This document shows, in pieces, positions 1 to 64,000 of a stretch of DNA of 64,000 bases. Made by a program: the position numbers and the translations under genes. Source of the stretch: Deltaproteobacteria bacterium. Lineage in GTDB: Bacteria > Myxococcota_A > UBA796 > GCA-2862545. The stretch spans positions 1 through 64,000 of the forward strand of contig SBGP01000048.1 in assembly GCA_006226595.1 (NCBI GenBank), written 5' to 3'. Under the pieces are notes generated by a model. It was not told the DNA's origin. It did not search any database and worked only from the letters and a program-made list of their open reading frames with translations. Position 1 is the first letter of the stretch. Every line of letters begins with the position of its first letter.

Positions 1-36
1 AAGTCGAGGAGGGGGCCCGAAGGGTCGGCGAAAGGA

Positions 37-55
37 CCTTGGCCTGTGGCCAAGG
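37..55 (-). terminator. Possible terminator hairpin downstream of the GH114 gene
   Basis: An 8-bp perfect inverted repeat (CCTTGGCC / GGCCAAGG, loop TGT) lies about 100 bases past the stop of the minus-strand glycosidase gene. On the minus strand it is followed by TCCTTTC, a weak T-containing tract. Nothing else was recognised in bases 1-151; the short frames there look like shadows. Intrinsic termination is an inference. Confidence 0.3.
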
Positions 56-151
56 GCACCGTAGGGCGTGCTGAAGCACGTGACCGACGAGACGAACGGC
101 GAAGGCGTGAAACGGGTCCAGAACGCGACGGGAGCGTTCTTCAGCATCCTG

Positions 152-994
152 CTAGGGGCAGGCCAGGAACTCGGGGCCGAGGTCCCAGGTCTTCACGATG
201 CTCGAGAAGCCTGGGTTCGCCCCGCACACCTCGTCGTTGAGGGCCGGCGCCTCCTCCCAGCGATCGACATACTCCGTGTGGAGCACGGCCTTGCCCGCGT
301 CCACGAACGGCGTGTTCGCGGCGCACTCTTCCCAGTGCATGCACTCCTCGTTCACGGCGAAGTCGAACCAGTCGAGCAGCTCGGGGATCTGCTCGAGGTC
401 GTTCTTCAGCGCCACGGAGAGCCCACGCTCGTGGGCCTGATCGGCGAGCCAGCGGTTGTAGTCGAGCTGTTCGTTCGCGGTGATGCCGAAGCCCGTCGCG
501 TTCGTGTGCGCCGTGACGTTGTCGGGTTCGACGCCATCGCAGCCACGGGTGACGGCCAGGTCCAGACGGGTCGCCATCACGTCGCGCACGCCGCTGTTCG
601 TGGTGTCGACCCAGCGCTCGTCCGGCCACCCGTCGAGCTGGCGACCAATGGCCTCCTCGGGAAAGTCGCCGGCGTCGTCGCGCCAATCCTCGAACGAGCC
701 CGCCGAGAAGTAGCAGATCACCACCCGCCCATCGGCGCGAAGCGCGGCGAGGTCGCCATCGGTCGCATCGAACAGGTCGATGTCGTAGACCGCCACGTCG
801 ATCGACGTGTCGATGGCCTCGGTGAGCTGCCACTGCCACGTGTCGCCAGCGGCGGGCGCCGTCACCGCCGCCTCGACCGGGTCCTCGGCGGTGTAGGGCA
901 CGCAGCCGCCATCGACGCGGATCTCGGTGTCCTCGCAGGGAGACTGGGTCTGGCAGGCGGCGAGCCCGAGAACGAGCAGAAGACCACGGCGCAT
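152..994 (-). CDS. Secreted GH114-like (endo-alpha-1,4-polygalactosaminidase family) lipoprotein
   Basis: The 280-aa product begins with a lipoprotein signal (MRRGLLLVLGLAAC), so it should be exported and lipid-anchored. The rest resembles the GH114/TM1410-like TIM-barrel fold: an early TWQWQL segment, a DVAVYDIDLFD strand, VICYFSAGSFEDWR, a GCDGVEPDN motif with acidic residues at the expected catalytic strand, and a C-terminal NEECMHW segment. Family members cleave galactosamine-containing polysaccharides, so a role on exopolysaccharide is plausible but inferred. The start at 994 is chosen because AGGAG lies just upstream and the signal peptide begins there; longer in-frame extensions lack support. 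It lies downstream of two small lipoprotein genes on the same strand. Substrate unknown. Confidence 0.75.
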   Translation of the reverse strand: MRRGLLLVLGLAACQTQSPCEDTEIRVDGGCVPYTAEDPVEAAVTAPAAGDTWQWQLTEAIDTSIDVAVYDIDLFDATDGDLAALRADGRVVICYFSAGSFEDWRDDAGDFPEEAIGRQLDGWPDERWVDTTNSGVRDVMATRLDLAVTRGCDGVEPDNVTAHTNATGFGITANEQLDYNRWLADQAHERGLSVALKNDLEQIPELLDWFDFAVNEECMHWEECAANTPFVDAGKAVLHTEYVDRWEEAPALNDEVCGANPGFSSIVKTWDLGPEFLACP

Positions 995-1065
995 CGGCGC
1001 TCCTTGTGCCCGCAGCATGCCTTCGCGGGTGGCGGTCGGCACATCACAACGCGAAACGCGTCGCG

Positions 1066-1359
1066 TCACATCCCGGAGTCGGCGAGGCCGTCGACGCCGT
1101 CACAGTTCTGGTCGATGCCGTCCCCTTCCGGGTCGTCGGCATCGGGATGCACCGAGGCATCGGCGTCGTCGCAGTCGTCGAGGGTCGTGTATCCGTCGAG
1201 GTCGGCGTCCTCGAAGGTCTCGACCGTGCCATACAGCGAGGTCTGCATGCAGCCGGCCGAGAACGTGCTCAGCCCCAGGAGGAGCGCGGCCGTCCCCGCA
1301 CTCTCGCGGGCGCGGCAGGTCGCGCAGGCGCGAGCGCTGTCGTGGAGGCATCCCGGCAT
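1066..1359 (-). CDS. Small lipoprotein with Asp-rich metal-binding-like motif (paralog 1)
   Basis: The 97-aa product has an N-terminal CATC pair, a hydrophobic stretch ending in a lipobox-like FSAGC, then a short acidic tail: [15 protein letters not shown] followed by [22 protein letters not shown] and ADSGM. The Asp/Gly-rich loops with two Cys resemble the putative metal-binding motif repeatedly found in Myxococcota surface proteins, and Ca2+ binding is the usual guess. It sits three bases after the stop of a clear paralog (1363-1650), so the pair is a tandem duplication. An MPxC and CxTCxAR N-terminus kept in both copies ahead of the hydrophobic segment argues that this unusual cysteine-containing n-region is real. 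Function unknown. Confidence 0.7.
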
Positions 1360-1362
1360 GCG

Positions 1363-1650
1363 CTACATCCCCGAGTCGGCGACGCCATCGACGCCATCAC
1401 AGTTCTGGTCGATGCCGTCCCCTTCCGGGTCGTCGGCGCCGGGGTTCACGCTGGCGTCGCTGTCGTCGCAGTCCAGCGGCGTCTCGTAGCCGTCGAGGTC
1501 GAGATCCTCGCTGGTGACCACCGCGCCGTACTCGGCGCTGGCGCAGCCGGGCCCGAAGGCGCCGAGGCCGAGGAGCACCACCGCGCCGCCGGCGCCACGG
1601 CGGGCCAGGCAGGTGGGACAGGTTCGCTCATCGCTGTGCGGACAAGGCAT
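1363..1650 (-). CDS. Small lipoprotein with Asp-rich metal-binding-like motif (paralog 2)
   Basis: The 95-aa paralog of the 1066-1359 product shares the order MPC, CPTCLAR, hydrophobic segment, [42 protein letters not shown] and ADSGM. Lipid anchoring at the Cys after the hydrophobic stretch is inferred from the lipobox-like sequence. The acidic DxDGDGxD loops suggest cation binding. It lies 30 bases beyond the end of the pfa3 gene on the same strand, so it may be read through from the PUFA operon, but no functional link is evident. No enzyme domain is present. Confidence 0.7.
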
Positions 1651-1680
1651 GCATCACTCCGTTGGCGGGAGCATAGCCGC

Positions 1681-4600
1681 TCAGCGGGCGACCGGCGCGG
1701 CGAGCCAGCGCTCCCCTTGCCTGCGCACCCGCCACAGCACCCGGGTCGGTCCGAGCACGTCGAGGTGCTCCTGGCTGGTCAGCGCAGTCGCCTCGACCAC
1801 CGCCCAGCCGTCGGCGAGGGCCACCACGCGGAGCGTCGACGGGTGCACGTCGCGACCGAGCTGAGCGCGAACCCGCTGGCGCACGGACTCCTTGACCGCG
1901 ACCCACTCGGCGAGCCAGGCGCCGCGGTCCTCGGCGGCGGTGTACGCGGCGATCTCCTCGGGACGCCCGAGCAAGCGAACCAGGGTGCCCTCCAGCGGCT
2001 CGACGAGGTCGGCGAGCGCGACGCTCCATGCCTCTCCGTCCGCACGGCCGAGGTGCACGTCCATCGCCTTTTGCTCCACGCAGAAGCCGCGGATCACGTC
2101 GGCCTCGGCGCCGAGCAGGCCCCCGTCGACCACCGCCTCGCGCCAGCGGAACGTGGCCCACACCACCGTGCCCTGGAACAGGGTCACGTCGAAGGCCAGC
2201 GTGCGTCCGGCCTCGACCAGGTCGAGGCGACAGCTCACCTCACCCTGAGGACGCGGGCCATAGAAGCGCACGTCCTCGGCCCCGATGGGGTAGGCCAGCG
2301 TTCCCGGGCCATTCGCCCCCCAGGTCTCGGGTGCGCTCGACATCATGGGGTGGGTCGCGACGTCGAGCAGCAGCGGGTCGAGCACGAAGTCGGGCACGCC
2401 GGTGCCGAGCAGGACCGCGTCCGGGCTGGTGCGGAAGGTGCTCTCCGCGGAGGTCGTCGAGCGCTTGCCGAGCTCGATCATGCCCTGCAGAGCGGGACCG
2501 TGGAACGTGTGCCCCTCGCCATAGTAGGCCGCGGCGGACAGCTCGGCGGCGGGCGCCTCCAGCGGGGCCGGGGCCGCCGGCGCGTCCGGATAGGCATCCG
2601 CGAGCTGCACGGCGACCGCCATGTGGACCTTGGGACCGGAGAGCGCGGGGAAGCGCGGGTTGTCGTGGTGCAGCGCCAGGCTCACCATCACCACGTCGCC
2701 CTGGGCCACGGCGACGATGAGCAGGTCGACCGGCTGCTCGGGCGCAATCCACCGCTCGGCGCTCACCTTGGGCGCGCCGACGACGACCTTGCCGGGACGC
2801 AGCTTCAGGGCGGCCTCGGCGGCGATCTCGATCGCGAAGGCCATTGGCACCGCCGGAATCACCAGCGTCGGGCAGTGATGGGCGAGCCACGGGTGGGCCG
2901 CCGGGTCGAGGTACAGCGTGCCCGTGCCCTCGTCGCCGTGCACCTCGAAGGTGTCGAGCAGGGCGGCGACCGCCGCGGGACGGGCCGTCGGAGTCGGCAG
3001 CGCGGGCGCATCGAGCGAGGCCGCCTTCAGCGACAGGCCTTCCACCGCGTAGATCGGGGTGCCATCCGCGGTGAGCCAGCCGTTGCACACGAGGTGCGTG
3101 TCGCTGCGCTCGGTGACTTCCAGCTGGAGGAGCAGCTTCTCGCGGTCGCGGGTGACCTGGCCCCGGTACTTCCAGTCGAGCTTGCCGTGGTCGAGGAAGG
3201 CCACGGTCTCGGCCCCGAGCGCGTGGGCCGCCAGCTGCGCGAGCCCCTCGACGCCCAAGGAGCCCGGCATCACCGGGTCCTGGTGGAAGTGGGCCACGAA
3301 GAACCACGCCGCCGGGTCGACGTCGACCTCGGCCGCGTAGAAGCCCAGGCCATGGGCACCGCCCTCGGGGTTCGCGGCGACGACGCGGTCGAACATCCGC
3401 CAGTCCTCGCGAGGTACCTTTGGTACCTCGCTGCGGGGGATTCGGCTCGACGAGCTCGCCTCACCCGTACCCATCGTGCGGTCGGCCCGCTGGCCGACCT
3501 TGGACCCGCCGAGATCGATGGGATGAGCGAGCGCCGCGGCAGCCGTCTGCTCAGCCAGGTGCGCGGTCATCGCCGCGTCCAGGCCGAGGCCCTTCTGCGC
3601 CGCGAGCGCCGCCTTGCTGAAGTAGCCGAAGTGGGTGTCGCCGTGGCACACCCGCTCGCCCGCCTCCGTGCGCACGTCGAAGTCGAAGAAGGTGAGGATC
3701 ATGCCGGCGGACTCGGAGACCCGCGTAAGCGTGGCCTCGATGACCAAAGCCTCCACGTCCTCCCACACGACCGACGCGAGGTGCGCGGTGCCGCCCAGGT
3801 TGCGGAAGTACAGGTCGCCCTTGCCGAGCGCGGCCCCCTCCCAGGCGGTGAGCCAGCCACAGGGCTGCAGGGCGATCTCCATCAGCGCGACCACCGGCAG
3901 CGAGTTGCCCGGCTGAGCCGTGAGATAGGGCGCGTCCGCGGGCACTCGGGTGCGCATGGTCACGCCAGTGCCGCCCTTGAGCACACCACGCTCGGCACGC
4001 AGGTCGAGGACCTCGTGGATCAGCGCCAGCGGCGGGCCGGGGATGCGTGGGCAGCGGAGCTCGCCGCTGTCGTGGGGCGCAAAGGCCGTTCCGAAGGCGA
4101 CGGACGGCCGGCCCACGGCGAACTCGAGCAGCTGGACCTCGTCCGGAAGCCCCTCCGCGGCCTTGGCGGGCTCCGGAGTCGGCACCGGAAGCGGGCTCGC
4201 GCGGCGCTCGCCGCTGACCCGCATGGACACGCCCTCGGCGCGGACCACCGGCGTGCCGTCCACGTGGAGGATGACGTCCGCGACCACCCAGGGCGTGGGC
4301 TCGTGGCCCGCTGCGGTGATGCGTGCGTCGTACACGAGCTTGGACTGGCCGGGCACGACCTGGCCGCGGCAGCGCAGGCGCGCGGTCTCCTCGGGCACGG
4401 GCTCGAAGTGGGCATCCGGGTAGTCGGCGGCGACACCGCTCGCGAGCAGCCACAGCTGCAGGGCCTGGGCGCAGCCGTCGAACATCAGCGTTCCCGGCAT
4501 GCACGGGTCGCCCTTGAAGTGGCAGGCGTTGAACCAGTCGTCGTCGCGCAGGTCCTGCTCGGCGAGCACCTGGCCAAGACCGTGGGGCCCTCCCGAGAGC

Positions 4601-7600
4601 GTGACCTGGGGCGCGCGATGGAGCAGGCTCCACTGGCCGCTCGGCGGTCGCAGCGCGGCGCCGTCACAGCCCGCAAAGTCCGGGCCGAAGGCCATCGAGA
4701 ACCGACCGTCGCGCAGCGCGTCCATCGCCGCGTCATCGAGGCGCGTCGGGGCACCGGGGATGCGAGGTGCGAGCGCGGCCTTCGGCTTGTCGAGCGGCTT
4801 CGGGTCCACGCCCTGGGGCACCGCCAGCTCACCCGGCGTGAAGAAGCCGGCGACGCCGTTGCGCATCGTGAGGACCTTGCGGCCGTCCTTGCGCGAGGTG
4901 CAGTCGTACTCGAAGTAGAACAGGATCTTGCCGCCGAGCCGCGCGAAGTTCTTGATGCGGATGTCGTGCCGCAGTGTCTCGCCGACCTCGGGGTAGCCCT
5001 CGTGGAAGGTCAGGTCGCAGTCGAGCAGCCGGTACAGGCGCTCGCCCTGGCAGTGCTCGTCCACGCCGAGGACCGAGACCAGGAACAGGTCGGCCTGGCC
5101 GCTCTCGATGACGACGGAGACCGGCGGCCGGCCGCGATCGACCCACACCGCGTCCGCGGGCAGGTCGTACTCGGTGACCAGGCGCGAGGCCTTGAGATCG
5201 CCGCGCTCGGCCTCCATGTCGACGACGCGCGAGACGAGCAGCAGCGGGTCCATGGGCAGGCGCACGCGGGGCTCGATGGCGTCGAGATCGGCGTACTCGG
5301 GGCCCAGGCAGCTCGAGATGGTGCCCTCGGCGAAGCGCTGCAGGGCGGCCAGGTCGAAGAGCTCGTCCCTGCGTGGGGCCGGGGCGGCCGGCGGGACCGG
5401 GACAGGCTCGGGCAGGCGCGGGGCGGGCATCGGGAAGCCCGCATCCAGGCGCATCGTGGGCGGGGCCTCGGCGATGGCCGAGCCGTCTCCGGTGAGCGCG
5501 AGGCTGGCGGCCGCCATGCGCTGGGCAGCGGCGGTGTGCACCGCCAGCCACTCGCTGTGCGCGGTGGTCGCGGCGGCGGTGGCCTTCTGGAGCTGCCGCG
5601 CGAGCTCGGCCAGGTGAGCGGCCTCGCGGGCCACGGCATCGGAGGCGACGGGGCGCGCGGCGATCGGCGTGGAAGGAGGGTTCGCCGCGGGACGTGGGGT
5701 CGCCGGACGCGCGGGAAGTGGGGGCGCCGGACGCGCGGGAAGTGCGGAGATCGGCGCAGGGGCCGGCTCCTCGATCCGCCACATCAGCGGTACCGCCGTC
5801 TCGTTCGCGACCTCGCCCGAGAAGGCCAGGCGCGGTGCCGGAGTGTCGCGTCGGGGCAGCGGCCGGGGCACCGTGTCCCCTCCCCACTCACCGGACCAGC
5901 CGGGCCAGGAAAGCGTGGGGCCGCCATGGGCCACGGTCACCAGCGGCAAGCTGCGGGCTGGCGCGGGCAGGTCGGTCTTCGGAGCCGCAGGACCTGGGGT
6001 GACGCGAATGGCCACGGCGCGTCCACGGTCCGAGAGCGTGACCACGCCGCCCTCGGCGAGCGCGTCGAACAGGGCCAGCGCACCCTCGGCGGCCTCGGCA
6101 TGGCCGCGCGCAGAGGTGTGCTCCGCACCGGGCTCGGCGAGGTCCAGGGTCGCGATGATGGCGTCCGCATCGACGTCGTCGGCCCGGCGAAGCACGAAGA
6201 CGGCGCCGCCCTCGCCCAGCGCTCCCCTGCCCGCTGCGGAGATGGCGCCGAAGCCGGGGTGTCCGGGCAGGTCCACAGCACCGGCGAGCACCGCGTCCAC
6301 CTCGCCGGTGGCGAGCAGCACCGCGGCCTGCTCCACCGACACTAGGCCGGAGAGGGCCTCGGCGGACACCGTCCACGACGGTCCCTCCAGGCCAAGCTGG
6401 GCCGCGAGGCGGTTGGCGACGAAGTTGGGGAGCAGCCCCTGCACGCGGCTGGAGCTCAGCGGCCGGGAGACGGCATCGCCGTGGGGGCCGGCCACCCAGC
6501 GCAGCACGTGGTCGACGACGTTTCCGTCGATGCCCATGCCGAGGACCGCGCCGGTACGCGTCCCGTCGACGCAGCCGTCGTCCGCGACCGCCCGGGAGGC
6601 CAGGTCGAGGGCGAGCAGCTGCTGGGGAAGCAGGTCTTCGAGCTCGCGGGGCGGCAGCTTGAAGCGGCCCGGGTCCACGGTCACGGCGTCGACGAACTGG
6701 CCAGCGAGCGGCGTCAGTCCGCGGCTCACCGCGCTTCCGTCGGCCTCTCCGACCCGCGCACGCGCGGCGGTTACCGCGAGGGTCGGCAGGGCACGGGGCT
6801 CGCTCGCAGCGGGCTCAGCGGCGTTGCGCACGATCACGTGGGCGTTGGTGCCGCCGAAGCCGAAGGCGCTCACCGCGGCCACGCGCTGGTCGCTCTCCCA
6901 GGGCTGAGCCTCGGTGAGCACGCGGAAGCCGGCGGCCTCGTCGCGGGGCTGGATGTCCGGCTGGCCGGGAAGCACGCCGTCGCGCACGGCACCGACCGCG
7001 CGGATGAGCCCGGCGAGGCCGGCGACGGTGATGGTGTGGCCGATCAGCGCCTTGGCCGACGACAGCACGACCTCGCGCTCGCCGAGCAGCTCGCGAAGCG
7101 CGGTGAGCTCGACCCCGTCGCCGAGGGCGGTGCCGGTGGCGTGGCACTCGACGTAGCCGAGCGCATCGAGGTCCTGGCCCGCCCACGCGGACTTCAGCGC
7201 GCGCAGCTGCCCCGTCGGGTTCGGCGCGAGCATGTTGCCGCTGCGCCCGTCGTTGCCCAGGCCGCCGCCGTCGAGCACGGCATGGACGGTGTCGCCGTCG
7301 CGCAGGGCGTCGTCCAGGCGCTTGAGGGCCACACAGGCGGCGCCCTCGCCGATGATCAGGCCATCGGCCCGCGCATCCAGCGGTCGCGGCACGCCCGCGG
7401 CGGACAGGGCCTGGAGCTGGGTGAAGCCGAGGAACAGGAAGGCGCTGTCGGCCTTCTGCACGCCTGAAGCGAGCACGCAGTCGTCGAGGCCCATGGCGAG
7501 CCGGTCGCAGGCCAGCCGCACCGCGTACAGGGACGAGGCACAGGCCGCGTCGAGTGCGAGCGCCGTGCCCCCGAGGCCGAGCGCGGAAGCCGCGTCGAGA

Positions 7601-8139
7601 GCGGGCGCACCGCTCTGATAGCGCTGGCCGCGGAGATCCTGTGGGCCGCGGGCCTGCGCCCGCGTCAGGGGTCCTCGCGACTCGCCTGACGGCTCGCCGC
7701 TGCGGGGGATTCGGCTCGACGAGCTCGCCTCACCCGCTCCCAGCCAGGACGTGTCAACGCCCTTGGCTTCGAGCCAGGGCACGAAGGCCTGGCCACCCGC
7801 CCGCACCGCCTCGGTACTTGGCAGGGACAGGTTCGCGAGCAGCAGCGAGGTCTTCGCCCGGTCGCCGCCCACGCCGTCCAGCGCCCCGCGGCACACGCGC
7901 AGCACCCACTCGTGCGGCGTGCCCGGGTCGTCCACGAAGCCGCCGACCGTGGTGGTCGCGCCGTCCACCCCGCGTCCCCTGGCCTTCGCCGCCGCTGGAT
8001 CGAGCGGCCACCGGCCCTCCGGGACCTCGGACAGCGCGCGCTCACCGCGAAGCGAGCGGGCAATCCAGGTCTCGGCAGAGTCCGCCCCCGGCAGGAGGCA
8101 GTCCATGCCGACGACGGCAATCGGCGTGCGCGTGGTCAT
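1681..8139 (-). CDS. PUFA synthase subunit Pfa3/PfaC-like (KS-CLF-DH-DH-DH'-PPTase-like)
   Basis: This 2,152-aa multidomain protein is the third synthase subunit. An active ketosynthase occupies about 1-450 (Cys200 in DAACASS, His333 in HATGTALGD, then IGHTITVAG and GFGGTNAH). It is followed by a chain-length-factor domain (about 460-830) whose Cys is replaced (SAEALSG). After an Ala/Pro-rich linker come two FabA-like dehydratase didomains, each with HFxxDPxMPG (His1207, His1617). A third, PKS-type DH-like domain (HHCPTLVIPAVPM, about 1750) comes next, then a C-terminal segment with WLAEWVAVKESV resembling the WxxKEA helix of phosphopantetheinyl transferases, without the usual SxSH motif. No acyltransferase domain is seen, unlike many myxobacterial Pfa3 proteins. 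The start at 8139 has GGGGGAG upstream and lies 22 bases after pfa2. Two 39-nt identical insert copies interrupt variable regions at residues about 135-147 and 1558-1571. Confidence 0.88.
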   Translation of the reverse strand: MTTRTPIAVVGMDCLLPGADSAETWIARSLRGERALSEVPEGRWPLDPAAAKARGRGVDGATTTVGGFVDDPGTPHEWVLRVCRGALDGVGGDRAKTSLLLANLSLPSTEAVRAGGQAFVPWLEAKGVDTSWLGAGEASSSSRIPRSGEPSGESRGPLTRAQARGPQDLRGQRYQSGAPALDAASALGLGGTALALDAACASSLYAVRLACDRLAMGLDDCVLASGVQKADSAFLFLGFTQLQALSAAGVPRPLDARADGLIIGEGAACVALKRLDDALRDGDTVHAVLDGGGLGNDGRSGNMLAPNPTGQLRALKSAWAGQDLDALGYVECHATGTALGDGVELTALRELLGEREVVLSSAKALIGHTITVAGLAGLIRAVGAVRDGVLPGQPDIQPRDEAAGFRVLTEAQPWESDQRVAAVSAFGFGGTNAHVIVRNAAEPAASEPRALPTLAVTAARARVGEADGSAVSRGLTPLAGQFVDAVTVDPGRFKLPPRELEDLLPQQLLALDLASRAVADDGCVDGTRTGAVLGMGIDGNVVDHVLRWVAGPHGDAVSRPLSSSRVQGLLPNFVANRLAAQLGLEGPSWTVSAEALSGLVSVEQAAVLLATGEVDAVLAGAVDLPGHPGFGAISAAGRGALGEGGAVFVLRRADDVDADAIIATLDLAEPGAEHTSARGHAEAAEGALALFDALAEGGVVTLSDRGRAVAIRVTPGPAAPKTDLPAPARSLPLVTVAHGGPTLSWPGWSGEWGGDTVPRPLPRRDTPAPRLAFSGEVANETAVPLMWRIEEPAPAPISALPARPAPPLPARPATPRPAANPPSTPIAARPVASDAVAREAAHLAELARQLQKATAAATTAHSEWLAVHTAAAQRMAAASLALTGDGSAIAEAPPTMRLDAGFPMPAPRLPEPVPVPPAAPAPRRDELFDLAALQRFAEGTISSCLGPEYADLDAIEPRVRLPMDPLLLVSRVVDMEAERGDLKASRLVTEYDLPADAVWVDRGRPPVSVVIESGQADLFLVSVLGVDEHCQGERLYRLLDCDLTFHEGYPEVGETLRHDIRIKNFARLGGKILFYFEYDCTSRKDGRKVLTMRNGVAGFFTPGELAVPQGVDPKPLDKPKAALAPRIPGAPTRLDDAAMDALRDGRFSMAFGPDFAGCDGAALRPPSGQWSLLHRAPQVTLSGGPHGLGQVLAEQDLRDDDWFNACHFKGDPCMPGTLMFDGCAQALQLWLLASGVAADYPDAHFEPVPEETARLRCRGQVVPGQSKLVYDARITAAGHEPTPWVVADVILHVDGTPVVRAEGVSMRVSGERRASPLPVPTPEPAKAAEGLPDEVQLLEFAVGRPSVAFGTAFAPHDSGELRCPRIPGPPLALIHEVLDLRAERGVLKGGTGVTMRTRVPADAPYLTAQPGNSLPVVALMEIALQPCGWLTAWEGAALGKGDLYFRNLGGTAHLASVVWEDVEALVIEATLTRVSESAGMILTFFDFDVRTEAGERVCHGDTHFGYFSKAALAAQKGLGLDAAMTAHLAEQTAAAALAHPIDLGGSKVGQRADRTMGTGEASSSSRIPRSEVPKVPREDWRMFDRVVAANPEGGAHGLGFYAAEVDVDPAAWFFVAHFHQDPVMPGSLGVEGLAQLAAHALGAETVAFLDHGKLDWKYRGQVTRDREKLLLQLEVTERSDTHLVCNGWLTADGTPIYAVEGLSLKAASLDAPALPTPTARPAAVAALLDTFEVHGDEGTGTLYLDPAAHPWLAHHCPTLVIPAVPMAFAIEIAAEAALKLRPGKVVVGAPKVSAERWIAPEQPVDLLIVAVAQGDVVMVSLALHHDNPRFPALSGPKVHMAVAVQLADAYPDAPAAPAPLEAPAAELSAAAYYGEGHTFHGPALQGMIELGKRSTTSAESTFRTSPDAVLLGTGVPDFVLDPLLLDVATHPMMSSAPETWGANGPGTLAYPIGAEDVRFYGPRPQGEVSCRLDLVEAGRTLAFDVTLFQGTVVWATFRWREAVVDGGLLGAEADVIRGFCVEQKAMDVHLGRADGEAWSVALADLVEPLEGTLVRLLGRPEEIAAYTAAEDRGAWLAEWVAVKESVRQRVRAQLGRDVHPSTLRVVALADGWAVVEATALTSQEHLDVLGPTRVLWRVRRQGERWLAAPVAR
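3411..3429. repeat. Perfect inverted repeat abutting element copy A
   Basis: GAGGTACC and GGTACCTC are separated by TTT, giving 8-bp perfect arms that touch the left end of the 39-nt repeated element at 3429. The whole palindrome is translated (as EVPKVP) within a DH-DH linker of pfa3. It could form a hairpin in DNA or RNA. A role as an element end is inferred. Confidence 0.6.
3429..3467 (-). repeat. 39-nt in-frame repeated element, copy A, inside pfa3
   Basis: These 39 bases are identical to 7698-7736 and lie in the same reading frame, both encoding GEASSSSRIPRS. Here the element sits in a low-conservation linker ahead of the second half of the second dehydratase didomain. The core contains CGAGCTCG, an 8-bp palindrome. 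Two exact 39-base copies 4.3 kb apart in non-homologous protein positions cannot be explained by domain homology. I found no third copy by eye in this window. A small palindromic element tolerated in coding sequence, or gene conversion, are the candidate explanations. Confidence 0.8.
7647..7691. repeat. Two hairpin-forming inverted repeats beside element copy B
   Basis: CGCGGGC / GCCCGCG (7647-7653 and 7658-7664) and CGTCAGG / CCTGACG (7663-7669 and 7685-7691) form two successive potential hairpins ending seven bases before element copy B. They are translated within the ketosynthase of pfa3 as a Gly/Arg-rich stretch that looks like an insertion relative to the surrounding ketosynthase fold. 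Their adjacency to the repeated element parallels the palindrome next to copy A. Confidence 0.5.
7698..7736 (-). repeat. 39-nt in-frame repeated element, copy B, inside pfa3
   Basis: Identical over 39 bases to 3429-3467 and translated in the same frame (GEASSSSRIPRS), here in the N-terminal ketosynthase about 55 residues before the active-site Cys200. It lies in a region that is variable between ketosynthases, so the domain may tolerate it. The flanking residues (GEPSGESRGPLTRAQARGP) are also low-complexity and differ from copy A, where the flank encodes EVPKVP. Confidence 0.8.
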
Positions 8140-8161
8140 CGAGTCTCCCCCTCCGGGCGGA

Positions 8162-11100
8162 TCAGGCGTCCGCGCGGAAGACGGGGTTGAGGCTCGGGTT
8201 GGCCGTGTACTCGGCACCACTCATCGTCGCGACGACCTCGCCGTCCTCGCCGACGAGCGTGGCCTCGAAGCGGCCGCGGGCGGTCTTGGACGGCTTGAAG
8301 TCCATGTGGACCGTGACCTCGCCCTTGAACGGACCGTACTGGCGATAGTTCTCGACGTAGCAGGGCAAAGCACTCGCGCCCTTGTTCTCGCGCACCCACA
8401 GCACCATGCACTGGAGCGCCGAGTCGAGCACGACGGGGTCGGTCTCCCACGCCTCGCCGTCGACGTCGAGCGCCTTGGGCTCGCTGGAGGCGAGCTTGGC
8501 GACGATGCCGTGGTCGGACACGCCGACGACCTGCGTGATGCCGCGCAGCGCGGGGCCATGGAACAGGAAGTTCTTGTAGGCCTCGTCGAGCGCGTGCGGG
8601 TAGCGGTGCTTGCCGAGCCCGTTGCTACCGGGGAACGGCGAGGTCTTCGGGCGCTCGGGACCGAGCTCCACCGTGCCCTTGTAATGCAGCGCCGGCAGGC
8701 CCATCGCGTTCGCCGCGCCGAGCAGCTGGAAGGACAGCGCGGTGGCGCCCTTGGCCACGGCGTCGACGACCTCCCACGTCAGCTTGAGCTCCGCGTCGGA
8801 GTCGACGACCACGCCCTTGAGCACGGCAAAGTCGCGGATGTCGGTCACGTGCAGGGCGGGGAAGGCCTCGCGCGCGGTCTTTGCCATCCACTCGAGCACC
8901 ATCACCGCCGGAAGCACGGCCTTTCCGTCGATCTTGTGGTCGGTGAGGAAGCGGCCGTCCTCGGAGGTCAGTGAGATCGCCTTCACGTTGGTGGGCTTGC
9001 TCGACACGAGTGGTCCGGGAACGTCGGGTCCGCCGATGACGACCTCGACGGACGCATCGAGGCTGCCGAGCGAGAACTCGTCGCAGAACGACTCCGCGCC
9101 CGCCTGCAGGCCGATGAGATCGATGCCACGGGACGCGAACTGCTTGGCCAGCGAGGCGTCGACCATGCCACCGTCCCAGGGACCCCAGCTGAAGCACTTG
9201 GCGAGCACGCCCTGCGCCGCCAGCTCGCGGGCCTTCGCGCACAGCGCCTCGTTGGCCATGCTGTAGTCGGCCTGGCCGCGGTTGCCGTAGCGACCGGCCA
9301 CGCTGCCGAACATCGCGACGAGCTTGAGCTCGGCGGTGTCCACGTGGGCGAGCACAGCCTCGAGACCGTCGACCTTGGTGCTGAACACAAGGTCGAACTG
9401 CTCCTCGCTCTTGTCGACGAGCAGCTTGTCCTGGAGCACGCCAGCCCCGTGGACGAAGCCCTTCACGGGCTGGTCGAAGCGGGCGAGCACCTCGCCGATG
9501 GCCTCGCGGTCGCGGGCGTCGACGGCCGCGTAGTGGACCTTGCTGCCGTGGGACTCCATCGCGGCGAGGTTCTTGCGGACCTCGCGGGCGCGCAGGACCT
9601 TGTTGACCTCGCGGTTGAGCTCGGCCGGCTTCGGCATGCTGCCCAGGGTCTTCGCGAAGCCCAGGTAGGCCGCCTTGAGGCCGGCATCGTCCACGTCGAT
9701 GGCCCAGCCCGGGTCGAGCTCGGCCAGGGCCGAGCGACCCAGCAGCAACAGGGTCGGCTGGTGACGCTTGGCGAGCTCGATGACCACGGCGGCGGTCACG
9801 CCGCGGGCGCCGCCGGTGACGACCACGAGGTCGCCGGGCTCGAGCGGGCTGGTACGAATCGCGTCCTCGAGCGGGTCGACGGCCGCGAACAGGGCCACGG
9901 GCCCGTCCGCTGGGAGGCCAATCTCGAGCACACCGCGGTCGGTGAGCAGCTCGCGGGCCACGGCCTCGGCATCGAGCGCCGCCGGATCGACGTCCAGGGC
10001 CAGGCAGCGGGTGTCCTCCCACTCCTGGGCCAGGGTCTTCGGCAGGCCGGCGAGCGCGCCCTGCAGGTAGTCGCCGGTGCGGTGGGACAGGCCGAAGCGG
10101 CCCCCCTGGGCGCTGACGGTGGCGAACAGCGCGCACGGGCCGATGGCCTTGGCGAGGGTGAAGGCGCGGCGCACCTCGGCGCGCACGTCGCTCGCACCCA
10201 CGGCGGCGACGTGCACCAGGCCGACCGCGTCGGCGGGCACCTCGTCGTCGATGACCACGGCATCCACGCCCTGCGCGGACAGTGCCTTGGCCACGCCCTC
10301 GGCGAGGCCGTGCGCGTCACGGGTCAGCGCGAGGACGCCTCCCGGACGAAAGGGCGTGCCATTCGGCGCCTCGAGCACGCGCACCGTGCGGCGCTTCGGG
10401 GTCGGCACGAGGGTCTCGACCGGCGCGAGCGCGGCAAGATCGACGACCGGAATCTCCGGAACGGCCACGGGAGCGGGCTCGGCAGCGGGCGTCGGCGCAC
10501 CGCCGGTGAGCTCGACCAGGTGCTGCTTCACGTCGCCGAGGCTGCGCAGCGCCGCGAGCGTGTCGTTGTCGACATCCGGAAGCCCGGGCAGGGTCTCCTG
10601 CACGGCGGCGAGGATCTCGACCCGCTTGATGCTGTCGATGCCCAGGTCGGACTCCAGGTCCATCGCCAGGTCGAGCATCTCCACCGGGTAGCCAGTCTTG
10701 TCGGCCACCGCGGCGAGCAGGGCGTCGTGCAGCGCGGACTCCGAGAAGGCCGCGGTCGGCGCCGGAACGGCACCGCCAGTCGGGGCAATCTCGACGAGGT
10801 GGTTCAGCACGTCACCCAGGCCACGCAGGGCCGCGAGCGTGTCGTTGTCCACGTCCGGAAGCCCGGGCAGGGCCTCCTGCACGGACGCGAGGATCTCGAC
10901 CCGCTTGATGCTGTCGATGCCCAGGTCGGACTCCAGGTCCATGGCCAGGTCAAGCATCTCGACGGGGTAGCCGGTCTTCTCGGCGACGGAGGCGAGCAGG
11001 GCCTGCTTCAGCGCAGCCTCGGTGAACACCGGACCGGCCGGTGCCGATGAGCCGCCCGTGGGCGCGATCTTGAGCAGGTGGTCGCGCACGTCGCCCAGGC

Positions 11101-14100
11101 CGCGCAGGGCGGCGAGCGTGTCGTTGTCGACGTCCGGAAGCCCGGGCAGGGCCTCCTGGACCGACGCGAGGATCTCGACCCGCTTGATGCTGTCGATGCC
11201 CAGGTCGGACTCCAGGTCCATCGCCAGGTCGAGCATCTCCACCGGGTAGCCGGTCTTCTCGGCCACCGCGGCGAGCAGGGCGTCGGTGAGCTGCTTCTCG
11301 GAGAAGCCAGCGGTCTCGGCCACGGGCGCGGCCTTGGCACCGCTGCGGTTGTAGGTCGCGGCGGTGGGAAGCTCGGGAATCGCGCTGTTGCCGCTGCCCG
11401 CGAGGCGAATCGTCGGCGCGGGGGCGCCGTTGGTCACGGGCTCGGGCTTCACGGACGCGATCTTGTCGCTCGTCTTGAGCAGACCCCAGCCACCCATCTC
11501 GGCGGCGGCGGCACTGTCGGCATCGGACGCAGGCACGTCCGGGACGATCTGCGAGCGGGAAAAGCCGGAGCCCAGGGAGGAAGCGGTCATCGCCGGGGGC
11601 ACGATCGGCGCGGGAAGCACGGGCTCGGGCATGACCGGCGCCGGAACCGCCACGGGAGCGGGCGCAGCGACGGGAAGCTGCGAGACGTCCATGCCCTGCG
11701 CGGACCCGACCAGACGCGCGTGGCTCTCGAAGAGCTTGGCGAAGGTCTCGGTGGCGGTGGCGTGGGCGCGCAGGAACTCGCGGTGCACCTGGGCGGCCTG
11801 CTCCTGGTTCGCGGTGAACGCGGCCAGCGACTCACGGGTCGCGGCGAGCAGCCCACCGAGGGCTCCCGGGGCGGGCGTATGCGAGGCCGCGGCCGGGATG
11901 GCCTGGGCCACGGGCTTCGGCGCGCTCTCAGCGGCGATGGCGCGGCGCTCGGCCGCTTCGGCACGAGCCTCGGCCTCGGCGGCCTTCTTCTCGAGGGCCT
12001 CGAGGCGCGCGGCCAGGTTGAGCTCGGTGGCCGACGTCGGAAGAGGAGGATTCAAGGTCCGCTCCGTGCGGTGGTTGGCGCCGCCGATCCACACCGTCGC
12101 GGGGCTGGTGGGCATCCGCGGGGCCTCGGGCAGGCGCTGGGCCAGCAGCGGGGCGACGTCGATGGCGACGCCTGCGACCGCGAGGCTGGCGAGGAGGTTC
12201 TTGAGCTGGGTGTCGCCGTCCACGCTGTCGGTGGCGGCGTCGGTGGCGAGCATGGTCGCCTCGGGCAGGGTCTTGTTCACGAGCCCGGAGAGCACGCCCT
12301 TGGGGCCGCACTCGACGAAGGTGCGAATGCCGCGGTCCCACAGAGCCTGCAGGGTGTCGACGAAGCGCACGGGGCTGGTGATCTGCTCGACGAGGCGCTT
12401 GGCGACGTCGTCGTAGACCGCACCGGTGCTGTTCGCGTACACGTCGGTCGCGGGCAGGGCGAGCTCGGCCTCGGCCAGTGCGGCGGCGAGCGGCTCGGCG
12501 GCGTCGGCGACCAGCGGGCTGTGGAAGGCGGCGCTGACGCTGATCGGTCGACCGGAGAGACCGGCAGCCTCCAGCGCCTTCAGCGCGCGCTCGATGCCCT
12601 CGCGGGAGCCGGAGATCACGCCCTGGGTCGGGTGGTTGCGGTTCGCGAGCACCACGCCGTCGGAGAGACCGGCGAGGACCTGCTCGATCGCGTCGAGATC
12701 GCCCTTCACGGCGGCCATCGTGCCGCGGTCGGCATCACCGGCCATGGCCTCGCCGCGCACGCGGGACAGGGTCCACAGCGTGTCCTCGTCGTAGGCGCCG
12801 GCGGCGGCCAGGGCGACGAGCTCGCCGTAGCTGTGGCCCGCGAAGGCCTCGGCGGTCACGCCGTACGCGGAGAGCGTGTTCCACAGGGCCATCGAGATGG
12901 CGCCGATGGCGGGCTGGGCCCACTCCGTCGCGGTCAGCGCGGTGCGCTGGGCCTTGGACTCGGCCGGCGAGAAGGCGCTGGGCGGGTAGATGCGCGCGGC
13001 CAGGCCGGGACGGCCGGCATTCCGCAGGGCGGCGTCGGCACGGTCCACGGTGGCGCGGGCCGCCGGGTGACGCACCAGCGCAGATCGCGCCATGTCCGGG
13101 TACTGCGAGCCCTGGCCCGGGAAGAGCACCGCGAGGCGCGCGGCCTCGGGCGTCGCGTAGGTCACGTCCCCGCGGGTGCCGGGCCCCGCGGCGATCAGCG
13201 CCTTGGCGTCAGCGAGGGCGGCCTTCAGCGCGTCTCCGGAGTCGACCACGAAGGCGAGCACGTGCTGAGCGGGCTTCCAGGCCTTCAGAACCGCGTGCGC
13301 GGCGTGGGCCAGGGTCGGCGCGTCGAGGTCGACGGCGTCCAGCGCCTTGCCCAGCTCGGCCGCGTCCTTGCCGCCGAACAGGAACAGCTCGGCGTCCGCC
13401 GGGCCCATGACCGCGAAGTCCACGTCGCTGCCGTACTCCTCGAGCACGGTGTGGAAGTTGGAGCCGCCGAAGCCGAAGCTCGACACGCCCGCGCGACGCG
13501 GCGTCTCGCCGGTCTTCACCCACGGACGGGCCGTCTGGTTCACGTACAGCGGCGTGTTCTCGAAGTCGGCCTTCGGGTTCGGGACCTCGACCTTGGCCGT
13601 GGGCGGCAGCACCCGCTGGTACAGGGCCAGCGCGGCCTTCATCAGGCCCGCGGCACCGGCGGCACCCTTGGTGTGGCCGACCTGCGACTTCACGCTGCCC
13701 AGCGCGACGAAGCGGCCCTCGCGCTCGACCTCGGAGAAGGCCAGCTTCAGGCCCTCGACCTCGGCGGCATCACCGGCCTTGGTGCCCGTGCCGTGCGCCT
13801 CGATGAGCTCGATGCTGTCGGCGCTGATGCCGGCGGCCTCGTAGGCCCGGCGGATGGCCTTGGCCTGGCCACCTGGGTCGGGCGCGTAGATGCTGCGGCT
13901 GCGGCCGTCCGAGCTGCTACCCATGCCGGTGATCACCGCGTAGATGCGGTCCCCGTCGCGCTCGGCGTCCGACAGACGCTTGCACGCGAGCATGCTTACG
14001 CCCTCACCGAGCAGGATGCCGTCGGCGCGGGCGTCGAAGGGCCGCGCCTCGTTGCCCTTGGACAGGGCCGGCGTCTTGCTGAAGCACATGTGCATGAAGA

Positions 14101-14827
14101 TGTCGTTGAGCGTGTCCACGCCGCCGGTCAGCGCGATGTCGGTGGACCGGTCGCGCAGCGCGCTCATCGCGAACTGCACCGCTGCCAGGCTCGAGGCACA
14201 GGCCGCGTCGACGACACAGTTGGTGCCGCCCAGATCGAGGCGGTTGGCGATGCGGCCGGCGACCACGTTGCCGAGCAGGCCCGGGAAGGTCTGCTCCGTC
14301 CACTCGGGGAAGTGGGCGCTGATGTCGCGGCTGATGGCCTCGGCGGTGGTGGCGTCGATGCCGTGGCGGCGCAGGGCCTTCTTCCAGCGCGGGCCCTGGA
14401 TGCGGGCGCCGGCGGTGACCACCATCTCCTGGGTGCCGGTGACGCCGAGGATGCAGCTCGTGCGCTCGCGGTCCCAGTCGCTGGCGTCGGGGTCGAGGCC
14501 GGCGTCCTTGAGCGCCTCGCGGGCGACCATCAGACCGAGAAGCTGCGAGGAGTCGATGGCCTCGAGCTGCGTCGGCGGAATGCCCCACTTGACCGGGTCG
14601 AAGGGCACCTTCTCGAGGAAGCCGCCGCGCTGGGCCCAGGTCACGTCGGGCTGGGTCGGGTCCTCGTCGTTGTAGTCCTCGGGAGACCACGAGTGGTCCT
14701 GGGGCACGTCCGAGATGCAGTCCGCGCCGGCGACGATGTTCGCCCAGTAGCTCGCGAGGTCCGGGGACTTCGGGAACAGGGCGGCCATGCCGACGATCGC
14801 GATGGGCTCGAGGGTGCGGGTGCTCAT
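8162..14827 (-). CDS. PUFA synthase subunit Pfa2/PfaA-like (KS-AT-ACPx3-KR-DH)
   Basis: The 2,221-aa subunit carries, in order: a ketosynthase (about 1-470, Cys210 in DAACASS, then HGTGTKAGD and GFGGSNFH); a malonyl acyltransferase (about 530-850, Ser666 in GHSYGEL); a Pro/Ala-rich linker; three nearly identical acyl carrier domains with phosphopantetheine serines at about 1213, 1306 and 1399 (each in DLGIDSIKR); a ketoreductase (about 1660-1900, VTGGARGVTA and a catalytic SVAGRYGNRGQADY segment); and a C-terminal PKS-type dehydratase with DHKIDGKAVLP (HxxxGxxxxP) and DSALQ. It builds and beta-processes the growing chain. The start at 14827 overlaps the upstream pfaD stop as ATGA, implying translational coupling; an in-frame extension to 15202 inside pfaD is rejected. 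Pfa3 follows 22 bases after its stop. Confidence 0.92.
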   Translation of the reverse strand: MSTRTLEPIAIVGMAALFPKSPDLASYWANIVAGADCISDVPQDHSWSPEDYNDEDPTQPDVTWAQRGGFLEKVPFDPVKWGIPPTQLEAIDSSQLLGLMVAREALKDAGLDPDASDWDRERTSCILGVTGTQEMVVTAGARIQGPRWKKALRRHGIDATTAEAISRDISAHFPEWTEQTFPGLLGNVVAGRIANRLDLGGTNCVVDAACASSLAAVQFAMSALRDRSTDIALTGGVDTLNDIFMHMCFSKTPALSKGNEARPFDARADGILLGEGVSMLACKRLSDAERDGDRIYAVITGMGSSSDGRSRSIYAPDPGGQAKAIRRAYEAAGISADSIELIEAHGTGTKAGDAAEVEGLKLAFSEVEREGRFVALGSVKSQVGHTKGAAGAAGLMKAALALYQRVLPPTAKVEVPNPKADFENTPLYVNQTARPWVKTGETPRRAGVSSFGFGGSNFHTVLEEYGSDVDFAVMGPADAELFLFGGKDAAELGKALDAVDLDAPTLAHAAHAVLKAWKPAQHVLAFVVDSGDALKAALADAKALIAAGPGTRGDVTYATPEAARLAVLFPGQGSQYPDMARSALVRHPAARATVDRADAALRNAGRPGLAARIYPPSAFSPAESKAQRTALTATEWAQPAIGAISMALWNTLSAYGVTAEAFAGHSYGELVALAAAGAYDEDTLWTLSRVRGEAMAGDADRGTMAAVKGDLDAIEQVLAGLSDGVVLANRNHPTQGVISGSREGIERALKALEAAGLSGRPISVSAAFHSPLVADAAEPLAAALAEAELALPATDVYANSTGAVYDDVAKRLVEQITSPVRFVDTLQALWDRGIRTFVECGPKGVLSGLVNKTLPEATMLATDAATDSVDGDTQLKNLLASLAVAGVAIDVAPLLAQRLPEAPRMPTSPATVWIGGANHRTERTLNPPLPTSATELNLAARLEALEKKAAEAEARAEAAERRAIAAESAPKPVAQAIPAAASHTPAPGALGGLLAATRESLAAFTANQEQAAQVHREFLRAHATATETFAKLFESHARLVGSAQGMDVSQLPVAAPAPVAVPAPVMPEPVLPAPIVPPAMTASSLGSGFSRSQIVPDVPASDADSAAAAEMGGWGLLKTSDKIASVKPEPVTNGAPAPTIRLAGSGNSAIPELPTAATYNRSGAKAAPVAETAGFSEKQLTDALLAAVAEKTGYPVEMLDLAMDLESDLGIDSIKRVEILASVQEALPGLPDVDNDTLAALRGLGDVRDHLLKIAPTGGSSAPAGPVFTEAALKQALLASVAEKTGYPVEMLDLAMDLESDLGIDSIKRVEILASVQEALPGLPDVDNDTLAALRGLGDVLNHLVEIAPTGGAVPAPTAAFSESALHDALLAAVADKTGYPVEMLDLAMDLESDLGIDSIKRVEILAAVQETLPGLPDVDNDTLAALRSLGDVKQHLVELTGGAPTPAAEPAPVAVPEIPVVDLAALAPVETLVPTPKRRTVRVLEAPNGTPFRPGGVLALTRDAHGLAEGVAKALSAQGVDAVVIDDEVPADAVGLVHVAAVGASDVRAEVRRAFTLAKAIGPCALFATVSAQGGRFGLSHRTGDYLQGALAGLPKTLAQEWEDTRCLALDVDPAALDAEAVARELLTDRGVLEIGLPADGPVALFAAVDPLEDAIRTSPLEPGDLVVVTGGARGVTAAVVIELAKRHQPTLLLLGRSALAELDPGWAIDVDDAGLKAAYLGFAKTLGSMPKPAELNREVNKVLRAREVRKNLAAMESHGSKVHYAAVDARDREAIGEVLARFDQPVKGFVHGAGVLQDKLLVDKSEEQFDLVFSTKVDGLEAVLAHVDTAELKLVAMFGSVAGRYGNRGQADYSMANEALCAKARELAAQGVLAKCFSWGPWDGGMVDASLAKQFASRGIDLIGLQAGAESFCDEFSLGSLDASVEVVIGGPDVPGPLVSSKPTNVKAISLTSEDGRFLTDHKIDGKAVLPAVMVLEWMAKTAREAFPALHVTDIRDFAVLKGVVVDSDAELKLTWEVVDAVAKGATALSFQLLGAANAMGLPALHYKGTVELGPERPKTSPFPGSNGLGKHRYPHALDEAYKNFLFHGPALRGITQVVGVSDHGIVAKLASSEPKALDVDGEAWETDPVVLDSALQCMVLWVRENKGASALPCYVENYRQYGPFKGEVTVHMDFKPSKTARGRFEATLVGEDGEVVATMSGAEYTANPSLNPVFRADA
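10507..11340 (-). repeat. Three tandem acyl-carrier-protein repeats (279-nt period)
   Basis: Three copies of the ACP domain repeat with exactly 279 nt (93 residues) between their phosphopantetheine serine codons (11189, 10910 and 10631). The central blocks, from LDLAMDLESDLG through LPGLPDVDNDTLAALR, are nearly identical in protein and DNA, which indicates recent duplication or gene conversion. Multiple ACPs raise output in known PUFA synthases. Confidence 0.9.
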
Positions 14828-16437
14828 GCAGAGGCTCCGGAGAGAGGACGAGGGATCCAGCGAAGGGCCTCGGGCCCGGCGTCGATTCCCTGGTTCTGGA
14901 GCCAGCGCGCGCGGGTCAGTGCGGCCGCTCCAGCGAGGAGGTTGGCGGCCACGACGACGACGCGTCGGGCCTCGGGTGCGGCGAGGAAGGTGCCGCGCGT
15001 CCAGGCGTTGAAGCTGCCGATGGCCGGCCCGCACCACACCTGGGCGTCCTGGCGACGGGTCTCGTCGCCGGCGATGGCCCAGCGCGAGCCGAGGCCGAGG
15101 TACCAGCGGAAGACGAGCGCCATCTTGTGGCGCGGGTCCTTCGCGGCCTTGTCGAGCTGGACCGGGTCCCGCTCGGCGAAGAAGCGCTCGCACTCGGCCC
15201 ACACCTCGCCGACGGAGCGGCGCAGCACGGTCTTCTCGATGCGCGCGAGCTCGTCGGCCGGGATGTCCTCGAGCGAGGCGTAGTCGCGGTACAGCTCGTA
15301 GAGCTTGTTGCCACGCATCGCGAACAGGGTGCCGCGCTTGAGCACCTGGACCTGCACGCCGCCCTCGAACATGTCGGAGGCGGGCGCCATGCCGATGTCG
15401 TGGGCTGCGGCGTCCGCGAGCATGGTCTTCACCATGGGCGAGGTGCCGGCCTCGACGCAGGCCTGGTTCACGGTGCCGGTGACCACGTAGTCGGCACCCA
15501 TCGCGAAGGCGGCGGCGACGGCATCGGGGCTTCCGAGCCCACCGGCAGCGCCGACGCGGCAGCGCACGCCGGTCTCGGCGGCCACCCGGTCGCGCAGGGC
15601 GAGCAGCAGCGGCAGGAGCACGGGCAGCGGCCGGTTGTCGGTGTGACCGCCGGAGTCCGCCTCGGCGGTGATGTCGTCCGCCATCGGGATCTGCCGCGCC
15701 AGGCGGGCTTCGTCGGCGGTGAGCTTGCCCTCGGCGACGAGCGCGTCCAGCATCTTGGCCGGCGCGGGGTTGAGGAAGTGCAGGGCGACTTCCTCGCGCG
15801 AGACCTTGGCGAGCACGTGGTTCGTGGCGACGACCTTGCCGTCGACCTCGCGCAGGCCCTTGGCGCGGTAGCGCACGACCGCCGGGGTCAGGCGCATGTA
15901 GGCGCTGGCCGAGACCGCGGTCACGCCACGTGCGAGCAGCAGGTCGACGGTCTCTTCTTCCTGCTTCGGCTCGTTGGGCGAGTGGATGAGGTTCACGCCG
16001 TAGGCCAGGTCACCGACCTCGGCCTGGATGCGGTCGAGCGCGGCGGCGATGCGCGGGGTGGAGAGGCCAGCGGCGCCGAAGAAGCCGATGAGCCCGCCCC
16101 GAGCCATGGCGATGACCAGCTCCTCGCTGGCGATGCCGTTGGCCATCGCGCCGGCCACGTAGTTCGCGCGCACGCCGTAGGTCGCCTGGAAGCCCGGGTC
16201 GCCGAGCTGGTCCGGCGTGAACGCGGGAATCCACGCCGCAAGCGGGTAGGCGCCCGTCGGCATGGGGCCGAACAGGGAGGACTCACCATCGGTGACGACC
16301 GCGGGCTCCCCATCGCGAATCACGACCCCAAAGGGCACGTCCAACCGCTGCAATGCGGCATGCACCTCGGCGCGACCCGAGCGCGGCGGGGTGTTGGGGC
16401 GGCTCCATCCGGACGATGTGGGCATTGGCGTGGCCAA
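14824..16437 (-). CDS. PUFA synthase enoyl reductase, PfaD/Pfa1-like
   Basis: The 537-aa product matches the FMN-dependent enoyl reductase (2-nitropropane-dioxygenase-like TIM barrel) that acts in trans on PUFA synthase intermediates. Visible features are a GAYPLAAWIPAFTPDQLGDPGF N-terminal block, VAGAMANGIASEELV, GFFGAAGLS, and the flavin-phosphate-binding GGLGSPDAVAAAFAMGADYV and VTGTVNQ. The C-terminal helical tail contains LGLGSRWAIAGDETRRQDAQVWCGPAIGSFN, typical of PfaD. Length fits the family (about 540 aa). I prefer a TTG start at 16437 because AGGAG lies five bases upstream; the ATG at 16425 would be 17 bases from it. It is the first gene of the operon and its stop overlaps the pfa2 start. 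Confidence 0.88.
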   Translation of the reverse strand: MATPMPTSSGWSRPNTPPRSGRAEVHAALQRLDVPFGVVIRDGEPAVVTDGESSLFGPMPTGAYPLAAWIPAFTPDQLGDPGFQATYGVRANYVAGAMANGIASEELVIAMARGGLIGFFGAAGLSTPRIAAALDRIQAEVGDLAYGVNLIHSPNEPKQEEETVDLLLARGVTAVSASAYMRLTPAVVRYRAKGLREVDGKVVATNHVLAKVSREEVALHFLNPAPAKMLDALVAEGKLTADEARLARQIPMADDITAEADSGGHTDNRPLPVLLPLLLALRDRVAAETGVRCRVGAAGGLGSPDAVAAAFAMGADYVVTGTVNQACVEAGTSPMVKTMLADAAAHDIGMAPASDMFEGGVQVQVLKRGTLFAMRGNKLYELYRDYASLEDIPADELARIEKTVLRRSVGEVWAECERFFAERDPVQLDKAAKDPRHKMALVFRWYLGLGSRWAIAGDETRRQDAQVWCGPAIGSFNAWTRGTFLAAPEARRVVVVAANLLAGAAALTRARWLQNQGIDAGPEALRWIPRPLSGASA

Positions 16438-16462
16438 CGGGACTCCTGACTGTGGCCGTCCG

Positions 16463-16496
16463 TTGGTAACGCCAAATTTCCTGGCCGGGGGGCCAG
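16463..16496. promoter_or_regulatory. Palindromes in the divergent promoter region of the pfa operon
   Basis: The 165-base gap between pfaD (minus) and the gene at 16603 (plus) holds TTGG-N5-CCAA (16463-16475) and CTGGCC-GGGG-GGCCAG (16481-16496). Both are perfect inverted repeats 25-60 bases upstream of the pfaD start, where an operator would sit. The surrounding DNA is less GC-rich than its neighbours. No convincing -35/-10 pair was found. Regulation by a protein binding here is inferred. Confidence 0.35.
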
Positions 16497-16602
16497 TTTC
16501 GGCATTCAAGCTTGATACTCGCGAATTTGGGGGTCTCGAAAACCCCGGTGCGGGATCGAGCGGCGCGGGCGTGGGGTAGGCTCCGCGCCAAGAGGTACGC
16601 GA

Positions 16603-17451
16603 ATGTCCATTCCTCGGTGTGAGCTCGAGACCGGCACCCCGCCGATCATCGAGGCGGCGGGCCAGCTCGCCGACTGCATCCTGCTCAGCCAGCGCTCGGT
16701 CGACGACTCGGATGCCTACGCGGTGATCCAGTCCAACATCAGCGTGATCAACGTGGCTCAGGAAGGACTGCTGCTCCCGGAGGAGCTGCATCCCGACGCG
16801 CTCGGCAGCTACTACGCGGACTACTGGATCGCACAGTGCCGAAACGGCGGGTTCGCCCAGTTCATCTACAACGGCGGCGGCGGACTCACCCTGTGCCGGC
16901 TCGTGTTCGAGACCCTGTCCGCGATGGGGGCCCGCGCCCACCTCGACGTGTACACCCGCGCCTTGAAGGTGTGGACCGGCATGTCCCCCGCGGACAAGCA
17001 GCGCTTCTTCGAGCACGGCATCTTCGGGCCGGACCGCCCCGAGCGTGACGCGCTGAACGCGATCAACGACGAGCTGTTCGACCTGGGCGACCGCGAGGAC
17101 CTGTACGCCCTGCACCGCGAGTGGCTGGTGTCCCACCCCGACGCCCGGATCGTGCCGATTCCCGAGATGAAGGACGTGGTTCAGTCGTGGCTGGACCGCA
17201 TTCCCGACCTGGCGAATCGCCAGCTCGCCGCGCGACTGCGGCGCCCGGAGTACGCAAAGCTCGTCGACTGCCTGTGCGCGCAGGCCGGCCTCGACTTCGA
17301 GTTCTTCACCGCCGGCAAGCCCAGCCCGGGCGGCATCCTGTGGCACTTCAGGGCCAGCGGCGCGACGTACTACCTCGAAGACGACGGCGACATCGCCGCG
17401 ATCCGTCCCATGGATGGCGGCGAGCCCGTGGCACGCTGCCGACGCCCGTGA
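16603..17451 (+). CDS. DMP19/DUF4375-like protein
   Basis: The 282-aa soluble protein contains ADYWIAQCRNGGFAQFIYNGGGG followed by ETLSAMGARAHLDVYTRAL (about residues 70-125), which resembles the DMP19/DUF4375 core (NGGF..F.N ... lGA). The founding family member is a DNA-mimic protein in Neisseria; most homologs are uncharacterised. The rest is acidic and without a catalytic motif I recognise; the C-terminal HFRASGATYYLEDDG may be a small beta unit. There is no signal peptide. Its stop overlaps the GTG of the next gene by four bases, so it leads a three-gene operon divergent from the PUFA synthase. A regulatory tie to the pfa genes is only suggested by position. Confidence 0.6.
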   Translation: MSIPRCELETGTPPIIEAAGQLADCILLSQRSVDDSDAYAVIQSNISVINVAQEGLLLPEELHPDALGSYYADYWIAQCRNGGFAQFIYNGGGGLTLCRLVFETLSAMGARAHLDVYTRALKVWTGMSPADKQRFFEHGIFGPDRPERDALNAINDELFDLGDREDLYALHREWLVSHPDARIVPIPEMKDVVQSWLDRIPDLANRQLAARLRRPEYAKLVDCLCAQAGLDFEFFTAGKPSPGGILWHFRASGATYYLEDDGDIAAIRPMDGGEPVARCRRP

Positions 17452-17969
17452 GGCTGCTACTCCTCGGCGCGTGGTGGGGGTTGATCGCGGTCATCGGCAC
17501 CCGGCTGCTCGCCACGCTCAGCCAGCTGGCGTTGAGCGTGGTCGGCATCGCCACCCTTGGGCTCGGCGGCCAGGGCGTGTCGCTTCCCGGCATGCGCGGA
17601 CTCACGATCACCCTTCCGGCGCTGCTCGGCGTGGTGTCGGTCATCGGCGTCACGGTGCTCCTGCAGTCCGCTCTACTCGGGTCCATCGCGTGGTGGGCAC
17701 GCGAGATCCGCCCGAAGACCATGCTGGTCGCCTCGGCCCTGGCCTGCCTCGCTCTGCTCGCGACCCCGTGGCTGGCCATGGGGGCTGGCATGGCGCCGAC
17801 GCTGGCCCTGGCGCACTCCGGAGGGACCTCGTCACTGGTGAGCTACTCGATGACCAACGCGACCGCGAGCCTGCTCCAGAGCCTCTCGGGGCCGATTCCC
17901 CTGTGCACCGGCGTGATCGCGCTGGCGCTGCGCTCGCAGGGCTCGCAACCCGAGGAGTCCATCGCATGA
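17448..17969 (+). CDS. Small polytopic membrane protein
   Basis: The 173-aa product is mostly hydrophobic with about four membrane segments: residues near 2-20 and 30-45, a long one around 60-85, another after KTMLVASALACLALLATPWLA, and a final amphipathic stretch. It starts at GTG 17448, overlapping the stop of the DMP19-like gene as GTGA, and ends by overlapping the methyltransferase start as ATGA. No family recognised. Co-translation with its neighbours suggests a shared membrane-associated role. Confidence 0.65.
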   Translation: MRLLLLGAWWGLIAVIGTRLLATLSQLALSVVGIATLGLGGQGVSLPGMRGLTITLPALLGVVSVIGVTVLLQSALLGSIAWWAREIRPKTMLVASALACLALLATPWLAMGAGMAPTLALAHSGGTSSLVSYSMTNATASLLQSLSGPIPLCTGVIALALRSQGSQPEESIA

Positions 17970-18592
17970 GAAGCCCGAGCGGCCATCCCATCGTCGCCGC
18001 GATCCTCGATCTCACGATGAAGCCGATGGAGTCCGTGCGAGAGCGGGTGCTTCCCCTCGCCCACGGCCGGGTGCTCGAGATCGGCGTCGGCACCGGCATG
18101 AACGCCCCGTTCTACGACCTGTCGAAGATCGACGAGCTCGTCGGCATCGAGCCCGACCCGCACATGCTCAAGCGCGCGAGGCCCCGCTTCGAGAGCCTGG
18201 ACGTCCCCACCCGCCTCGAGGCGTGCGGCGCCGAAGCCATGCCCTTCGAGGACGACAGCTTCGACACGATCGTGCTCACCTTCACGCTGTGCACCATCCC
18301 CGACGCGGAGGGCGCCGTCCGCGAGATGTACCGGGTGCTCAAGCCCGGGGGCGTGCTGCACTACGCTGAGCACACCCGGAGCGATCACGCGCCGATGCGC
18401 GCGTTTCAGAACGCGCTCAACCCGGTGTGGGGCATGTTCTCCGGCGGCTGCAACCTGAACCGGGACGCCGTGGCCCTGCTCGAAGCGGGCGGGTTCGAGC
18501 TCGACGACGTCCACGGGCACGGCCGCGGCCCACTCACGCTCGCGCCGATCCATCGCGGTATCGCTCGCAAGCCGGTCCCGGCCGCCGACTAG
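17966..18592 (+). CDS. Class I SAM-dependent methyltransferase (METTL7-like)
   Basis: The 208-aa enzyme has the SAM-binding motif VLEIGVGTGMN (about 36-46), a following acidic strand VGIEPDPHML, the AEAMPFEDDSFDTIV motif and a YRVLKPGGVLHY segment, all diagnostic of the Methyltransf_11/UbiE fold. The C-terminal block NPVWGMFSGGCNLNRDAVALLE resembles the WxxxxxGCxLtRd motif of METTL7-type thiol or lipid-associated methyltransferases, so a small hydrophobic or thiol substrate is possible. It is last in a run with four-base overlaps. Start ATG 17966. Substrate unproven. Confidence 0.8.
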   Translation: MRSPSGHPIVAAILDLTMKPMESVRERVLPLAHGRVLEIGVGTGMNAPFYDLSKIDELVGIEPDPHMLKRARPRFESLDVPTRLEACGAEAMPFEDDSFDTIVLTFTLCTIPDAEGAVREMYRVLKPGGVLHYAEHTRSDHAPMRAFQNALNPVWGMFSGGCNLNRDAVALLEAGGFELDDVHGHGRGPLTLAPIHRGIARKPVPAAD

Positions 18593-18624
18593 CAGGCCGC
18601 TCGCGAGGCGGTAGACCGCAGCCG

Positions 18625-20091
18625 TCAGTACGCGCTGGTCAGACCGATCGACAGGTTGTGGGACCAGCCGCCGGGGCGCGCACCGAAGCCGTAGTGCAGG
18701 TCGAGCGCGAACTGCCCGGCAACGAGCACGTGCAGGCTGGGGCCAGCCGCATTGATCACGACGGGCAGCTCGGTCGAGGCATCCTCGAACGCGGACACGT
18801 CGTGGAACACGCCGAGCTTCACGTCCCGCGACAGCGGCAGCCGAAGCCCGAGCTCGGCCTGCGCGCCGCGACGACTCCAGTAGCGCCCCTGGAAGTAGAC
18901 GCGCTGCCATCGCCCGGCGATGGGCTCGTCGTCGAAGAAGCGCACGTCGCCACCTCGATAGAACGCGCGGCCACGAGCGATGACCAGGCTTCGCCCGAGG
19001 TGTCCGACGGCCTGGCCGCGGAGCGTGCCCCGCCAGTGCGGCAGGCCGCGTCCGGTGAGCTGCCCGGTGAGGTCGAGGGCGAGGGCATCGCGGAGGTCTG
19101 CGCGCAGGGTGCGGTCGGCGAAGGCCCACTCGGTGCGCACGAACAGGCCCATGCGGGTCACGGGCTCCGCTTCGCCGAGCGGCTCGGCTCCCTCCTCCAT
19201 CTGGATGAACGCGACCCTCGCCGCCTCGAAGGTGGGCCCGACCTGCGCGATGAGCGGCCCGGCGCGCAGGTCGAGGCTGATCTCGACCGCGTTGTGGAGC
19301 ACGCCGCCCTGGAGCAGGCCGTCGTAGGGACGGCTGTAGTTCGACAGCGCCAGCCGGTCCGAGATGCGCGGCGCGAGCTGGGTCCTGGGCAGCGACGGCG
19401 TTCGGTAGCCGACCTCGAGCACGCCGTGCACCCAGCGCAGCTGCGGCTCCTGCTCGAAGACGTACTCCTGGAGCGGAAACGCGATGAGCGCCGAGGTCTC
19501 GAGGTGGTCACTCTCGCCAGCAATCGGCGTGTCGTAGCGGGCTCCGGCGAGAAATCCCCAGGTCGGGTCGACCGAGAAGTCGACGTCCAGCCCGCGATCG
19601 ACCTCGGTGGTCAGTGCGACCTGAAGCACCCGCTCGGGTACGAGCCGTCCACTGGCGAGGGGCACGAGATCACGCCCTTCGGCGAGCTCCCAGCTGACCT
19701 TGCGGACCTCCGCCACCGCCTCGAGGCTGGCGAGCGAGGACTCGAGCCGGTCCCGACGCAGCACCTCGCCGGCGAGCTGCACGTTGTCCGAGAGCAGCAG
19801 CTGACGGTACGGACTCGCGCCCATCAGGGCGACCCGATCGATGCGACCCTCGTCGATCTCCAGGACCTCGCGCCCCTCTTCGCGCACGACCCACCCGCGC
19901 GCGGCCGGAAATCCAGCGGCCTCGTAGGCGACGAGCAAGCGCTGGAGCACCGCTTCCGGGTCGGGATCGCCCGCCTCGACCGCCGCCGTTCTCGCCGCTG
20001 ACGGCAGGGAATCTGCCCCGCGGATCGGCACATCCTCTGGCGTCGCGGCCAATGCGAGCAGCGTGAGCAGGAGAAGCATCCCGACGAGCAT
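18625..20091 (-). CDS. Omp85/BamA-like outer-membrane beta-barrel protein
   Basis: After a signal peptide (MLVGMLLLLTLLALAA) the 488-aa product has a POTRA-like alpha/beta region (about 30-150: EAVLQRLLVAYEAAGFPAARGWV and RIDRVALMGASPYRQLLL). A long alternating hydrophobic/aromatic region follows, consistent with a 16-strand barrel and ending in LSIGLTSAY. This layout fits a short Omp85/ShlB-type protein with one or two POTRA units rather than full BamA. The start at 20091 is chosen for the signal peptide; an upstream ATG (20157) is possible. It is convergent with the methyltransferase and divergent from a small secreted protein. Its client is unknown. Confidence 0.6.
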   Translation of the reverse strand: MLVGMLLLLTLLALAATPEDVPIRGADSLPSAARTAAVEAGDPDPEAVLQRLLVAYEAAGFPAARGWVVREEGREVLEIDEGRIDRVALMGASPYRQLLLSDNVQLAGEVLRRDRLESSLASLEAVAEVRKVSWELAEGRDLVPLASGRLVPERVLQVALTTEVDRGLDVDFSVDPTWGFLAGARYDTPIAGESDHLETSALIAFPLQEYVFEQEPQLRWVHGVLEVGYRTPSLPRTQLAPRISDRLALSNYSRPYDGLLQGGVLHNAVEISLDLRAGPLIAQVGPTFEAARVAFIQMEEGAEPLGEAEPVTRMGLFVRTEWAFADRTLRADLRDALALDLTGQLTGRGLPHWRGTLRGQAVGHLGRSLVIARGRAFYRGGDVRFFDDEPIAGRWQRVYFQGRYWSRRGAQAELGLRLPLSRDVKLGVFHDVSAFEDASTELPVVINAAGPSLHVLVAGQFALDLHYGFGARPGGWSHNLSIGLTSAY

Positions 20092-20227
20092 ACCTGCGGG
20101 GGTACGGCCGCCCGCGACCGAGGCCTGTCTTTCGTCCCACCTGTCGCGAAATGTCATCGTGGCGAAGGACGCGAAACAAAGATCCGCGCTCGTCCGAACG
20201 CAGGGTGTGAACACCACGGGAGGTCAC

Positions 20228-20569
20228 ATGCGCACGGTTCTCACTGCACTCACTCTGACGTTTGCCAGCACCGCCTTCGCCGGCGAGCCCCTCACCTGCG
20301 AGGCGCTGGAGCAGTCCGAGGCCACCGCGACGGTCGCGTTCGACAACTACAAGGACGCGCGCTTCGTCGCCTGGTCCAAGGAGTACGACATCCGCATCGC
20401 CATCGCCGAGGCCGACGAGCGCGACGAGCTCGTCCGGATGCGCGACGAGGCGAAGAAGCAGATGGGCGATCTCCGCAAGAAGAGCAAGACCGCGAAGAAG
20501 GCTCACAAGGAGATGGAGCAGCTCGCCGACGCGAACGGGCTCCAGTGCACCGCGACTTCCGCGGGCTGA
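20228..20569 (+). CDS. Small secreted helical protein, unknown function
   Basis: This 113-aa product has a clear signal peptide (MRTVLTALTLTFASTAFA) and then a highly charged alpha-helical region with heptad-like spacing (DERDELVRMRDEAKKQMGDLRKK), suggesting a short coiled coil. Two cysteines (in LTCEALE and LQCTATS) bracket the helix and could form a disulfide in the periplasm. AGGT lies five bases before the ATG. It is divergent from the Omp85-like gene, and periplasmic helical proteins often partner barrels, but this link is speculative. Confidence 0.6.
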   Translation: MRTVLTALTLTFASTAFAGEPLTCEALEQSEATATVAFDNYKDARFVAWSKEYDIRIAIAEADERDELVRMRDEAKKQMGDLRKKSKTAKKAHKEMEQLADANGLQCTATSAG

Positions 20570-20597
20570 TCTCCGCGGGGCCGCGTCCCTGACGCCC

Positions 20598-21659
20598 CTA
20601 GCGAGTCACCGTCACGATCGACGAGACCGACTCGCTGCCGTCGAGGATGCCGGCCCCGGCCTCCGAGTCGAGCACCGACCGCCAGCCCTGCGCCGTCGCG
20701 AAAGCGGAGACGATGCGAAGACCCTCTTCCTTGTCGACGTCGCAGGCCAGGGTGGTGTCGGTGAACGTCTCGTGGCAACCGCCGTCGAGCTCGACCCAGG
20801 TCAGGTCCGCCGCCTGCGAGGCGGTGTCGTAGTGCGGCTGCCCGTCGAAGTCGGCCGTGCCGGTCATGAACAGCACGGGCACGTCGAGCGACGCGAAGCC
20901 GTCGGCGGCGACGAGACTGCTGGCCTGACCCGCCATCGGGACCACCGCCGCCACCCGCGGATCTCCGGGATTCTCGGCATATGCGGCGCGCTCGGCCTCG
21001 GTGCACTCCGTCCCGCAGTGAGCGTCAACGAGGTCGGCGTCGAAGTCCGGTCCGCCGACCAGCCACGATGTCTGACCGCCGTAGGAGTGGCCGACGACGA
21101 GCACCCGTGAGGTATCGATGCGCCCAGCGAGCGGATCGTCCTCGGGCAGGGACTCGAGGTAGTCGATGGCGAAGCGAACATCGAGGGTCCGGGTGAGGCT
21201 GAAGTGCTTGGGCCGCGGCTCCCAGTTCTCGTTGAGCGTGTTGCCGAGGTGATCCGCGCCGATCGCGACCCAGCCCGCGTTCACGAACTGACGGAGCAGG
21301 GTGCTGCCCCCGCCGGCCCACGCCTGGCTGCCGTGCGAGTACACGACCAGCGGGTGGGTACAGCTGGACTCGGCCTCGGCGTAGCTCGCGTCGACGAAGG
21401 AGTGCTCGTCGTCGAAGAAGTCGATGTATCGGGCATCGTCGCCGTTGGTGTCGGTCGACGGGTACCAGATGTGCAGGTCGAGCTCGCGCTGGGTGCCGTC
21501 GAAGGGCAGCGCGTAGCCCGCGGACTCCTGTCGGATGCCGACCGTCGCGTCGAAGTCGAAGGTCGGGAGGGCCGCCGCGTCGGCGCACGACCCGGCTTCA
21601 GGCTCGGGGCCGCCACAAGCGACGGCGAACGACACGAGGCAGAGCAAGAGCGGGCGCAT
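20598..21659 (-). CDS. Secreted alpha/beta-hydrolase lipoprotein (PAF-acetylhydrolase/cutinase-like)
   Basis: The 353-aa protein carries a lipoprotein signal (MRPLLLCLVSFAVAC) and an alpha/beta-hydrolase fold: HPLVVYSHGSQAW (oxyanion strand), the nucleophile elbow VVGHSYGGQTS with Ser192, VPVLFMTGTAD near the acid position and DGGCHETF near the catalytic His. The early block RELDLHIWYPSTD is typical of the PAF-acetylhydrolase/dienelactone-hydrolase-related group. Several cysteines suggest periplasmic disulfides. It probably hydrolyses an ester or lipid outside the cytoplasm. Convergent with the small secreted gene upstream; divergent from a second esterase at 21752. Confidence 0.75.
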   Translation of the reverse strand: MRPLLLCLVSFAVACGGPEPEAGSCADAAALPTFDFDATVGIRQESAGYALPFDGTQRELDLHIWYPSTDTNGDDARYIDFFDDEHSFVDASYAEAESSCTHPLVVYSHGSQAWAGGGSTLLRQFVNAGWVAIGADHLGNTLNENWEPRPKHFSLTRTLDVRFAIDYLESLPEDDPLAGRIDTSRVLVVGHSYGGQTSWLVGGPDFDADLVDAHCGTECTEAERAAYAENPGDPRVAAVVPMAGQASSLVAADGFASLDVPVLFMTGTADFDGQPHYDTASQAADLTWVELDGGCHETFTDTTLACDVDKEEGLRIVSAFATAQGWRSVLDSEAGAGILDGSESVSSIVTVTR

Positions 21660-21751
21660 ACGTCCTCCAGGGGGCGCAGCTTACCCGCCGCGTTCGCCAT
21701 AGGTTTGTGACGTGTGTCGAACGTTGGCCGATCGTGGAGTACATCGCCGCC

Positions 21752-22618
21752 ATGACTCGACACCTCACTCTGCTGTCCCTGGTTCTCTCCCTCGCGGCCT
21801 GCGGCGAGCCCGCCGCCGAGGAGGACACCTCACCGGTGTACGACCCGAACCCGCCGGAGGTCCTCGCCGAGGCCACCCGCCCGGCGGTGGTCGTGCTCCC
21901 GGACGACTACTCGATCGAGCAGACCTACCCGCTCGTGCTCATGCTCCACGGCTACGGCGCCAACGCGACGATGCAGGACGTGATCTTCCAGCTCAAGGTC
22001 AAGGCCGAGGCGGGCGAGATGGTGCTCGTCACCCCCGAGGGCCTCACCGACTCGAGCGGACGCCAGTTCTGGAACGCCGCCACCGAGTGCTGTGACTTCG
22101 ACAACACCGATGTCGACGACGTCGGCTACATCAGCGGACTCATCGAGGAGGCCCGCGAGCTGTACCCGATCTCGCACGTGGCCATCGTCGGGCACAGCAA
22201 CGGCGGGTTCATGGCCCACCGGATGGCCTGCGAGCGCCCCGATCTGGTCGACCGAATCGCCCCGCTCGCCGGCACCCTCTCCTCGTTCGAGAACGAGTGC
22301 CCGGCCACCCAGGCTGTGCGCGTACTGCACATGCACGGCACCGCCGACGAGACGATTGCCTACAACGACGGTGGCATCCACCTGGGTGCCGAGTCGTCGA
22401 TCGCGTTCTGGGCCGAGCTCGGCGGCTGCACTGGACCCATCGCCGACGGCACCCGCGATCACCACAACAACATCGACGGCGAAGAGACGGACGTGCTGTT
22501 GTACGACTGCCCGATCGGGGACATGCAGCTGTGGCGCGCGAATGGCGGCGACCACATCTACCTGGGCTCGAACGAGACCTACAAGCGCTCCCTCGCCGAC
22601 TGGCTCATCGCTCCGTAG
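21752..22618 (+). CDS. LpqC-like secreted esterase lipoprotein (PHB-depolymerase family)
   Basis: The 288-aa product has a lipoprotein signal (MTRHLTLLSLVLSLAAC) and an alpha/beta-hydrolase fold of the LpqC/feruloyl-esterase/PHB-depolymerase group: PLVLMLHGYGAN (oxyanion), FWNAATECC with vicinal cysteines as is usual in this family, VGHSNGGFMAH with Ser149, and LHMHGTADETI with the acid. The final GGDHIYLG includes the probable catalytic His. The start is set at ATG 21752 for the signal sequence. Its 3' end overlaps that of the convergent histidine-kinase gene by 14 bases. Acts on an extracytoplasmic ester of unknown identity. Confidence 0.78.
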   Translation: MTRHLTLLSLVLSLAACGEPAAEEDTSPVYDPNPPEVLAEATRPAVVVLPDDYSIEQTYPLVLMLHGYGANATMQDVIFQLKVKAEAGEMVLVTPEGLTDSSGRQFWNAATECCDFDNTDVDDVGYISGLIEEARELYPISHVAIVGHSNGGFMAHRMACERPDLVDRIAPLAGTLSSFENECPATQAVRVLHMHGTADETIAYNDGGIHLGAESSIAFWAELGGCTGPIADGTRDHHNNIDGEETDVLLYDCPIGDMQLWRANGGDHIYLGSNETYKRSLADWLIAP

Positions 22619-24353
22619 TCGGACGAACGGCGTCGAACCCGACGCGCTGGAGCACATCCGCGAGCTGGTCGAGGTTGAAGGGCTTCGCGAGGTACTCGGT
22701 CGCCCCCGCTGACAGCGCCTTCTCGCGCGTGGTCCCGTCGGCGTGGGCGCTGACGGCGATCGCCGCGAGCGTGAGGCCGCGGTTGCCGATCTCGCGGAGC
22801 AGTCCGAGTCCGTCGAGGACCGGCATCTCGAGGTCGACGAGCGCGAGGTCGAACTCCCGCTCGTCGAGCCTGTCGAGCGCATCCTTGCCATCCACGGCGG
22901 TCGTCACCTCGCAGCCGAGCACCGCCAGCAACCGCTCCATGACCAGGCGGTTGGTGGGGTCGTCGTCCACGGCGAGCACCCGGATGCCGAGCGACGAGAC
23001 CGGCACCGGATGGGTCGTGCCGAAGGAACGGCGGGCAAGAAGATCGTCCGGCCCGAGCTCGACGCGTCCGGAAACCGGCGGAAGCCGTAGCTCGACGATG
23101 AAGCTGCTCCCCTCGCCGAGCTTGGACTTCACGTGGATCGTCCCCTGCATGTTCGTGACGAGCGCCCTGGTGATCGACAGCCCGAGTCCGGTGCCCGCGT
23201 GCCGCGATCCGCGGGTGCCGACCTGGACGAAGGGCTCGAAGATCGCGTCGAGATCCGCGGGTGCGATGCCGACTCCCGTGTCGCTGACGACGATGCGGAC
23301 GCGGTCCCTGCCGACGTCCGAGATGTGCACGTCCACGCGCCCGCTCTCGGTGAACTTCACCGCGTTGGCCGTGAGGTTGAGCACGATCTGTGCGACCCGC
23401 AGCCCATCGCCATGCCGCCACTCGCGCATGTCCGGGTCCGCGGTCCCGACGAGCGTCAGCCCGCGCGACGCTGCCCGCTCCCTCAACGTGAGCAAGATGT
23501 CGCCCACCCCGCGATGCAGCTCGAAGGAGCCCTCGTTGAGCTCGAGGTAGGCGTCCTCCAGCCGCGTGGTGTCGAGCACGTCCTGGATGAGTCGCAGCAG
23601 CAGCTGCGCCGAGGTGCTCGCGGTCTTCAGGTGATCGCGGATCTCCGGGTCCGCCTCGCCGCGAAGGGCGAGGTCGAGCATGCTGATCACGCCGTTCAGG
23701 GGCGTGCGCAGCTCGTGGCTCATGTGCGCGAGGAACGCGGACTTGGCCTTGCTCGAGCGCTCGGCCTGGGCGCGGGCTTCGGCTACCGCCTCGGCGTGGC
23801 GGTTCGTGACCGAGCGAAAGGTGAGCGCCATGCCGAGCAGCACGGCGAGGAACACGACACGGGCCAGCGCCACCTCGACGGTGCCCTCACCCGCACCGCC
23901 CTCGACCTGGATGCGCTCGCCCCAGAGGCTCGCCACCCCTACCCCGAGCAGGCACAGGCCGGTCCACAGCCGTGCCTGGGCTGGCTTGGCGAGCAGTGCC
24001 ATCGCGAAGGCGATGAGCGAGACCCACCACAGCGTGCTGTACATCCCGTACGCGACCGGCACGAGCAGTGCGCCAAGCGCCGTCGCCCCCACGATGTGCA
24101 CGGTGACGTCCGCCCGCGCCTCCGGGTCGCGATCGAACCACGCCCACGTGGCCGCCATCACCCACGCACCGAGTGCGTTGGCCCACCACGGCGTGAGGCC
24201 GTGTCCTAGCAGCTGGGCGGCGAGGCGGGTCACCGCGAACAACACGCACGATGCGAGCACGGCCATGAGCCCGATGCGTATGAAGTGCAGGTAGAGCGCC
24301 TGTCCCGCGAACCCGTCCGCGTGATTCACACGCGTTTCATCCGCCTTCGACAC
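22605..24353 (-). CDS. Hybrid sensor histidine kinase/response regulator
   Basis: The product, about 582 aa, has an N-terminal membrane region of roughly six helices (about 15-165), a short coiled linker, a HisKA domain with His213 in FLAHMSHELRTPLNG, and an HATPase domain (LTANAVKFTESG, DTGVGIAPADLDAIF, GTGLGLSITRAL). A C-terminal receiver follows, with VDDDPTN, phospho-acceptor Asp507 in LVDLEMP, and AKPFN. It should autophosphorylate and pass phosphate to its own receiver; no output domain is fused, so a separate Hpt or regulator partner is likely. No partner is adjacent. The start is uncertain: GTG 24353 is used, GTG 24329 is possible, and longer extensions would run over the divergent gene at 24400. 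Confidence 0.85.
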   Translation of the reverse strand: MSKADETRVNHADGFAGQALYLHFIRIGLMAVLASCVLFAVTRLAAQLLGHGLTPWWANALGAWVMAATWAWFDRDPEARADVTVHIVGATALGALLVPVAYGMYSTLWWVSLIAFAMALLAKPAQARLWTGLCLLGVGVASLWGERIQVEGGAGEGTVEVALARVVFLAVLLGMALTFRSVTNRHAEAVAEARAQAERSSKAKSAFLAHMSHELRTPLNGVISMLDLALRGEADPEIRDHLKTASTSAQLLLRLIQDVLDTTRLEDAYLELNEGSFELHRGVGDILLTLRERAASRGLTLVGTADPDMREWRHGDGLRVAQIVLNLTANAVKFTESGRVDVHISDVGRDRVRIVVSDTGVGIAPADLDAIFEPFVQVGTRGSRHAGTGLGLSITRALVTNMQGTIHVKSKLGEGSSFIVELRLPPVSGRVELGPDDLLARRSFGTTHPVPVSSLGIRVLAVDDDPTNRLVMERLLAVLGCEVTTAVDGKDALDRLDEREFDLALVDLEMPVLDGLGLLREIGNRGLTLAAIAVSAHADGTTREKALSAGATEYLAKPFNLDQLADVLQRVGFDAVRPTTER

Positions 24354-24399
24354 GGGTACCACCGCCGCGGACGACGTTGACCTCGTTCCAGGAGGTCCC

Positions 24400-25050
24400 A
24401 TGCCGCTTTCCCTGTCCATTCCCGACGCCGGCGCACTCTCGCCGCGCCGCGTCACCGAGCTCGGCGCCGTCCTCGCGACCGCTGGTGTGCATCTCGCGCT
24501 GGCCACGCACCCAGGCCCGCACCTCGTGTTCGTCATCGCCGCGGTGCTCGGCTGGTCCAGCTACCTGGTGTGGGCAGCCGCTCGACGGCCGGAGATGCTT
24601 GGTCGGTGGGGTCTGCGCCGCGAGGGCCTCGGCTCCACACTCGCCATCGTCACCCCCCTCGGCGCGCTGTCCGCCTTGGGCTTGCTCGCGTGGGGGCAGC
24701 TGCAGGGCGTGGGCTTCGACCCGTGGATGCTGCTCCCGCTGGCGCTCTACCCCATCTGGGGCGTGATCCAGCAACTGCTGGTCCAGGGCATGCTGGTCCG
24801 GAATCTCGAGGACTTCGGCATCCCCGAGTGGCTGGTGATCGCGATCGCCGCCGCGGCCTTCGCGATCGTTCATTGGCCATACCCGGTTCTCATGGTCGCA
24901 ACGCTGCTCCTCGGCCTCGTCGTGACTCCCGTGTACCTCAGGTTCGGCAATCTCTGGGCCCTCGGCCTGCTCCATGGATGGCTGGGCACCTTGTTGTACC
25001 AGTTCGTACTCCAGCGTCACCCCATCCACGAAGCGCTTGGCATCGGATAG
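24400..25050 (+). CDS. CPBP-like (Abi family) membrane protein with altered active site
   Basis: The 216-aa polytopic protein has about six hydrophobic segments and the CPBP/Abi layout. In place of the catalytic EExxxR it has QQLLVQ (Gln124, Gln125) after WGVI, while the second motif survives as FAIVHW and the third as LLHGW. Canonical CPBP proteases use the Glu pair, so this copy is probably not a conventional peptidase; it may be a pseudo-enzyme or belong to a diverged subgroup. A strong AGGAGG sits four bases before the ATG. It is divergent from the histidine kinase gene. Confidence 0.65.
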   Translation: MPLSLSIPDAGALSPRRVTELGAVLATAGVHLALATHPGPHLVFVIAAVLGWSSYLVWAAARRPEMLGRWGLRREGLGSTLAIVTPLGALSALGLLAWGQLQGVGFDPWMLLPLALYPIWGVIQQLLVQGMLVRNLEDFGIPEWLVIAIAAAAFAIVHWPYPVLMVATLLLGLVVTPVYLRFGNLWALGLLHGWLGTLLYQFVLQRHPIHEALGIG

Positions 25051-25140
25051 ACCAGCGTAAATAGTGCGGTACGAGCACAGCACTGCCGTTTGCGCAGTCG
25101 GGTGCACGACATAAGGTGACAGTCCATGGAGAGAATGCTC

Positions 25141-28100
25141 ATGCCGCGCACCTCGGTATTGCTCTTGGCGCTGGTCGCCTGTGGCTCGCCCTCGGATGAC
25201 ACCGGTTCGGACACCCCGTTCACCGCACCGGTCGTCACCACCAACCCCGCCGACTCCGCGCCGTCGACCGTCGACATCGAGGGTGTGATCGAGGTCGAGG
25301 CCACGGGTCCCGGCACGATCACCTACGAGTATCGATGGGTGTCGGGTGACCAGACGTGGAGTCAGGCTCGTCTTCCCGGTACGGCCACCACGCGTGGCGA
25401 GACCTGGAACCTGACGGTCACGCCCTACGCCGGAGACACGTCGGGCCCGACGGCGACCGCCAGCGTGCTGATCACGAATGGCGAGCCGACCCTCGCGGGC
25501 GCCAGCTTCTCTCCGGCCACGCCGACCCTCGGCCAGGCCCTGACCTGTGTGCCCGACGCCATCGATCCCGACGGCGACGCGCTCAGCTACACCTATCGGT
25601 GGGAGCTCGATGGCACGGACGCCGGCGTCTCGGGCGATACCCTGCCCGCGAACCTGGTGACCACCGGTGTGCTCATCGGGTGTGGCGTGACCGCCTCCGA
25701 TGGCGAGTTCACCACGGCCGAGGTGGTGATCACGGGCACCGTGGACAACGGCCCGCCGTCCGTCGACGGCGCTTCGATCGTCCCCGCTTCCCCGTCGTCG
25801 ACCCAGACCGCGACCTGTGTGCCGGGCAATGGCTCCGACCCGGACGGCGACACGGTGAGCTTCAACTACGCCTGGTACGTGAACGCGGTGGACGTGGGGG
25901 TCAACACCGACACCCTCGACCCCAGCTACTTCGTGCGCGGCGACAGCCTGATCTGCGCGGTCACCCCGACCGATGGCGTCGCGACCGGCGCGCCGGTGAA
26001 CAGCCCGCAGGCGTTCGTCCGCAACTCGGCTCCCGAAGTCACCTCGGTCGACATCGACCCGCTGTCGCCGCTGGCCTCCGACACCATCCAGTGCTCGGCC
26101 ACCGCGACCGATCCGGATGGCGACAACCTGACCTACAGCTACCGTTGGTTCATCAACGGCGCCGAACAGGGCGAGACCAGCAACCTGCTGCTCCCCGGCA
26201 GCCTGCAGTTCCAGGACAACGTCCAGTGCGAGGCCACGGCCTCCGACGGCACCGAGACCGCCTCGGCCACGTCCCCGATCGCAGTCGTGGGCAACACCCC
26301 GCCGACAGTCATCGGGCTCGCGATCACGCCGAACCCGGCGAACGCGACCCAGGCCCTGACCTGTGCCTATGACAGCACCTACGACGAAGACGGCCACCCC
26401 GTGACCGTGAGCTACGAGTGGAGCGTCGCCGGCAGCGTGGTCGGCAGCGGCTCGACCCTGGCCGCGGGCAACGCGGTCCGCGACCAGACGGTCACCTGCT
26501 CGGCCACGCCGAACGACGGCACTGCCGACGGTTCCTCCGTCACCGCGAACCTCGTGCTCGACAACGCCCCTCCGGGCGAGCCGACCGTCAGCGTGACCCC
26601 GGCCGTGCCGACCGAGACCGACAACATCACCTGCTCGGCTTCCGCCACCGACCCCGATGGCGACAGCCTCAGCTACAGCTACACCTGGTTCGTCAACGGC
26701 TCCGAGGTCGCCCAGGGCGCCGTCCTCACCGCGGGCAGCGTGGCCCGTGGCGAGCTGGCTCGCTGCGAAGCGGTCGCCACCGATGGCGAGCTCACCGGCC
26801 CGACCGGCTCGCTCGAGCTCACCCCCGGCAACCAGATCCCGGTGATCAACAGCGTCACCGTCACGCCGTCCACGGCACTGGCGGGCGAATCGCTGACCTG
26901 TGCGGTCGACGCGAGTGACGGCGACGGCGACACGCTGACCACCTCGTACAGCTGGACCCGCAACGGCTCGCCCCTCGGCATCACCAGCGCGACCCTCGAC
27001 GGCGGCGCGGTGTCCTTCGGCTTCGGCGACGTGCTCGCGTGCATCGCCACCGTGCGGGATGCGTACAGCTCGGTGAACGGCACCAGCAACAACGTGGCCA
27101 TCGGCAACACTCCGCCGGAGCTCGCGGGCGCGTTTATCACGCCCCCGGGCGCCCACACCGGCCAGGCCTTGACCTGCACCGCCGGTGCCGCGAGCGACCC
27201 GGACGGACAGTCCGTGTCGACCAGCTTCTCGTGGACCGTCGATGGCGTTGCCGCCGGCAATGGCGCGACGCTCTCCGCGTTCACCGCGGCCCGCGGTCAG
27301 ACGGCCACGTGCACCGCCACGCCGACCGACGGCGTGACCAGCGGCGACCCGGTCGTGGCCAACATCGTGATCCTCAACGCGCCTCCGTCGGCGCCGAGCG
27401 TGACCGTGGGCCCGAATGGTGCCAACGGCGGTGACTCGCTGGTGTGTGTCGCCGCGGCCACCGATGCCGACAACGACGCGCTCACCTACGAGTACACCTG
27501 GTTCGTCGGCAGCGACCAGATCGGTACCGGTGCGAGCCTGGCTCCCGGCAGTGCGAGCCGCGACGAGGTGGTTCGCTGCGAAGCGCGCGCCAACGACGGC
27601 ACCACGGTCGGCCCGGCCGGAACGGGCAGCATCACGCTGCTCAACCAGCCGCCGACCGTCGATAGCGTGACGGTGAGCCCCGCGTCGCCCGGCACCAATG
27701 ACGCCATCACCTGCCTGGTCGAGGGCAGCGACGACGACGGCGACACCCTGACCGTCACCTACGAGTGGATCCTCAACGGCACGACCACCAGCTACACCGG
27801 CGAGACCTTCGGTGGCAGCGTGTCGGTCGGCAACACGCTCGCCTGTCGGGCGACGGTCGAAGACGACCAGTTCTCGGCGACGCGCACGTCGTCCACGGTG
27901 ACCGTGGCCAACAGCCTGCCGGTGGTGACGGGCGTGGCCATCGAGCCCACCAGCCCGCAGACAGGCGACAACCTCACGTGCACCTACGCGAGCACCAACG
28001 ACACCGACGGCCAGAGCGTGACCGTCAGCTTCCGCTGGCTCAACGGCGCAAGCGTGCTCGGCACCGGAGCGACCCTCCCGGCCGGTACTGCGAAGGGAAC

Positions 28101-30231
28101 GACCGTGACCTGCGAGGCCACCCCGAACGACGGTGTCGAGAACGGCATCCCGGTGACCGCGGACACGACGATCGTGAACACGCCTCCGGTGCTCGGCGGC
28201 GCGAACATCTCGCCGACCACCAACGCGACCGAGGGGACCACCTTCACCTGTAGCGCCGGATCGCTGTCCGACGCAGACAACGACAGCGTGACCGTCTCCT
28301 ACGCCTGGCTGCGCAACGGCAGCGCGATCAACGGCGCGACGAGCACCACCCTGACGGGTAGCTCGTTCAACAAGGGCGACAGCATCGCGTGCCGGGTCAC
28401 CCCGAGCGATGACGAGGACACCGGCACGGCTCAGACGAGCGTGTCGGTCACCGTGCAGAACAGCGCGCCCACCGGTGGCACGGTCTCCCTGAGCCCCGGC
28501 AGCGCCACCGAGACCTCGACGCTCACCTGTGCGGGCTCCGGCGCCACCGACCCCGACGGTGACAGCGTGAGCTACACGTACCGCTGGTACAACGGCAACA
28601 CCGTCATCAACGGCGCCACCACCGCCACGCTCACCGGCGCGAACTTCAACAAGAACGACAGCATCTCCTGCGAGGCCACCCCGACCGACGGCTCGGCCTC
28701 GGGCAGTGCTCTGCGCAGCAGCAGCGTCACCATCGCGAACAGCGGCCCGACCGGCGGCACCGTGAGCCTCACGCCGGGCACGGCCTACGAGGCCACCACG
28801 CTCAACTGCAGCGCGTCCGGCGCCACCGACCCCGATGGCGACACCGTGACCTACACCTACGCGTGGACGAAGGGCGGCACGGCGATCAGCGGCCAGACGG
28901 GCGCTTCGCTGACGGGCAGCTCGTTCAACAAGGGAGACGTCATCCGCTGCGTGGCCACGCCGACCGACACCCAGGCCACGGGTACCGCGCTGACCAGCGC
29001 CGCGGTGACCATCCAGAACACCAAGCCCACGCTGCCGGCGAACGGCGTCTCGCTCTCCCCGGGCACGGCGTACGAGGGCTCCACCCTCACCTGCTCCGCC
29101 AGCGGCGGCACGGACGCCGACCCGGCCGACACCGTGAGCTACACGTACACCTGGTACGTGAACAACTCGGTGGTCTCCAACCAGACGGGCACCACGCTCA
29201 CCGGCACGTCGTTCAACAAGAACGACCAGGTGAAGTGCCGCGTTACGCCCACCGACGGAACCGACACCGGCACCCCCGTGACGAGCGCCATCGTCGGCAT
29301 CTCGAACACGGCGCCGAGCCAGCCCTCGGTGACCATGTCGCCGACGACCATCCAGACCCTCACCGACATCACCTGCAACCCGTCCTCCACCGACGTCGAT
29401 CCGGCAGACACGGTCACATACCAGGACTACCAGTGGATGGTGAACAGCACGGTCATCGCGCCGACGACCAAGACCCTCGACGAGGCCAACATCAAGAAGG
29501 GCGACCAGGTCCGCTGCTCCGCGGTGCCTTCGGACGGCACGACCACCGGTACTCGCGGCTACGCGGTCATGCAGACGGTCGCCAACACCGCGCCCTCCAT
29601 GGGCGCGGTGACGGTCGCCTACATTACACGCGTCGGCGTGCTCAGCTGCGGCGGCACGGCTACCGACCCGGACGTCACCGACGGCGTGGACACCATGGCC
29701 TACACGTACAAGTGGTGGTACACGTCCGCCATCGGCAACCGTCCCCTCTCGCAGGGCACCACGGCGACCATCACGCCGGGTTCGACCGGGTACTACTACT
29801 GCACGAAGACCGGGTCGGACGGCACCGCCTCGTCTTCCGGAAGCTCGGACTACTACTACTGGGACGGCAGCCTCGGGTGTGACCCGTTCTGCCTCTCCCG
29901 CTGGGAGACCGAGCTCGACCTGCCTCGTGCCGAGATCCTGTTTGGCGCCGAGCGCCTGACCTTCCCGACCGAGGGCCAGGACGACTGTCAGGTGCAGGTG
30001 GACCTCGACCGCTACAACGTCGTTGCCGACCGCTGGGAGGCGGTGTGGAGCGGCCAGACCTTCGAGAGCGAGCTGGAGCTCGACCACTCGCTGCAGCTCG
30101 ATGATGCCGAGTACCGCATGCGGGTGACCGCGGAGGGCTGCGACGAGGAGCTGTTCGAGGTCGCGATCGACGGGAAGTGGCACAGCCTGACCCCGAAGGT
30201 CCTCGACGAGGGCCAGCGCATCGAGCGGTGA
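25141..30231 (+). CDS. Giant lipoprotein of about 17 Ig-like/PKD-like repeats
   Basis: The 1,696-aa surface protein begins with a lipoprotein signal (MPRTSVLLLALVAC). About 17 tandem beta-sandwich repeats of roughly 90-97 residues follow, each with the pattern N.PP ... I.P ... LTC ... DPDGD.V.Y.Y.W..NG ... C.ATP.DG. The two conserved Cys in each unit could form one disulfide per domain. DPDGD loops suggest calcium binding. Units near 28.3-29.3 kb are the most alike. A Cys-containing C-terminal domain (about 1580-1696, GCDPFCLSRWE ... QDDCQVQVDLD) closes it and is not a repeat. Likely a long surface stalk or adhesin-like molecule. The start is chosen for GGAGAG seven bases upstream; ATG 25126 is an alternative. 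A GH113-type gene follows after 11 bases. Confidence 0.85.
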   Translation: MPRTSVLLLALVACGSPSDDTGSDTPFTAPVVTTNPADSAPSTVDIEGVIEVEATGPGTITYEYRWVSGDQTWSQARLPGTATTRGETWNLTVTPYAGDTSGPTATASVLITNGEPTLAGASFSPATPTLGQALTCVPDAIDPDGDALSYTYRWELDGTDAGVSGDTLPANLVTTGVLIGCGVTASDGEFTTAEVVITGTVDNGPPSVDGASIVPASPSSTQTATCVPGNGSDPDGDTVSFNYAWYVNAVDVGVNTDTLDPSYFVRGDSLICAVTPTDGVATGAPVNSPQAFVRNSAPEVTSVDIDPLSPLASDTIQCSATATDPDGDNLTYSYRWFINGAEQGETSNLLLPGSLQFQDNVQCEATASDGTETASATSPIAVVGNTPPTVIGLAITPNPANATQALTCAYDSTYDEDGHPVTVSYEWSVAGSVVGSGSTLAAGNAVRDQTVTCSATPNDGTADGSSVTANLVLDNAPPGEPTVSVTPAVPTETDNITCSASATDPDGDSLSYSYTWFVNGSEVAQGAVLTAGSVARGELARCEAVATDGELTGPTGSLELTPGNQIPVINSVTVTPSTALAGESLTCAVDASDGDGDTLTTSYSWTRNGSPLGITSATLDGGAVSFGFGDVLACIATVRDAYSSVNGTSNNVAIGNTPPELAGAFITPPGAHTGQALTCTAGAASDPDGQSVSTSFSWTVDGVAAGNGATLSAFTAARGQTATCTATPTDGVTSGDPVVANIVILNAPPSAPSVTVGPNGANGGDSLVCVAAATDADNDALTYEYTWFVGSDQIGTGASLAPGSASRDEVVRCEARANDGTTVGPAGTGSITLLNQPPTVDSVTVSPASPGTNDAITCLVEGSDDDGDTLTVTYEWILNGTTTSYTGETFGGSVSVGNTLACRATVEDDQFSATRTSSTVTVANSLPVVTGVAIEPTSPQTGDNLTCTYASTNDTDGQSVTVSFRWLNGASVLGTGATLPAGTAKGTTVTCEATPNDGVENGIPVTADTTIVNTPPVLGGANISPTTNATEGTTFTCSAGSLSDADNDSVTVSYAWLRNGSAINGATSTTLTGSSFNKGDSIACRVTPSDDEDTGTAQTSVSVTVQNSAPTGGTVSLSPGSATETSTLTCAGSGATDPDGDSVSYTYRWYNGNTVINGATTATLTGANFNKNDSISCEATPTDGSASGSALRSSSVTIANSGPTGGTVSLTPGTAYEATTLNCSASGATDPDGDTVTYTYAWTKGGTAISGQTGASLTGSSFNKGDVIRCVATPTDTQATGTALTSAAVTIQNTKPTLPANGVSLSPGTAYEGSTLTCSASGGTDADPADTVSYTYTWYVNNSVVSNQTGTTLTGTSFNKNDQVKCRVTPTDGTDTGTPVTSAIVGISNTAPSQPSVTMSPTTIQTLTDITCNPSSTDVDPADTVTYQDYQWMVNSTVIAPTTKTLDEANIKKGDQVRCSAVPSDGTTTGTRGYAVMQTVANTAPSMGAVTVAYITRVGVLSCGGTATDPDVTDGVDTMAYTYKWWYTSAIGNRPLSQGTTATITPGSTGYYYCTKTGSDGTASSSGSSDYYYWDGSLGCDPFCLSRWETELDLPRAEILFGAERLTFPTEGQDDCQVQVDLDRYNVVADRWEAVWSGQTFESELELDHSLQLDDAEYRMRVTAEGCDEELFEVAIDGKWHSLTPKVLDEGQRIER
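28366..29220 (+). repeat. Recently homogenised Ig-repeat units in the giant lipoprotein
   Basis: The exact nonamer TTCAACAAG recurs at 28366, 28645, 28924 and 29212, i.e. at 279, 279 and 288-base spacing, inside blocks that read LTGSSFNKGD, LTGANFNKND, LTGSSFNKGD and LTGTSFNKND. Surrounding bases are also highly similar, unlike the more diverged units before 28.2 kb. This marks a recently expanded or gene-converted part of the repeat array. Confidence 0.8.
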
Positions 30232-30242
30232 TACCGGGGAGC

Positions 30243-31259
30243 ATGCACCTGCTCCTCGCAATCGCACTCGCACACGGCGCCCCGGCACCGGCCCACGATG
30301 GCTCGGTCCGGGGCGTCACTGTCAGTTGCCCCACCTGGGGCTACGAGTGGGGTACGGACGCGATGGTCGAGACCCTCGACGAGCTCGAGGAGCTCGGTGT
30401 GAACTGGGTCGCCATCCACCCCTACGCCCGCATCCGCGCCGATGGCACCGTCGCCTGGCGAAGCCATGACGAGAGCCCGGAGTGGATTGCACGGCCGATC
30501 CGCGAGGCTCACGCTCGTGGCATGAAGGTGCTGATCAAGCCGCATCTCGCGTACTGGGGCTCGCCGTTCGCATGGCGCGGCGAGATCACCTTCGACGAGG
30601 ACGAGGAGTGGGCGCGCTTCTTCACGACCTACGAGGGCTGGGTCACCGAGATCGCCCGCCACTCCGACGGCGCCGATGCCTTCGCGGTGGGAACGGAGCT
30701 CGACCGCACCGTACATCGCGACGAGTGGCGTGCGGTGATCACCGCCGTGCGCGCCGAGAGCCCAGCCGCCCTGACCTACGCCGCGAACTGGACCGACTTC
30801 GCCGAGGTCCCGTTCTGGGGCGAGCTCGATGCCGTCGGCGTACAGGCCTACTTTCCGCTCGTCGACGCGAACACCGAGCCCACTGACGCCGCGCTCTCCG
30901 AGGGCTGGAAGCGGGTCGTCGACCAGCTGATGGTCGTCGCCGAGGCCGAGGACAAGCCGGTGGTGCTCACCGAGCTCGGCTACCCGCGGAGCGAGCGCGC
31001 TGCCCGAGAGCCCTGGCAGGCAGACGACGACGCGAACTTCGAGCACCTGCAGACCCGGGCCCTGCGTACCGCGATTGCCGCCATCGACGCCGAGCCACGC
31101 ATCGTCGGCGCCTTCTTGTGGAAGTGGTTCCCGGGCCAGCACCTGCCCCGCGACTTCGCCCTCCAGCGGCCCGCCGCCCGCGCAGTACTCAGCGAGGAGT
31201 GGGCCCCTCGCATCGCGACCAGCCCGCCCACAACGCCAGCCCCGCTACCGGCACCGTGA
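30243..31259 (+). CDS. Secreted GH113-like glycoside hydrolase
   Basis: The 338-aa product has a short signal peptide (MHLLLAIALAHGAPAPA) and a TIM barrel resembling GH113 (beta-mannanase-related). It shows VRGVTVSCPTWGYEWGT, VNWVAIHPYA, MKVLIKPH, VGTELDRTV with the candidate acid/base Glu152, AANWTDF and VVLTELGYP with candidate nucleophile Glu244, ending in a FLWKWFPG motif. It would act on a beta-linked polysaccharide outside the cytoplasm. It starts 11 bases after the giant Ig lipoprotein and is probably co-transcribed, suggesting joint work at the surface. Its 3' end overlaps a convergent membrane-protein gene by 71 bases. Confidence 0.75.
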   Translation: MHLLLAIALAHGAPAPAHDGSVRGVTVSCPTWGYEWGTDAMVETLDELEELGVNWVAIHPYARIRADGTVAWRSHDESPEWIARPIREAHARGMKVLIKPHLAYWGSPFAWRGEITFDEDEEWARFFTTYEGWVTEIARHSDGADAFAVGTELDRTVHRDEWRAVITAVRAESPAALTYAANWTDFAEVPFWGELDAVGVQAYFPLVDANTEPTDAALSEGWKRVVDQLMVVAEAEDKPVVLTELGYPRSERAAREPWQADDDANFEHLQTRALRTAIAAIDAEPRIVGAFLWKWFPGQHLPRDFALQRPAARAVLSEEWAPRIATSPPTTPAPLPAP

Positions 31260-31650
31260 GGATGTCGCTCGGGTCCATGGTCACCGCGACCGGGCGCACC
31301 TCGGTCCAGCGGTCGAGCGCCCACCACAGCGGGAACTGAAGCGCTCCCACTCCCCAGGCATAGGCGTTGGCGAAGGCGGGCCACAGCTGGAGCAGCGTGA
31401 AGCCGACCGCGGTGAACGCGGTGGCGCCGAGCAACACCCGCCGCGAGGGTTGGAGCGGTCGCGACTGGAACAGCTCGACGACGCCCTGCAGAAACAGCGG
31501 GAAGAACAGCATAACCCCGACGTCCGAGAGCTTGCCGGTCACCACCCCGGGCCACGACCAACGCCACCAGTGGTCGTTGGCCACCATCAACGCGAGCCCC
31601 GCGAGGGGTACCGGATGCAGCAGGCCACCGCCCGGGACCGGTGCCTTCAC
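31189..31650 (-). CDS. Small four-helix membrane protein
   Basis: The 153-aa product has about four membrane segments (LLHPVPLAGLALMV, VGVMLFFPLFLQGVVELF, RVLLGATAFTAVGFTLLQLW, DILTVPVAGLALWAGW) and charged loops including a WWALDRWTEVRP motif. It begins at GTG 31650, overlapping the MATE stop by four bases (GTGA), so it is translated with the exporter. Family not recognised. Its last 71 bases overlap the 3' end of the GH113-like gene on the other strand, which is unusual. Confidence 0.6.
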   Translation of the reverse strand: MKAPVPGGGLLHPVPLAGLALMVANDHWWRWSWPGVVTGKLSDVGVMLFFPLFLQGVVELFQSRPLQPSRRVLLGATAFTAVGFTLLQLWPAFANAYAWGVGALQFPLWWALDRWTEVRPVAVTMDPSDILTVPVAGLALWAGWSRCEGPTPR

Positions 31651-32996
31651 GCGTGCACGCGCGCGGCGCCCACCGCCATCACCTGCCGCAGGCGAATCGC
31701 GAGGAAGGCACTCACCGTCGCGAGGCCGAGGACCATGCCGTACCACACGCCCTGCGGGCCCATGCCGAGCTCGAAGCTCAGCAGGTAGCCCGCGGGCAAG
31801 CCAACGACCCAGTATCCGAGCACGTTCGCGAGGGTCGGTACCCGCACGTCCCCTGCCCCACGAAGCACGCCGAACATCGTGACCTGCAGGCCGTCGAACA
31901 CCTGGAAGAATCCGGCGATGGGCAGCAGGCTCACCGCGATGGCGAGCACGGCCGCGTCCTTGGTGTACAGCCCGACCAGCGCCCCCGGGGCGAGGCGAAA
32001 CACCGTCGCCGATAGCGCCATGCCCAGCGCACCGAGCCCGACCGCCAGCACCGCCGCCCGCGACCACGGCAGTCGCGCGCCGATGAGGTTCCCGACGCGC
32101 GTCGCGCCCGCCTGGGACAGCCCCAGGGCGTACATGAACGTCAGGGAACAGAGGTTGAGGGCGACCGCGTGCCCCCCGAGAGCCGTCTCGCCGTACCACC
32201 CGACGAACACGGTGGTCGCGTTGAACGCCCACACCTCGAGGCCCGTCTGCAGCCCGAGCGGCAGGCCCAGGGCGAGCAGCGGGCGCTGCGCTGCCGGGGT
32301 GAGGGCGTCACCAAAGCCGCGCCAGACCGCGCGGATACGGTCGCGAACCAGCCACAGCAGCGCCACGAGCAGGAACACGTTGCACAGGGTCGTCGCGACG
32401 CCCGCGCCCGCGGCTCCCATCGCAGGGATGGGCCCCCAGCCGTAGACAAGGGCCAGGTCGAGCGGGATGTTGAGAAGGTTGCCCGCGAGGATGGCGACCG
32501 TGGCGGGCCGCATGACCTCGAAGCCCTGCAGCCACGCGCGCACCGCACCGAAGCACAGCGTGAAGGGCACGCCGGGCAGCAGCCACGCGGCATACGCAGC
32601 AGCGTCGCCGATCGCGCCCGCCGGCTGACCGAGCCACGCGAGACCCGGAGCCGCCATCAGGTACCAGGGAATCAGCGCGACGGACAGCCACAGCGCGAGC
32701 CCGAGTCCACGAGCGAGGGCGGCGCCCACCGCCTCGTCGTCTCCGGCTCCGAAGGCCTGGCTCACCACCGGGTCCAGCGCGCGGATGGCGCCGATGCCGA
32801 CGACCATGCCCGCGAAGGTCCAGGTGTTGCCGAGGGCCAGGGCCGCGAGCGCCTCGTCACCCAGCTGACCGACGAGGATCGTGTCGGTCGTGCCCATGAG
32901 CACGTGGCCGAGCATGCCGAGTCCCACAGGCCACGCGAGTCGCCACAGCCGGGCGGCCTCACGCAGGGCAGTGGGTTCTTCCAGGCCAGCTCGCAT
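31647..32996 (-). CDS. MATE-family multidrug/solute exporter (NorM-like)
   Basis: The 449-aa protein has about 12 membrane segments in two homologous halves. The N-terminal block LAWPVGLGMLGHVLMGTTDTILVGQLGDEALAALALG is the classic MATE signature, with DPVVSQAFGAGDDEAVG after it and a matching second-half block (LGLPLGLQTGLEVWAFN ... GLSQAGATRVGNLIGA). These exporters use Na+ or H+ gradients to expel cationic drugs or metabolites. The start at 32996 sits directly before the first helix; in-frame extension to 33329 is rejected because it reads through an intergenic gap and a neighbour. It is followed by a four-base-overlapping membrane gene. Confidence 0.9.
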   Translation of the reverse strand: MRAGLEEPTALREAARLWRLAWPVGLGMLGHVLMGTTDTILVGQLGDEALAALALGNTWTFAGMVVGIGAIRALDPVVSQAFGAGDDEAVGAALARGLGLALWLSVALIPWYLMAAPGLAWLGQPAGAIGDAAAYAAWLLPGVPFTLCFGAVRAWLQGFEVMRPATVAILAGNLLNIPLDLALVYGWGPIPAMGAAGAGVATTLCNVFLLVALLWLVRDRIRAVWRGFGDALTPAAQRPLLALGLPLGLQTGLEVWAFNATTVFVGWYGETALGGHAVALNLCSLTFMYALGLSQAGATRVGNLIGARLPWSRAAVLAVGLGALGMALSATVFRLAPGALVGLYTKDAAVLAIAVSLLPIAGFFQVFDGLQVTMFGVLRGAGDVRVPTLANVLGYWVVGLPAGYLLSFELGMGPQGVWYGMVLGLATVSAFLAIRLRQVMAVGAARVHA

Positions 32997-33027
32997 CAGC
33001 CCGACGTGCCCCGGCAGGGGCGCGAGG

Positions 33028-33714
33028 TCAAGGCGTGCGCACGACGAGCCAGGTCCACGGTCCCCAGGTATCCGCGCAGACGCTGCGCTGATAGCGCCAG
33101 CTCGCCAGGTTGTGGGCGTGGAGATCGATGCCGTTGTGCTGCAGGCGACCATCCTGGCCGTGACCGAGCGCGAGCTCGCCGAAGTGCGTGAGGAAGGCGC
33201 GCTCGCGACCACAGCTCCCGGGTGCGGCGTACTCGTCGTCTCCCATCGCCACGACCAGACCGTCGAGGTCCTCGTCGGGCATCGGTTCCGCCGACCAGTC
33301 CTTGCCCGCGAACCACAGGCCGTCCTCACCGACCATGCTCACCGCGTTGTGCTCGCCCGCCTCGCTGACGCTGATCTCGTGGGTCAGCTGGACCGCGGTA
33401 CCGATCGGCACGTCGACCATCGGTGTGCGATCGCGCTCCTGGCCGTCGATCACCCGCCAACCGAGCCACACCGCACCCCCATCGCGCCGCTCGAAGCGAC
33501 GCACCTCGGTCATCGACGGGCACGGCGAGAGCTCGGGATCCACCTCGCCCACGCTGGCCGCCTCGAAGTGGAAGCGCGCTTCCTCCATCGAGGCCCGGTC
33601 GACGTCGTCCTGCACGAAGCAGAGGTCGAGGTGACCGCTCGTCTCGGAGGGCGGCGGTGCGCACCCCACCGCCACGCTCGCGAGACCGACGAGGAAGCGG
33701 GGTGTGGATCGCAT
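33028..33714 (-). CDS. Lipoprotein of unknown function
   Basis: The 228-aa product starts with a lipoprotein signal (MRSTPRFLVGLASVAVGC) and GGAGG lies four bases before the ATG. The mature part is mostly beta and acidic, with two pairs of Cys-containing regions (LDLCFVQ, LSPCPSM, GSCGRE, SVCADTW) that could form disulfides. It includes a DEDLDGLVVAMGDD loop. No enzyme motif recognised. It lies 31 bases before the MATE gene on the same strand and is divergent from another lipoprotein gene at 33796. Confidence 0.6.
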   Translation of the reverse strand: MRSTPRFLVGLASVAVGCAPPPSETSGHLDLCFVQDDVDRASMEEARFHFEAASVGEVDPELSPCPSMTEVRRFERRDGGAVWLGWRVIDGQERDRTPMVDVPIGTAVQLTHEISVSEAGEHNAVSMVGEDGLWFAGKDWSAEPMPDEDLDGLVVAMGDDEYAAPGSCGRERAFLTHFGELALGHGQDGRLQHNGIDLHAHNLASWRYQRSVCADTWGPWTWLVVRTP

Positions 33715-33795
33715 GCGACCTCCGAGTAAAGATGCGCAGCGTCCCTTGTGATGCGGCCAAAGCATCGGGTATCTGGGACATCAGGAGTATCTCTC

Positions 33796-34443
33796 ATGCG
33801 CGCACTGGCTCTGGCATCACTGTTTGTCTTCTCTGCCTGCACCGGCCCCGGAAACAACGTCACGGTCTCCGGCAAGAACCTGATCACGTTCTTCCCCTTC
33901 GACGGCACGGAGCGAAGCTGGACCTTCGAGAGCGATGCCGAGACGCAGCACCGCATGGTCGGCGTCCGTAGCGCCGAGCCCGAGCTCCAGAACGACGGCG
34001 CCACCGAGGTGTGGACCGTTCAGTACGACCTCGTGTGCATCGATCCCGACGACACGACCTGCACCGATCGCCACTACCGCACGATCCGTATCTCCGCGGA
34101 TGCCGGCGACGGCGTGCGCATCCACTCGATCACCGTCGGCGACGGCGCGCAGCTCGACTTCGACCCGCCGGCCCTCATCGGCGACGCCGACACCCTCCCC
34201 GACGAGGAGTGGGTCACCGAGACCAGCGCGGGCACCATCTCCGCGACGTTCACCGGCTCCGAGGCGTGCAACATCCGCTGGACCGACACCTGGGACGAGT
34301 GCATCGTCCTCGAGGTCGACGACGGCGGTGCAAACACCGGTCTCGCGGGCACGATCTGGGCGGTGGCCAGCTACAACATGGTCGCCTTCGACATCGGCGA
34401 GGACGCCGGCCGCTGGGAGCTGTCGACCGCGACCTTCGAGTAG
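33796..34443 (+). CDS. Lipoprotein of unknown function
   Basis: The 215-aa product has a lipoprotein signal (MRALALASLFVFSAC) with GGAG nine bases upstream of the ATG. The mature region is predicted beta-rich: WTFESDAETQHRMVG, VWTVQYDLVCIDPDDTTC, then FTGSEACNIRWTDTWDECIVLEVDD, with paired cysteines that may form disulfides. It resembles no family I know. The intergenic gap to the divergent 33714 gene contains TTGTGA-N18-TATCTG (33746-33775), a weak candidate promoter for this gene. Confidence 0.6.
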   Translation: MRALALASLFVFSACTGPGNNVTVSGKNLITFFPFDGTERSWTFESDAETQHRMVGVRSAEPELQNDGATEVWTVQYDLVCIDPDDTTCTDRHYRTIRISADAGDGVRIHSITVGDGAQLDFDPPALIGDADTLPDEEWVTETSAGTISATFTGSEACNIRWTDTWDECIVLEVDDGGANTGLAGTIWAVASYNMVAFDIGEDAGRWELSTATFE

Positions 34444-34455
34444 GCGCGGAGCTCG

Positions 34456-35223
34456 ATGAGCTTCTACCTCCCCGAGGGAGCGCGGTACGTCGCGAGCGAG
34501 CTCACTCGCGGCCCGTGGAACAACGACCACCAGCACGGCGGGCCCCCCGCCGCGCTGCTCACCGGGTGCATGGCCCGCCACGGCGACGATGCCGCGGACT
34601 TCGCCATGGCGCGCGTGTGGGTCGAGCTGCTTCGCCCGGTACCGATCACCGCGGTCCACGTCGACGTCCGGGTCGAGCGCGGGGGGCGCACCGCTCAGCG
34701 CCTGTACGCCGAGCTCTCCGCGAATGGCGAGGTCGTGATGACCGCGCGGGGCCTGCGGTTGAAGCGCACGGCGCTCCAGCTGCCGGAGCCTCCCGTCGAC
34801 TCCTGGCCCGACCGGAACGCGTCCACGCCGTTCGAGTTCCCCTTCTTCCAGCACGATGTGGGCTACCACCGCGGGGTCGAGCTCCGCGTCGCCCACGGCG
34901 CGTGGGGCAGCACCCCGGTCGGGTTCTGGGCCCGCCCGCGCGTGCCGCTGATCGAAGGTCGCGAGACCTCTCCCCTCGAGCGGCTCATGATCCTCGCCGA
35001 TGCGCAGAGCGGCATGGGTGTGCCGCTCGAGCCGATGCGTTTCAGCTTCGTCAACCCGGACCTGAGCGTGCACCTCGAGAGGCCTCCGCAGGGCGAGTGG
35101 TTCGGCTTCGACATTCGCTCGACCGCCGGAGAACACGGGGGAGGACTGGCTCAGAGCGCGGTGCGCGACGAGCGCGGCGTCGTGGCTCGCAGCGCGCAGA
35201 CGCTGGTGGTCTGGGCCCGCTGA
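34456..35223 (+). CDS. Acyl-CoA thioesterase, TesB-like double hotdog
   Basis: The 255-aa protein has the double-hotdog layout of TesB/4HBT_3 thioesterases. The first half reads TRGPWNNDHQHGGPPAALL, VWVELLRPVPITAVHVDVRVERGGRTAQRLYAEL, and the second half contains MILADAQSGMGVPLEP ahead of a final AQSAVRDERGVVARSAQTLVVW. The NDHQHGGPPAALL block is characteristic of this group. It hydrolyses acyl-CoA thioesters; chain preference cannot be told. It starts 12 bases after the preceding lipoprotein gene and leads a probable operon with SDR, AsmA-like and GNAT genes. Confidence 0.8.
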   Translation: MSFYLPEGARYVASELTRGPWNNDHQHGGPPAALLTGCMARHGDDAADFAMARVWVELLRPVPITAVHVDVRVERGGRTAQRLYAELSANGEVVMTARGLRLKRTALQLPEPPVDSWPDRNASTPFEFPFFQHDVGYHRGVELRVAHGAWGSTPVGFWARPRVPLIEGRETSPLERLMILADAQSGMGVPLEPMRFSFVNPDLSVHLERPPQGEWFGFDIRSTAGEHGGGLAQSAVRDERGVVARSAQTLVVWAR

Positions 35224-35283
35224 TCGGGCACGTCAGGCGCGATGACACGGCCCGCACCAGCCCGCTGGGTTACCAGCGCCGGA

Positions 35284-36246
35284 ATGCGCGCCTTCATCAC
35301 CGGCTGTGGTTCTGGCTTTGGCCACCGACTCGCTCTGCGACTGCTTCGCGAGGGCTGGTCCGTGGTGGCGAGCGACCCTCATCCCGAACGCCTCGAGCCG
35401 CTGGTCGGCGCCGAGACGTACCGGATGGACGTGCGTGAACCCGAAGAGGTCGCGTACGTGACCTCGAAGGCCGGCGACATCGACCTGCTCGTGAACAACG
35501 CCGGCTACGCGGTGTTCGGCTCGATCGAGGAGACGCCCCTCGCCGCGGTCGAGCAGATGTTCGCGGTGAACGTGGTCGGCCTGTCGCGGGTCACCAAGGC
35601 CCTCCTGCCGACGCTGCGCGCCCGCGGCGGCACCGTGGTCAACCTGTCGAGCGTGGCCGGCCGCATGGTGTTCCCGGAGAGCGGCTACTACGCGGCCAGC
35701 AAGTACGCGGTCGAGGCGATCAGCGAGGCCCTCTACCAGGAGTGCGCGACCTTCGGCGTGCGCGTACGCGTCGTCGAGCCCGGCTCGTTCGCGACCCGCT
35801 TCCTCGAGACGGCCAACGAGGTGAGCGAGCCGCGCGACCCCGACTCCCCCTACCGCGCACTGCACGACACGTGGGATGCCCGAAAGTTCGGCATCCTCGA
35901 GCCGCCCCAGGACCCGAAGATGGTGGTGGACGCCATCGTCGCGAGCCTCACCGACGAGCGCCCCTTCCTGCGCCTGGCCGTCGGCCCCGATGCCGAGCGA
36001 CTGCTGGCCTTGCGCGATGCCGTGGGCCCCGACGCCTGGTCGCGCTTCTCCGGCCAGCGCAACGCCGCGCCCTATGCGACCGGCTACGCCGGCGACGTGT
36101 ACACGCCCTCCGAGCTGGCGGCGACGGAAGCGCCGGACCCCGTGCGTCTGGCCGCCACCGAAGCGGCGCTTCGCACCGGCCACCTCGACCACTGGAGCGA
36201 GGCCGAGCGCACCCGCCTCGTAGAGGTCCTCGCCGCAGCGCGATAG
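35284..36246 (+). CDS. Short-chain dehydrogenase/reductase
   Basis: The 320-aa enzyme has the Rossmann motif FITGCGSGFGH at the N-terminus, MDVREPE, the LVNNAGYAVFG motif, and a catalytic Ser-Tyr-Lys set in NLSSVAG and Tyr136-x3-Lys140 (YYAASK). Cofactor preference is unclear: SDPHPERL after the second strand lacks the Arg/Lys typical of NADP binding. It has a longer C-terminal tail than core SDRs, ending in TRLVEVLAAAR. Start ATG 35284 is set at the beginning of the fold; ATG 35242 is possible. It lies nine bases before the AsmA-like gene. Substrate unknown. Confidence 0.82.
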   Translation: MRAFITGCGSGFGHRLALRLLREGWSVVASDPHPERLEPLVGAETYRMDVREPEEVAYVTSKAGDIDLLVNNAGYAVFGSIEETPLAAVEQMFAVNVVGLSRVTKALLPTLRARGGTVVNLSSVAGRMVFPESGYYAASKYAVEAISEALYQECATFGVRVRVVEPGSFATRFLETANEVSEPRDPDSPYRALHDTWDARKFGILEPPQDPKMVVDAIVASLTDERPFLRLAVGPDAERLLALRDAVGPDAWSRFSGQRNAAPYATGYAGDVYTPSELAATEAPDPVRLAATEAALRTGHLDHWSEAERTRLVEVLAAAR

Positions 36247-36255
36247 TCTCTCGTC

Positions 36256-37614
36256 GTGTTCTTCGACGAAGCCCGGATCGAGCGCGCGCAGAAACAGGAA
36301 CGCATCCGCCGATGGATGCGTCCGCTGACCGTGGTCCTCGCATTCGTCGCCGCGGCCATGGCTGGCCTGGCCTGGCTGCTCACCACCCCGAGCGGGCTGG
36401 CCTTCCTGCTCGAGCGCGCCACGCAGGGCGCCCCGTTCGACGTGAGCCTCGAGTCCATCGAGCTCAACCCGGGCCAGACCGCCGTCGCCACCGACCGCTG
36501 GCGCATCGTGCTCCACGAGCTCGACATCGAGCCGCGCGACCCGGACCGCGCCCACATCACCGCGCACCGCGTGGAGCTCGACACGCCGTCCCTGCGCGAC
36601 ATCCTGCAGATCGGCGAGGTCGATCTCGGGCACATCCGCATCGACGGGCTCGACATCCACACCAACCGCCAGCGGCCGCCACCGGAGTGGGAAGCGCGCA
36701 AGACCTTCATCCGTGCCGTGCGCGCGCGGGTCGTGGAGGCCTACGACGTGAACTACCGGGCGGAGCCCGACCCGCCATTGGACGTCGCCGCGATGGGCGG
36801 CATCGAAGCGCGGCTCGAGCGCGTGGTCTGGGCTCCCGGAAACCGTGAGATCAGCGGTCGAGGCACCCTCAAGGCCAAGAGCTTCCAGACGGGAACCCTC
36901 GTGCTCGATGGGCTCGAGGTCGACGACCTGCGCGTCCTCCGCAGCGACCTCACCTTCGGCCACGGCACGTTCACGTACGGTGGCGGCCAGGGAACGCTCA
37001 CCGGCGAGGTCCTGCACTTCAACCGCAAGGCGCAGGCGACCTTCGAGGTCGGCCTGACCGGGGCACGTGCCGAACAGATGGTGTCCGCGGCCACCGGACG
37101 TCCAAGTCCGCTGTATGCGCGTGTCGACGGCTCACTCACCGTGCACAGCGGCGGCGATCTGCCCCGCGGCGGCGGATGGATGAACGCGCGCGTGCGCCTC
37201 ACTGGCGGCATCTTCCCGCTCGGGTCCACGGACAAGCCGCTGATCCGCGACATGCTGCGGGTCGCTCCGTTCATGGAAGTCGACGACGAGGACCGCGTCA
37301 TCCTCGGCGACATCGCCGGGAGGCTGCGCCTCGACCGAGGCACGGTGCTCCTCCACGATCTCGAGTACCAGGCACCGCGGCGCACGCTGATGCTGTGGGG
37401 CGACATCCAGCCGGACAAGGCCGAGGTCGTGTTCCGCGCGGTGCCGCCGTCGAACGCCGACAAGCGCGCCGGCTTCGGTCTCGTGGCCTTCTACGAGGAG
37501 GGTGACGAGAACTTCCGCTTCCGGCTGGGTCGCAAGGCGGACCTGCTGCCGGAGCGAAAGGACGGCGAGAGCCTCGGCGCGTCGGTCCGTCGCCGGCTTC
37601 AGGCGGCCGAGTGA
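36256..37614 (+). CDS. AsmA-like/DUF748-type inner-membrane-anchored protein
   Basis: The 452-aa product (GTG start) has one N-terminal membrane helix (about 23-45, VVLAFVAAAMAGLAWLL) then a long beta-rich periplasmic region with repeats of the type VDLGHIRIDGLDIHTN, LVLDGLEVDDLRVL and GDIAGRLRLDRGTVLLHDLEY, typical of the AsmA/DUF748 repeating beta-groove fold involved in lipid transport or envelope maintenance. The final 60 residues are charged. It overlaps the next gene by four bases (GTGA). The link to lipids is a family inference. Confidence 0.6.
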   Translation: MFFDEARIERAQKQERIRRWMRPLTVVLAFVAAAMAGLAWLLTTPSGLAFLLERATQGAPFDVSLESIELNPGQTAVATDRWRIVLHELDIEPRDPDRAHITAHRVELDTPSLRDILQIGEVDLGHIRIDGLDIHTNRQRPPPEWEARKTFIRAVRARVVEAYDVNYRAEPDPPLDVAAMGGIEARLERVVWAPGNREISGRGTLKAKSFQTGTLVLDGLEVDDLRVLRSDLTFGHGTFTYGGGQGTLTGEVLHFNRKAQATFEVGLTGARAEQMVSAATGRPSPLYARVDGSLTVHSGGDLPRGGGWMNARVRLTGGIFPLGSTDKPLIRDMLRVAPFMEVDDEDRVILGDIAGRLRLDRGTVLLHDLEYQAPRRTLMLWGDIQPDKAEVVFRAVPPSNADKRAGFGLVAFYEEGDENFRFRLGRKADLLPERKDGESLGASVRRRLQAAE

Positions 37615-38105
37615 TTCGCGGCGAGGGGCTGTGCCTGCGCCCCCTCGACCTCGACGGCGATCTGCCCGCCATGCACGCCATCTTCGGAGACCCCGACTCG
37701 GCGACCTATCTCGCCCGCGCGGCGACGAAGGACGCATCCGAGACCCGTGCCCTGCTCGAGGGATGGAGCACCGCACCCCAGTGGGCCATTACCGAAGAAG
37801 GCGGCGAAGCGATGGGGCGCATCACGCTGGTTCCCGTGCGCCAGGCGGTCGCCGAGATCGGGGTGATGGTCGTGCCAGCGTTCCGAGGCCGCGGCCTCGC
37901 GCGTCGTGCGGTGCGCGTGCTCACGGCTCACGCGCTGGCGACCGGGCACATCCGGGTCCAAGCCGACATCGATCCCGCCAACACCCCCAGCGTGCGCACC
38001 TTCGAGGCCGCCGGCTACGTCTTCGAGGGGCACCTGCGCAACACGTGGCTCACGCACACGGGACCGGCGGACACGCTGATGTACGCGGCCATCGCCACCC
38101 CCTGA
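37611..38105 (+). CDS. GNAT-family N-acetyltransferase
   Basis: The 164-aa product fits the GNAT fold (RimJ/RimL-like): LCLRPLDLDGDLPAMHAIFGDPD at the start, AEIGVMVVPAFRGRGLARRAVRVL with the Arg/Gly acetyl-CoA-binding loop, then ADIDPANTPSVRTFEAAGYVFEGHLRN, which is the NxxSxrlyEkaGF element. It starts at GTG 37611 overlapping the AsmA-like stop by four bases. It transfers an acetyl group to an amine of unknown identity; acceptors in this subgroup are often protein N-termini or amino compounds. Confidence 0.8.
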   Translation: MIRGEGLCLRPLDLDGDLPAMHAIFGDPDSATYLARAATKDASETRALLEGWSTAPQWAITEEGGEAMGRITLVPVRQAVAEIGVMVVPAFRGRGLARRAVRVLTAHALATGHIRVQADIDPANTPSVRTFEAAGYVFEGHLRNTWLTHTGPADTLMYAAIATP

Positions 38106-38129
38106 GGCGCAGCGGAGGTCGCATGCGGC

Positions 38130-40451
38130 TCAGTGCTCGCGATTCCAGGTGCGGATGGCGTTGAGGAACTGCGACCCGTAGCGCTGGTATCGGGTCGTGC
38201 CCATGCCGTGGACCGCCAGCATGCCGCGCTTGGTCGTCGGCCGGAGCCTCGCCATGTCCTCGAGCGTCTTGTTCGGAGCCACCACGTAGGACGGCACATC
38301 GTCGCGCTCGGCCGCCTGCCGGCGCACGTCGCGAAGCATGGCGAGCAGTCCGCCAGGTACGTCGAGTCCCCCGGTGGCCTTGGTCGCCATGGTGCGCTTG
38401 AGCTTGCTCGCGTGGGGAAAGGCCATGCGGAACTCGGGCTCCTGCCGGCGCAGCAGGCGCCACGACAGCTCGTTGAGAGCGACCTCCTTGTACGTGACCT
38501 CGCGCTCCTTGATGCGCCGAGTGGTGTAGCTCTGGGCTAGCGCCCCGGCCTCGACCAGCGCCTCGAGGACGTCGCAGACCTCGCCGAGCGTCCACCCGGT
38601 GAGCACGCCATGGGTCGACAGCTTCTCGAAGCCGAACGCGAGGATGCGTCGGTCTCGGCTGCCCGTAGCGGTGCGGGCCACGAGGTCGAAGGAGAAGCCC
38701 TCCTGCCGCGCGTGACGCTCCATGCGCGCGACCGTCGACAAGGCCTTGAGCACGACGGCTTCCTCGTCGGGCGCGAGCTCGCGCGGGCCCGCAGCCACCG
38801 GAGTACCGGCGCGGCAGCGGTCACACGTCCCGCACTGCTCGAATGGAGCGGACTCCCCGAAGTACTCGACGACGTAGCGTCGGCGGCAAGGCGCCGACAC
38901 GTACTTCTCCATGAGGTCGAGCTTGGCGTACTCGCGGTTCCGACGCTCGCGCATGCGGCGCTCGTCGAGGGTGAGTGGCTCGTCGCGACGGAGCAGCTCC
39001 ACACCGCCGACCCGCTCGGGAGCCCGGTACACCAGCGCACCGCGGTCCTCGAGCCCGCGAAGCGCCGCGGTCAGCTGATCGCGGGAGATGTCGAGCTCGG
39101 CGGACCAGCGCTCGGGCGAGAACTCGACGACCTCGCCCTTGGAGGCCCCCTGCGCGCGCAGCTTCTCGACGACCTTGCCGCGGATGCCGTCGTAGCGGGC
39201 GCGCAGATCCTGTATCCGAGCCACACCAGGACGGTCGGAGGGAGCAATGCGACGGACCATGCCCTCACGCTGGAGGATGTACATGCACGACGCAGCGGCC
39301 CGGTCACCCGCCTCGTCCGGCAGCGCCTCGCTCATCTGTTCGATGCTCGCGTACACGGGGTTCGTGCCCTGGGCGAGCATCCAGTCGTAGAGGCGATGGA
39401 CCCACTCGACCGGCGGGTGCGAGTTGTCGATGAAGAACTCGTGGATGCGACGGTCGCCAGGCCCGTAGAGCAGGACGGCGCGCGACATGCGGCCGTCGCG
39501 GCCTGCGCGGCCGATCTCCTGGTAGTAGGCCTCGACCGTCCCCGGCAGGTCGTAGTGGACGATGGTGCGGATGTCCCGCTTGTCGATGCCCATGCCGAAC
39601 GCGTTGGTGGCGACGACGACCGGAATGCGCCCCGCCATGAAGTCGTCCTGCACCCGCGTGCGCTCGTCCGGCATCAGACCCGCGTGGTAGTAGCCAGCGC
39701 GCACGCCCGCATCGCGCAGGGCCTTGGTCGCGCGCTCCACGTTCTTGCGGGTGGCGCAGTAGACGAGCGACGGTCCGGGCTGCACGAAGTCCGCGAGCAT
39801 CGCGTCCTTGTGGGCCTTGTTGTCCGCGGAGACCACCTCGAGCACGAGGTTCTCGCGATCGAAGCCCTGGATGAAGCGTCGACCGCGCTCGATGCCGAGC
39901 GTCTTGACGATGTCCGCCTGCACCTCGGGCGTGGCCGTCGCGGTGAGCGCGACCGTGGGCACCTCACCGAGGGCCTCGCGCACGCGCCCGAGACGCAGGT
40001 AGTCGGGCCGGAAGTCGTGCCCCCACTGCGACAAGCAGTGCGCCTCGTCGATCGCGAGCAGCCGGATATCGACGCTGCGCAGGAACTCGAGGAAGGCCGG
40101 CGTGAAGCGCTCCGGCGCCACGTAGAGCAGCTCGTACTCGCCGCGGCGCACGGCCTCGCTGCGCTCGCGGTACTCCATCGACGACAGCGAGCTGTTGAGG
40201 AAGGTCGCGCGGATACCCTTGTCGACCAGGCCGTCGACCTGGTCCTTCATCAGCGCGATCAGCGGGCTGACGACCACCGTGGTCCCGCCGCGAGCGAGTG
40301 CCGGCACCTGGTAGCACAGCGACTTGCCCGCTCCGGTGGGCATGACGACGAGGGCGTCGAGTCCGTCGGCCACATGCGCGCAGATCTCGCGCTGGCCGGG
40401 TCGGAAGCTCGGAAAGCCGAAGCGCTCCTTGAGGGTGTGATCGAGGTCCAT
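38130..40451 (-). CDS. recQ: RecQ-type ATP-dependent DNA helicase
   Basis: The 773-aa helicase has a Q-motif (FGFPSFRPGQREI), Walker A (PTGAGKSLCYQVPAL), DEAH box with aromatic-rich loop (IDEAHCLSQWGHDFRPDY), motif III SATATP equivalent (ALTATATPEV), and motifs V/VI (VATNAFGMGIDKRDIR, GRAGRDGRMS). The RQC zinc site reads CRRRYVVEYFG then CGTCDRC (four Cys), and an HRDC-like C-terminal domain holds LEDMARLRPTTKRGML. It unwinds DNA 3'-5' in repair and recombination. The start ATG 40451 is at the first conserved residue; longer in-frame extension to 40553 is rejected. It is convergent with the GNAT gene. Confidence 0.92.
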   Translation of the reverse strand: MDLDHTLKERFGFPSFRPGQREICAHVADGLDALVVMPTGAGKSLCYQVPALARGGTTVVVSPLIALMKDQVDGLVDKGIRATFLNSSLSSMEYRERSEAVRRGEYELLYVAPERFTPAFLEFLRSVDIRLLAIDEAHCLSQWGHDFRPDYLRLGRVREALGEVPTVALTATATPEVQADIVKTLGIERGRRFIQGFDRENLVLEVVSADNKAHKDAMLADFVQPGPSLVYCATRKNVERATKALRDAGVRAGYYHAGLMPDERTRVQDDFMAGRIPVVVATNAFGMGIDKRDIRTIVHYDLPGTVEAYYQEIGRAGRDGRMSRAVLLYGPGDRRIHEFFIDNSHPPVEWVHRLYDWMLAQGTNPVYASIEQMSEALPDEAGDRAAASCMYILQREGMVRRIAPSDRPGVARIQDLRARYDGIRGKVVEKLRAQGASKGEVVEFSPERWSAELDISRDQLTAALRGLEDRGALVYRAPERVGGVELLRRDEPLTLDERRMRERRNREYAKLDLMEKYVSAPCRRRYVVEYFGESAPFEQCGTCDRCRAGTPVAAGPRELAPDEEAVVLKALSTVARMERHARQEGFSFDLVARTATGSRDRRILAFGFEKLSTHGVLTGWTLGEVCDVLEALVEAGALAQSYTTRRIKEREVTYKEVALNELSWRLLRRQEPEFRMAFPHASKLKRTMATKATGGLDVPGGLLAMLRDVRRQAAERDDVPSYVVAPNKTLEDMARLRPTTKRGMLAVHGMGTTRYQRYGSQFLNAIRTWNREH

Positions 40452-40573
40452 GGCGCCAACTACCGCCCTCGGCGGCCGCTCGCACCCACTGACGAAGCCT
40501 TTACCCGAGCACGGCGTCACGATGGGCATCCTGCGCGCTCTATCGACGATCATCGGTGCCTCCGGGAGTTCGT

Positions 40574-41800
40574 GTGCGCCTCGCCCTGTTCCTCGCCATC
40601 CTCCACGCCTCCCCGGCCCTCGCGAGCCAGCGCGTCATCGGTGGAAACCCCGCTGACGTCGGCGAGTGGCCGGACACCGTGGCGATCAAGACCCAGGGCT
40701 ACTGGGGTTGTACCGGCACGCTCGTCGCACCGCGGGTGGTGTTCACCGCCGGGCACTGCAACCAGCAGATCTCCGAAGTCCTCGTGAACAGCACCAACTA
40801 CGCCGACGGCTCCCAGGGCGAGGTCATCGGCGTCGTCGCCGCCTACGAGTACCCGAACTCGTGGCAGAACTACGACTTCACGGTGCTCGTGCTCGAGCAG
40901 GACGCCAGTGTCGCCCCGCGAACCGTGGCCACCAGCTGCGTGATCGACAACCACCTGCGCGACGGAGCGACCGTGGCGCCGGTCGGCTTTGGCTCCACCG
41001 AGACGTGGGGCGGTGGAAGCAACTCCCTGCTCATGGAGGCCCGCACCACGGTCACCGACCACGACTGCAGCGAGTCCCGGCGCGGGTGCAACGACTCGGT
41101 CCGGCCCGAGGGCGAACTCATCGCCGGCGGCGGCGGTATCGACTCGTGCAACGGCGACAGCGGCGGCCCGCTGTACCTCGAGACGCCCGACGGCTGGTTC
41201 CTGGTCGGCATCACCTCGCGCGCCGCCCAGCCCGCGAGCGCCGCCTGCGGAGACGGTGGCATCTACGTGCGCGCCGACGCGGTCATCGACTGGGCAGAAG
41301 AGCAGACGGGACTGAGCATCCAACGCCCGGACTGCGATACGGTCTCGCCGGCCGAGAACCAGCCCCCAGCACCGATCGGCGGCTCGCTCGACCTCGATCA
41401 GGGTGCGACCGCCACCCTGCAGATCGACGCCAACGACCCGGATGCGGGCCAGGCCCACAGCTTCACCGTGCTCACTGCACCCGAGTGGGGGACGGCGAGC
41501 GTCGATACGAGCGGCCTGCTCACGTACACCGCGCCCACCGACGTCTTCGGCACGACGACGGTGGATATCGAAGTCGTCGACAACGGCACGCCGGCGGCCT
41601 CTGGCCTCGCCGAGGTCACGATCACCGTGCGCGAAGTGCTCGCCGAGGACAGCGGCCTCACCGACTCCGGTGACGGCGGTGACGACGACATTGACCTCGC
41701 TCCTGGAGGATGCAGCTGCGACAGCAGCGGCAGCCCCGCGAGCTGGCTCGGTTTCGCGACCCTCGCAGTCCTGCTCCGGCGGCGCCGAACGACCCGCTAG
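40574..41800 (+). CDS. Secreted trypsin-like serine protease with MYXO-CTERM-like tail
   Basis: The 408-aa product has a signal peptide and activation-like site (ASPALASQRVIGG), then an S1A protease domain with His61 (AGHC), Asp101 (YDFTVL) and Ser196 (CNGDSGGPL). Cysteines are placed as in secreted trypsins. A cadherin/PKD-like beta domain follows (about 270-365, QGATATLQIDANDPDAG). The C-terminus has GGCSCDSSGSPASW, a hydrophobic segment and RRRRTTR, matching the MYXO-CTERM surface-sorting signal processed by a myxosortase. Start is the GTG at 40574 with GGGAG five bases upstream (GTG 40556 is possible). It is probably a cell-surface protease acting on prey or matrix protein. Confidence 0.85.
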   Translation: MRLALFLAILHASPALASQRVIGGNPADVGEWPDTVAIKTQGYWGCTGTLVAPRVVFTAGHCNQQISEVLVNSTNYADGSQGEVIGVVAAYEYPNSWQNYDFTVLVLEQDASVAPRTVATSCVIDNHLRDGATVAPVGFGSTETWGGGSNSLLMEARTTVTDHDCSESRRGCNDSVRPEGELIAGGGGIDSCNGDSGGPLYLETPDGWFLVGITSRAAQPASAACGDGGIYVRADAVIDWAEEQTGLSIQRPDCDTVSPAENQPPAPIGGSLDLDQGATATLQIDANDPDAGQAHSFTVLTAPEWGTASVDTSGLLTYTAPTDVFGTTTVDIEVVDNGTPAASGLAEVTITVREVLAEDSGLTDSGDGGDDDIDLAPGGCSCDSSGSPASWLGFATLAVLLRRRRTTR

Positions 41801-41875
41801 GGGCGGACCCGTCCGCGAAGCATGCTGGAGCATGTGCCCTGGGCCGGCCGACTTGGGCGGCGTGCCCGGGTCGGC
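41801..41875. terminator. Hairpin cluster between convergent genes
   Basis: Three inverted repeats lie just past the protease stop: GCGGAC-CC-GTCCGC (41803-41816), CATGCT-GG-AGCATG (41821-41834) and a 12-bp stem with two G-T wobbles at 41847-41858 / 41864-41875 (GCCGACTTGGGC with GCCCGGGTCGGC). There is no T-run. Such clusters between convergent genes fit bidirectional termination or transcript-end protection. Confidence 0.5.
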
Positions 41876-41907
41876 GCAGTCCCGGACACGGCTTGGGGGT
41901 GGCGGTA

Positions 41908-42153
41908 CTAGGAGCCGGAGTCCCCGTCGCAGGTGACGCCGTTGTCCCCATCCTCGGCCTGGGTGTTGGACAGGTCGATCTCGCACTGGTCCTGGGTTGC
42001 GGCGTCCGCACCCACCAGCTGCGCGCGGAGCTGGTCGCACTCGCTCGCGCTGAGGTGGCAGTCGCACATGTAGTCCACGTACTGATCGCAGGGTTCCGTG
42101 ATCTCGCAGGCGGCTGCGGTCAGGAGCAGGGCCGAGACGGCGATGATGCGCAT
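41908..42153 (-). CDS. Small Cys-rich lipoprotein
   Basis: The 81-aa product has a lipoprotein signal (MRIIAVSALLLTAAAC) with GGAGG upstream, then seven cysteines within about 55 residues (EPCDQYVDYMCDCHLSASECDQL, DQCEIDL, VTCDGD) and an acidic tail. The cysteines suggest a disulfide-bonded fold or a metal site. No family recognised. It is the last gene before the ABC exporter operon on the other strand. Confidence 0.65.
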   Translation of the reverse strand: MRIIAVSALLLTAAACEITEPCDQYVDYMCDCHLSASECDQLRAQLVGADAATQDQCEIDLSNTQAEDGDNGVTCDGDSGS

Positions 42154-42269
42154 GAGGTGTCCTCCACGCACGTCTTAGCCGCCCGCGACGCCAAGCGAAA
42201 CACCCGACCGTGGCCACCTCACTGCCGCACCCTTGGATGCCTCCACGTTCCGAGAGGAGTACAGGGGCG

Positions 42270-43196
42270 ATGCACAGGAGCACCATGCAGTCACCCGCAC
42301 TCGAAGTTCGCGGCCTGACGCGGACCTTCGGCCGTATCGCGGCAGTGAGCGACCTCGAGCTCACCGTGAACGTCGGCGACGTATACGGCTTCCTCGGTCC
42401 GAACGGCGCCGGAAAGACTACGGCCATTCGCTGCATGCTCGGGCTGATTCGCCGCGACAGCGGCACGGTCCGCGTGTTCGGCGAGTCCGACCTCACCGCG
42501 GCCCGGCGCCACGTCGGCGCCATCGTCGAGACACCCGCGTTCCACGCGTGGATGTCGGGCACCGAGAACCTGCGCCACGCCGCGGCGTACGCGGGGATTC
42601 CCCGTGGACAGGTCGAAGGCGAGATCGCGCGCGTGCTCGACCGCGTCGGCCTTACCCACCGCGCCATCGACAGTGCCGGCACGTACTCGCTGGGCATGAA
42701 GCAGCGCCTCGGCATCGCGAGAGCCCTGCTAGGTCGGCCGCGACTCCTGGTTCTCGACGAGCCCACCAATGGCCTCGATCCGCGAGGCATGGCCGAGATG
42801 CGCCAGCTCATCCGCAGCCTGGCCCGCAACGAGCAGATCACCATCTTCATCTCGAGCCACCTGCTGGCCGAGGTCCAGCAGATGTGCAACCGGGTCGGCA
42901 TCCTGTCCGCCGGACGGCTCAAGGCGGAAGGACGGGTCGAAGAACTGCTCCAGGCCGAAGCGAACGCCCACACGGTCGACATCGACGCCGACGACCAGGC
43001 CGTGCTCCTCGCCGCACTCGACAACATCGAGGGCATCGAGCGCCTCGGCGAGTCGGATGGCGGACGCATTCGCGTGCGAACCACCGGGTCCGTCGCAGCC
43101 CTCAATCGCCAGCTGGTCGAAGCTGGCGTCGCCGTGAACGCACTCGTACCCTCGGCTCGCAACCTCGAAGAAGTGTTCCTGGAGGTGACGACGTGA
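42270..43196 (+). CDS. ABC transporter ATP-binding protein (ABC-2 type exporter)
   Basis: The 308-aa ATPase has Walker A (GPNGAGKTT), a Q-loop region (VGAIVETPAFHAWMSG), ABC signature YSLGMKQRLGIA, Walker B LLVLDEPTNGLDP and the switch His in FISSHLL. The C-terminal 80 residues match the DUF4162-like regulatory tail of ABC-2 exporters (bacitracin/natamycin type). The start ATG 42270 has GAGGAG about 11 bases upstream; ATG 42285 is a close alternative. It overlaps the permease gene by four bases. Cargo unknown; drug, peptide or lipid export are typical. Confidence 0.88.
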   Translation: MHRSTMQSPALEVRGLTRTFGRIAAVSDLELTVNVGDVYGFLGPNGAGKTTAIRCMLGLIRRDSGTVRVFGESDLTAARRHVGAIVETPAFHAWMSGTENLRHAAAYAGIPRGQVEGEIARVLDRVGLTHRAIDSAGTYSLGMKQRLGIARALLGRPRLLVLDEPTNGLDPRGMAEMRQLIRSLARNEQITIFISSHLLAEVQQMCNRVGILSAGRLKAEGRVEELLQAEANAHTVDIDADDQAVLLAALDNIEGIERLGESDGGRIRVRTTGSVAALNRQLVEAGVAVNALVPSARNLEEVFLEVTT

Positions 43197-44035
43197 CCCC
43201 CCAGCACTTCCTCGCCATCCTCGGGGCCGAGCTCCGCAAGCTCTTCCGCCACCCGGCCGGACGTCTGGGCCTCGTGCTCGCCGTGCTCATCGGCATCGCG
43301 GGCCCCCTGGGCATCCTGTGGGTCGGCTCCAGCGACGCCATCGTCAATGGTCAGCCGATCAGCGAGACCCTGGACTACAGCGCGCCCCAGGGCATCATCT
43401 GGTCGCTTCGCATGCGCGACTTCAGCCACGTCATGCGGCTGTTCGTGGTGGCCCTGGCCGCGAGCTCGCTCGCAGGCGAGCTCGGCGCGCGGACCATGCG
43501 GGAGGCCCTGCTCCGCCCGGTTCCGCGATGGATCGTGCCGGTCGCCAAGTTTGGAGCCCTCGCCGCGTATGTGTTCGCCAACGGGCTGCTCACCTGGCTC
43601 GCGTCCTCCGCCGCCGGCGCCGTCCTGCTCGGCGTGTCCGGCCACTGGTCGGATGCCGCCTGGGGCATGACCTACAGCCTGGTCGGGGACCTCGCCGTCG
43701 TCGCCGTCACGCTGCTCGTCGCCGTGCTCACCCGCTCCGTGGCTGGCAGCATCGTGATCGTCGTCGTGCTCGCGGTGATGAACTGGTTCACCCGAGCTGC
43801 CATGTGGATGGTCGAGACCGTGCTCCTGCAGGCCGAGCAAACCACCTACGCCGAGGCGCTCGGCATGGTGCGTCCATGGACACCGACCTACGCCATCGAC
43901 GGGTGGATCAACTACATCGTGCCCTACCTCGGCCTGGGCACCGACTGGTACAAGCCGCTGATCACGGCGCTGCTGTGCACTGCGGTGTGCGTGGCGCTCA
44001 CCTCGCTGCGACTGAGCCGTATCGACGTGCACTGA
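43193..44035 (+). CDS. ABC-2 type permease
   Basis: The 280-aa membrane protein has about six transmembrane segments and is the partner of the preceding ATPase. It begins ILGAELRKLFRHPAGRLG, a common ABC-2 permease N-terminus (cytoplasmic elbow helix), and has the conserved large hydrophobic block with SLAGELGARTMREALLRPVPR between helices. The GTG start at 43193 overlaps the ATPase stop (GTGA). A 33-base gap leads to a TerB-like gene on the same strand. Confidence 0.82.
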   Translation: MTPQHFLAILGAELRKLFRHPAGRLGLVLAVLIGIAGPLGILWVGSSDAIVNGQPISETLDYSAPQGIIWSLRMRDFSHVMRLFVVALAASSLAGELGARTMREALLRPVPRWIVPVAKFGALAAYVFANGLLTWLASSAAGAVLLGVSGHWSDAAWGMTYSLVGDLAVVAVTLLVAVLTRSVAGSIVIVVVLAVMNWFTRAAMWMVETVLLQAEQTTYAEALGMVRPWTPTYAIDGWINYIVPYLGLGTDWYKPLITALLCTAVCVALTSLRLSRIDVH

Positions 44036-44068
44036 CGACTCCGGTACGCTCGGAGCGCAGGGGGACGA

Positions 44069-44935
44069 GTGGAACACCTGGACTTCACCGAGCTCACCGA
44101 GACGGAGCGCGTCGCGACCTATGGCGCGTTCTTCGCGATGGCTGGCGCGGACGGCTCCGTCGACGACGAGGAGCTGGTCAACATCTTCGAGTGCCTCGAC
44201 CTCGAGGGCATGTCCGAGACCGCCCAACGCGTGGTGCGCGGCTTCGTACTCGAGCCGCCGGAGCTCGCCGACACCCTCACGCCGCTGCAGCAGTCCGCGA
44301 ACGACGTGCGCTACGGCGTGCTCGTGCACCTCATGGACGTCGCCCTGGCCGACACCGTGTACGCCCCTGGCGAGCAGCAGGCCATCCGCGAAGCCGGCGA
44401 GCTGCTCGGCGCCAACCAGGAGCAGCTCGACGCCATCGAGCAGTTCATTCGCGAGGTGCGGGGTATCGAGCGCGGCTCCCTCGGGGCCGACGAAGCCGAA
44501 GCACGGCTCAAGGCCGCCGGAAGCCGGCTCGACAAGAGCGGGGTGCCCCGCAAGTCCCTGGCGCTGTCGGGCAGCGTGGCCGCGGCCTCCGCGGGCGGCG
44601 TCGGTGCGGCCGCCATCGCCGGACTCGGCGTCGCTCTCGCCCCGGGCGTAGGCCTGGCGGTGGCCAGCGGTGCGGCAGCATTCTTCGCCATGCGGCTGAT
44701 CACCGGCGGCGGCGGCAAGAAGGCCGAGAAGAAGGACCCCGCCGAGACCGAGCGCGTCATCGAGCACCTGCAACACGCGATCGAGGAGACGCGGCAGCGG
44801 ATCAGCGCCCTGGAGGAGTTCCCGGGCGACAACGCCACCGAGGCGCACGAGCGTCGAGAGCACGCCAAGCATCTCAACCGCCGAATCGACGCCATGCAGC
44901 GACTGCTCGCTCGAAAGCGCGGCGAGCTGCGCTGA
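44069..44935 (+). CDS. TerB-like (DUF533-type) protein with Gly-rich membrane segment
   Basis: The 288-aa product (GTG start) has an N-terminal TerB-like helical bundle (about 10-150: AFFAMAGADGSVDDEELVNIF and VALADTVYAPGEQQAIREAGELLGANQEQLDAIEQFI), a Gly/Ala-rich hydrophobic region (about 165-212) that could be two membrane helices, and a charged C-terminal coiled coil (ETERVIEHLQHAIEETRQRISALEEF). The TerB fold is metal-linked in tellurite-resistance proteins, though most homologs are uncharacterised. Its 3' end overlaps the end of a minus-strand small gene by 62 bases. Confidence 0.7.
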   Translation: MEHLDFTELTETERVATYGAFFAMAGADGSVDDEELVNIFECLDLEGMSETAQRVVRGFVLEPPELADTLTPLQQSANDVRYGVLVHLMDVALADTVYAPGEQQAIREAGELLGANQEQLDAIEQFIREVRGIERGSLGADEAEARLKAAGSRLDKSGVPRKSLALSGSVAAASAGGVGAAAIAGLGVALAPGVGLAVASGAAAFFAMRLITGGGGKKAEKKDPAETERVIEHLQHAIEETRQRISALEEFPGDNATEAHERREHAKHLNRRIDAMQRLLARKRGELR

Positions 44936-45179
44936 GCCAGGTGTCGGGCGGGTCTTCGCCATCCGCCCCGTCACAGTCGAGATCGATGCCGTCACGCTCG
45001 CTGTCGCATGCATCCGGGTGCACTCGCGGGTCGCGATCGTTGCAGTCCCCACCCCCGACGAGCTCCGAAGGGAAGCCGTCGCCGTCGACATCGACGAGAT
45101 CGACGCCATCACCGTCCTGATCGATGCCGTCGTAGGGCATCTCGCCAGCCACCAGGGCCAGCGCGAAGAGCACGCACAT
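44874..45179 (-). CDS. Small secreted protein with Asp-rich metal-binding-like motif
   Basis: The 101-aa product has a hydrophobic N-terminus (MCVLFALALVAG) and several Asp/Gly loops (GIDQDGDGVDLVDVDGDGFP, GGGDCNDRDPRVHPDACDSERDGIDLDCDGADG) of the same general type as the pair at 1066-1650. Cysteines flank the loops. GGAGG is five bases before ATG 45179; the GTG at 45185 is less likely. It overlaps the end of the convergent TerB-like gene by 62 bases. Cation binding is suspected; function unknown. Confidence 0.6.
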   Translation of the reverse strand: MCVLFALALVAGEMPYDGIDQDGDGVDLVDVDGDGFPSELVGGGDCNDRDPRVHPDACDSERDGIDLDCDGADGEDPPDTWLSAARRAFERAVAAWRRFGG

Positions 45180-45260
45180 GCTCACCTCCGCCCTCCATCA
45201 AGCGAGGAGCGTGCCAACGTCAGGGGCCGCGGTTCATGAGGCCTCACGGTTGAGGGGTGG

Positions 45261-45303
45261 CGAAGATCGACGAAGACCGACGGACACCCTTCGTCGATCT
45301 TCG
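45261..45303. repeat. 15-bp perfect inverted repeat (intergenic)
   Basis: CGAAGATCGACGAAG (45261-45275) pairs perfectly with CTTCGTCGATCTTCG (45289-45303), with a 13-base loop. The loop and right flank repeat TCGACG/CGACGG motifs (ACCGACGG, TCGACGGTTTTCGACG). It lies in the 148-base gap between minus-strand genes ending at 45328 and starting at 45179. As RNA it would be a strong stem; on the plus strand it is followed by TTTT. A terminator or a protein-binding site are both possible. Confidence 0.6.
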
Positions 45304-45327
45304 ACGGTTTTCGACGCTAGCCGCCTG

Positions 45328-45756
45328 CTAGAAGCCGCCGAGCAGTCCCCACAGGCCGAGGGCGGTGAACAGGGCCGTGGTCGGCACCGCGAGCGCCAGC
45401 GACTGCACGGCCGCGCGTGGCCGCACCCGACGCCACCACCAAGCCATGATCCACGCCGGAAGCGGCGTGAGCAGCAGGCAGCACGCGAGCAACAGCACGC
45501 GCTCACGGCTGGTGAGCCCCGGATCGGTGGTCAGCGTGCTCTGGAGGGCGCGACGGGCCTTGTCGAGCTGTGCGCGCCCCGGCTGGATGTGCTCCCCCGC
45601 CCGGATGCGCGCAGACACCTTGTCGAGGCCGGCGCGATCGAGGTTGTGGTCCGAGAGCAGCCAGGCGACCGCCAGGCCCTCACCGGTCGGCCGATGCCCG
45701 CAGCTCGGGCACACTGCGGCGAAGTCTCCCTTGGAGCCTCCGCACCGGCCGCACAC
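45328..45756 (-). CDS. Zinc-ribbon and two-helix membrane protein, unknown function
   Basis: The 142-aa product starts with a zinc-ribbon-like set, CGRCGG and CPSCGH (four Cys), then GEGLAVAWLLSDHNLDRAGLDKVSARIRAGEHIQP, and ends in two hydrophobic segments (VLLLACCLLLTPLPAWIMAW and ALAVPTTALFTALGLWGLL). GTG 45756 is used as start; a TTG at 45765 would overlap the preceding stop by four bases and is equally plausible. Immediate proximity to the 319-aa gene upstream implies a two-gene operon. Family not recognised. Confidence 0.6.
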   Translation of the reverse strand: MCGRCGGSKGDFAAVCPSCGHRPTGEGLAVAWLLSDHNLDRAGLDKVSARIRAGEHIQPGRAQLDKARRALQSTLTTDPGLTSRERVLLLACCLLLTPLPAWIMAWWWRRVRPRAAVQSLALAVPTTALFTALGLWGLLGGF

Positions 45757-45761
45757 CGCTC

Positions 45762-46721
45762 TCAAGCGGCGCCACCCGGCACCAGGAACACCTGCTCGAG
45801 GGTGGCGTTGTTGCCCTCGGTCCGCCCGACAAGCCACTCGACGACCTCGCTCGGGTCGTTCTGGAGTGCACCCGCCGCCTCGACGATGAGCACGTCCGGC
45901 GCCACCAGGAAGGCCGCGTCGACCAGACGCAGCGCCTCTTCCGCGGCAGGGCCGTACTGGCGAGACCGGCGGAGGTGCGGCCCGAAGCACGGCCAGATCT
46001 CGTCCTCGACCTGGACCAGCTCGAGCGCACCGAGGTTGAACGGCTTGTCGGCGAGAGCCGACGCGGCGCGGCGGAAGTTGTCGCGCTCGTCGGGGTCCGG
46101 GCTCAAGCTGGCGGCGAGCAGGCGCGCAGCCAGCTCGGGCTCGGGCTTGCGCTCGATGCGACAGAAGCGCGTGCCCAGCTCGCGAAGCATCCGGGGCGCC
46201 CACTTCGGACGCTCGGGACCGCTCGCGGGAAACGCGAGGTCGCCGACCTTGAGCTCGAGCACCGCAATCGACGCCGTCGTGAGGTCCTTGGTGAACAGCC
46301 AGCCCACCTTGATCCCGAGGCGCGGGCTGTTGCCGAGCGCCGCGACGAGTCGGGGCTCTCGCACCGCGAGCTCACGGAGCTGTCCGAACAGCGGCGGATC
46401 CGGGGCGACCTCGACCCAGACGGTCAGGCGTCGCGCCGCGTCTCCGGCCAGAAGCGCCCGGACGCCGATGCCGTGGTCCCAGCTCGCCTGGACGGGGAGG
46501 CCGTCTTCTTCGACGATCTCGATCTCGCCATGCGCGATGCCGAGGCGCGCGAGCATCGGTCGAATGCGCGTCGCGTCGAGTCCCGCGGCGAACAGCTCGA
46601 GGGCGTCGGCCACCGCGACCCCCTCCGGTCCGGCAGGGAGTTCGACCCGGCTCTCCAGGTCGGTCTTCACGAATCCGTCCGCATCCCGAAGACCTGCGAC
46701 CCGCACTCCGGTGACCAGCAT
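45762..46721 (-). CDS. Conserved-looking hypothetical protein
   Basis: This 319-aa soluble protein starts at ATG 46721 with GGAGG six bases upstream. The N-terminus MLVTGVRVAGLRDADGFVK and a later IEIVEEDGLPV block have a beta character, and the middle has a Leu-rich helical part (RRLTVWVEVAPDPPLFGQLRELAVRE). The C-terminal part has the pattern ERDNFRRAASALADKP ... EEALRLVDAAFLVAPDVLIVEAAGAL. I recognise no catalytic motif and no known family. It is followed almost directly by the zinc-ribbon membrane gene, so the two probably work together. Divergent from the TerB-like gene at 46949. Confidence 0.6.
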   Translation of the reverse strand: MLVTGVRVAGLRDADGFVKTDLESRVELPAGPEGVAVADALELFAAGLDATRIRPMLARLGIAHGEIEIVEEDGLPVQASWDHGIGVRALLAGDAARRLTVWVEVAPDPPLFGQLRELAVREPRLVAALGNSPRLGIKVGWLFTKDLTTASIAVLELKVGDLAFPASGPERPKWAPRMLRELGTRFCRIERKPEPELAARLLAASLSPDPDERDNFRRAASALADKPFNLGALELVQVEDEIWPCFGPHLRRSRQYGPAAEEALRLVDAAFLVAPDVLIVEAAGALQNDPSEVVEWLVGRTEGNNATLEQVFLVPGGAA

Positions 46722-46900
46722 CTGCACCTCCGTCGGGTGGCTATCCCCGGAGCCCAGCCGACGCGAGGCCCGCGTCGCCACGTCCTGTCTCGCCACACCT
46801 CGCGCAGCCGTCCACGTGGCTCTCGGAGCCGCCCCGAGCCCGGGCCGTTTGCGGCCGCATCCCTGTGAGCGGGCGTACCGACCGGCCCTAGCGACGGCGA

Positions 46901-46929
46901 TTGTCAATCGGGTCGCCCTCATCTAGGCT
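46901..46929 (+). promoter_or_regulatory. Candidate sigma-70-type promoter for the TerB/OMP pair
   Basis: TTGTCA (46901-46906), a 17-base spacer and TAGGCT (46924-46929) lie 20 bases ahead of the GTG start at 46949, with GGAGG between. The -35 differs from consensus at one base. It sits in the 227-base divergent gap 46722-46948, where no gene is seen. Confidence 0.45.
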
Positions 46930-46948
46930 CGCTCCTCCTGGAGGTCAC

Positions 46949-47365
46949 GTGAGCAACCGCACCATGCTGATGAAGATGGCGCTCGGCTACAAGATCGCGA
47001 CGGACATCGTCGAGGCGGACGAGAACGTCGACCCGGCCGAGCGCGCGTTCATCATGAAGAAGTTCCCGTATGCGGAGCTCATGGAGGCCGGGTTCGTCTC
47101 CCCTTCCGGCGAACCCACCCCCCGACTCCAGACCTTCCTCGACGACGCGCTGGTCGCCTTCCCGACCGAAGTGCCGCTCGAGGAGCGCCTGCAGATGCTC
47201 GACGACTTCATCGACGCGGTGACCGCCGACGGCGAGCTCAACGAGGGCGAAGCGCGGATCCTGCGCCAGGGTGCGACGATGCTCGGTCTTAGCGAAGAGC
47301 AGATCGACGAGCGCATGGAGGCACATCCCGCCGTGGGCGTGGTCGAGCTCGGCGACCCGGAGTGA
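46949..47365 (+). CDS. TerB-like small protein
   Basis: The 138-aa product starts at GTG 46949 with GGAGG upstream. It is a single helical TerB-like domain: TDIVEADENVDPAERAFIMKKF and the later MLDDFIDAVTADGELNEGEARILRQGATMLGLSEEQIDERM, which contains the typical ADGELxxxE motif. It is shorter than the other TerB-like protein (44069-44935) and lacks the Gly-rich segment. Its stop overlaps the next gene's start by four bases. Function unknown; the fold is linked to metal or envelope stress in characterised members. Confidence 0.7.
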   Translation: MSNRTMLMKMALGYKIATDIVEADENVDPAERAFIMKKFPYAELMEAGFVSPSGEPTPRLQTFLDDALVAFPTEVPLEERLQMLDDFIDAVTADGELNEGEARILRQGATMLGLSEEQIDERMEAHPAVGVVELGDPE

Positions 47366-48021
47366 TCGGGCTCCTTCTCGCGCTCCTCGCGCCCGCGCAG
47401 GCAGCCGACGGCTTCGCCGGTCTCGCCTACACGCCGCTGTCGCGCGGCGACTTGACCTGGGTCCTCGAAGAGCGCACGACAGGCACCGGCGTGGGCGAGT
47501 TCGACGGCGCCACGCGCAGCTCCCTCGTGCCGTTCGGCGGCGCCTGGTTCAACCGGGTCGGGGTCCTCGGCACGCTTGGGATCACGCGTATCAGCACCAG
47601 TGCCCGAGCCGGCGACATCGTGCGGCAGCGGCACTGGGGCGTCGTCCGCCCTGGAGTGGACGTGCGCTGGGCGATGACGGCGCGTGAGACCGACAAGCCC
47701 GTGCCCTGGCTGATGCTCGGAGCGGCCGCCAGCATTCCATCCGCCCGCGACACCTCCAACGGGTTCACCGAGACGGAGCAGAACGAAGCCGATCAGGCCG
47801 CCACCATCGATCGCACCCGCCTGGGAGGGTTCGGCGGACGGCTCGGCGGCGGCGTGGACTACGCGGTGCTCCCCCACCTTTCGATCGGCGGCGAGCTCGC
47901 CGCGGAGCTGTACACCTCGGCGCTGCGCGGCAGCGATCTCGTCGCAGTGACCACCGTGCTCGGAACGCGTGGGGCTTTGCTGCTGACGTTCACCTGGGGC
48001 GAAAGCGGCTCCGAACCGTAG
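47362..48021 (+). CDS. Small outer-membrane beta-barrel-like protein
   Basis: The 219-aa product starts at GTG 47362 with a short signal peptide (MIGLLLALLAPAQAADG). The rest alternates hydrophobic and polar residues with Gly-rich turns (GGAWFNRVGVLGTLGITRIS, PWLMLGAAASIPSA, LGGGVDYAVLPHLSIGGELAAEL) and ends in GALLLTFTWGESGSEP, which fits an eight-stranded OmpA/OmpW-like barrel. It overlaps the TerB-like stop by four bases, so the two are co-translated. Family not established. Confidence 0.6.
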   Translation: MIGLLLALLAPAQAADGFAGLAYTPLSRGDLTWVLEERTTGTGVGEFDGATRSSLVPFGGAWFNRVGVLGTLGITRISTSARAGDIVRQRHWGVVRPGVDVRWAMTARETDKPVPWLMLGAAASIPSARDTSNGFTETEQNEADQAATIDRTRLGGFGGRLGGGVDYAVLPHLSIGGELAAELYTSALRGSDLVAVTTVLGTRGALLLTFTWGESGSEP

Positions 48022-48145
48022 GTCCCCGAGGGCCGAGGGGGGCCCCCGCTCACGAGCCACCGCGGGCGAAGAGCGACGTCGGGATCGCGAAACCCCGCGC
48101 GCCAACGACACTTCAGCCAGCATGCAACGCCGCGTAGCAGCTTCG

Positions 48146-48174
48146 TTGACACCCCCCTGGGGCAACGCTACTTG
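48146..48174 (+). promoter_or_regulatory. Sigma-70-type promoter of the ATP synthase operon
   Basis: A perfect -35 TTGACA (48146-48151) is followed by a 17-base spacer and TACTTG (48169-48174), placing transcription start about 50 bases before the first gene at 48232. It is the best promoter match I see in the window and fits a constitutive housekeeping operon. The rest of the 210-base gap 48022-48231 holds only a GC-rich inverted repeat near 48030. Confidence 0.6.
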
Positions 48175-48231
48175 CCGCCCCTTCCGGAGAACCGCGCGCT
48201 TCGTGCGATCTCTCCTTGCTTCGGTGAACCG

Positions 48232-48669
48232 ATGACCGTCTTCCCCGAGTTCAGCCCCTTCCCGCTGCTGATGGCAGTGCCGTTCGCGATCACGCTGATC
48301 GCGCTGCACTACATCCTGTTCAGCCCCCTCCTCGCCTACCTGGAGGCTCGCGATAAGACCATTCGCGGCGCTCGGGACGAGGCGAAGTCGCTGACCGACC
48401 AGATCGAGGAACGCCTCCTCGACCTCGAGGTCCGACTCAAGGAGGCGCGCTCGCAGGCCGCTGCCGTACGAAAGGAGGCTCGTGACCGCGCCCATCTCCA
48501 GGCCAACGAGATCCTCGCCGCCGCTCGCGTCGAGGCCGAGGGCAAGGTGACCGAGGCGACCACCCAGATCGCGGCCTCCGAGAAGGCGGCGTCTGCCGAG
48601 CTCAAGGCCCAGACCGAGGCCATCGCGGGCGAGATCGTGACCACGATCCTTGGCCGTGAAGTCGCGTAA
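48232..48669 (+). CDS. atpF: F1Fo ATP synthase subunit b' (first b-type subunit)
   Basis: The 145-aa protein has one N-terminal membrane helix (LLMAVPFAITLIALHYILF, about 10-30) then a long, highly charged coiled coil (LEARDKTIRGARDEAKSLTDQIEERLLDLEVRLKEARSQ ...), the hallmark of the peripheral-stalk b subunit. It is the first of two b-type genes in the operon; the second follows 10 bases later, so this one is best called b'. ATG 48232 is used; the upstream ATG frame start at 48172 overlaps the promoter and is rejected. Confidence 0.85.
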   Translation: MTVFPEFSPFPLLMAVPFAITLIALHYILFSPLLAYLEARDKTIRGARDEAKSLTDQIEERLLDLEVRLKEARSQAAAVRKEARDRAHLQANEILAAARVEAEGKVTEATTQIAASEKAASAELKAQTEAIAGEIVTTILGREVA

Positions 48670-48679
48670 GGAGCCACAG

Positions 48680-49630
48680 ATGCACAAGATCATCGGAACC
48701 CTCCTGCTCGCTTCGGCCCTGGCCACTCCGGCCCTCGCCGAGGAGCCCGCTCACGGCGAAGCCGCGGAGGCCCACGCCAACGACGCCGAGGCTCACGCCG
48801 CGGGTAACGAGGCCCACGCCACCGACGAGGCCCACGCCGCGGGTGACGAGGCCCACGCCACCGACGAGGCCCACGCCGCGGGTGACGAGGCGCACGCCGC
48901 CGACGCCGGTCATGGCGATGCCCATGCGGCCGACGCCGGCCACGGCGATGCCCATGCGGCCGACGCCGGCCACGGCGATGCCCATGCGGCCGACGCTGGT
49001 CACGGCGATGCCCACGGCGACGCGGCGCACGGTGAGGAGCACGGCGACGGCGGCCACGGCGGCCACCACGTCGTCGACTACACCGGCGACCACGACGGCG
49101 ATGGCACCGCGAACTGGCTCGACTCGGACAACGAGGAAGCCTACGTCGTCACCAAGCTCGGTGCGCACCTGTTCAACGTGCTCATCCTCTTCGCCCTCAT
49201 CTGGTGGGGCGCGGGTGCTGCGATCAAGAACGGTGTGCACCAGCGCGCCGCCGCGATCCGCAAGGACCTGACCGACACCGCGCGCGAGCGTGACGAGGCC
49301 CGCCAGAACTTTGAGGAGCTCGGCCAGCGCCTGCAGGCGTTCGAGGCCGAGGTCGCCGACATGAAGGCGACCGCCGAGGCCCAGGCCAAGGCCGAGGAAG
49401 AGGCGCTCGTTGCCCGTGCGCACGAGGAGGCCGGCCGCATCGCCGCCACCGCCGAGCGCAACATCCGCGACGAGACGATCCGCGCCCAGGTGGCCCTCCG
49501 CAAGGAGGCCGTGGCGCTCGCGGTCCAGCTCGCCGAGCACACCCTGAAGAACGCGGTGCAGGAGTCCGACCAGACCCGCCTCGCCGCCCAGTTCCTCCAG
49601 TCCATCGACGGAGAGGTGGCCAATGGCTGA
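48680..49630 (+). CDS. F1Fo ATP synthase subunit b with signal peptide and His-rich repeat domain
   Basis: The 316-aa protein is about twice usual b length. It starts with a signal peptide (MHKIIGTLLLASALATPALA), then about 115 residues of Ala/His/Asp repeats (DEAHAAGDEAHAT, then AHAADAGHGD x4) holding about 22 histidines, a DHDGDGTANWLDSDNE calcium-loop-like element, one membrane helix (about 155-183, FNVLILFALIWWGAGAAI), and a charged coiled coil typical of b (RERDEARQNFEELGQRLQAFEAEVADMKA...). In b subunits the N-terminus faces the periplasm, so the repeat domain should be extracytoplasmic. AGGAG precedes the ATG. Its stop overlaps the delta start by eight bases. The function of the repeat domain is unknown. 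Confidence 0.85.
   Translation: MHKIIGTLLLASALATPALAEEPAHGEAAEAHANDAEAHAAGNEAHATDEAHAAGDEAHATDEAHAAGDEAHAADAGHGDAHAADAGHGDAHAADAGHGDAHAADAGHGDAHGDAAHGEEHGDGGHGGHHVVDYTGDHDGDGTANWLDSDNEEAYVVTKLGAHLFNVLILFALIWWGAGAAIKNGVHQRAAAIRKDLTDTARERDEARQNFEELGQRLQAFEAEVADMKATAEAQAKAEEEALVARAHEEAGRIAATAERNIRDETIRAQVALRKEAVALAVQLAEHTLKNAVQESDQTRLAAQFLQSIDGEVANG
48788..49021 (+). repeat. Minisatellite-like repeats encoding the His-rich domain of subunit b
   Basis: A roughly 39-base unit (encoding EAHAAGDEAHATD) repeats about three times from 48788, then a 30-base unit (encoding DAGHGDAHAA) repeats four times at 48902, 48932, 48962 and 48992, nearly base-identical. In-frame periods mean copy-number change would lengthen or shorten the histidine domain without a frameshift. 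Confidence 0.85.
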
Positions 49631-50177
49631 TCTCGGAATCGCCCGCCGCTGGGCTGCGGCCCTGCTCGACCTCGCCTCCGACGAGGGCAAGATCGACGAG
49701 CTCGGCGCCGAGCTCGCCGCCGTGACCGAGGGCTTCGGCCCCGCCGGCATCGATGCGCTCTCGAACCCCGTGTTCACGCAGGACGAGCGCCGCGTCGCCC
49801 TCGACGCCATCCTCAAGAAGGCCAAGGTCGGTGGCATCACCGCCAACACCCTTCGCCTGATGCTCGACAAGGGTCGCTTCGCCCTGCTGCCGCAGGTCGC
49901 CGAGGTGTACCGCGCCAACGCCGACGAGCGTGCTGGCCGTACCCGCGTCGTCATCGACACCGCGTTCCCTCTCACCCCTCAGCTCGAGGGTGAGATTCGT
50001 GCTGCACTCGAGAAGGCCACCGGCTCGACCGTGGTCCTCGAGGCGCGCGTGAACGAATCCCTTATCGGCGGGCTCGTGGTCCGCGTCGGTAGCAAGGTCT
50101 ACGACGCGTCCGTTCGCACCCGCCTTCGTGACCTTCAGCATCGACTCACCTCCAGCCAGGTCCCCGCCGAGGCCTGA
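49623..50177 (+). CDS. atpH: F1Fo ATP synthase subunit delta
   Basis: The 184-aa subunit matches the OSCP/delta family: an N-terminal helical bundle (IARRWAAALLDLASDEGKIDELGAEL) and C-terminal beta-helix part with the conserved LRDLQHRL end and a GGLVVRVGSKVYDASVRTRL block. It ties the b stalk to the top of the alpha3beta3 head. It overlaps the preceding b gene by eight bases and is followed by a 41-base gap before alpha. Length is normal for the family. Confidence 0.93.
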   Translation: MADLGIARRWAAALLDLASDEGKIDELGAELAAVTEGFGPAGIDALSNPVFTQDERRVALDAILKKAKVGGITANTLRLMLDKGRFALLPQVAEVYRANADERAGRTRVVIDTAFPLTPQLEGEIRAALEKATGSTVVLEARVNESLIGGLVVRVGSKVYDASVRTRLRDLQHRLTSSQVPAEA

Positions 50178-50218
50178 TCCAACGCGGCCTGGAACCCCCG
50201 GGCCTGTGAGGAGCTCCC

Positions 50219-51745
50219 ATGGACATCCGCGCTGACGAGATCAGCCAGATCCTCAAGAAGCAGATCAAGGACTACGAGTCCCGGGTCTCCGTCGCCGAGA
50301 CCGGCACGATCCTCTCGGTCGGTGACGGCATCGCCCGCATCTACGGCCTCGAGAACGCCCTCGCCGGCGAGCTGCTCGAGTTCCCGGGTGGACTGCGTGG
50401 CATGGTCCTGAACCTGGAAGAGGACAACGTCGGTGCCGCGCTCTTCGGCTCGGACACCGAGATCAAGGAAGGCGACGAGGTCAAGCGGACCGGCACGATC
50501 GTCGAGGTTCCCGTCGGCGAGGCCCTGATGGGTCGCGTGGTCGATGCCCTCGGCAACCCGATCGACGGCCTCGGCCCCATCGAGACCGAGCACAGCCGCA
50601 AGATCGAGCTCAAGGCGCCGGGCATCATCGCCCGTAAGTCCGTGCACGAGCCCATGCAGACCGGCATCAAGGCCATCGACTCGATGACCCCCGTCGGCCG
50701 TGGCCAGCGCGAGCTGATCATCGGTGACCGCCAGACCGGCAAGACCGCTGTCGCCATCGACACGATCATCGCCCAGAAGGTGTTCAAGGACGACCCGAAG
50801 CAGAAGGTGTTCTGCTTCTACGTGGCCATCGGTCAGAAGCAGTCGACCGTCGCCCAGGTCACCGAGACCCTGCGTCAGTACGGCGCGCTCGAGTACACCT
50901 GCATCGTGTCCGCGCCGGCCGCCGCCGCCGCGCCGCTGCAGTTCCTCGCGCCCTACTCCGGCTGCGCGATGGCCGAGTACTTCCGCGACAACGGCATGCA
51001 CGCCCTGATCATCTACGATGATCTCTCCAAGCAGGCCGTCGCCTACCGTCAGCTCTCCCTGCTCCTCCGCCGCCCGCCGGGCCGCGAGGCGTACCCGGGC
51101 GACGTCTTCTACGTCCACAGCCGTCTGCTCGAGCGCGCGGCCAAGATGAGCGACGAAGAGGGCGCCGGCTCGCTGACCGCGCTGCCGATCATCGAGACCC
51201 AGGGCGGCGACGTGTCCGCCTACGTCCCGACGAACGTCATCTCGATCACCGACGGCCAGATCTACCTCGAGTCCGACCTGTTCAGCGCCGGCCAGCGTCC
51301 GGCCGTCAACGTCGGCCTCTCGGTCTCCCGCGTCGGTGGCGCCGCGCAGATCAAGGCGATGAAGGAAGAGGCGGGCCCGCTCCGCCTGCAGCTCGCGCAG
51401 TACCGTGAGCTCGCCGCCTTCTCCCAGTTCGCGTCGGACCTCGATGCCGCGACCCAGCAGCAGCTGCGCCGTGGTGAGCGGATGACCGAGCTCCTGAAGC
51501 AGGGCCAGTACAACCCGCTTCCGGCCGAGCAGCAGGTCGTTCAGATCCTCGCCGGCAACCAGGGCTTCCTCGACGACCTCAACAACCGGGACGTCGGCCG
51601 CTTCGCCACCGAGCTCATCGAGCACTTCAAGGCGAACAAGAACGAGCTGCTCGCCGAGATCGTCGAGCGCGGCTCGCTCAAGAAGGAAGGCCTGAAGGAC
51701 CGCCTCGTCGCCGAGATCAAGTCCTTCAAGTCCACCTGGTCCTGA
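50219..51745 (+). CDS. atpA: F1Fo ATP synthase subunit alpha
   Basis: The 508-aa subunit is full length, with the N-terminal beta-barrel ([23 protein letters not shown]), the P-loop GDRQTGKT (about 169-176), [18 protein letters not shown], the catalytic-site arginine region [15 protein letters not shown], and the C-terminal helical domain. In the F1 head, alpha carries the non-catalytic nucleotide sites. Start ATG 50219 with GGAG upstream. It lies between delta and gamma, the normal order. Confidence 0.97.
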
Positions 51746-51774
51746 TCCCCGCGTAGTCCCCCAGGAGGGCCTCG

Positions 51775-54098
<2,324 letters not shown>

Positions 54099-54136
54099 TT
54101 TTCTGACGGCCCGCGTACGCGGGCTCCGGAGGCCCC

Positions 54137-54529
54137 ATGGCTCTTCACGTAGACATCGTCACCCCGACCAAGCTCGCTTGGAGCGGGGAGGCCACCGAGG
54201 TCGGCGTTCCCGGTTTCCTCGGTGAGTTCGACGTGCTGCCCGGGCACGAGGACTACCTCTCGCTGACCACCGGCGGCCTGATCACGGTCACCGACGCGGC
54301 CGGCAAGGTCCACAAGTTCGTGGTCGGTCGCGGCTTCGCCGAGGCCGGCATGGACCGGGTCACCGTGCTCGTCGATTCCTGCCTCTCCGCCGACGAGGTC
54401 GACAAGGCCTCGGCGCAGCGCGAGTTCGACGAGGCCGAGCAGGCCCTCGGCAGCGCCTCCTTCGGTGAGGCCGACTGGACCGCAGCCGAGGAGAAGCGCG
54501 AGCTGGCAGCCGCCAAGCTCCGCCTCTAG
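54137..54529 (+). CDS. atpC: F1Fo ATP synthase subunit epsilon
   Basis: The 130-aa subunit has the N-terminal beta-sandwich (MALHVDIVTPTKLAWSGEATEVGVPGFLGEFDVLPGHEDYLSLTTGG) and a C-terminal helical part (SAQREFDEAEQALGSASF ... EEKRELAAAKLRL). It binds gamma and can inhibit ATP hydrolysis. CGGAGG precedes the ATG. It is the last gene of the operon, followed by a terminator hairpin. Confidence 0.95.
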   Translation: MALHVDIVTPTKLAWSGEATEVGVPGFLGEFDVLPGHEDYLSLTTGGLITVTDAAGKVHKFVVGRGFAEAGMDRVTVLVDSCLSADEVDKASAQREFDEAEQALGSASFGEADWTAAEEKRELAAAKLRL

Positions 54530-54550
54530 TCGCGGGTTGCCCGAACACGG

Positions 54551-54582
54551 AGCCCCCATCGCCCTCGCGGGTGGTGGGGGCT
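54551..54582 (+). terminator. Terminator hairpin after the ATP synthase operon
   Basis: AGCCCCCATCGCCC (54551-54564) pairs with GGGTGGTGGGGGCT (54569-54582) over 14 bp with two G-T wobbles and a TCGC loop, then TCGCGTTTG follows. It lies 22 bases past the epsilon stop and 17 bases before the end of the convergent sulfatase gene, so it may serve both. Confidence 0.65.
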
Positions 54583-54598
54583 TCGCGTTTGTGGGGTT

Positions 54599-57085
54599 CT
54601 ACTCGAGGTAGCCGAGGGCCCGCAGCGTCTCCTCGAGCTCGGGGGACATCTCGACCGTCGAGGTCTCGTGTCCCTTCACACCGCGCTTCTCGAGGATGGG
54701 CGCGAACAGCGGCTCGTGCGCCGCCGGGTCCGCGGCGTGCAGGTCGTGCAGTTCCGTCGGGTCCTTGGCGAGGTCGTACACCTCGCGCGTGGGGCCGCCG
54801 GGCCGCCGGTCGACGAGCATGTCGATAGCCTTCACGTCACCCGCGACGTAGGCGTCGCCATCTCGCGAGTCGAGCACCACGGAAGCATGGGCCGGTCGGA
54901 GCCCCTGCGCGGCAGAGGCGAGGTCCACACCATCGCGGGGGTCCGCGGGGACGCCAGCTGCCCCGAGCAGGGTCGGAAACACGTCCACGAGCTGTGCGCG
55001 TCGCGCCTCGCGACCGGCGTGCCCGTCCGGAAAGCGCACGATGAGCGGGACGTCGAGGACCTCGTGGTACAGCGTCTGACCGTGCTCCCAGCCGCCGTGT
55101 TCCATAAACTCCTCGCCATGGTCGGAGGTCACCACCACCATGGAGCCCTCCCAGGCGCCGGCAGCCCGGAGCTCGTCGAACAGTCGACCGACCTGCGCAT
55201 CGGTGTACGCGATCTCCGCGTCGTACAGGTCGACGGCATGGCGCACGTCTTCGGGCGTCGTCGGCACCTCGAGCGCCGCGCGAGCCTGCACCCACGGGTT
55301 CGAGCCGATCGGCCCCTGGGGCACGTCCGGCGCGAAGGCCTCACGAAACGGGCCGGGCGGTGCGTAGGGCGCGTGCGGGTCGGTGAGGTGGACGTAGAGC
55401 AGGAACGGGTCGTCGCCATCACGTCGCGCGAGCCAGGCTGCCACGTCATCGACGACGTTCTCCGCGGGCTCGTGGAAGGTGGGCGAGTCGCGCACCTCGC
55501 TGTAGCCGTGGTAGGTCTCGAAGCCCCGATCGAAGCCGAATGCCGGACCGACGTTGCCGTTGGTCACGAACGAGGCGGTGTCGTAGCCCGCCGAGCGGGC
55601 GACCTCCGCGAGCAGACGGACGTTGTCGGTAAGCGCGTCTCGACGTCCCACGGTGCCATGCCGGCGCGGGAGCTGGCCCGTGAACAGCGTGGCCACCGAG
55701 GCGCGCGTCCACGGAGAGTTGGCCCAGGCGCGCTCGTACACGACCGCCTCGCGCGCGAAGGCCTCGAGCTTCGGGGTCGTCGGTCGCTCGTAGCCATACA
55801 CCGAGAGGTGGTCGGCGCGAACGGTGTCGAGGAGCACGACCACGAGGTTGGGACGCTCGGCGGGGAGCACGCCCCCTCCCACCAGCTCGAGCTTCGACAC
55901 GGACACGGGCGTGACACCGTCGCCCGCCATCTGGAATCGCAGCTCCACGGGATGCAGCGGACCTTCGACCGCGAGCTTCAGCTCGCCGCCTCGGGCATCG
56001 AGACGTGTGCTGGCCACCACGCCCTTGGCGGGCTCGGTCACCTGCACTTCGACCTCCCCGGTGAGGACCGGCCCGTAGGTGAGCGCCGTCTCGGCCCCCG
56101 CCATCGCCCAGACCGTGCGCGCGGTCCCCGGGAGCAACTGCTCGTTCTCGCAGGCCCGGAAGTCGACACGGTCCCAGGCAATCCCCAGGCGACGGGCGTC
56201 CACACCACCCGGCTGCTCGACCCGCGTCCCCGCGAGCGTCAGCAGGTGGGATGCCCCCCGACCCACCTGACCCGAGACCCGGAAGCGCGTCCACGAGGTG
56301 CCGACCTCGCCGGCGCCGAAGACCGCTCCATCCAGAGACACGGTGACCTGCTGGGGCTTGCCACCGACACTACGCCCGATCAGCTCGAGGTCCATGCAGC
56401 CCTGCGTGAGCGGCTCGGGAACACGGAGGCTCGCCTCGATGGCGGTCGTCCACACGAAGCTGCGCCCGTGATCGGCCTCGTCGCCCGACCATGTGCCCGC
56501 ATCCAGCGCCGCTCTGCCCTCGGCGGTGCCGATGTCGACGGAGACCAGCGGCCTGGCCACGAGCGGTGCAAACTGCAGCATGTCCCACGCTGCCGAGATG
56601 GGGCGCAGCTCACCGGGCTCCCTGGCGGTCGCGTGCAGCAGCTCGACCTGGTTCACGCCCTTCTCGAGCACACCAGCCGGCACCTCCAGCGCGTGCTCGC
56701 TCCAGTGAGCCGGGACGTCGATGACGCCAACCTCCTTCCCGTTGACCCGTACGGTCACGCGCTGAGCGGCCCCGCTCGGGTCGGGCCAGCCCTTGACACG
56801 CATCGCGAGCTGACCGGCACCCGAGAACGGGAGGTCCACGCTCAGGGTCGCGCGGTTCCCCAGTGCCCACACGAAGCTCGTCTCGCCCGCCAGCTCATCG
56901 CCGGACCAGCCGTCTCCCAGCGCCGCACGCGCCCTGGGGGCGCCGATGTCCACCTCTCGGCTCAACGGCACCGCCTTGGCCTCACGGAGCAGAGCCAGTA
57001 CGTCCACCGGACCCGCCGGGTCGTCGACGGTGGGAGCCGCGCAGGCGAGAAGCCCAAGTGGGAGGTACCACCTCAAGGAGTCCAC
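54599..57085 (-). CDS. Sulfatase/phosphatase-superfamily lipoprotein with Thr at the nucleophile position
   Basis: The product, about 828 aa, has a lipoprotein signal (LRWYLPLGLLAC). Two related carbohydrate-binding-like beta domains follow (about 40-160 and 180-310: DIGAPRARAALGDGWSGDE ... VTVRVNGKEVGVIDVPAHW), then a sulfatase fold (about 415-828): NLVVVLLDTVRADHLSVYGY with the metal Asp, SPWTRASVATLFTGQLPRRHG, YVHLTDPHAPYAPP and VVTSDHGEEFMEHGGWEHG. The Cys of CxPSR is Thr (Thr460), as in phosphoglycerol/phosphoethanolamine transferases, so it may be a phospho- or related transferase rather than a formylglycine sulfatase. The start is GTG 57085 or TTG 57076, the latter overlapping the upstream stop by four bases. 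Third of three overlapped genes. Confidence 0.8.
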   Translation of the reverse strand: MDSLRWYLPLGLLACAAPTVDDPAGPVDVLALLREAKAVPLSREVDIGAPRARAALGDGWSGDELAGETSFVWALGNRATLSVDLPFSGAGQLAMRVKGWPDPSGAAQRVTVRVNGKEVGVIDVPAHWSEHALEVPAGVLEKGVNQVELLHATAREPGELRPISAAWDMLQFAPLVARPLVSVDIGTAEGRAALDAGTWSGDEADHGRSFVWTTAIEASLRVPEPLTQGCMDLELIGRSVGGKPQQVTVSLDGAVFGAGEVGTSWTRFRVSGQVGRGASHLLTLAGTRVEQPGGVDARRLGIAWDRVDFRACENEQLLPGTARTVWAMAGAETALTYGPVLTGEVEVQVTEPAKGVVASTRLDARGGELKLAVEGPLHPVELRFQMAGDGVTPVSVSKLELVGGGVLPAERPNLVVVLLDTVRADHLSVYGYERPTTPKLEAFAREAVVYERAWANSPWTRASVATLFTGQLPRRHGTVGRRDALTDNVRLLAEVARSAGYDTASFVTNGNVGPAFGFDRGFETYHGYSEVRDSPTFHEPAENVVDDVAAWLARRDGDDPFLLYVHLTDPHAPYAPPGPFREAFAPDVPQGPIGSNPWVQARAALEVPTTPEDVRHAVDLYDAEIAYTDAQVGRLFDELRAAGAWEGSMVVVTSDHGEEFMEHGGWEHGQTLYHEVLDVPLIVRFPDGHAGREARRAQLVDVFPTLLGAAGVPADPRDGVDLASAAQGLRPAHASVVLDSRDGDAYVAGDVKAIDMLVDRRPGGPTREVYDLAKDPTELHDLHAADPAAHEPLFAPILEKRGVKGHETSTVEMSPELEETLRALGYLE

Positions 57086-58245
57086 TCCAGGCCGTGCAGC
57101 TCCACCTCGTCGTTCGCTCGGATCTCGAGCGTCCGGCAGCCTTCGTCGAGCGTGAAGGTGGGCATGGAGAGCGGCGCCTGGTCCGCGCAGCGACCGATGA
57201 GCGGGCCGGTGGCCGACAAGCGGTACGAACCCGCCTTGGGAGCGGCCAGAGACAGCGCGACGCCGTGCTGGAGGCGCCAGCGACCGGCGGCAGGCCTCGG
57301 CACGTAGCGCGGCGTGACCACGGCACGCTCGAGTGCCACTCCGAGCTCGCGCTGGTCCTTGCCGTCACCGACCTCGGCGGGCGACGCGATGGGTGACGGG
57401 CGGAGCGCGATGGTGTTGTCACCGGCCCGAAGCGCGCTCGCGGGCACGGCCACGCGGTGGGTGCCCCACGCGACACCAGGATGCAGGCTGGCCACCGAGT
57501 CCCCGTTGACGAGCACTTCGAGGATGGCCTCGGCGGCGCCCTCCCAGCGATAGGCGCGCACACGCAGGTCGACGTCCAGGGCGTCTCCGGAGGCCGGAAT
57601 GTTCAGTGTCGCCTCCGGTCCCACCGTCCACGCCCAGGACACGTCACCGGACTGTTCGTTGGTCCCCCAGCCCGCGAGCAACGAATCGCGCGCGGACGGA
57701 GCGCCCACATCGAGCACCGACGCTCGCGCGGTGAGGCCATCCACGCCCTTGGGGAACACCTCGACCCAGTCCACAGCCACGCCGAGCGCCCGCTCGTCCC
57801 CCTCGACCTGCTGGGGGGTGCCTGCGACGAGGATAAGCTCCTCATCGAGCTCGGCCAGCGGCACGTCGACCACCGTCCACTCGGTCGGTACGTCGACCGC
57901 CTCGGCACCGGCCACAGAGAGGGTCTGCCCCGAGACTGCGGCGCGGACCCGCAAGCGCGCGACCGCGGGACCGGCGATGAGCCCCGCCGGCAAGCGCCAG
58001 CCAGCGCCCGCGGGAGCGGTCCACGAGAAGTCGAAGCCACCGCCGTCCCACTCGGCGGGGGCCCAGCCCCCGATACGTTCGGCGCCGTCCGCTACCAGCC
58101 CGGGATCGAGCCGGAGACCGTCGACCCTTGCCACCAGGTCGTCCAGCGTCACCGCCGGAGACACGTCGGCGGATGGCTCGGGCGACGTGCCCGCGCAACC
58201 CCACAGGCCCAGCCACACCGCCCTACGGATCCATGCACCGCGCAA
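57073..58245 (-). CDS. Lipoprotein with carbohydrate-binding-like beta domains
   Basis: The 390-aa protein has a lipoprotein signal (MRGAWIRRAVWLGLWGC) and several beta-sandwich segments, including LDVGAPSARDSLLAGWGTNEQSGDVSWAW and LEVLVNGDSVASLHPGVAWGTHRVAVPASALRAGDNTI. These match the DIG.ARxxLxxGW ... VNGxxV...W...VxxP...G.N pattern seen twice in the adjacent sulfatase-fold protein. Such modules resemble carbohydrate-binding domains. TTG 58245 is used because AGGGGAGG lies five bases upstream; ATG 58266 is an alternative. It overlaps the upstream glycosyltransferase gene by 23 bases and the downstream gene by 13 or 4. Confidence 0.65.
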   Translation of the reverse strand: MRGAWIRRAVWLGLWGCAGTSPEPSADVSPAVTLDDLVARVDGLRLDPGLVADGAERIGGWAPAEWDGGGFDFSWTAPAGAGWRLPAGLIAGPAVARLRVRAAVSGQTLSVAGAEAVDVPTEWTVVDVPLAELDEELILVAGTPQQVEGDERALGVAVDWVEVFPKGVDGLTARASVLDVGAPSARDSLLAGWGTNEQSGDVSWAWTVGPEATLNIPASGDALDVDLRVRAYRWEGAAEAILEVLVNGDSVASLHPGVAWGTHRVAVPASALRAGDNTIALRPSPIASPAEVGDGKDQRELGVALERAVVTPRYVPRPAAGRWRLQHGVALSLAAPKAGSYRLSATGPLIGRCADQAPLSMPTFTLDEGCRTLEIRANDEVELHGLEWTP

Positions 58246-60895
58246 GGGCGCCTCCCCTCTCGGCATCCACTGCCTGTACACGCGCGAGGATGCCCCGGGC
58301 CCCCACGCAGTCTCCAGCCTCGGCGAATGCCTCGGCCATGACCAGAAATAGCGTATCCGCTCGCTCGGCGTCGCCTCGCTCCTGGGCGCGCTCGGCCACG
58401 GTGACCGCGAAGCTCGGCCACTCGTCGAGGGCGCCGAGTACGGCAAACACCTCGGCCGCGACCCGCAGACCCTCGCCGTCGAGCGGCAGGGCGCGGGACT
58501 CGCGAAGCAGACGCAGGGCCTCGACCCGGCTTCCAGTCTGGGCTGCCGCCCTGGCCAGGGCGAGCTTGGCGAGACCGAGCGCGGCCTCGTCGTGGTCGAG
58601 CAGCTCGGAGGCGCGGTCCAGGTTGCCCGCCTGTACCTCGAGCTCGGCAAGCCAGCGCGCATGCGCCTCGACGTCGGCCTCCGTCGCGTAGCGGCTCGTC
58701 GGAATGCCCGGCTCCGCCTGCGCAAACCCGCCGAAGTACGCCGTACGCTCGCCCCCGGATACCTCGGACTCGAAGACCACCGCCATCTCGACGGCGCGCA
58801 TCGGGAAGTCGAGCTGCGCAAACCGGGACAACGGCAGTCGCTCGCGCTCACGCGACAGTCCGAGTGCATCGAGCAGTCCAGGAACGTCGAGCTCGACGAC
58901 ACTCCACGCGCCCCGCGGCGCCTCGATCATCATCCAGCGCCGGCCGTCCGGAAGCGTCCCGGAGCCCGACTGGTCCCCGAACAGGACCAATCCCGCCGCA
59001 TCCGCCGTACGGAACTGCACACCGTAGCGCTCGTCGAGGTCGGGCGGCAGGTTCGCATGCTCGGGCACGCGCACCCGGACCGCGAGGCGCTCCGCAGGCT
59101 CGAGAATCGTGGTCCGCACCCGGACCGCGGCGCGATCGGAGGGGAGGAGCACGAGCTCCAGGCCCAGGCGCTGCCCCCAGCGAGCCTCCGAGGGGCCCTC
59201 GCGGTCCACCGTCCAGAACTGTGGCCGGGCGCCTCCATCCGCCCAGTAGGCGAAGTCCGGGTTCGGAACGCGGTCGGGCTTGGCAAAGTCGAAGTCCGGA
59301 CGCAGGTGGACCGCTGCCCGCGGCCAGTAGCCCTCGGCATCCCCCACGAAGAGCACCGCCCCACGCGCCATCTCGAAGGCCTCGAACGGCACGCGGGTGC
59401 CCACGACGTAGGTAGCCTCCTCGCCCGGCGAGAGACGTTCGGGGCCTGCTCGCCGATCCCAGAACAAGGGCTGCTCGGCGGCGGTCTGCACCTGGAAGCG
59501 CGGCGAGATCGGGTGATCACTGTCGTTGCGAACGCCGACCAGGAGCTGGTTCACGCGGTGACCCTCGACCCACATCGGTCGGCCGAGTCGCACGCCGAGC
59601 TCGGGCTCTTGCACGGCATACGAGCCGAGAACGGCCGCGAGGGCGACGGCATACGCGCCGAACACGCCAGCGGCAGCCCACGGGGAGCGCTCGCTCCGGG
59701 TGGAGGGCCAGCCGAAGCGCCCCCACTCCGCGACGAACGGCAGCAGGCCGAAGTACCAGTACGAGGTCAGGCTGCGGTGCCCCATGAACAGCGCCAGGCC
59801 CGGCAGGACCCACACCAGACGCCCGACCGTGCGCGGATGGCGCCACACTGCAAACATCCCGACGGCGAGGCCACCGTAGAGCCCCAGGCTCCACACCCAG
59901 CGCGGCACGACGAGCAGCCCCCAGGCCGCGAGCGACGACAGGCCCGTGCCCCAGGTGATCATCGGCGCGGAGAGCGGCTCCATCACGCCGGCCCACCAGG
60001 CGCTCGGGCTCCACAGCATGAACGGCAGGTTCGGAATCAGGAATGTCGCCGTCGCCACGCCCGCCAGCTCGACGACCGCACGCGCCTTGTCCCGCGCCTC
60101 TCCCTCGGTCTCGGACCATGCGCGGACCGCCAGGAACGGTGCGACGAGCCACGCGTGCTGCTTGGCGGCGCAAGCGAGCCCAAGGAACACGCCTCGCGCG
60201 ATGCGACGGTCCCAGAACGACGCCGCGAGCACCAGGAACAGGGCCCACACCCCGTCGCTCACCCCCGAGAACGCGTAGCCGATGAACCGCGGCTCCACGA
60301 GGAAGGGCAGCAGCACCAGAGGACGACGTTCGGGCTTGGCGAGCGCGAACAGCGCGCCCAGGGTGAGCACCAGGAATCCGAGGTACACCCAGCGATCGGA
60401 GAGGCCGAGCAGCACCATCGGGACGTGCACGAGGAACGCGAGGCTCGGGTACGCGAGTCGACCGGTGAGGCCGCCGTCCACCAGGGGCGTCGCATACTGG
60501 AGGGTCGCGCGATGGGCGCCATAGGCGGCCGTCAGGTCGTGCTCGTAGGGGTTCTTGCCCTCGAGGAGCAGCCAGGCCGCGTAGTCCATGTACACGCGCA
60601 CGTCGGTCGTGGCCGGAATGCCGACAAAACGCGCCACCTCGGCATTGACGGCCGCGTGATCGAGGAAGACGAGCGTCGCTCCGACCGCGGCCAGGCCGCT
60701 GGCGACGCGGCTGGCGACGCCAACGGCCGCCGCCCCGAAGAGCACGAAGCCCCACAGGAAACCCACGAGCACCAGCGCGTGCGTTTCGGCGTACTGCGCG
60801 GGATTGCCACCCTCGAACGCGGTCGTCGCGCCCCACCAGCACATCACGCCGGTCAGCAGCATCCCCAGCCGCGCGAGCCCGTCCTCACGCGTCAC
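58223..60895 (-). CDS. GT-C/GT87-like membrane glycosyltransferase with C-terminal soluble domains
   Basis: The product, about 890 aa, has about 10-12 membrane segments in its first 430 residues. These include DVRVYMDYAAWLLLEGKNPYEHDLTAAYG, the D...Y...lLxGxnPY motif of DUF2029/GT87 polyprenyl-phosphate mannosyltransferases, and LTGRLAYPSLAFLVHVPMVLLG. Then come beta-rich soluble parts (about 500-790, with DRRAGPERLSPGEEATYVV and RTTILEPAERLAVRVRV) and a TPR-like helical end (LAELEVQAGNLDRASELLDHDEAALGLAKL...). The start is uncertain: GTG 60895 has GGAGAG nine bases upstream, ATG 60916 has weaker support. It leads a three-gene overlapped operon. Donor and acceptor are not known. Confidence 0.7.
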   Translation of the reverse strand: MTREDGLARLGMLLTGVMCWWGATTAFEGGNPAQYAETHALVLVGFLWGFVLFGAAAVGVASRVASGLAAVGATLVFLDHAAVNAEVARFVGIPATTDVRVYMDYAAWLLLEGKNPYEHDLTAAYGAHRATLQYATPLVDGGLTGRLAYPSLAFLVHVPMVLLGLSDRWVYLGFLVLTLGALFALAKPERRPLVLLPFLVEPRFIGYAFSGVSDGVWALFLVLAASFWDRRIARGVFLGLACAAKQHAWLVAPFLAVRAWSETEGEARDKARAVVELAGVATATFLIPNLPFMLWSPSAWWAGVMEPLSAPMITWGTGLSSLAAWGLLVVPRWVWSLGLYGGLAVGMFAVWRHPRTVGRLVWVLPGLALFMGHRSLTSYWYFGLLPFVAEWGRFGWPSTRSERSPWAAAGVFGAYAVALAAVLGSYAVQEPELGVRLGRPMWVEGHRVNQLLVGVRNDSDHPISPRFQVQTAAEQPLFWDRRAGPERLSPGEEATYVVGTRVPFEAFEMARGAVLFVGDAEGYWPRAAVHLRPDFDFAKPDRVPNPDFAYWADGGARPQFWTVDREGPSEARWGQRLGLELVLLPSDRAAVRVRTTILEPAERLAVRVRVPEHANLPPDLDERYGVQFRTADAAGLVLFGDQSGSGTLPDGRRWMMIEAPRGAWSVVELDVPGLLDALGLSRERERLPLSRFAQLDFPMRAVEMAVVFESEVSGGERTAYFGGFAQAEPGIPTSRYATEADVEAHARWLAELEVQAGNLDRASELLDHDEAALGLAKLALARAAAQTGSRVEALRLLRESRALPLDGEGLRVAAEVFAVLGALDEWPSFAVTVAERAQERGDAERADTLFLVMAEAFAEAGDCVGARGILARVQAVDAERGGALARCMDP

Positions 60896-60966
60896 CGTTG
60901 GTGTCTCTCCCTGCATCGCCCTCGCGCGTAACCGGCGTGAACGCTTCGCACCCGTTAGCCGGTCGG

Positions 60967-62358
60967 ATGCATCGCCATCTGCTCGACGCCATCCTCGCAC
61001 GCGCCCACGCCTTCGACGTCGTCATCGTGTCGACGCCCTCTCGAGCGCAGACCCCATGGTGGCAGGCTCGACTCGAAGCGGGACGCGGCGAGGTCCTCGC
61101 CGAACACGCTGAGATCCTGTGCCTGCACGAGGACTGGAAGGGTGGTGCCGGCAACGGTCTGGGCACGCTGTACGCTCTCGCCGAAGCGGACCGACGCATC
61201 GACCTGCTGCAGCGATTGCGCGATGGCGCGCGGGTCGCCGTGTACCACACCGCCGGCAAGGGCACGCGCCTCGCCCCCCTTCCCGGCGCCGAGGGCCACA
61301 ACAAGCCGGGCGTCCGGCTCCCGGGCCTGGTGTCGATCGACGGTGAGCCTCTGGCCATCACCCTGCTCGAGGCCGTGCTCCGCCAGACCGCGCTGTATGC
61401 CGCGCATCGCGAGGGTCGGGTCTCCGTGTTCTGGGGCGACCAGCTGTTCGTGCCGAGCGTGGCCCCCGCACCACCGACGCACCACGCCGACATCCTCTGT
61501 CGACTGCGCCCCTTCCCGGACGCGGAGACCTGGGAGCGCGAAGGCCTCGAGCGCTACGGACTGATCGCGGTCAGCGCGAGCGGAGATGCCGCCCAGGTCG
61601 AGAAGATCGACCACGCGACCGCCGCGCTCCTCTCCCAGAGAGGCGCCATCCCCACCGACCGCATCGGCACCTCGCTGGGCTCGTTCTCGATGTCCGCGGC
61701 GCTCACCGAGGCCCTGCTCGCCGAGTTCGCCCAGGAGCTCGACGCACGCGAGGGCAAGCTCGACACCGACCCTCACTTCTGGATGCCGCTGACGCTCGAT
61801 CTCGACACCTACCGTGAGCAGCGCCAGCGGAAGGGCGTGAGCGCGGCAGAGGCGGACGCACACCACGCCCGCATGCGCGGCCTGGCCACACGCCTCGAGG
61901 GGCCGCTGTTCGGCGCCATCGACGTCGGCACCGATGCCTGGTGGTGGGACTACGGCACCCTCCAGGCCTGGTGGACCAACGTCCGCCGCCTGCTCGACGA
62001 CGGGGGCGAGGCCGAGGGCATGCGCGCATTCTTCGGCGTGCAGCGCGAAGACGGCAGCGTGGTCGTCGGAGGCTCCCCGCGCGGCGCGTGGACGCAGTCG
62101 GTGCTCGTCGATGTCGATGGCGACGTCGAGGCCAGCGGAGCGGTCATCGTGTCGTGCTCCGGTCGCTGCGTCGTCCACGACGGCCTTCTGTACGGCGTAC
62201 ACGGCGATTCCGAGCTTCGCGACGCGGTGCTCGCGGAGGGCGCCGGCCCCCCGATGCGAACCCGTCTGGATCGCGATGGTGGCGCCGACTGGGAGGTGCG
62301 CCTCCCGGGCAACAGCCTGAGCTACGCTGAGTGGTACGGACGTCGCTCGGAGGGTTGA
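60967..62358 (+). CDS. Sugar-phosphate nucleotidyltransferase-like protein
   Basis: The 463-aa protein has a nucleotidyltransferase-like core: GGAGNGLGTLYALAEADRRI, then VAVYHTAGKGTRLAPLPGAEGHNKPGVRLPG (GxGTRxxPL at 97-104, NKP after), FWGDQLFVPS and a long helical C-terminal part with LDTDPHFWMPLTLDLDTYREQ. The order differs from ordinary RmlA/ManC (the GxGTR motif is about 95 residues in, after a GGAGNGxG loop), so it is a divergent member. Its stop overlaps the manA start by one base (TGATG), so it probably supplies a nucleotide-sugar, plausibly GDP-mannose, from the isomerase's product. Divergent from the glycosyltransferase gene. Confidence 0.6.
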   Translation: MHRHLLDAILARAHAFDVVIVSTPSRAQTPWWQARLEAGRGEVLAEHAEILCLHEDWKGGAGNGLGTLYALAEADRRIDLLQRLRDGARVAVYHTAGKGTRLAPLPGAEGHNKPGVRLPGLVSIDGEPLAITLLEAVLRQTALYAAHREGRVSVFWGDQLFVPSVAPAPPTHHADILCRLRPFPDAETWEREGLERYGLIAVSASGDAAQVEKIDHATAALLSQRGAIPTDRIGTSLGSFSMSAALTEALLAEFAQELDAREGKLDTDPHFWMPLTLDLDTYREQRQRKGVSAAEADAHHARMRGLATRLEGPLFGAIDVGTDAWWWDYGTLQAWWTNVRRLLDDGGEAEGMRAFFGVQREDGSVVVGGSPRGAWTQSVLVDVDGDVEASGAVIVSCSGRCVVHDGLLYGVHGDSELRDAVLAEGAGPPMRTRLDRDGGADWEVRLPGNSLSYAEWYGRRSEG

Positions 62359-63518
62359 TGGAACCGCAGATCGTGTATCTCGACGCCCCCGTACGCCCGT
62401 ACGCCTGGGGCTCGCGACAGACCCTTGCCGAGCTTCAGGGTCGCGCCTTTCCGACCGCGGAACCCGAGGCTGAGATCTGGTATGGCGCGCACCCGGTCGC
62501 GCCGGCCATGGTCGGTCGCGACACCGGCTTCGTGGGGCTCGACGCGTTCATCGCGATGAATCCGACCGCGATGCTCGGCCCCACCCTGATGGCGCGCTTC
62601 GGCGACCAGCTTCCCTTCCTGCTCAAGATCCTCGCGGTGGAGCGCCCGCTCTCGATCCAGGCGCACCCTGACAAGGAGCGCGCGCGGCTCGGGTTCCTCG
62701 AAGAGACGCGGCGCCGGGTTCCGCTGGCCGCGCCCCAGCGCAGCTACCGCGACCCGCGACCCAAGCCGGAGCAGGTCGTGGCGCTGTCCGAGTTCGACGC
62801 GCTCGTGGGCTTCCGTCCTCGCGACGAGCTCAAGGCCATCTGCGATGCCTGGCGTCTGGACGGCCTTCCACTCGATCAGGTGGTGAACGACATCATCCGT
62901 GGCGGCGACGCGGTGACGCACGCCCTTCACTGGGCACGGAGCAACACGCGTGACGAAGCGGGCGTCCTCGGCGAGGTGGCGGCCACCTTCGACGAGCTCG
63001 ACGCGATCTACCCCGAAGATCCAGGACTCCCGGTCGCGATGCTCCTCAACCGGGTGCGCCTCCAGCCTGGTGAGGCGCTGTTCCTCGGACCAGGTCTGCT
63101 GCACGCCTACCTTCACGGGACCGCGGTCGAGGTCATGGGCAACAGCGACAACACGCTGCGCTGCGGCCTCACCCAGAAGTTCATCAACGGCGAAGCCCTG
63201 ATGAGCGTCGTGAACTTCGAGCCGCAGCCTCCCGAGGTACTCCGACCGCACGCCGACGGCGTCGAGCAGGTCTACCCCTCGGACACGGCGATGTTCAGCC
63301 TGTCGGTCATCGACGTCGACGGCCACGTCGTGCCGCCCCCGCAGGAGGGGCCGGACATCGTGCTCTGCGTGTCCGGCGAGGTGACCGTGTCCCACGGGCG
63401 ACGCACCGTGTCGCTGGGCCAGGGCGAGGCCTGCTTCGTGCCGCACGAGTGCAGCGCGTTCACGCTCGACGGTTGCGGGCGCGTGTTCCGGGCGCGCACG
63501 GGCGTCGGCGAAGACTGA
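62358..63518 (+). CDS. manA: Mannose-6-phosphate isomerase, type I
   Basis: The 386-aa enzyme matches type I phosphomannose isomerases: RPYAWGSRQTLAEL, AEIWYGAHPVAP, LPFLLKILAVERPLSIQAHPDKE with the zinc ligands, DALVGFRP, VRLQPGEALFLGPGLLHAYLHG, EVMGNSDNTLRCGLTQKFI with the catalytic Arg region. It interconverts fructose-6-phosphate and mannose-6-phosphate. GGAGG lies just upstream of the ATG, which overlaps the preceding stop. It is convergent with the last, partial gene with only one base between stops. Confidence 0.92.
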   Translation: MEPQIVYLDAPVRPYAWGSRQTLAELQGRAFPTAEPEAEIWYGAHPVAPAMVGRDTGFVGLDAFIAMNPTAMLGPTLMARFGDQLPFLLKILAVERPLSIQAHPDKERARLGFLEETRRRVPLAAPQRSYRDPRPKPEQVVALSEFDALVGFRPRDELKAICDAWRLDGLPLDQVVNDIIRGGDAVTHALHWARSNTRDEAGVLGEVAATFDELDAIYPEDPGLPVAMLLNRVRLQPGEALFLGPGLLHAYLHGTAVEVMGNSDNTLRCGLTQKFINGEALMSVVNFEPQPPEVLRPHADGVEQVYPSDTAMFSLSVIDVDGHVVPPPQEGPDIVLCVSGEVTVSHGRRTVSLGQGEACFVPHECSAFTLDGCGRVFRARTGVGED

Positions 63519-63519
63519 G

Positions 63520-64000
63520 CTAGCGCACCACCAGCTTCACCACGCCCTTCACGTTGCTGCACGCCCCGGCGGGTCCTGCATCACCAGGAATGAGCAAGCG
63601 GAACGGTCCCCCCTTGCCCTCGGGAAGCGCCTGTCCATCGATGCTGTGCAGCAGCAGACCGCGGAGGAACGCCGCGGTCGGTACCGCGGGCGTGGCGTAG
63701 CCGTCCGACGCAACCACGACGACCTCGCCTTCGGCACCCAGGCCCAGCTCCGCGAACAGACGGTCGACACGGGCGGCCGCGCCGGTCCTGCCGGGGACGA
63801 GGGGCGCAATGTCGTCGACACCATCGGGGAGATCGAGCAAGCGCTCGCGATCGACCCACGCGCGGCTTCCGTCGGGACGCACGACCTCGATCATGCGGCT
63901 GTCGACCGCCTTCTCGGCGTCGGTGAGCTGAGCCTTCTCGAGCCACTCGGCCGCGGTGTCCAGCGCGGCCTCGGCATCCCCCTCGACGATGAGGTCGAGT
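63520..64000 (-). CDS. Partial gene; possible molybdopterin-binding-fold (sulfite-oxidase-like) protein
   Basis: At least 159 codons are open to the window edge, so the 5' end is missing. The visible part reads ...SRMIEVVRPDGSRAWVDRERLLDLPDGVDDIAPL then VPTAAFLRGLLLHSIDGQALPEGKGGPFRLLIPGDAGPAGACSNVKGVVKLVV. The final GGPFRLLIPG...CSNVKGVVKLVV resembles the molybdopterin-binding oxidoreductase fold (sulfite-oxidase family), where a Cys can ligate the metal, but this is weak. An ATG at 63894 is internal, because the frame remains open upstream. Confidence 0.45.
   Translation of the reverse strand, partial: LDLIVEGDAEAALDTAAEWLEKAQLTDAEKAVDSRMIEVVRPDGSRAWVDRERLLDLPDGVDDIAPLVPGRTGAAARVDRLFAELGLGAEGEVVVVASDGYATPAVPTAAFLRGLLLHSIDGQALPEGKGGPFRLLIPGDAGPAGACSNVKGVVKLVVR

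Follow-up and report, generated by a model that had tools for sequence, protein, structure and literature searches.

What is a long histidine-rich segment doing at the outer end of an ATP synthase stalk subunit? The question is raised by atpF (48680..49630, +), which lies in the window, the whole stretch of 64,000 nucleotides analyzed here, and which encodes a subunit b of 316 aa with a periplasmic extension, as identified from the open reading frame (ORF), the PF00430 match and the conserved architecture. The gene starts with ATG, and a Shine-Dalgarno sequence, AAGGAG (48668..48673, +), was recognized in the sequence six bases upstream. The product comprises a predicted cleavable signal peptide at residues 1–20 (48680..48739, +), judged by eye from an n/h/c pattern with ALA^EE (MHKIIGTLLLASALATPALA^EE) and similar in relatives; a His/acid-rich low-complexity extension at residues 21–132 (48740..49075, +); a 12-residue Ca-type loop, DHDGDGTANWLD, at residues 137–148 (49088..49123, +); a membrane helix at approximately residues 159–182 (49154..49225, +), placed by hydropathy by eye; and a peripheral-stalk coiled coil (49226..49627, +), supported by PF00430 and by the model, in which most of it has a pLDDT above 90. 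In the AlphaFold2 model, a helix spanning residues 153–292 comprises the single N-terminal membrane helix and continues into the long helix of the stalk.

A Pfam profile search matched PF00430 (ATP-synt_B) to residues 162–289 (E 5e-13), and the score, 49.7 bits with the cut-off at 28, makes the product a member of the family. The NCBIfam equivalog TIGR01144 gave 51 bits, below its cut-off of 65.5; this sub-threshold score marks a divergent member and limits automatic naming, but Pfam family membership is unaffected. Both b models cover the product only from the membrane helix onward. The product is also homologous to chain b1 of 6n2y (E 5e-09).

The gene lies in a cluster with the order b', b, delta, alpha, gamma, beta, epsilon. 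Subunit b' (atpF', 48232..48669, +; PF00430 E 2.7e-17) has an ordinary short N-terminus, and the b' subunits of relatives across the family likewise lack an extension. The delta/OSCP gene atpH (49623..50177, +; PF00213 E 1.1e-41) is followed by atpA (50219–51745, +), atpG (51775–52635, +), atpD (52659–54098, +) and atpC (54137–54529, +), which are ORFs named by sequence and gene order; atpA to atpC span 50219..54529. Subunits a and c are encoded on another contig, with a single subunit a, and only two genes of the genome, b and b', score above the PF00430 cut-off, so that b is single besides b'. As b and b' are clustered with delta and the remaining F1 genes, and the single subunit a lies elsewhere, the atpF product is a genuine F-type b subunit, normal and single-copy, of the ATP synthase of the cell. 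The original prediction of a b subunit with an extension expected in the periplasm is supported by the adjoining b' and delta genes and by the Pfam and NCBIfam matches. The c subunit (L006:2181-2495, G000:C36) has a cleavable-looking signal peptide too, MNKLAKVLPVAVALLAVSGTAFA; its ion site reads Q...FIESL, from which Na+ or H+ coupling is not obvious.

An artefact, either a wrong start codon or repeats made by misassembly, might also explain the extension, and the assembly is indeed fragmented into 117 contigs. However, there is no in-frame ATG, GTG or TTG between 48680 and a GTG at 49178. Since this next in-frame start sits within the membrane helix, translation beginning after the repeats would destroy the helix, and such a start was rejected. 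Misassembly was rejected as well, as relatives from separate assemblies, a congener included, have the same architecture. We therefore regard an artefact as extremely improbable, although the repeat number could be slightly wrong in the assembly.

The extension had been estimated at about 115 residues with about 22 His in 39- and 30-nt repeats; the 112 aa of residues 21–132 contain 38 Ala, 21 His, 19 Gly, 15 Asp and 12 Glu (27 Asp/Glu in total), and Lys, Arg, Met and Cys are absent. The repeats form a 39-nt tandem array (48767..48905, +; TRF score 216) and a 30-nt tandem array of AHAADAGHGD units (48899..49061, +; TRF score 205). His accounts for 18.8% of the residues in the extension versus 2.4% of those encoded by 1129 called genes of the same genome. 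AlphaFold2 predicted the extension to be disordered (pLDDT 36–50), and its charge, calculated with model pKa values, is about -27 at pH 8 and about -8 at pH 5.5.

This composition brings metal handling into consideration, in which the tail would bind periplasmic Zn2+, Ni2+ or Cu2+ as a store or shield; a shield would keep inhibitory metal off the proton entrance of Fo and, via a similar tail on oxidase subunit IV (see below), off the proton exit. A density of 21 His in 112 aa speaks for such a role, but the His residues are spaced mostly 4–7 apart with scarcely any HH or HxH, the spacing varies between genera, acidic residues are at least as abundant as His, a feature that a metal site does not require, and Fo itself has no need of a transition metal. 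Met and Cys are missing as well, and the Cu option of the original prediction is weakened to that extent, because Cu(I)-type binding is unlikely without these residues. Overall, we consider metal handling a rather unlikely explanation, yet the strongest competitor of the one that we favor.

The DxDGDG element noted in the original prediction is present at residues 137–148, but it does not belong to the His repeats; it is a separate, more conserved Ca-type loop with the pattern DxDxDGxxNWxD. The loop has Asp/Asn at positions 1, 3 and 5, Gly at position 6 and an acidic residue at position 12. Positions 1, 6 and 12 were invariant in 16 members of the family; in 13 members, D137, G142, N145, W146 and D148 were invariant and H126, H130, D139 and D141 nearly so. 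AlphaFold2 confidence over the loop was low (pLDDT 50–61), and a Pfam scan of b with E up to 5 gave no match to a thrombospondin type-3 or EF-hand profile, returning only ATP-synt_B and one spurious family match. Many proteins of the same genome carry such loops, for example DDDGDGTANCMD at C1. The loop probably folds the membrane-proximal end of the extension once Ca2+ is bound. Thrombospondin type-3-like Ca loops are abundant in the genome, which also encodes large proteins with many DxDGDG repeats (G000:C1:204471 and C32:97649 (-)). Elsewhere in the phylum, b subunits from several families (L093, L094, L095, L097, L112, L125 and others) carry a juxtamembrane NW motif (INWTDF, ENWWSWDYGPGK); it resembles the NW of the Ca loop, and the two may represent a shared periplasmic contact.

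The conservation of the loop and its NW, which are among the most conserved b residues in the family, would fit a tether, in which the tail and Ca loop anchor the ATP synthase to a periplasmic partner, peptidoglycan or the oxidase; Ca2+ or Zn2+ might, for instance, bridge the b tail and the oxidase subunit IV tail. The like tails on both complexes point in the same direction; however, a partner domain is not known, and the tail is predicted to be disordered. We consider a tether improbable.

Is the extension a peculiarity of one genome? A b subunit match was found in 19 of the 21 genomes of the family; one b is cut off by a contig end (G016) and another begins inside the extension (G012). When G016 was left out and G012 included, 17 of the remaining 18 b subunits had the loop, in some cases degenerate, and the b of G013 lacked both the loop and the long tail. 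Across the family, the extensions are 25–114 residues long with mostly 8–27% His and almost no Lys or Arg, although G015 has only 1 His and G020 only 3. The repeat units change fast and differ by genus, while their composition is similar: the separately assembled congener G001, which has the same b layout with 75% overall identity, uses APADDAH instead of the AHAADAGHGD of the window b. Between these two b subunits, dN/dS was about 0.14 for the extension, 0.15 for the loop region and 0.30 for the core, values in which the alignment is ambiguous inside the repeats and in which aligning repeats favors matching residues. Most relatives in the order have the signal peptide with a short linker of the GGGHG type and lack the loop. 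Among 80 b subunits from the rest of the phylum, 17 have 5–16 His in the N-terminal segment; these are spread over seven families and have different repeat units (HAEPA, HEGAA and AHAPGE among others). A loop-pattern scan of named genomes found 149 stretches; b subunits account for 12 of these, and all 12 came from the family of the window under titles such as Deltaproteobacteria, Proteobacteria, Myxococcales and the like. The b sampling covers the family, the order and the rest of one phylum, with mostly incomplete genomes. The His-rich extension with the Ca-type loop is therefore a family-wide architecture of a Myxococcota-like family, present in nearly all b subunits. The search of Myxococcota b subunits proposed with the original prediction thus recovered the extension in relatives, at 25–114 residues; the feature is family-wide and partly phylum-wide, and not a local oddity. 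In the open-licence part of PubMed Central, no relevant paper on a His-rich extension of b was found.

These comparisons also bear on the idea that the extension is a weakly constrained linker. In this view, replication slippage would have lengthened a short ancestral remnant of a signal peptide that contained a GGHG stretch; the sequence would only have to be hydrophilic, K/R-poor and unstructured, and His would have been copied along. The signal peptide and short linker of the order relatives and the range of extension lengths in the family agree with this, as do the repeat copies, which vary non-synonymously (302 identical, 107 synonymous and 169 non-synonymous codon pairs; 68, 10 and 35, respectively, for His codons). 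In contrast, His remains high in most genera despite the changed repeat units, the dN/dS of the extension is low, other low-complexity repeats of the genome, such as the GWGD repeats of C5, are not His-rich, and a similar tail was gained by oxidase subunit IV. We place this explanation just below metal handling, as an unlikely one; both are nevertheless serious competitors of the explanation that we favor.

The oxidase emerged from a survey of His density. In 402 kb with 269 called genes, the b extension holds the most His-dense 60-residue stretch, and the second rank is taken by a 196-aa protein at 103631–104221 (-), on the contig of which the window is the first 64 kb (G000:C32, L149/L150). 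This protein, encoded 54 kb from atpF, is a caa3-type oxidase subunit IV, with TIGR02229 just above its cut-off and PF03626 under its cut-off (E 1e-5); its gene adjoins COX1, COX2-like and COX3 genes. The C-terminus is a His/Asp/Glu repeat tail, HGHGGDHAAEGAHGGDHAAEGDH..., with 13 His in 73 aa, and is predicted to lie in the periplasm, because the protein has three helices with Lys between helices 2 and 3. The tail is therefore similar to that of b in being a presumably periplasm-facing, His/Asp/Glu-rich repeat on a proton-moving complex of the same organism; unlike b, subunit IV is an unrelated protein, and its tail is C-terminal and includes four Lys. All nine family orthologues found have 3–14 His in this tail, as against mostly 0–5 in other families (11 in G268). 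The His counts of the b and oxidase tails were correlated (Spearman 0.79, n = 9, permutation p 0.007, with phylogeny ignored). The N-terminus of COX1, which starts MSEPASTHHAHGHGAHDDHHHEEN, is His-rich too, and that end should be cytoplasmic.

When 1.52 Mb (1129 called genes) was considered, the real genes among the most His-dense ones encoded b, subunits IV and I of the oxidase, a ZIP-like transporter and a lipoprotein resembling a methyltransferase; genes were called by a simple GC-frame method that admits some wrong-frame ORFs, and the other high scorers looked like such ORFs. Generic His-rich low complexity of the genome was rejected, as real His-dense genes are few in 1.52 Mb. No His tail of this kind was seen in complex I or in related antiporter-like subunits, where the densest stretch in a genuine-looking frame had 6 His in 50 residues. 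The lipoprotein (G000:C14:78770-79519 (-)) has a His-rich N-terminal stretch, AHHGEGHHDGHAAHGEMRPHHGGDHATVSH, and an exported-looking protein (L002:1117-3102, G000:C5) has acidic Gly-Trp-Gly-Asp tandem repeats, GWGDAGSDDAGWGEASSDEAGWGEA, that lack His. Two of these observations add to the case for metal handling: the ZIP-like transporter has a His-rich loop, a classic metal signature, and metal centres lie at the periplasmic face of the oxidase.

From the gene, family, architecture, composition and conservation described above, we infer a function for the tail. We tentatively favor, without calling it probable, a local, disordered, pH-responsive proton buffer or antenna at the periplasmic mouth of Fo, and rank it ahead of metal binding, the weakly constrained linker and, last, the tether. 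The cleavable signal peptide would export b so that a disordered His/Asp/Glu tail of 112 residues lies in the periplasm, with one putative Ca-binding loop linking it to the membrane helix. The tail would act as a polyelectrolyte where the periplasmic proton half-channel opens; there its carboxylates would draw protons in and its histidines (pKa near 6.5) would hold and release them across the periplasmic pH range. The near absence of Lys and Arg would keep the tail negative and exportable, and the Ca loop would stiffen the membrane-proximal end so that the tail is held beside Fo. Repeat slippage would alter tail length, with selection preserving composition and not exact sequence, and the oxidase subunit IV tail would have an equal role at the proton-releasing pump.

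The buffer or antenna function is supported by the maintenance of the signal peptide, His-rich segment and Ca loop in the family with a lower dN/dS in the extension, by the first and second ranks of b and oxidase subunit IV for His density, by the oxidase tails of the nine orthologues and their correlated His counts, and by the calculated charge shift. Against it, Zn, Ni and Cu(II) binding is also typical of His/acid-rich disordered tails; the N-terminus of oxidase subunit I is His-rich, though expected to be cytoplasmic; the low-His b subunits of the same family indicate that the tail is not essential to Fo; and Na+ coupling is conceivable, given the Q...ES residues at the c ion site. A broader proposal, that the matched disordered, pH-responsive His/acid tails on the periplasmic faces of the oxidase and the ATP synthase form a dedicated proton buffer or relay that evolved for localized proton coupling, seems to us rather unlikely.

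It has long been debated whether the protons released by a pump reach ATP synthase through bulk water or travel along the surface of the membrane. A lineage with long His/acid tails on both enzymes and natural length variants would offer a direct test of the proton path. To our knowledge, the outer end of subunit b is short in the known structures; the present b subunits show that this end is free to evolve large additions. The bacterial F-type b subunit (PF00430) has been solved in E. coli (6OQR) and Bacillus PS3 (6N2Y). The b subunit described here shares with them the membrane helix, the coiled-coil stalk, the pairing with b' and the adjoining delta gene in the operon; in contrast to the few residues outside the membrane in E. 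coli and Bacillus PS3, it has a signal peptide, 112 His/acid-rich residues and a Ca-type loop.

The loop follows the Dx[DN]xDG calcium-binding motif (PMC3123361) through D137-x-D139-x-D141-G142, with D148 at position 12, but differs in being a single loop with a conserved Asn-Trp and no match to a Pfam calcium domain. Antennas made of carboxylates and histidines have been proposed for the outer surface of the membrane (PMC4332470), and protonatable groups have been proposed to form an antenna on the cytoplasmic side of a respiratory supercomplex (PMC11189923). In E. coli Fo, a carboxylate/imidazole funnel formed by subunit a and the N-terminus of b1 is the proposed proton antenna of the input channel (PMC9447477); this funnel, together with the matching oxidase subunit IV tail, strengthens the antenna idea. 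We read the b tail as a possible exaggeration of the funnel. The proposed likeness is functional, with carboxylates and histidines at the periplasmic proton entrance in both cases; however, the E. coli funnel consists of a few side chains in a folded structure, whereas the b tail is long, repetitive and predicted to be disordered.
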